Part shown: positions 1 through 22,024 of the stretch, piece after piece | How the letters are laid out: each line of letters opens with the position of its first letter | Position numbering within the stretch: position 1 is the stretch's first letter | IMG/VR virus record: IMGVR_UViG_3300028398_000016 | Coordinates: 1-22,024 of that record | Source of the DNA: a virus | Strand: one strand, 5' to 3' | Length of the DNA stretch: 22,024 nt | The notes under the pieces: generated by a model | Database searches by the model: none | Told to the model about the DNA's origin: nothing | The model's input: the letters and a program-made list of their open reading frames with translations, nothing else | Position numbers and translations under genes: made by a program

Positions 1-718
1 GCGGATCACGCTTGATATGCGACCCGCTGACAGCATACAGGGCCTTTGTGGTCTGCCCAGGGCGCAACCACCCCCACGTGGCAGCGTACCACTTTCCGCC
101 ATGCTTGACAAATATCCACGGGTTTGCCACCACGCCTCCACCTGGCCACTTATTGGCTGCGTCGTAATCGAGTGTGATCTTATCACCGGCGATCTTGACT
201 GATCTCAGCTTGCTGGTGACCGGCCACTTGCTCACATCGGTGTGGAGCCAGTGTATCTTGGCCAGGTCAAAGTCTGCAGGGGCGCTAGTGCCGTTATCCA
301 CGACCGGCTCTGGCTTTGGCTTAGGTGCCGGCTTCTGCTCCACCTGCTCTTTTTCCTTTTCCACAGGTGCTGGCTGCTCCTGGACCGCCTGCTGATTATG
401 GCTGTCCTTGAGGATGCGCCGGCTTACCGATTCCACGCCTTCAAGGGCCTGCTTCACGGCCTCGCCCACCGCACCGGTTGCGGTGGCTCCCTGACCTGCC
501 AAGGACGCGTTGGCGTTGTTCCGCGTGGTCGGGCTGTTGGCCGCGTCAACGGATGTGCCGGTCTTGGTCCCGGCTGTTACATCGAGCGGCGTGTAGACCA
601 CCAAATATCCAGTATTGCGGATCTTAATGTTGTACTCGCGGACCATTTGGTCGCCGCGAGTATTGGCTTGACTGCATCCTGATAAGATGAGCAGCAGGAT
701 AAGTGCAAGGTAGCGCAT
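1..718 (-). CDS. Predicted outer-membrane lipoprotein (3' end cut by window edge)
   Basis: This reading frame starts at an ATG at 716-718 and stays open to the window edge, so 239 residues are visible and the C-terminus is missing. The N-terminus is a type II signal peptide: Met-Arg, a Leu/Ile-rich core, then the lipobox Leu-Ser-Gly-Cys with the lipidated Cys at residue 15. Ser-Gln after the Cys suggests outer-membrane sorting. Residues 16-115 are Ala/Gly/Thr-rich. Residues about 117-141 form a Pro/Lys/Glu linker of the kind that spans periplasm. From about 150 onward is a compact Trp-rich domain (FVKHGGKWYAATWGWLRPGQ) that looks like a conserved domain of unknown function. I cannot name it. 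A spanin role is conceivable but the protein is long for that. It is the last visible gene, 11 nt after the beta-helix gene. Hand-counted G+C is 38/60 in bases 361-420, well above that neighbour. Confidence 0.85.
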   Translation of the reverse strand, partial: MRYLALILLLILSGCSQANTRGDQMVREYNIKIRNTGYLVVYTPLDVTAGTKTGTSVDAANSPTTRNNANASLAGQGATATGAVGEAVKQALEGVESVSRRILKDSHNQQAVQEQPAPVEKEKEQVEQKPAPKPKPEPVVDNGTSAPADFDLAKIHWLHTDVSKWPVTSKLRSVKIAGDKITLDYDAANKWPGGGVVANPWIFVKHGGKWYAATWGWLRPGQTTKALYAVSGSHIKRDP

Positions 719-723
719 AATTG

Positions 724-730
724 CCTCCTT
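724..730 (-). promoter_or_regulatory. Shine-Dalgarno for the lipoprotein gene
   Basis: The minus strand reads AAGGAGG, five bases before the ATG at 716-718 and overlapping the stop codon of the upstream gene by one base. It fixes the lipoprotein start and suggests efficient independent initiation at this junction. Confidence 0.8.
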
Positions 731-2586
731 TAGTGGATGATCGGCATTGATCCCGTTCGGAACTGCTTTCTGACAAAATATCCAGCCCGGATCCAGTCGT
801 TGATAACCTGAGCAGTAAACTTCGGGTCCCAGTTGATTCGGCTCATGCCACGGATTTTTGAGTAAAAATCTTCAAGCGTACTCCCATCGCCTATATGCTG
901 CATGTACGCTGGAATATCTCTGGTCGGGTCTGGGTATGCAGGTTCTTCAAATTTTGCTGTCGGTTCCCATTGAGCTTTCCACTGCGCTGGTGTTAATTTT
1001 TCACTATCAGGTGTTGGCCATATAAACGTCACGTCCTTTGCAGTATTATTGTATGTATTATTTGAAAAAGTTACCCCGTTTAAAATTGCACCAGATCCGC
1101 CGGCACGATCGTCACTGTACCATCTTAGTTGCCCCCATGTATATTGATTATTTTTAGAGTCAAATATATTGTTTTCGAATTTAACTCCTGTAAGGTCTAG
1201 CAAGCCAGAGATATTTATATGAGCATCCCATTTTGGTTCATCAGTTGTACTATTGTACGCATTTTGAATAAAAATGTTGTCATGTACAACTAGATTTCTG
1301 TCTCCATAAGGTTCTGCATTATACGCCGGAGTTCCGTCTCCAAGGGCTGCGTGCAACCCTATGCTCCTAATCATATCAGTATCGGGCGCCATATGTGCAA
1401 AAAGATTTCTCGCAATCTCAACGCCATCTGCACCGTCTATGCCAATTGCCCAGGCTAAGTTTTGTAGTGATGGTCTCGTATAAGCAGAATTTATGATAAC
1501 ATTGTCGATAAAGCGTGCGTTCTTTACTCTGTGTTTAATCTGCCCGTTATTTGAGAACCCACCTATTGCGATATTAGTGTCTACGTATAAATTGTTCTTA
1601 ACAGCTAGATTGTGGCAATAAATATCACCATCATCTGGTGCCACCTGATGACTATCAATAACAAATTTTGTGCCAGTATTGCATGGCCTGGATAGTATAT
1701 TATTTTTGAATACTGTATCATCACCGGGAGTAAGATAAACATTATGATTTCTGACGCGGTCACCACCTTCCGGATAGGTCATATCGTACCAGCCGTTGTG
1801 GTCCCAAATGTTTTCCTCAAAAACACATTCTGAACAAGTTCCAAGATACTGGCCAGCAAAAGAGTTCAGGTCTATTGCAACATTGCGATAGAAGATATTT
1901 TGTTTTATGCTTTTTGCAACATCACATTGCATATTGAAAGCGATATTTTTGAATCTATCACCTTCAAACATAAGCCCTGATTTTTCCTCTCCAGCTCCTG
2001 TGTAGCCATATATTACGTGGGATGTGTTCACTTTGTTTCCATTATATACTGATGATGATGGATCAGAAAAATCATCGTATATTTCAATGTTCGCTATAGC
2101 AATATACTTTAATGTTCTAAACGTCATTCCCCATATCTCTGAATCTGCTGATGCAGGCCTCCACGAAGGTAGATCACCGCTACCCCCCCACCATGAAATA
2201 AGAAAAGGTTCAGCGCCACTTCTGCCACTGTGAGCAGGCAGCGTGTCCCTATTCAGGTTAAATCTGAATACTTGCCCACGTTTCAGTAAGATCCAGTCTG
2301 GATACCCGTCACGTGTGAGGCTAAGAGCTTTTGCCATAGTTGCACAGGGTACAACTGTACCTGATGGGTTAAACGGGTCAGCGCCAATATTATCTGCGGT
2401 GTAGTAGTTGCATGTAGAATCATTCCCATTTTCGCTGAGATAAACTATTCTTGTATCAGTAGAAGGGGTAAAGATCGTCCAGCCATCGGCATCTTTGGGC
2501 AGGTTTATTCTTTCGGCAACTGCATCATGTGCAGTTGCCGAAAGCACCATCACTACTACAAAAATTATTAGTTTGTGCTTATCCAT
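730..2586 (-). CDS. Secreted right-handed beta-helix protein, possible polysaccharide lyase or depolymerase
   Basis: This 618-aa protein starts at ATG 2584-2586 with AGGACGGAT just upstream and overlaps the preceding gene by 19 nt. Residues 1-24 are a Sec signal peptide ending DAVA before Glu-Arg-Ile. Residues about 205-515 carry repeated parallel-beta-helix rungs of the form hydrophobic-x-NN-(I/L/V/T)-(F/Y), for example FKNNIL, VKNNLY, IARNLF, VHDNIF, FENNIF and FSNNTY. Several Cys residues (59, 81, 221, 251, 254, 302, 324) suit disulphide formation after export. The last 70 residues (DPTRDIPAYM to NDWIRAGYF) look like a conserved C-terminal tail seen in other secreted beta-helix proteins. 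The fold is well supported. Substrate and catalysis are not, since I could not assign active-site residues. Base composition is AT-rich (19 G+C in bases 1021-1080), unlike both neighbours, suggesting recent acquisition. Confidence 0.85.
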   Translation of the reverse strand: MDKHKLIIFVVVMVLSATAHDAVAERINLPKDADGWTIFTPSTDTRIVYLSENGNDSTCNYYTADNIGADPFNPSGTVVPCATMAKALSLTRDGYPDWILLKRGQVFRFNLNRDTLPAHSGRSGAEPFLISWWGGSGDLPSWRPASADSEIWGMTFRTLKYIAIANIEIYDDFSDPSSSVYNGNKVNTSHVIYGYTGAGEEKSGLMFEGDRFKNIAFNMQCDVAKSIKQNIFYRNVAIDLNSFAGQYLGTCSECVFEENIWDHNGWYDMTYPEGGDRVRNHNVYLTPGDDTVFKNNILSRPCNTGTKFVIDSHQVAPDDGDIYCHNLAVKNNLYVDTNIAIGGFSNNGQIKHRVKNARFIDNVIINSAYTRPSLQNLAWAIGIDGADGVEIARNLFAHMAPDTDMIRSIGLHAALGDGTPAYNAEPYGDRNLVVHDNIFIQNAYNSTTDEPKWDAHINISGLLDLTGVKFENNIFDSKNNQYTWGQLRWYSDDRAGGSGAILNGVTFSNNTYNNTAKDVTFIWPTPDSEKLTPAQWKAQWEPTAKFEEPAYPDPTRDIPAYMQHIGDGSTLEDFYSKIRGMSRINWDPKFTAQVINDWIRAGYFVRKQFRTGSMPIIH

Positions 2587-4214
2587 ATCCGTCCTACCTC
2601 GATGTCAAATTGCTGATTATCCTCATTGGTCATAAGCCCAACAATAAGGTTAGTGAATGAAGCATTATTATCACGAGTAAATGTTATCGGAGTCTCGCTG
2701 TCAACCTGCAAGGTTGATGCTGTAACATCTGTAGGATCGGTGTGGACATGCACTGTATGCCAATTGCCATCTTGCAAGTTTATCGTGCTTTGTGCGTTAG
2801 ATGTTGCCCTTATGTAAATATACGACGCTGGAATGCTACTATCATTTGCCAACTGGACACTGTAGTACCCGTTAGTAGTGCTGATACCAAGATCGGTCCT
2901 TGCTCCTATTTGTAAAAACTCTGGCCTCCACGTGGTATAAGTCATCGCTGCGTTATCGACCTTCATTTCTATATAAAGGTCTACTGCAACAGTGTTAGGA
3001 TCAATGTTTGTGCCTGAAATATCGGTGTATTTTGCAAACTGGTCGTTGGCTACCGACCCACTACCGAAACTCAGATAAAGCCCCTCTGTACATGATCCAG
3101 TTGGCGGGGTGCCGGTTAGAGCATAATCCTCATTATATGTGACACTTGTACCCACATTCCCCGTCCCCGGTGTCCAGACATTTTCAGCACCCGTCCCGAG
3201 CCAGCCCTCGTTGAAAACATTGCCGTCTTGGGGAGTTGTACACGATGTTACTGTGCCAAACGTAGCTGATCCAGCTTTATCCGCATCCAGAATGACCGTA
3301 CCATCCGTTGCGGACGACCCAGTAATATCACCCGTCCATCCTGTCCATTCCCGACCGGATGCAGCGACAGCTGTGATCCCTGTCAATGTCGTGCCGGTAG
3401 CTTGCGTCGTGGTGCAATCAGTTGCACCATTTCCGCAATTGATAGGATCAGCCCCGGTCAGATCCCACTGGATTGCGTCTCCATTACCCGGATCGGTGAC
3501 GGTGAGGGTGTAGTTGACCGGATTGGCCGTGTAAGTCCCCGTAAAAGCGTACAGGCCGGTGCCAGACTGAAAGAAAGCTGAACCGGTTGAGCTGTTGAAA
3601 ATCCACGTCCCTGCCGGATTATCTCCAGGACTTGGGTCTGTGGCTTGCTCGACGTATGAGGTGCCGCCGGTATCGGTGGCCGAGATGATCGGGTTGAGCG
3701 GATCGGTGTTATCTACAGTCACGTTGGTGCCAGCGACGACCGACTGCAACGCACTATCTCCGGGGGCGCATTGATTGGCACCGGTGCCGATGAGTGCCAT
3801 CATGGATCCGTCGTCGATCCGGTATAAGGTGCCATTGTACCAGGTCCACCCATAGTCTCCAGCGGCAAGGTTGGTGGACGGATCGACCGTGTTGTTGCCA
3901 CCTGATCCCATCCACCAGTTACCATCGGTTGCCGACGTGCTGTAGCCAGGGGCAACCAGCTCACCAGCGGCATTGACGTAAATACTGCCCTGCTTGAGCA
4001 GCTTGCCGGTTATATCAGCAAATATAGCCAGGTAGTCTGTTGTGCTGGATGCTGGGCCGGTAACCTTGTCGGAATACAGTTCTGTAAAATTACCGTTTAT
4101 TTTATCTTTTTCGGTTCCCCAATATACGCCAGAGCCACCAAGAATAGTTTGCTGTGCTGCGAGTGCAGTTTGTGAACAACAAACTAACACGATAATAAGC
4201 AATGTTTTTTTCAT
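2568..4214 (-). CDS. Exported fibre/lectin-like modular protein
   Basis: This 548-aa protein starts at ATG 4212-4214 in an ATGA overlap with the 61-aa gene, with GGTGGA seven bases upstream. Residues 1-20 are a Sec signal peptide (MKKTL, hydrophobic core, TALAA). Residues about 35-75 resemble phage tail-fibre shaft sequence: INGNFTELY, then VTGPASSTTDYLAIF and DITGKLL. Residues about 235-325 resemble a divergent InlB/bacterial repeat (GREWTGWTGDITG to AGSATF). Residues about 325-548 look like a concanavalin/laminin-G-type lectin domain (LQDGNWHTVHVHTD, then VDSETPITF). Function is likely carbohydrate or surface binding, but that is inferred. Coding sequence is a composition mosaic: 36/60 G+C at 3361-3420 and 37/60 at 3901-3960, but 22/60 at 2641-2700 and 23/60 at 4081-4140. 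This fits module swapping. Confidence 0.8.
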   Translation of the reverse strand: MKKTLLIIVLVCCSQTALAAQQTILGGSGVYWGTEKDKINGNFTELYSDKVTGPASSTTDYLAIFADITGKLLKQGSIYVNAAGELVAPGYSTSATDGNWWMGSGGNNTVDPSTNLAAGDYGWTWYNGTLYRIDDGSMMALIGTGANQCAPGDSALQSVVAGTNVTVDNTDPLNPIISATDTGGTSYVEQATDPSPGDNPAGTWIFNSSTGSAFFQSGTGLYAFTGTYTANPVNYTLTVTDPGNGDAIQWDLTGADPINCGNGATDCTTTQATGTTLTGITAVAASGREWTGWTGDITGSSATDGTVILDADKAGSATFGTVTSCTTPQDGNVFNEGWLGTGAENVWTPGTGNVGTSVTYNEDYALTGTPPTGSCTEGLYLSFGSGSVANDQFAKYTDISGTNIDPNTVAVDLYIEMKVDNAAMTYTTWRPEFLQIGARTDLGISTTNGYYSVQLANDSSIPASYIYIRATSNAQSTINLQDGNWHTVHVHTDPTDVTASTLQVDSETPITFTRDNNASFTNLIVGLMTNEDNQQFDIEVGRIWISTN

Positions 4215-4396
4215 AGTAATTCCACCGTATCAAGCATTTCAAGAGTATTAAGTAATTCTAACGTTGTTTCTACCGGTGGCGGTGCTGTGCCTGTACTGTT
4301 ACTGTACAAATACAGTAATTTTGGTAAAAAAGTAGCGTTAGCTACCGCTGCACCCAAGATTATCGCAACTATTATGCAAAGTTTAACGCGCAACAT
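4211..4396 (-). CDS. Small exported or membrane-anchored peptide with TLELLN-type repeats
   Basis: A 61-aa protein of unknown function. I start it at ATG 4394-4396, which has GGTGG six to seven bases upstream and overlaps the preceding stop by 14 nt. A longer form would begin inside the preceding gene without better support. Residues 1-21 form a signal peptide or single membrane anchor (basic MLRVK, then Ile/Val/Ala-rich, ending VANA). Residues 32-44 are a Ser/Thr/Pro linker with PPP. The last 17 residues contain three near-identical six-residue units, TLELLN, TLEMLD and TVELL, predicted to form an amphipathic acidic/leucine helix. The gene sits between two secreted-protein genes, with ATGA coupling to the next. 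No family recognised. Confidence 0.7.
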   Translation of the reverse strand: MLRVKLCIIVAIILGAAVANATFLPKLLYLYSNSTGTAPPPVETTLELLNTLEMLDTVELL

Positions 4397-4811
4397 AGAG
4401 CACCACCGTTCCTTGCGCGCCAACAACCGCATTATTTAAAATAGACACCGTTAACTGCGAACACACGTATCTTGGTGAATATGTTGCGCCGATATACGGC
4501 ACAGCTTGTTCCGCGACAGTTGCTGATCTATCAGCGAGCGCATTACCCATTATATCGACTGTATCCGCATCACGTAACGAAACATCGTACAAATCAGTTG
4601 GAGCCGGTGTGCCGGGCACTGTTGTTACTTGCAGCACAAACCCACAAATTTTGTCTATCTGAAATGACTGGACAGCACCAGTTGCGTCAGCTTCCCAAGG
4701 AATTTCGATTACTGCATACGTTCCTGTATCCCGATGAACACTGCGTGTTGTAGCAGCTTGTGTAACTGCACACGAAAAAATTATTAACATGAGTACAAGA
4801 GTCTTTTTCAT
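4383..4811 (-). CDS. Secreted 142-aa protein of unknown function
   Basis: A 142-aa protein starting at ATG 4809-4811, which shares a base with the previous stop (TAATG) and has GGAGG about eight bases upstream. Residues 1-19 are a Sec signal peptide (MKKTLVLMLIIFSCAVTQA) with likely cleavage before Ala-Thr-Thr. The mature part looks all-beta: a HRDTGTYAVIEIPWEADATG stretch, a PTDLYDVSLRDADTVDIMG stretch, and a C-terminal strand ending GTVVLYVAR. This pattern resembles small conserved phage proteins encoded next to tail-fibre genes, but I cannot name the family. Two Cys residues in the mature protein could form a disulphide after export. Its leader resembles that of the 548-aa protein (both MKKTL, about 20 residues, ending in Ala). 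It may be a soluble exported factor or a fibre-associated protein. Confidence 0.8.
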   Translation of the reverse strand: MKKTLVLMLIIFSCAVTQAATTRSVHRDTGTYAVIEIPWEADATGAVQSFQIDKICGFVLQVTTVPGTPAPTDLYDVSLRDADTVDIMGNALADRSATVAEQAVPYIGATYSPRYVCSQLTVSILNNAVVGAQGTVVLYVAR

Positions 4812-4951
4812 TACTTTGCCTCCTTTGCAAGATAACCAACAAGTCCACTGATTGCTGCAAGAACAATATCTTTTGCGTCAAACGGTGTAAAATACAGTAC
4901 CATTCCAGCAATCGCCACAATTCCAAGTATTGTTACTATTTCTTGTTTCAT
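4811..4951 (-). CDS. 46-aa two-helix membrane peptide (holin-like in shape only)
   Basis: This short gene begins at ATG 4949-4951 in an ATGA overlap with the tail-fibre stop and ends at TAA 4811-4813, sharing a base with the next ATG. The peptide starts MKQEIVTILGIVAIAGMVLY and ends GYLAKEAK. Residues 5-21 are a clear membrane span, a short polar turn with Asp-Ala-Lys-Asp follows, and residues 29-42 are a second weaker hydrophobic helix. Overlaps at both ends and a good ribosome site in its last codons for the next gene support it as real. Upstream Shine-Dalgarno complementarity is weak, so translation is probably by coupling. The hairpin-like topology would allow a small holin or membrane-anchoring role, but nothing shows lysis function and no endolysin is visible nearby. 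Confidence 0.7.
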   Translation of the reverse strand: MKQEIVTILGIVAIAGMVLYFTPFDAKDIVLAAISGLVGYLAKEAK

Positions 4952-6504
4952 ACCGCATTATCCCATGTATAGCCTTTTACATGCACCCAAACTTGCCCTG
5001 ATGCAATATACGCACCATATTTTGCGTAAATGTTTCCATTATCTTGCTTTATTGCAATATCAAAGGGTATATCTGCGTTATTGTATAATCCTGATGGAAA
5101 TCCGTTTATATTGTATAAATATCCGTTTGTATTCGTATACGTGCTGTCAGTAAAATAAAAATTTGTAACAGCCGTAGGCGCAACAGAAAAGGAGCACTGT
5201 ACGTGCGCCATAAAAATCATAGCGTTACCTGGCAACTGGACTGTTCCTGTAGCTTCTGTTCCAACAGTCGGTACAACCGTAAATTCAGTAAATCCGTTTC
5301 TACCTGCTGACGGATGTAGTATGTATTTTCCATCAACAATATCGCCTTGCAACAACTCACTCGTTGACGGGTTAAGTACAAAAACGCCAATACATCTGTT
5401 GTCGTTGTAGTACCATCCTTGTCTTTCTTCGTTGTATGTCGGTGTCCATTCTGGACATAACCTAAAATACGCTGCATCGTTTATTGGCTGCGTAGCGGTA
5501 ACCGCTGTATCTAAAAGGTACAAATATGCGACATTTCCCCCTGGCGGACCCGGGCTACCGGCAATATCATAATCAATAGTAACTGTTACCGGAGAAGAAG
5601 CAATACGAACAAGTGCATCATCCGCCGTTGTTGTTAATCGGTATACTCCGTGATTTATGGTGATCGTAGACGTATTATTTACAGTAATGTTTGCACGCGC
5701 AACAACACCGCATTTACTGATAATATTTGCAACAGCGTCAATTATTTTAGAACGTAATATTGCAATATAATCCTCACAAAGAAATTTCTCAAGCAAATAC
5801 GGCCTTCTTATTGTATTTGTCGCAGCATTGCCTTTAACAAGTGTAAGACCAGAAAAAGTATACATATTTCCTCCACCAAGTACAATAGGATTAGCCCCAT
5901 CAGCTACAAAGGTTATTGGATTATCCACAGATATAACTGATACACTAATAAGCCCAAAGCCAGTAACTTCCACGCTACCAGATTTTACGGACAACGTAAC
6001 CGTTTCCCCGGTCATAGCAGCCATATCGTCGTTTGTATGCTGAATTTTTACACCAAGCGGAAGTGAAATATCTCCTTCTGCAACAAACGTTATAGTACCG
6101 TCAGCAGCGCATGTCCACGCGTCATAAATATCATCTCCAGCAACAACAGCCGTTCCTGATACGTAACCATTTTCATTGCTTCGCGCATCTGCGTTGATCA
6201 ACAAATTTTCAACTGGTGCGTCATCAGCGGCCATATATGCTTGGTAATTGTCTCTGGTCATAACAGTGACATCGCTCGCGTCCTTGACAACAATCTTGTA
6301 TGGGTCCCGATCAAGGTAAATGTCCGCCTCACCGCGACTGTCGAGAATTACCGGGTTGCTGTTTTTTATTGTGCCTTCCGGATCGGAATATGTATCCTTC
6401 AACGTACTGGTACCGGCTTCATAGAAATACACCTTACCGCCAGAAAGCGGGTTACCAAGGCTGTCGAATACAGAAAATTTCGGAAATTCAAGATTACGTT
6501 TCAC
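4948..6504 (-). CDS. Tail fibre/tailspike receptor-binding protein
   Basis: A 518-aa protein using a GTG start at 6502-6504, supported by GGAGG seven bases upstream and a GTGA overlap with the giant gene's stop. Residues 1-85 match the N-terminal domain common to podophage tail fibres and spikes: FPKFSVFDSLGNPLSGGKVY, FYEAGTST, TYSDPEGT, NPVILDSRGEADIYL, and YKIVVKDAS. Residues about 98-247 fit a second tail-fibre module that starts ENLLINADAR and ends RRPYLLEKFLCEDYI, a variant of the familiar 'EELALCQRYY' ending. The C-terminal 250 residues, beta-rich and ending VHVKGYTWDNAV, are probably the host-recognition part. It occupies the place of the P22 gene 9 tailspike, directly after the ejection genes, but its N-terminus is not the classical P22 head-binding sequence. 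No enzymatic motif is apparent. Confidence 0.85.
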   Translation of the reverse strand: MKRNLEFPKFSVFDSLGNPLSGGKVYFYEAGTSTLKDTYSDPEGTIKNSNPVILDSRGEADIYLDRDPYKIVVKDASDVTVMTRDNYQAYMAADDAPVENLLINADARSNENGYVSGTAVVAGDDIYDAWTCAADGTITFVAEGDISLPLGVKIQHTNDDMAAMTGETVTLSVKSGSVEVTGFGLISVSVISVDNPITFVADGANPIVLGGGNMYTFSGLTLVKGNAATNTIRRPYLLEKFLCEDYIAILRSKIIDAVANIISKCGVVARANITVNNTSTITINHGVYRLTTTADDALVRIASSPVTVTIDYDIAGSPGPPGGNVAYLYLLDTAVTATQPINDAAYFRLCPEWTPTYNEERQGWYYNDNRCIGVFVLNPSTSELLQGDIVDGKYILHPSAGRNGFTEFTVVPTVGTEATGTVQLPGNAMIFMAHVQCSFSVAPTAVTNFYFTDSTYTNTNGYLYNINGFPSGLYNNADIPFDIAIKQDNGNIYAKYGAYIASGQVWVHVKGYTWDNAV

Positions 6505-9500
6505 TGATCATCCTCCATCATAAGTTGAAGTATTGCTTCGCGTTCTTCGTCATTTTTCGCCGTAGCAACGGCCTTTGCCCATTGGTCACCCCAAAGCCTG
6601 GCAATGTCCTTCTCCAGTTCCCGGGCCTGACGTTTATCGCCAATACGCCGAAGAGCTTGAGCAGCCGCAATAGCTGCATCACGATCCTTGGCTATTTTAA
6701 GCCGATATTCACGAACCGACAGGTTACGCTTTTTGGCCTCTTTTCGCATTTCTGCCAAGCGGTCCCGGATACGTTCACCGATACCGCCATCACTTATTTT
6801 GTAAAAGGTTCCTAAAATGTTCCCAGGGAACCTGGTCAGAAATTTTTCAGCTTTTGACTTACGTTGCGATTCGTATGGTCCCTTTGCCCGGTACAGCCAC
6901 CCACCTGTTAAATCGTTCCAAGCATCCCGGAACAAATCTTTTGCGGCAGCTTTGCCCCCAACATCGTAATCCGACGGTGAAATGATATTTGTTCCGTAAT
7001 GTAAATTCGGAGGATTTACACCGTACAGGTAATATAGCGCAAACGCCGTCAGCTTACCGATCAGTGGATGAACTGAATACGGACTTAGCCCAGTGGTTTC
7101 CGATATTGCACCACCAGCACCGCCAAATTCTCCTCGTAACAATTTACTGAATGTTGCCTTCAACACCTGCTGATTATACCCGGTAGGAAATGCAAGAAAA
7201 TGCGCCTTTCCGTTATTGTCTACAAACAACGGAATCACAAAGTAATGATCTTTATAATATTTAGGAATACGGTTAAATATTCTCTTAATTTCCTTGCCCA
7301 TGTGGCCTTCATCGGCCATCCAATTCATGACTGCCGGTAAAATAGTTAACGTTGCCATGGTTGAAAGCCACGCAAGAGGCGATCGTCGCAATGCGCGAAT
7401 GTCTGCTTTCAGTCCTTCCTTTGCAACAGTTGAAAACATAAACAGGTTATTAGTAATAATCTGCCACGCACCGCGATTTTTGTAATTCGGTGTTCCGGCC
7501 TGCTCAATTACGCGCATATCAATTTCATTGCGCGGAAGATCAGTATATTTTTCAAAGAATTTCCTTGCAGCAACCTTGCCCCAAAGATCAGAGGCCCGAC
7601 CAAAGCGTTCTTTCTTGTCCCATACTGCACGTGCAAATGCTTCAATTTCGTCGGCTATTTGCTCCGCTTTCTGGTTTTCAAAAAATCGTCGCACAAACTT
7701 ATTATACAGCTTTTTCTGGCTGTCAGTCAGTTTGTAAAGATTGTACCGTGACAGAGTACGTTCAATTTCATTTGCCGGTGTTTCTTCGAAACTGCCCCAA
7801 ATTCTATTGGTCGGCAATGTGCGTCTACGCATCATATCCTGAATAAGTGCAGAACGTTCGTTATGCCATGCTTCCTTAAAAACATCAGGGGCTGTTTCCC
7901 AATACGCTTTCAGCAGTTTTCCAATACCCTTCAATCCGACAACATCAGGATTTTTGAATACAGTTTCCAAAAAGTCACGCGGCATATTACGAAGCATCCA
8001 TTGTGGATTGGAACCGACATACAGTTCCCGGAATATTTGCCCCATGGTCTGCCAAAGCCGTAACATTTGGTACTGTTTGAAACTATCTTTTTCGAGTGCG
8101 TCAACAATATTATCCAGCATAAAATAATACCGGTATTTGCCGTCAACTTTTACACGTGCAACTTTCTCCCGATGTTTTAATGCACGTTTATTTACTACCA
8201 TGCGTTTTTCGGTTGAGCTGTATTTCATTTCAGCTTTGCGGCCAGCACCGATCTCCGTCATAAACCGATACACTGCCCGACGCAAAATATTTTCTCGTGA
8301 AGCATAAATTGCCGCGATATCGTCAAGAAATGTGGATACAATCGGATTTTGTTGGCTGCTGATTGTACCAACCTGTCGGTAAAATTGTTTCATCCCCGAC
8401 CATTGGTCCGCTCTCAACCAATCTTGACTGAGAACCCGAAGGTAAAATCCACGCCGCTTAATTGTTTCGGCCATGTCGGGTGTAATAAGACCACTTTTGC
8501 GCAATAGAGGTATGATGTGTTTTTCACGCAGTTTTCGGTATTTATTTAGGAATTTACGCGCTTTGTTGTATTTCTCCGGTCCCCAATCACGCGCAAGAAC
8601 AGCAATGTCCTTTGCCGCCGTTTTTGGTGTCAGGCCGTGGCTGGAAAAGATGTTTTTACGATTGTAAACAATGTGCAAACGTTTACCTAATGCACCAAGA
8701 TCATCAACAGTAAGACCGGATTCATGCACTGCATCGTACCATTGTTTAAAATCATACGCATAGGCGTCAATTTCAGACGGCGTATAAGGGCGTTTAAGCA
8801 ACATTTCACGGATAAGCCGTGCTTTACGCTTGCCTAACACGTCACCTTTTTCAGCTACCTTTACAAATTTCAGGATTGGGTGATCCGATGTGTTTAAGCC
8901 TCTGAGAAGAGTATCGACCGTCTTTTCCTCTTCTTTCTTTTTCAGCTCAAGCCGTGTCTTTTCGCGCTCTTTCGCCTTCTCTGCTTCAGCCGCAAAATCC
9001 TTGTATGTCTGCTTTATCCGATGTCTGGATACTTCCTCTGGACCGGCGGTTATCCGCTCCATAATTTTCTGGTAATTTTCAGCAAATTTTGGCCTTGTTT
9101 CCAAATAATTTTCAAACGCTTTGTAAAATTTCGGCGCAATCTGTTGTAACGAATCAGGGGCAAGGATAACCCCGGACACTGCATCAGCATACAGCTCTTC
9201 CGGTGAATTACGATATTCATCATATCCAGCATCTTGGCCTTCGTCCCATGGACGCCATTGCTTGGAAAAGTTGCGCAGTTCTTCTTTGATTTCCTCAAGC
9301 TCCCACAACCTGCGCCGTTCAACCTCTTTCTTGAGCAGCTCTTTGAAGTGTTCCTCAACAGATTTTCCAATGTTATGCGGAGTTTTCTTAAACTGTGCAA
9401 GCTCTTCTGGAGGGAGACCCTTCATTGCTTGCTTAACAATAGACTTTTTCGTTGGCGTATCGGCCTTTGCAATAAAATCTTTTACCTCTTTTGGTAAATC

Positions 9501-11117
9501 ATCAGCGTTAACTCCACGAAGGAAGTTAAGCACCTCTTCCGGTATAAAGCCAAGTTCATCACCAATCGCTTTATCAATCTCTTGCTGGCGTATTTTACGT
9601 GCTTCTTCGCGCAATACTGCTTTCTCAGCTTCAGTAAGTGGGCCAGGTGCGCCAGGTTTCTCTGCAAGCTGCTTTTTCAAATATACGCGCAATTTTGCAA
9701 TACGACCAAGCAAGTTGCCTCTGCTCATCGTTTCAAAATTGAAGTCCTCAGCGTGACCTAGCTCATGCGCTAGTACCCGGGCAGCCAATTCAGGATTTTC
9801 TGCAAGATCACGGCGCAATTTGATTTCAGGGGCTTTTCCCGGACGAAAACTACCCAGCACACCGAAATCACGAAAACGCTGCACAATCCGTGGGTCTTTG
9901 TTCATAAAACCACGTGTAAGCTCGATAACTTCCGGCAGCTCCACAATATGCTGTATCTTTATCGGATCAACACCTTCTTTAGCACGGTATGCTTTTTCAG
10001 AACTTTGCGGCTTTATTCCACCCGACGCTGTCTCGTTAATATTTTCAACCGGTGGCTCCTCTTTACCGGTGCTTTTACTTTTTTGGTATACTTCTTCAAG
10101 CGCATCCGTTGATAATGTTGTAGTGCGTGGTTGCTGTGCTGTGCGAAAATTTTCTTTTGCTGCTCCTTGCTCTGCTTTTAAAGTTGCCTGTCCATTTGCA
10201 ATGCGTTTCTGCTGCGCCTCTTTGAACCACTCCTGGCTCATCCTGACCGCTTCTGCTTCGCTCATTTTAGGATTTTTGCGAAGAGTTTCGGCCATGGACT
10301 GCATAACTGGCACCTTTTGCTCTTCTGGCAGCCGCCGCCATTCACGCATCAGCTTTGCACGCTGTACCTTATTTTTTATTACTGATCCAAGGGCAGGAAT
10401 AGCTTCAAAAAGCCCAAACATAGCCGCTGTCTCTGCGGTCTTTTTCGGATTTCCCTCTCCAAGCAATGCGCCACCGATCACACCGCCAGCAATTCGTTCT
10501 GCTGTGCCTGTCAATCCGGCTGCCCGGGAAACCAATCGACCGGCCGTCATCGCAGTTCCAGCAGGTACAGCGAAACCGGTACCCTCTGCAACCTGTCCGG
10601 CAAGCTCCCTTGCAGAATATTTTACAGGTACCAGGCGGACAGGCCCTATCGCAGCGATTTCACCTTTTACGGGCTTTTTTGACACCGTAACACCAAGATC
10701 ATGCACAGCGAATCCAGCCGGAGTACGCGCACGCCAATATTCCACGGCGTCCGCAATCAGCTTGTTTGTGTCAAATGGTGTTCCTTCAAGCGGTGCGAAA
10801 AGCGGATGAACCGCTCCCTCTAACGCCGACGTGGCCAAGAAAACACCGGTTGTCCCAATATCTCTCAACTTATCGACAACGGCTGCCTGCGCCGCAGAAC
10901 CAACTGTATCTCCTGGTCGTGGTTCACCAACCATTTCAGCATCGCGAGTATCGGAGTAATCCTGAAAAGATGCTTTTGGATTCTGTTCGGAAAGTGGCCG
11001 TGACATTTGATATTCACGCTCCAGTGCATCGACGTCTATTTCTGGAGTAAGCGGTCGCGGCACATCGCCTTTTTTTGACGCCTGGTACGCTTGTTCGAGT
11101 TTATCAAAATCCAGCAT
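6501..11117 (-). CDS. Giant internal virion/ejection protein with HExxH peptidase motif and LPD38-like C-terminus
   Basis: A 1538-aa protein starting at ATG 11115-11117 (GAGG seven bases upstream), overlapping the previous gene by 14 nt. It occupies the place of P22 gp16. Three copies of a motif D-x-LE-x-x-YQ-x-S lie at residues 5-14, 30-39 and 338-347. Residues about 180-247 are Gly/Ala-rich and weakly hydrophobic, suitable for membrane insertion. Residues 446-457 hold a zincin signature (RVLAHELGHAED, His451, Glu452, His455). An ELYADA motif at 641-646 could supply the third metal ligand. Charged helices follow (about 690-730). Residues about 1030-1420 resemble the large polyvalent protein-associated domain LPD38 (SNPQWMLRNMPRDF, then a hydrophobic segment at about 1244-1266, then FLAFPTGYNQQ). 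Probably packaged in the capsid and ejected with DNA. Protease action on host envelope or phage proteins is inferred. Confidence 0.85.
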   Translation of the reverse strand: MLDFDKLEQAYQASKKGDVPRPLTPEIDVDALEREYQMSRPLSEQNPKASFQDYSDTRDAEMVGEPRPGDTVGSAAQAAVVDKLRDIGTTGVFLATSALEGAVHPLFAPLEGTPFDTNKLIADAVEYWRARTPAGFAVHDLGVTVSKKPVKGEIAAIGPVRLVPVKYSARELAGQVAEGTGFAVPAGTAMTAGRLVSRAAGLTGTAERIAGGVIGGALLGEGNPKKTAETAAMFGLFEAIPALGSVIKNKVQRAKLMREWRRLPEEQKVPVMQSMAETLRKNPKMSEAEAVRMSQEWFKEAQQKRIANGQATLKAEQGAAKENFRTAQQPRTTTLSTDALEEVYQKSKSTGKEEPPVENINETASGGIKPQSSEKAYRAKEGVDPIKIQHIVELPEVIELTRGFMNKDPRIVQRFRDFGVLGSFRPGKAPEIKLRRDLAENPELAARVLAHELGHAEDFNFETMSRGNLLGRIAKLRVYLKKQLAEKPGAPGPLTEAEKAVLREEARKIRQQEIDKAIGDELGFIPEEVLNFLRGVNADDLPKEVKDFIAKADTPTKKSIVKQAMKGLPPEELAQFKKTPHNIGKSVEEHFKELLKKEVERRRLWELEEIKEELRNFSKQWRPWDEGQDAGYDEYRNSPEELYADAVSGVILAPDSLQQIAPKFYKAFENYLETRPKFAENYQKIMERITAGPEEVSRHRIKQTYKDFAAEAEKAKEREKTRLELKKKEEEKTVDTLLRGLNTSDHPILKFVKVAEKGDVLGKRKARLIREMLLKRPYTPSEIDAYAYDFKQWYDAVHESGLTVDDLGALGKRLHIVYNRKNIFSSHGLTPKTAAKDIAVLARDWGPEKYNKARKFLNKYRKLREKHIIPLLRKSGLITPDMAETIKRRGFYLRVLSQDWLRADQWSGMKQFYRQVGTISSQQNPIVSTFLDDIAAIYASRENILRRAVYRFMTEIGAGRKAEMKYSSTEKRMVVNKRALKHREKVARVKVDGKYRYYFMLDNIVDALEKDSFKQYQMLRLWQTMGQIFRELYVGSNPQWMLRNMPRDFLETVFKNPDVVGLKGIGKLLKAYWETAPDVFKEAWHNERSALIQDMMRRRTLPTNRIWGSFEETPANEIERTLSRYNLYKLTDSQKKLYNKFVRRFFENQKAEQIADEIEAFARAVWDKKERFGRASDLWGKVAARKFFEKYTDLPRNEIDMRVIEQAGTPNYKNRGAWQIITNNLFMFSTVAKEGLKADIRALRRSPLAWLSTMATLTILPAVMNWMADEGHMGKEIKRIFNRIPKYYKDHYFVIPLFVDNNGKAHFLAFPTGYNQQVLKATFSKLLRGEFGGAGGAISETTGLSPYSVHPLIGKLTAFALYYLYGVNPPNLHYGTNIISPSDYDVGGKAAAKDLFRDAWNDLTGGWLYRAKGPYESQRKSKAEKFLTRFPGNILGTFYKISDGGIGERIRDRLAEMRKEAKKRNLSVREYRLKIAKDRDAAIAAAQALRRIGDKRQARELEKDIARLWGDQWAKAVATAKNDEEREAILQLMMEDDQ
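6512..6516 (-). promoter_or_regulatory. Shine-Dalgarno that selects the GTG start of the tail fibre
   Basis: The minus strand reads GGAGG followed by seven bases and GTG at 6502-6504. No ATG in this frame lies near enough to compete, so this site decides the non-ATG start. Confidence 0.75.
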
Positions 11118-12093
11118 TCTGGACCTCTTCCTTGAGCTTCGCAGCTGCTTCTTCTTTACTTAGCCCACTATCGCGCAATTCAGCGTAACGTTTCGTTATA
11201 TCAAACTGCTTTGTTGGCTGCTGGTCCTTTTTTGTAAATTGTTTGTAATAGTCAATAATGTCCCCGTAATACTGGATCGCTCTTTTTGCTTCTTGGTTGA
11301 GTTGTGCAGCTTGTGTCATTTTTGTGCGTTCCTCTGGTGATGCCACCATGAAGGCAAGCGCATCAAAACCACCAGTTTGCGCCAACTTTGCGATTTCTTT
11401 CTGCGCCTTGGCGATTTCTGTTAAAGCCTTTTGTTCAGAAGGCGGCTGTGCAGCTTTTGGCTGTTTCGGAGGAGCGGTGTACTCCGGTGTGCCGGTATCG
11501 GCGTTGTACACTGTCGCTCCTGGGGCTACCTTGATACGTTCCGGCTTGTACCCATACGCCTGAAGCCTGGTTGCTACCCATTGCGGATCGTATTGCGCAG
11601 GAAACAACTTTTCCAGCTCCGGCAGCTCTTCGGGCTTCACCAGACCAGAATTTTGAATCTGCTCAAAAATGGCCTGCCTTGCTGCCTGATAACTGGCCTC
11701 ATCGCGTACCATCGGCAATACCCGAGCACCCAATGTTTGAGACAACTTGCGAAAATCGGCATGACGTTTGCGTTCCCTCTCGTCGTTGTTCGCGTAATAA
11801 TCAAGCAACTGCTTCTGCTTATCAGTAGACAAGCGCATGATCCATGGTTTGTTTACTGCAAACGGTTTTGTGAGATCAATACGGGACAATACTTGCTGTT
11901 CCCGATCCTGCCTCTGCCACTGTTTCCTTTTCCGTGAACGCACCTCTCGATTCCACTGCTGATCTTCGTTGCGCTGCTGCATAGCTTGCTTTCGTTCGAC
12001 CATACTTGTTTGCAGCAGTGCTTCGCGAAGAGCATTATTGCGGCCTCTTGCAAATGCGTTTGCCGGATTCGCCACCATTACTTGCTGTACCAT
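11104..12093 (-). CDS. Internal virion protein, basic coiled-coil (gp20-like position)
   Basis: A 329-aa protein. I start at ATG 12091-12093 because GGGGA lies exactly seven bases upstream. A TTG at 12097-12099, overlapping the previous stop, is only one base from that site. Residues 1-85 are rich in Arg, Gln, Asn and Glu (NEDQQWNREVRSRKRKQWQR) and likely form a basic coiled coil. Residues about 140-230 include KLFPAQYDPQWVATRLQAYG and a VAPGATVYNADTGTPEYTAP stretch similar to those in podophage internal proteins. The C-terminus (LRDSGLSKEEAAAKLKEE) is helical. It lies between the gp7-like and giant ejection proteins, as gp20 does in P22. Name is by position and style rather than by a diagnostic motif. 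It probably binds DNA or the other ejection proteins inside the head. Confidence 0.75.
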   Translation of the reverse strand: MVQQVMVANPANAFARGRNNALREALLQTSMVERKQAMQQRNEDQQWNREVRSRKRKQWQRQDREQQVLSRIDLTKPFAVNKPWIMRLSTDKQKQLLDYYANNDERERKRHADFRKLSQTLGARVLPMVRDEASYQAARQAIFEQIQNSGLVKPEELPELEKLFPAQYDPQWVATRLQAYGYKPERIKVAPGATVYNADTGTPEYTAPPKQPKAAQPPSEQKALTEIAKAQKEIAKLAQTGGFDALAFMVASPEERTKMTQAAQLNQEAKRAIQYYGDIIDYYKQFTKKDQQPTKQFDITKRYAELRDSGLSKEEAAAKLKEEVQNAGF

Positions 12094-12095
12094 AA

Positions 12096-13130
12096 TCAAG
12101 TCCCCAATGTTCTGTACTGCATTCCAGGTGCATACGGATCAATGAATGTGCGATTACCGCCACCGATCCCGGTATACCCAAGAATTTCAAAAATATTGTT
12201 CAATCCACTGGACAATGTGTTCTGCTGCTGGATGTACCCACTGGCCCTGGCCTGCTGTGCACGATTATACGCATCAGCAGCATTGACCATTCCCTGCCCC
12301 TGTACGTTGGCAGACTGAATTAGCGCATTAGCCAAAGCATTTGACGACCCCATTACACCGGATGCCAAATCACCAGCGGAACCGGTGATTCCGGCCGCTT
12401 GTGCGTTTGCTCCCTGCATCAGCAAGTTACCGGCCATTCTAGCAGCCTCTGCCCCAGCCTGCGACGTGGTGCCGGCCGCTGAAAGACCGGTTGCCGATTC
12501 CCATTTCCATGGTTCCAACGACTGGTAATATCTACGAAGGAAATTATCGTAGTCATTCGTGGCATAATCCTGCCCAAACTGCTCCAATGCGCGAAGAGTA
12601 GGGCCGCTGAGTTGCATCCCCCTGGCCGCTGCACTGCGCTCAATGGCCTTCTGTCCTTCCTGAAGGCGAAATTGATACCCGGGTGACGCCTCAAATTCTC
12701 CGGGACCGGCTTGGATTATCTGCATGAGATGGTTGTTGGCTGTAACTCCGGCTTCTCGCCACGGTGCCAAATCCTGCCGGGTGGTCTGATACTGCTGCTG
12801 CTGAAGATCGGCAGCATGACGAGCCGCCTGCGCCGCAACATCGGCAGCGTACCGCTGGGCCTCTGCTTGAATCTGCGCTGCTTCTCGAGCAGCTCTAGCC
12901 TGTTCTTCGGCTGCCGCCTTGATTGCTGCTGCCTGCGCATCTGCCGACTGCTGCGCTGCCTGCTGCTGCGCATAGTAGCCCTGCATCTGCGCACTGGTTG
13001 AATGGTTGCCGGAAATAAACCCGCCAACTGTACTTCCAAGTCCGGCCCCAAGCATTGCGCCACCAACAATTCCCGCACCTGTTGCCGCAGCAATCCCACC
13101 ACCAATAACTGCTCCTGCTACTGCAAACAT
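12096..13130 (-). CDS. DNA transfer/ejection protein, gp7-like position
   Basis: A 344-aa protein starting at ATG 13128-13130 with GAGGTG six bases upstream, four bases after the radical SAM stop. Residues 1-42 are a Gly/Ala-rich hydrophobic stretch with repeated small residues (AGAVIGGGIAAATGAGIVGG), a feature of membrane-active ejection proteins. Residues about 50-115 are a long Ala/Gln-rich coiled coil. Residues 118-200 contain RQDLAPWREAG, GPGEFEASPGYQFRLQEGQ and AIERSAAARG, a conserved signature of phage DNA transfer proteins. The C-terminal third is Ala/Gly/Gln-rich low complexity. It should be packaged in the virion and help form the periplasmic conduit with the two following gene products. 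Family role is established knowledge. Action in this phage is inferred. Confidence 0.85.
   Translation of the reverse strand: MFAVAGAVIGGGIAAATGAGIVGGAMLGAGLGSTVGGFISGNHSTSAQMQGYYAQQQAAQQSADAQAAAIKAAAEEQARAAREAAQIQAEAQRYAADVAAQAARHAADLQQQQYQTTRQDLAPWREAGVTANNHLMQIIQAGPGEFEASPGYQFRLQEGQKAIERSAAARGMQLSGPTLRALEQFGQDYATNDYDNFLRRYYQSLEPWKWESATGLSAAGTTSQAGAEAARMAGNLLMQGANAQAAGITGSAGDLASGVMGSSNALANALIQSANVQGQGMVNAADAYNRAQQARASGYIQQQNTLSSGLNNIFEILGYTGIGGGNRTFIDPYAPGMQYRTLGT
12101..12105 (-). promoter_or_regulatory. Shine-Dalgarno deciding the ATG start at 12093
   Basis: GGGGA on the minus strand is seven bases from the ATG at 12091-12093 and one base from the upstream TTG at 12097-12099. Normal spacing therefore favours the ATG and removes two residues from the longer reading. 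Confidence 0.65.
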
Positions 13131-13134
13131 ATTC

Positions 13135-14157
13135 TCACCTCTTTATCTGAAACCCATCTTTCCAACCTTTTTCGATCCCTTCATTCACAATTTGACAAAT
13201 TGGCACCGGATAACACCGAAAATCAGGGCCAAGCATGTACACCGGACGGCTGCACACATGGTAATCAAGATTCTCAACTGTCGGTGACGATGCCAAAGAA
13301 ATATGCCGTCCTTCCTTCGTTTCCATGTACAGACAATACGGATTACTCTGTTCAACCCGTAATGACTGTACCGGCGTAAATTCAGCAAATTTTCGCATAA
13401 ATACTTTGTACAGATCAGAAAGATAAATTTCTTTCTTCCCTTTGTTTCGCCAGTTATGGAACATAGTGCGAATACGCAGCATCGAATACAGGTGCCTAGT
13501 TTGCGTGTAAAAATCGTAAATATAGTCCAGTTCATCCAGCGTTTGGATTGAGAACATACAACATGAGGCAACCAGTCCTTCCTGTTCAATCCGCTGCAAG
13601 GCTTGTTTCTTCAATTCTAACGTTCTAGCGTCGTAATTCTTTGGGTGCTGAAATGACATCGCAAACCGATAATCTTTTCCCTGCACCCATGCCGGGTGAA
13701 GCGTCTGTTTGAAAAAATCCTTATCGGCAAGTTTCAGCATGTTAGTAATGGTACTTGGGTTCCAGCCAAGCGCCCAAAGCTGCTTTGTAAATTCAATGTA
13801 ATCGGGCCGTAACGTCGGTTCCCCACCAGACAACATAAGGGAAAAGCCTCTGTACATTTCCCAAAACAACTGATGGTAAAAAACCGCGTTGTGCTGTTGT
13901 TCAAGTCCAGGTTTATAATAGCACCATGGACATTTCATATTGCACGAATCGTTGACGTGAATAATAATGTTGTTATTGTTTCCAAGTGTTCCATGCTTAT
14001 AAAAATTTGACACAAACAACGCACTTGGATCAAACAACGCTTCCTGTTTTCCGTGAACATCGCATTCTTTACGAAGAATTGCTCTTCCGTCTTCAAATAC
14101 AATAAAGGACGGTACTTTCTTATAACACGTGTTGCACAACGAAATTGTCATAATCAT
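13135..14157 (-). CDS. Radical SAM enzyme with N-terminal Cys/His motif, inside the structural operon
   Basis: A 340-aa protein starting at ATG 14155-14157 in an ATGA overlap with the 74-aa gene, with AAAGGA about ten bases upstream. The radical SAM motif Cys72-x3-Cys76-x2-Cys79 (SCNMKCPWCYY) should hold the [4Fe-4S] cluster that cleaves S-adenosylmethionine. The SGGEPTLRPD motif at 110-119 is the usual SAM-binding GGE loop. An N-terminal module has Cys8-x2-Cys11 and Cys32-x2-His35 with Gly36 (LCNTCYKKVP to KECDVHG), resembling the metal-binding lead of radical SAM enzymes of the MJ0619/tetraether-lipid-synthase kind. Cys302, Cys315 and Cys321 near the C-terminus could ligate a further cluster, but the pattern is not a full SPASM motif. 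Substrate is unknown: a virion protein, a host lipid or an RNA are all possible. Location between tail fibre and ejection genes implies late expression. Confidence 0.88.
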   Translation of the reverse strand: MIMTISLCNTCYKKVPSFIVFEDGRAILRKECDVHGKQEALFDPSALFVSNFYKHGTLGNNNNIIIHVNDSCNMKCPWCYYKPGLEQQHNAVFYHQLFWEMYRGFSLMLSGGEPTLRPDYIEFTKQLWALGWNPSTITNMLKLADKDFFKQTLHPAWVQGKDYRFAMSFQHPKNYDARTLELKKQALQRIEQEGLVASCCMFSIQTLDELDYIYDFYTQTRHLYSMLRIRTMFHNWRNKGKKEIYLSDLYKVFMRKFAEFTPVQSLRVEQSNPYCLYMETKEGRHISLASSPTVENLDYHVCSRPVYMLGPDFRCYPVPICQIVNEGIEKGWKDGFQIKR

Positions 14158-14378
14158 TTCTTTACCGTCCTTTCAATGGCATTTTTTACTTCTGTCTTAT
14201 CTGCAAGCAACTGCTCATGTTCACGCTGCATGTAAGCAATATCGGCTTCAAGTTCAGCAAGCCGCTGGTCAATATCGCGCAATGTTGTGCGTTGTTCCAC
14301 AGGTTCGTCCCAAATAATTGCAACAACAGTTTCATCAACGTTCTTTTCTCTTTTTCGCACCTCGTATCTTTTCGCCAT
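14154..14378 (-). CDS. Small coiled-coil protein coupled to the radical SAM gene
   Basis: A 74-aa protein. ATG 14376-14378 is preferred because AGGGTG lies about five bases upstream. An ATG at 14394-14396 would overlap the fibre stop and has no better site. The N-terminal half is basic then beta-like (KRYEVRKREKNVDETVVAII). Residues about 32-74 form a heptad-like coiled coil (LRDIDQRLAELEADIAYMQR to KNAIERTVKK). The stop overlaps the radical SAM ATG, so the two are translationally coupled. It sits about where P22 has gp14, but similarity cannot be judged. It could be an assembly chaperone, a minor virion protein or a partner or substrate of the enzyme. It contains no Cys. Confidence 0.75.
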   Translation of the reverse strand: MAKRYEVRKREKNVDETVVAIIWDEPVEQRTTLRDIDQRLAELEADIAYMQREHEQLLADKTEVKNAIERTVKK

Positions 14379-14382
14379 TTTA

Positions 14383-15906
14383 TCACCCTGTCGCAATTGT
14401 TACCCAAGAATACGTATCTGCACTTGATTTTAAGCATATTTCAACAGTATCCGCAACACCCGATCCGTTCTGTGTGACCCAGATCATCCCCCGAACACTG
14501 GCACTGGCCGTTGGCCTGGTCCCGGCTCCGCCTTCATTCGGTGTAACGCCACCGGATACTGCTTTAATGTTTCCATTCGCGTATACATCAGTGTTGTTAC
14601 TTCCACCAAGTGTTACTGTATAGCTTCCTTTGCCAACAGCACCATAGCCAATTACCACTTCATATTGAACACCATCAGCGGATGCTTTACTACTACCGCC
14701 AAAGTAACAACAATACGATGACGTTTGGTTGCTGGCAAGCGCATCAGTGTACTGTCCAGCGTAATATCCAAAATAACAATTGTATATACCTGTTGTATTA
14801 CTGTACCCAGCATTTTTACCTGTCGCAGTATTTCCTGCACCTGTATTATTGTAAAGACTTGCTTGTCCTACGCCCGTACTATTACTGGCACTTGTATTAA
14901 GGTAAAGACTTGCTTGACCAATACCTACATTGTTGCTTCCTGTACTATTCTTTAGCGCTGAATGTCCAATTCCGACATTATTTCCACCGGTAAGATTGTT
15001 AAGTATCGCGTTTGCTCCAATAGCAACGTTATTTGTTCCGTTTGTGTTTTTGTATAGTGCGCTGGAACCAACAGCAAGATTCCCGTATCCATTATCGTTT
15101 GCTGTAAGTGCCCCCCAACCAATACCGACATTATAACTAGAATGAAACCACGCAGTCGCATTCTGCCCCATTGTTAGGTTGCCAGCACCAACACCAATAA
15201 ATGTATTGTATCCAACTGTAGTTACTGTACCGTTATCGCCATAATTAAAGTCATGGATAAACGTATCTGTTCCTTTATAAATTATTCCATACGGCGATAC
15301 AAAAGTGGTATCTGTAAGAACAATGTCTTGATTTATTGAAATAGTATCGGAAAGAAAAAGTGTTACTGTACCGTCACCATCGTCAGCAACTTCAACGTTT
15401 TGGGCAGTGCCTGAAATGTGCGATGAAAAACAAGAATCTGATATACTTATTGCTACCGTGCCACCTGTTCCGGCTGTTACATCAATTTCATCTGTTGTAC
15501 CTAACGCACGAGTTGGCAACAATGTATCGGCAATACCGATTGAAATACTACCGCTTCCCAAATCTGTTACTGTTGTTTCATCAGTTTCGGCAATAACATA
15601 CGTAGGAAGAAAATTATCATCAATGCCTATTGTAACAGAATCATCTAAATTTGTTGTAACAGTAGTCTCATTTACAGTCGGAAGAATGTTTGATGAGAAA
15701 ATATTTGAAGAAAAACTTAAAGTAATAGAGCCGTCGCCATTATCAGCAACATCAATTTCACCAGCAGTACCGTACACATTGTTTACAAGATACGTATCAT
15801 CACGTAGCGTAAGGGCAATGCTATCAAACCACATTGCCCAAGGTCGTGTTACCGAATTTCCGATCTGAATTGCTTCCCGCAGTGGCGGTCTTCCTTTAAT
15901 TGCCAT
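14383..15906 (-). CDS. Trimeric tail fibre with YadA-head-type repeats, in the tail-needle position
   Basis: A 507-aa protein starting at ATG 15904-15906, one base after the gp10-like stop, with a weak TAGG site seven bases upstream. The N-terminus (GRPPLREAIQIGNSVTRPWA, then MWF) matches a short conserved lead of podophage fibres, likely the attachment end. Residues 46-187 hold about five 30-residue beta units (EIDVADNGDGSITLSF style). Residues 233-388 hold about eight to nine 16-17 residue units such as NNVAIGANAILNNLTG and NNVGIGHSALKNSTG, the pattern of the YadA/trimeric autotransporter head, which forms a left-handed trimeric beta roll. The C-terminus (ASVRGMIWVTQN to SWVTIATG) is a typical fibre end. 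It lies where P22 encodes the gp26 needle and may plug the tail as well as bind receptor. An unusual Cys/Tyr-rich stretch occurs at 375-402. Confidence 0.85.
   Translation of the reverse strand: MAIKGRPPLREAIQIGNSVTRPWAMWFDSIALTLRDDTYLVNNVYGTAGEIDVADNGDGSITLSFSSNIFSSNILPTVNETTVTTNLDDSVTIGIDDNFLPTYVIAETDETTVTDLGSGSISIGIADTLLPTRALGTTDEIDVTAGTGGTVAISISDSCFSSHISGTAQNVEVADDGDGTVTLFLSDTISINQDIVLTDTTFVSPYGIIYKGTDTFIHDFNYGDNGTVTTVGYNTFIGVGAGNLTMGQNATAWFHSSYNVGIGWGALTANDNGYGNLAVGSSALYKNTNGTNNVAIGANAILNNLTGGNNVGIGHSALKNSTGSNNVGIGQASLYLNTSASNSTGVGQASLYNNTGAGNTATGKNAGYSNTTGIYNCYFGYYAGQYTDALASNQTSSYCCYFGGSSKASADGVQYEVVIGYGAVGKGSYTVTLGGSNNTDVYANGNIKAVSGGVTPNEGGAGTRPTASASVRGMIWVTQNGSGVADTVEICLKSSADTYSWVTIATG
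14743..15210 (-). repeat. Tandem YadA-head-type coding repeats
   Basis: About eight to nine in-frame units of 48-51 bases encode NxxxGxxAlxxNtxG peptides. Two units share an exact 15-base stretch (gtaaagacttgcttg on the plus strand at 14851-14865 and 14902-14916), giving a 51-base period and suggesting recent duplication. Confidence 0.8.
15346..15771 (-). repeat. Diverged 30-residue beta repeats in the fibre shaft
   Basis: Five units of the form (T/A)-x-x-E/N-hydrophobic-x-V-x-x-x-G-x-G-(S/T)-(I/V)-x-(I/L)-x-(I/F)-x-D occupy residues 46-187, for example EIDVADNGDGSITLSF, TTVTDLGSGSISIGIAD and VEVADDGDGTVTLFLSD. DNA identity between units is low, so they are old duplications. Confidence 0.65.
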
Positions 15907-15907
15907 C

Positions 15908-17308
15908 TTAATGCCTATTCACACGCAATTTAAGATACGCACCTACAATCACTACTTTATACGCATCTGTAATACGCAAACGAAATACTCTGTTTCGAGC
16001 CATGCCAAGTTGGTGCCACACACACCTGCGAAAATACTCACCAACTTTTCCAAATGTGCGCCATATCTCGTTGCTCCATGTTCGCCCGCCGTCGTTCGAC
16101 CACGACAGCATCGCTGCCGGATCGTTAACGAGATCACCAACACCAGGCTCAATATCCAGTTCAAAACGATTATAGGTGATAAGCAAATTTTCATTTGCAA
16201 TTACGGGAGCTGTCCTTTCCCGTAAAATGTGCTCGTTATTCTCGGTGTAGGTATCCATGTCAATTTCGTAAATTTTTCCGTTTTCGAAATCACCGGCAAG
16301 GTGCTTTGTGCCTGTCCAGCAATATGAAAATATTCGATGTCGGCCATTGCCACCAGATGCCTTATACGAACGTCGTTCATGCCATTCATTCGTCGCTACA
16401 TCGTACACCCATGTTGCATCAGCACTCGGAAACGTGATTTGATACCAAACATGACCTTGGAACGTGTAACAAATCGCGTATGCGTCGTCAGTTTGCGCGT
16501 ATTGTGACCATTGGTATTCAATATTTCGTGTAGAAACGATTTTGTGGTTATACCCGGTAGCCCGGACAACAAAACCACGATTATCAAACCAAAATAACGT
16601 ATTGTCGCCTTGCGCGATACTGTGTGCGGCACCACAACCTATTTCCTGAATAGAGCCAGAAATGCGCTCAAAAGGAAACGCCGCATTTCCTGAATTGTAG
16701 AATACTTCGATTGTTTTTTCCCCGAAAATCCATACTTCCCTGTGATCGGAAAATATTGCGACGGCTGCGTCCGGGTGACTTTCTGCTGATGCAAAATCAA
16801 GCGCGTCCCAAGTAGTGCCATCATACAGAGCAGAAACAAAAAACTCGTCAGAATCCGCTTTGCTGACAATAAAGTATCCATCTTGGTATGTAAGAGAAGA
16901 AGGAACGGGAAAATCTGCATCGGTGATCTTTGTCAACGTGCTAGTTGAGATGGTATAAATGTACCCGTAAGTGCCATCAACCAGCATAATTTGCGTACCA
17001 TTATAAGCCCATTCCACAATACCGGTTGACGTTTCCACTGTGCCGCGATCAGTGATAGTACCATCTGCCGCAACTTCTACAAAGGTATCGCCGATAACAG
17101 CGTATACAACACTATCAACGTGCATGAGCGCACGAACAGGGGCCGAAATCGAATACTCCGCATAAATTTTAAGCCCAGGTGTCCCGACAAGGGCCGTTAT
17201 ATTCTTTCCGGTCGGATCACTGATTGGAAACAGATTCACACAAGTCTGTGCATTCTGATAAACAGACCGGCCCTTGTATGCACCGCCGATAAACCCCTTA
17301 AACTCCAT
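15908..17308 (-). CDS. Packaged-DNA stabilisation protein, P22 gp10-like
   Basis: A 466-aa protein starting at ATG 17306-17308 in a TAATG overlap with the gp4-like stop, with GAGG seven bases upstream. Length is close to P22 gp10 (472 aa). The N-terminus FIGGAYKGRSVYQNAQTCVN followed by LFPISD and VGTPGLKIYAE is the family's hallmark. Later parts include ALDFASAESHPDAAVAIFSD with REVWIFGEKTIEVFYNSG, and a beta-propeller-like run with WYQITFP, WVYDVATNEWHERRS and LAGDFENGKIYEID. The C-terminus MLSWSNDGGRTWSNEIWRTF is typical too. In P22, gp10 hexamers bind below gp4 to close the portal channel and hold the tail needle and spikes. The same role is expected here. Confidence 0.92.
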   Translation of the reverse strand: MEFKGFIGGAYKGRSVYQNAQTCVNLFPISDPTGKNITALVGTPGLKIYAEYSISAPVRALMHVDSVVYAVIGDTFVEVAADGTITDRGTVETSTGIVEWAYNGTQIMLVDGTYGYIYTISTSTLTKITDADFPVPSSLTYQDGYFIVSKADSDEFFVSALYDGTTWDALDFASAESHPDAAVAIFSDHREVWIFGEKTIEVFYNSGNAAFPFERISGSIQEIGCGAAHSIAQGDNTLFWFDNRGFVVRATGYNHKIVSTRNIEYQWSQYAQTDDAYAICYTFQGHVWYQITFPSADATWVYDVATNEWHERRSYKASGGNGRHRIFSYCWTGTKHLAGDFENGKIYEIDMDTYTENNEHILRERTAPVIANENLLITYNRFELDIEPGVGDLVNDPAAMLSWSNDGGRTWSNEIWRTFGKVGEYFRRCVWHQLGMARNRVFRLRITDAYKVVIVGAYLKLRVNRH

Positions 17309-18006
17309 TACCCAGCCTCAATATCATACGTGTCCTGCATTCCAGCAGGAAAAGAAACAGATACCGGCTCAATCTGCGTTGCGGCATTGACTTGCTGTAA
17401 CTGTGCAAACGACGCATTTGCATTAACCGAAATATACGGATGCAGATCTACCCCGTATTCCGGCGCCAACTCAACGGCCAGGCACCAGCGCATTGCAGCG
17501 TTGTACATTTCAGGAAATTCCATGTCGTCTGTAAGGTTGATCGGAGACGACAACTGCTGCAGCATTGTAATAACCAACATATCGCTGGAATCATCAGGCA
17601 CCGGCCAGAGGGTAAGCGTGCCGTTTGGATACGTCGGATTGTACCACCAATACAAAGAACGCCCGCTCTGCGACTTGTCAGAAATGCGGGCGTATTTTTG
17701 CGCGGAAATCTGTGTGGTTGGATAATCAATAGAATTGCTATCCCTCACATAGATTTTTTCTATGGAAGGTGGCCTGGCAACTGCAATATCGCCGGTAGCG
17801 CCGATGGTGTACGCCGCTGTGCCAGCCGTTACACTAGCTGTTTCTGTTTGATAACAAAACAGCGCCAAATTACCAGCAACCCACCTGCCCAGCATCATTT
17901 GCAGGGCTTCCAGTCCGTTGGCTGCATCTTCGGCTGATAGGGGATTGCCGGTACTGGCAACCCCTATCGAACGAAACGCGGCCTCGATAATGTCAAGTGC
18001 CGTCAT
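17308..18006 (-). CDS. Head-tail adaptor, P22 gp4-like tail accessory factor
   Basis: A 232-aa protein. I choose ATG 18004-18006, overlapping the 60-aa gene's stop as TAATG and preceded by AAGGGG. A longer reading to 18117 would run through the 60-aa gene. The N-terminal helices (TALDIIEAAFRSIGVAS, then ANGLEALQMMLGRWVAGNLA) and the YTIGATGDIAVARPPSIEKI stretch, plus GTLTLWPVPDD and FPEMYNAAMRWCLAVELAPE, match the gp4-like adaptor family of podophages. It is longer than P22 gp4 (166 aa) because of the central beta region. In P22, gp4 binds beneath the portal and nucleates tail assembly. Order between coat and gp10-like fits that role. Confidence 0.85.
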   Translation of the reverse strand: MTALDIIEAAFRSIGVASTGNPLSAEDAANGLEALQMMLGRWVAGNLALFCYQTETASVTAGTAAYTIGATGDIAVARPPSIEKIYVRDSNSIDYPTTQISAQKYARISDKSQSGRSLYWWYNPTYPNGTLTLWPVPDDSSDMLVITMLQQLSSPINLTDDMEFPEMYNAAMRWCLAVELAPEYGVDLHPYISVNANASFAQLQQVNAATQIEPVSVSFPAGMQDTYDIEAG

Positions 18007-18188
18007 TATTTCCCCTTCTTCTTGATTACCTTCTTTTTTGGCACCGGTTCTTTTTCCGGCTCCGGCTCCTCGACACCAGTCCAATTGGCATTCTCGAAAT
18101 CCGGGCTGTCGGCCCAACCATCGGGAACGTCGTTGATACTGTCAAACATCCTTGCCCCTTTATCGGGATGGTACATCCAAATTGCCAT
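18006..18188 (-). CDS. 60-aa lysine-tailed head-completion protein, unknown
   Basis: A 60-aa protein starting at ATG 18186-18188 with a perfect GGAGG six bases upstream. A longer frame reaching back to 18305 would cross the coat terminator and is rejected. The first 40 residues (MAIWMYHPDKGARMFDSIND, then VPDGWADSP) look like a small folded domain resembling short phage proteins that follow the coat gene and contain 'P.GW..sP'. The end is Glu/Pro then strongly basic (VPKKKVIKKKGK), which could contact DNA or an acidic capsid surface. It overlaps the gp4-like start by one base. No function assigned. Confidence 0.8.
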   Translation of the reverse strand: MAIWMYHPDKGARMFDSINDVPDGWADSPDFENANWTGVEEPEPEKEPVPKKKVIKKKGK

Positions 18189-18199
18189 GATTTTCCTCC

Positions 18200-18229
18200 A
18201 AAAAAAGGGGACAGGATTACTGCCCCCTT
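18200..18229 (-). terminator. Intrinsic terminator after the coat gene
   Basis: On the minus strand, AAGGGGGCAG, loop TAATC, CTGTCCCCTT form a ten-pair stem (one G-U), followed by seven T in total. It begins seven bases after the coat stop, and its T-tract abuts the GGAGG of the next gene. Because essential tail genes lie downstream with no clear promoter seen here, it is probably partial or antiterminated, giving more coat than tail transcript. Confidence 0.85.
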
Positions 18230-18235
18230 GCTGAA

Positions 18236-19447
18236 TTAACCGATCAGTCGGCAGGCCAGTTCCGGGTACACCGTTTTCCATCCGTACAGGATGTCGATAC
18301 GGCAAGGGAACACATCATCGTTGATATCGTATTGCCGAACAATCCGCATGGAAATGCCATCGTACACCTCACGTGCGGCAAAATCCACGCCACCAGGCAT
18401 CAGCAGGTCGGCGGTCGCCAGGGTAAAGGCATCCTTATGACAGCCGATGTTGATGGGATACTGCGTTCCGGCAGTACCAGCCACTGTAATAGCGGCATTA
18501 TCGGCGGGGAGGGCCGATACATTCTGGTATGCACCAGAAGCATACATAGTCGGGCTTACCGGGATACTGGCCGCACCACCAGCATCGGAATCAACATCCG
18601 CAGTCACGACAAACTGCATGAGTTCGCCAGTAGACTGCCGGTTTTTCGGATTTACAGCATACACACCGGCAACGGTAATAACATCACCAGCTTTCAGCAG
18701 CCCGGTAACGCTAAGGGACCACCCATCACTGGTGATGGTACTATCGCCTTCGGATGCCGCACCGTTTACCAGCGGCGTACCGCCGTAATTACCGACCGTA
18801 TGGGTCCGAATATTTTGATCCATGGCAATGTCGCCAAAACCAAGGACATTTTGCCCCATGCTTCCGTTTCGGAACTGCCTGGAAATAGCACTCTGCGGGT
18901 TAAAGAACCCGGAAAGACCCTCAACCAGGCTGGCATTGGCGGCCGGGTTCACAGTGAGATACCGGCGCCCATCACGGGGAACAGCCATTTCGTCCATGCG
19001 CTGACCGACCGCAAGAATGCTCCCGGCACTGGCGGGAGTGGTACCCGGCGTACCAACCTGATTGAATACGTCCTGGTACAGCTTGGTGCCGTCAAAATCC
19101 ACCTCGTTGGCAAGCTCGGCCATTGCAGGCTCAAGGATTCGCTTGGAAAAATCGTCCAGATCAAGTGTCAGCTCCTGTGAACTGAAGTTGACCCCAACAT
19201 GGGCCTGGGTCGTCAGCTTGACACCGACACTGGTTTCCGTAGTATCCTGGGTGTTCAGGGTAGCTGACTTCGTGACTGTATACCGGTTCGGCTTGCGAAC
19301 GTATACGGTATCGCCAATCTTGGCGCCCTGTACCGCAAACTCGGGACTGTATTCCTGATTGACGGCTGCCGTAAACGACAGGTTGTTCTTGAGAATCCGC
19401 AGGGCTTCCCGCAGAATCTTGGTTGGAGTAAGAATCGTATTTGCCAT
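18236..19447 (-). CDS. Major capsid (coat) protein, P22 gp5 family
   Basis: A 403-aa protein starting at ATG 19445-19447, two bases after the scaffold stop, with GAGGTG eight bases upstream. The N-terminus MANTILTPTKILREALRILK is the family's N-arm helix, followed by IGDTVYVRKPNRYTV and the conserved SSQELTLDLDDFSKRILEPA segment. Later features are VPRDGRRYLTVNPAANASLV, GFFNPQSAISRQFRNGSMGQ and a C-terminus YDINDDVFPCRIDILYGWKT. It is near the P22 coat length (430 aa) and probably forms an HK97-fold T=7 shell with help from the upstream scaffold. The residue 225-330 region (GDVITVAGVYAVNPKNRQST) is a variable insertion seen in this family. It is followed by the strong terminator. Confidence 0.95.
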   Translation of the reverse strand: MANTILTPTKILREALRILKNNLSFTAAVNQEYSPEFAVQGAKIGDTVYVRKPNRYTVTKSATLNTQDTTETSVGVKLTTQAHVGVNFSSQELTLDLDDFSKRILEPAMAELANEVDFDGTKLYQDVFNQVGTPGTTPASAGSILAVGQRMDEMAVPRDGRRYLTVNPAANASLVEGLSGFFNPQSAISRQFRNGSMGQNVLGFGDIAMDQNIRTHTVGNYGGTPLVNGAASEGDSTITSDGWSLSVTGLLKAGDVITVAGVYAVNPKNRQSTGELMQFVVTADVDSDAGGAASIPVSPTMYASGAYQNVSALPADNAAITVAGTAGTQYPINIGCHKDAFTLATADLLMPGGVDFAAREVYDGISMRIVRQYDINDDVFPCRIDILYGWKTVYPELACRLIG

Positions 19448-19449
19448 TG

Positions 19450-20199
19450 TTATTCACCTCGAAGTGATGCCTCTCGCCGCCTGATCCATTCATCCATCGG
19501 CAAGTCATCCCGAAGAGGCGCGGATGTCGCGGTTCCTCCGGGTGCAGCCGGTTCCGCAACAGGCGGCGGAGCTTTTGTTGTTGTTGTTGTCGCGATTTTG
19601 ATACCTTTAACCCGTTCGGCAGCCTCTTCGGGCGACAGTGCGGCAATCTCAATGGCCTCCAACGGATTATTCCCAAGATGGTAAAACACCTCCACCGGGT
19701 TATCTGTTGCCATAACAGCCTGCGCAACGTAATCAGGAAGCGGAATGGTGAGAACTTTCTGTGTAAAATCCTCATGCTTCTCTGCGCCAGTACGCAGTAC
19801 ATCATGATACGCCTGACGTTGCGCAACCTGTTCCTCGGTTTCGAGTGTCTCGACCTGTTTAGCCGCTTCTGCCTTTTCCCGCTCCAGAAGACGTTTCTCG
19901 GTTTCGTGTTCAATCCGCGCATTGATAAAATCAATATCGGATTCAAATTCTTCTTCGGACGGCGGATTTTTCAGTTTTGCAAGTTCTGCTTCCGCACGTT
20001 CCAGCCGTTCCCGGAGTTCGTGTTTCTGCTTCACGAGTTTCTTGATACGCTTCTGAAACCCATTTGGTTTGGGCTTCTCAGACGGCGTATCATCCTGCTG
20101 TTCACCGGTGCCCGGGGCCGTGGATTCTTCGGGCTTCTCTTCCGTTTGTGCCTCGTCAGGGTTGATGGTTTCTTCTGTGGTGATGGTTTCCTCTGTCAT
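19450..20199 (-). CDS. Scaffolding protein
   Basis: A 249-aa protein starting at ATG 20197-20199 in an ATGA overlap with the portal stop, with GGAGG seven bases upstream. Acidic Thr/Glu/Pro-rich residues 1-45 are followed by basic coiled coil (FQKRIKKLVKQKHELRERLE, RAEAELAKLK) and a long charged helix to residue 130. Residues 150-200 (LPDYVAQAVMATDNPVEVFY) are a recurring feature of podophage scaffolds. The C-terminus after an Ala/Pro/Thr linker is DLPMDEWIRRREASLRGE, a basic helix comparable to the coat-binding end of P22 gp8. Position between portal and coat fits exactly. A run of ACA/ACC codons (five Thr) lies just before the linker. Confidence 0.88.
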   Translation of the reverse strand: MTEETITTEETINPDEAQTEEKPEESTAPGTGEQQDDTPSEKPKPNGFQKRIKKLVKQKHELRERLERAEAELAKLKNPPSEEEFESDIDFINARIEHETEKRLLEREKAEAAKQVETLETEEQVAQRQAYHDVLRTGAEKHEDFTQKVLTIPLPDYVAQAVMATDNPVEVFYHLGNNPLEAIEIAALSPEEAAERVKGIKIATTTTTKAPPPVAEPAAPGGTATSAPLRDDLPMDEWIRRREASLRGE

Positions 20200-22024
20200 G
20201 GTGTTTCCTCCATGTTGTTACCCGGTCGTGCCTGGCCGGTAAGGTTTTTCGTCTTGTCAAGGTTATCAAGGTACTCGCCCTTGGTTTCCTCAACCTTTTT
20301 CTTCGCATCAGCCTGAATGCGCTGCACTTCGGCCTGAAGTTTCGCAATCTCCGCCTGTGCCCGCGCCATCTCAAGCTGCTGTTGCTGCGCTTGAAGCTGC
20401 AACGCCATTTGTTGCTGCTGTGCTTTCGCCTGTTCTTCCTGTGTCGGCTCCTCTTCCCGATCCCGAAGCTCAGGCGGCAACGTCTTCTTCATCCGATCCA
20501 CAAACTTCTGCTTGTTCGGCCAATCCAAACTTTCGGCCACAATGTCCATGGTAACTGCGCCGATCTGCGGAACATTGCGAATGATCTCCATCATGGTTTC
20601 CGCCGCTTCAACACGCTTAGTGGCGTAACTTGGGCCGGTAGTAACCACTACGTCGTACTTGCCCACGCCCAGATCATGATATAATGTCTTGCCAGTCTTC
20701 GGGTCCTTGTACGGTTCATAGATTCTTGCCCACGCCTCACCACCGTCTTCGCCAACAATACGAATTGTGCGCGGTGTATCGTAAATCTTAGGGATCAGGT
20801 CCACAAGCTGCCGCCCACAAACACGCAACGCCCGGGCCAGGTTGTCAACGTAAGTGAAATGCGTCACGTCACCCTGCCGCTGCCGGGCCATGATCGCCTT
20901 ACCACTCGTTTCATTGCTTCTGGCACCCAGACTGGCATCGAAAATACCGGTTGTCGCCTTGATCTCATCAGCCGTCTGCATAGCTTCGTTTGTAAACGCA
21001 GTCGGCACCGTCCCGGGCACTTCCCTGCGCGGAGCAGAATTTCCAGCCAGCGGGTCGGGATTATACGGCAAATATGCGTAATTCCGCTTATGTGCCGTCT
21101 GCCACAATTTTTCAAATCCTTGAAATTGTTTCGGCGTTCCTATGTATGGCGAACGCGGGGCAAGAGCCACCGTTTCCGTGGCAACCGAACGCCAGTAGTT
21201 GTACATCCTCTGCGGATCTTTCGCGTGCCGAATGATCCCGCGTATGTACCGCTTATCCTCAATGTAGATGGTCTTTCCCCATACCGGAATGATAGGTATG
21301 AAACGACCAGGCCACTCAGTTTCTTCTTCAAGGACATCGCCACCAGAAACCACATAACGTAAAACACGTGGCTTCTGTACAACACGTCTCTGAACGTAAC
21401 TGAGCGGCTCTTTGTCAGTAACAGTCCCATCTTTTTTGAGATACAGCGTAGTTGCCTCATGCTTTACCTTGAAGTATTCAGCAATAATAATGTTTGACTT
21501 ACCGGCCCAAACATCGTCCTCAACACTCGTCATGGACTTATTCGGGTATTTCGTCTCGAATACGCTGCGGGTAATCGGATACGTAATAAGACACCATTGC
21601 GCATCCTCCATGGTGATTTTGTTGGTCGCATTCGGGTCAAAATTCACGCTGAAACTGTTAAAAATCGGTCGAATGCGAATTTCCTGATCGAACGTTTCAT
21701 TGTCTGCGTACGTGGTGATTAACCTGAAAAACCCAAAACCACCCGAAACCGCCTGCTCAAAAGCAGTGTCGTAAGCAAGCTGCGCATCCGATTGATTCTC
21801 GATATTGCGAATAAGACCGGTCAGCATGTCTGCAGTATCTTGGTCAGCCGCATCATTCGCCGGTCTGACCTTGATCCCGGGCCGGTTCATCCGCTGATTG
21901 CCGATCACCATGTCAACATGCTGAGGAAGGCGGTTAATCACCAGGCACGGGCGCCCATCCTGCTCCCGCTCCATCTTGATCCGCGCAGGCCACTGGTCGC
22001 CTTCCAGAAATTCCAGGTCTTCCT
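20196..22024 (-). CDS. Portal protein, P22 gp1-like (5' end outside window)
   Basis: The frame is open to the window edge: codons upstream of the Met at 21974 read EDLEFLEGDQWPARIK, so the true start lies beyond 22024 and 608 residues are visible. GRPCLVINRLPQHVDMVIGN, the PYIGTPKQFQGFEKLW stretch, IKATTGIFDASLGARSNETS with GKAIMARQRQGD, and RTIRIVGEDGG with DLGVGKYDVVVTTGPS are hallmarks of the P22-like portal family. The last 90 residues are Gln-rich coiled coil (QQQMALQLQAQQQQLEMARA), matching the helical barrel end. As a dodecamer it forms the DNA channel, docks terminase and binds the gp4-like adaptor. It ends in an ATGA overlap with the scaffold. Confidence 0.95.
   Translation of the reverse strand, partial: EDLEFLEGDQWPARIKMEREQDGRPCLVINRLPQHVDMVIGNQRMNRPGIKVRPANDAADQDTADMLTGLIRNIENQSDAQLAYDTAFEQAVSGGFGFFRLITTYADNETFDQEIRIRPIFNSFSVNFDPNATNKITMEDAQWCLITYPITRSVFETKYPNKSMTSVEDDVWAGKSNIIIAEYFKVKHEATTLYLKKDGTVTDKEPLSYVQRRVVQKPRVLRYVVSGGDVLEEETEWPGRFIPIIPVWGKTIYIEDKRYIRGIIRHAKDPQRMYNYWRSVATETVALAPRSPYIGTPKQFQGFEKLWQTAHKRNYAYLPYNPDPLAGNSAPRREVPGTVPTAFTNEAMQTADEIKATTGIFDASLGARSNETSGKAIMARQRQGDVTHFTYVDNLARALRVCGRQLVDLIPKIYDTPRTIRIVGEDGGEAWARIYEPYKDPKTGKTLYHDLGVGKYDVVVTTGPSYATKRVEAAETMMEIIRNVPQIGAVTMDIVAESLDWPNKQKFVDRMKKTLPPELRDREEEPTQEEQAKAQQQQMALQLQAQQQQLEMARAQAEIAKLQAEVQRIQADAKKKVEETKGEYLDNLDKTKNLTGQARPGNNMEETP

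Follow-up and report, generated by a model that had tools for sequence, protein, structure and literature searches.

The window, i.e., the whole stretch of 22,024 bases that makes up the IMG/VR record analysed here, encodes its structural proteins on the minus strand, in a P22-like order: portal, scaffold, coat, adaptor, an Hc3/gp10-like protein, fibre, a protein of 74 residues, a radical SAM enzyme (rSAM), an ejection protein, and two further proteins of 331 and 1538 residues. This gene order confirms the position between the fibre and ejection genes that a preliminary description of the sequence had given to rSAM. The relevant features are:

15908-17308, minus strand: head closure protein Hc3, similar to P22 gp10 (phrog_578, E 7e-122), on which the phage tree is based
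14383-15906, minus strand: fibre or virion structural protein, the 5' context (phrog_4636, phrog_6002)
14154-14378, minus strand: coiled-coil-like ORF of 74 residues, with an ATGA overlap with rSAM; not conserved
13135-14157, minus strand: rSAM, 340 residues, ATG start (from the ORF, profiles, model and family alignment)
14035-14148, minus strand: N-terminal mononuclear-metal module of rSAM, C8-X2-C11-X20-C32-X2-H35, residues 4-41 (PF23545)
13921-13944, minus strand: [4Fe-4S] motif of rSAM, C72-X3-C76-X2-C79 (sequence and family alignment)
13816-13827, minus strand: GGEP loop of rSAM, residues 111-114 (sequence and family alignment)
13561-13563, minus strand: Cys199 of rSAM, outside both metal motifs (invariant in 24 sequences)
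12096-13130, minus strand: gp7-like DNA ejection protein, 344 residues (phrog_598, E 3.9e-31), the proposed substrate of rSAM
12996-13130, minus strand: hydrophobic, Gly/Ala-rich N-terminal segment of the ejection protein, MFAVAGAVIGGG..., with Phe at position 2

Three further ORFs lie 3' of the ejection genes: two large and secreted-looking ones (618 and 548 residues, 730-4214), and a lipoprotein-like one (2-718).

Membership of the 340-residue protein in the radical SAM superfamily, first read from its Cys-x3-Cys-x2-Cys motif and GGE loop, is confirmed. C72, C76, C79, the GGEP loop, C8/C11 and C32/H35/G36 are invariant in 24 non-redundant relatives, and the structure model (AlphaFold, built from an alignment of 26 relatives; pLDDT 91.7) shows a partial TIM-barrel radical SAM fold, for which the best 50 PDB matches listed were all radical SAM enzymes. 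The score against the Pfam Radical_SAM profile lies under the curated cut-off (E 4.7e-4, 20.8 bits, cut-off 29.5), but motif and fold together place the protein in the superfamily; its N-terminus is above the cut-off of PF23545, the HMPTM zinc ribbon of Pfam (E 1.5e-11, 44.1 bits vs. 27). C-terminal cysteines, also listed in the preliminary description, do exist (residues 275, 302, 315 and 321), but they vary among the 24 relatives and so do not make up a conserved site for a cluster, and an auxiliary cluster or SPASM site in this region was rejected. A different cysteine, Cys199, sits in barrel strand 196-204 of the model and is a candidate H-atom donor. Some radical SAM epimerases use a lone conserved cysteine as H-atom donor and, because Cys199 is invariant, epimerase-like chemistry may be guessed for rSAM.

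When the structure prediction and profile search proposed earlier were carried out, radical SAM proteins were returned with Tes first: GDGT-MAS/Tes, the mj0619 product (PDB 7TOL, 7TOM), was the best PDB match (profile E 4e-25) and also the top fold match of the model (E 8e-18, TM 0.72 by query length). The mononuclear iron site of GDGT-MAS is C9X2C12X20C33X2H36 (PMC9433317), and C8X2C11X20C32X2H35 of rSAM has identical spacing, so the likeness of the N-terminal module to MJ0619/tetraether lipid synthase that had been noticed from the sequence holds. However, GDGT-MAS has about 500 residues and two auxiliary [4Fe-4S] clusters, N- and C-terminal, whereas rSAM has 340 residues and a single CX3CX2C with neither auxiliary site, and, unlike GDGT-MAS, it is encoded in structural operons adjoining an ejection gene. 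Together with the missing auxiliary sites, a score of 52.5 bits against the NCBIfam equivalog profile of Tes (cut-off 450) makes rSAM a stripped-down relative of Tes and not a Tes. The best NCBIfam profile was the TrsS radical SAM (seleno)protein (NF045646, E 1.3e-14), of which rSAM is a non-member (53.6 bits, cut-off 490), while the prokaryotic viperin profile gave 37.7 bits, under its cut-off of 180.

SuiB, SkfB, EpeE and the anaerobic sulfatase maturase have the radical SAM core in common with rSAM and were weak PDB matches. Peptide-modifying radical SAM enzymes have their substrate encoded next door, as we propose for rSAM, but the SPASM/twitch auxiliary-cluster cysteines of the peptide maturases are not conserved in rSAM, and their substrate is a short precursor, whereas that of rSAM would be a long virion protein. 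Auxiliary metabolic radical SAM proteins of phages (e.g., QueE-like, phrog_13987, phrog_1802) also share the core, with only local similarity to rSAM.

Carriers of rSAM comprise 35 loci from the first viral-contig scans, L139 and L153 (one further phage), which were added later, and one Geobacteraceae MAG contig. No full-length relative was present among the INPHARED cultured phages (50,697 records), none of the best 80 portal relatives had this rSAM, and the Hc3 proteins of the window and of L031, used as queries, found no rSAM-less sisters. The lowest pairwise identity among the 24 non-redundant sequences is 37% (median 52%), and the dN/dS of the closest pairs is 0.03-0.19, with 0.39 in one more divergent partial pair; the low values in close pairs indicate that the gene is under purifying selection. 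More distant relatives of rSAM lie in prophages of genomes of the same class as the Geobacteraceae MAG; these, together with that single MAG bin, lend slight support to the anoxic host habitat suggested earlier, which we treat as a tentative part of the picture.

In all loci extending far enough, rSAM is followed 3' by the gene of a gp7/gp14-like ejection-type protein whose N-terminus is hydrophobic and usually rich in Gly and Ala (26 distinct ejection N-termini, untruncated loci only), the hydrophobic segment being shortest in L153. The neighbours in L003, L009, L014, L015, L029, L032 and L034 match phrog_598 like that of the window, and those of L004, L007 and L040 gave no phrog_598 match. 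The 5' neighbour, on the other hand, differs nearly everywhere among carriers. In L040 it looks holin-like by our own reading. Four carriers (L004, L020, L021 and L041) are T7-like, with a terminase, a T7-type connector and tail tubular proteins, and in the other gene order of T7-like carriers (including L004, L041 and L187) rSAM lies between terminase and portal, still directly 5' of a protein with a hydrophobic N-terminus. Neither a random position nor a decayed gene, two of the outcomes named beforehand as speaking against a morphogenetic role, was found in the relatives, and the fixed position and purifying selection bear out the earlier proposal that the role of rSAM is tied to the structural operon. 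Among the other phage radical SAM genes examined, a fixed link to the ejection gene is absent, except in a distantly related prophage gene (L049/L054).

The ATGA overlap of the 74-residue ORF with rSAM is present as described, but homologues of this ORF, which had been regarded as the coupled partner, were absent from all the other loci examined, and its coupling to rSAM is thus incidental. The coiled coil was therefore rejected as the conserved partner of rSAM; this place belongs to the ejection gene that follows rSAM, 12096-13130.

The slot that rSAM occupies, defined as the gene immediately 5' of the gp7-like gene, was classified in 84 rSAM-less cases, plus L174 from an unannotated ORF. There were 28 cupin-like, 11 cupin+SET and 23 GNAT-like genes (nine of the 23 by eye), and the remaining slot genes encode small beta proteins, helical proteins and fibre-like proteins; non-enzymes hold the slot in about a quarter of the rSAM-less phages. 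Pfam placed seven GNATs above the cut-off and two more just under it, as well as two SETs above the cut-off, and the SET profile of the slot matches MLL1-type SET structures (E 2e-8). PDB matches of the cupin class were all to cupins but had E values of 0.2 or more, and those of the small GNAT-like class, all to acetyltransferases, had 0.02 or more (the structure model of the L225 protein of this class has a pLDDT of 63); with matches this weak, the labels of these two classes are provisional. In these relatives the interval from Hc3 to the ejection gene holds one to five genes, and enzyme-class genes touched the ejection gene in 51 of 51 cases, where 19 were expected (0 of 5,000 permutations as high), although this test is biased towards finding such genes in the slot because slot genes served to train the class models.

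Four late-operon proteins (L093 13350-14204, L059 12179-13060, L073 18737-19621 and L178 1479-2354) combine a cupin-like half with a SET methyltransferase domain, the NHS..PN and GDEhTIDYR motifs of which are intact. Among cultured phages, Rhodoferax phage P26218 has a cupin+SET gene in the slot. In L068 an aspartyl/asparaginyl beta-hydroxylase-like gene (12724-13269, E 4e-18) lies directly 5' of the GNAT slot gene, so enzymes can also occur outside the slot.

In P22, the same slot, directly 5' of gene 7, is held by gene 14 (DUF2824; L209 8911-9366), the product of which, unlike rSAM, is not a radical SAM protein. By eye its sequence is faintly GNAT-like, but profile comparisons gave no support for a GNAT; its single PDB match, at E 0.008, was to a putative glyoxalase. 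It has been reported that the host OpdA removes 20 N-terminal residues from P22 gp7 (PMC8402733, PMC4992974), and that gp7 without its first 20 residues has little laboratory cost (PMC8402733).

The occupant of the slot is associated with the second residue of the ejection protein. This residue is F, W or Y in 17 of 21 rSAM phages whose ejection protein lacks an N-terminal extension vs. 1 of 86 others (Fisher 4e-15). When ATGA overlaps were removed, residue 2 was aromatic in 18/25 rSAM phages vs. 1/63 others (p 3e-12), Ser in 8/8 SET phages vs. 9/80 (4e-7) and Gly in 12/21 GNAT phages vs. 10/67 (3e-4), all of these counts ignoring kinship. Thr2 of the cupin phages was dropped as evidence, as the 4-nt ATGA overlap makes codon 2 begin with A and thus largely forces this residue, which also undermines the independent-pair test of cupin with T/P. 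An aromatic residue anywhere near the N-terminus was likewise dropped as a mark of rSAM, because cupin-slot phages with W/F at positions 3-4 exist; only the aromatic at position 2 is specific to rSAM phages, and it is kept among rSAMs with identities of only 37-66% and across ejection-type proteins that are unrelated. On the Hc3 tree (101 phages; a quick tree with long branches), 5 changes suffice for the rSAM label, while the slot classes together require 41. Among pairs that are independent and lie on well-supported branches, SET went with Ser in 6/6 (p 0.03) and rSAM with an aromatic residue in 2/2, too few for significance, and the association of GNAT with Gly was not significant on this tree.

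Enzyme and N-terminus are also exchanged jointly. In the sister phages L187 (rSAM) and L189 (GNAT), the DNA flanking the exchanged region is similar at either end, and their homology ends where the rSAM/75-aa region starts and returns 156 nt into the ejection-type gene, so that the N-termini of the ejection-type proteins differ while the last 48 or so residues are identical. The same pattern was seen at a greater distance between L019 (rSAM) and L093 (cupin+SET), which are sisters on the Hc3 tree. As the break in homology spans the enzyme and the ejection N-terminus in both pairs, the two move together. This joint exchange fits an enzyme-substrate cassette and simple linkage alike, since the enzyme gene and the ejection N-terminus are adjacent in the DNA and linkage alone can produce covariation.

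Our preferred reading, with a chance that we put just short of even, is that rSAM modifies protein anaerobically and has as its target the hydrophobic N-terminal stretch of the ejection protein encoded downstream. The presence of gene 14 in the slot of P22, together with the processing of the gp7 N-terminus, inclines us to N-terminal modification over a hot spot for accessory genes. Slot enzymes of several kinds would modify the ejection N-terminus, and rSAM would be the anaerobic version. Less in favour of this reading are the non-enzymes in the slot, the differing N-terminal extension of five rSAM ejection proteins, the small cost of truncating P22 gp7, and the lipid substrate of GDGT-MAS, the closest relative that has been characterised. 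In its widest form, which we hold somewhat more guardedly, short-tailed phages would carry an interchangeable cassette of a slot enzyme (radical SAM, GNAT-like, cupin, cupin+SET, perhaps P22 gp14) and a matching ejection N-terminus that is covalently modified in a different way by each, with rSAM serving under anoxia; non-homologous enzymes would thus share one slot and be swapped together with the N-terminus that suits them.

If so, rSAM would act late in infection, before the ejection (pilot) protein is packaged. Both proteins are encoded by adjacent, often overlapping genes and may be co-translated, and the rubredoxin-like iron module and the barrel could hold the nascent N-terminus, for which the aromatic residue that the ejection protein has at, or close to, position 2 and that is associated with rSAM would be a possible mark. 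From what is usual in the family, a 5'-deoxyadenosyl radical would abstract an H atom from the N-terminal segment. As there is no conserved auxiliary Fe-S site and Cys199 is invariant, the likeliest product may tentatively be taken as redox-neutral, e.g., from L-to-D epimerisation, with a cross-link as the second candidate. The altered segment might help to pass or open the host envelope, or to resist host peptidases.

The alternative that survives best, which we nevertheless consider unlikely, is a moron hot spot, where unrelated accessory genes recombine 5' of the ejection gene, the ejection N-terminus hitch-hikes, and the substrate of rSAM is a small molecule, RNA, lipid or defence target of the host. 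In both exchanged pairs, the return of homology within the ejection gene looks like a recombination junction, and non-enzymes in the slot and 41 slot-class changes on the Hc3 tree would be natural at such a site; still, slot classes return repeatedly to GNAT, SET, cupin and rSAM, and 51 of 51 enzyme-type genes touch the ejection gene although the interval offers one to five gene positions. Many phage radical SAM proteins are indeed metabolic or defence-like, and viperin-like profiles score on rSAM, but a host lipid or tRNA as substrate leaves the enzyme-linked change in the N-terminus of the neighbour unexplained, and the aromatic residue 2 persists across divergent rSAMs and unrelated ejection-type proteins.

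More improbable is the modification of another virion component (the fibre, or the 331- or 1538-residue ejection protein), with the position beside gp7 reflecting late-operon expression only. The location of rSAM in the late operon would agree with this, and the large downstream protein is also ejection-type and 27-29% conserved in L007 and L009; L003 and L005, however, have different proteins of 739-756 residues in place of the giant one, and T7-like carriers keep rSAM beside the protein with a hydrophobic N-terminus even between terminase and portal. The earlier suggestion of a virion target is thus retained for the ejection protein, which is the likely one, and finds no support for the fibre, as the neighbour on that side varies freely. 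Least probable is a membrane-lipid enzyme that joins or changes lipid chains in the envelope of the host, or modifies a lipid carried by the ejection protein, for despite GDGT-MAS being the best structural match, the shared spacing of the iron module and a partner with a hydrophobic N-terminus, both auxiliary [4Fe-4S] sites are missing, the Tes score is far under its cut-off and no lipid-biosynthesis gene is nearby.

In a partial literature search, we found no paper linking a radical SAM enzyme or an acetyltransferase to ejection proteins. Should N-terminal modification by slot enzymes be correct, phages would chemically tailor the protein that breaches the envelope, a step absent from the podophage ejection accounts searched, and the slot held in P22 by gene 14, which has no known function, would gain a testable role. 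It would also account for the GNAT, SET and cupin genes that occur among phage late genes and add a radical SAM family with a neighbouring virion protein as its substrate, and recombinant ejection proteins may then lack their natural modification.

Several further observations were made around the rSAM genes. Five loci (L007 7447, L030 11032, L031 11035, L034 11025 and L035 11022) encode an ejection protein that begins with a leader-like extension, e.g., MINPWNTTAKLLHRYSHPPQ, which precedes an [FW][CM]G hydrophobic start and is possibly a leader peptide. Between the two genes of L015, at 11048-11177, lies what is left of a tandem duplication that covered the 3' end of rSAM and the first part of the ejection gene. 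The prophage gene of L054 (10354-11348; L049) encodes a different radical SAM protein, which has 206 residues and lacks the zinc ribbon; it fills the same slot, with a gp14-like gene directly 3' of it. In a prophage-like region of G069 (L053 10625-13132; L048), a distant relative of 316 residues with the same zinc-ribbon N-terminus (E 5.5e-38) adjoins a B12-binding radical SAM gene and a GNAT gene, 3' of an 826-residue ORF that resembles ejection proteins.
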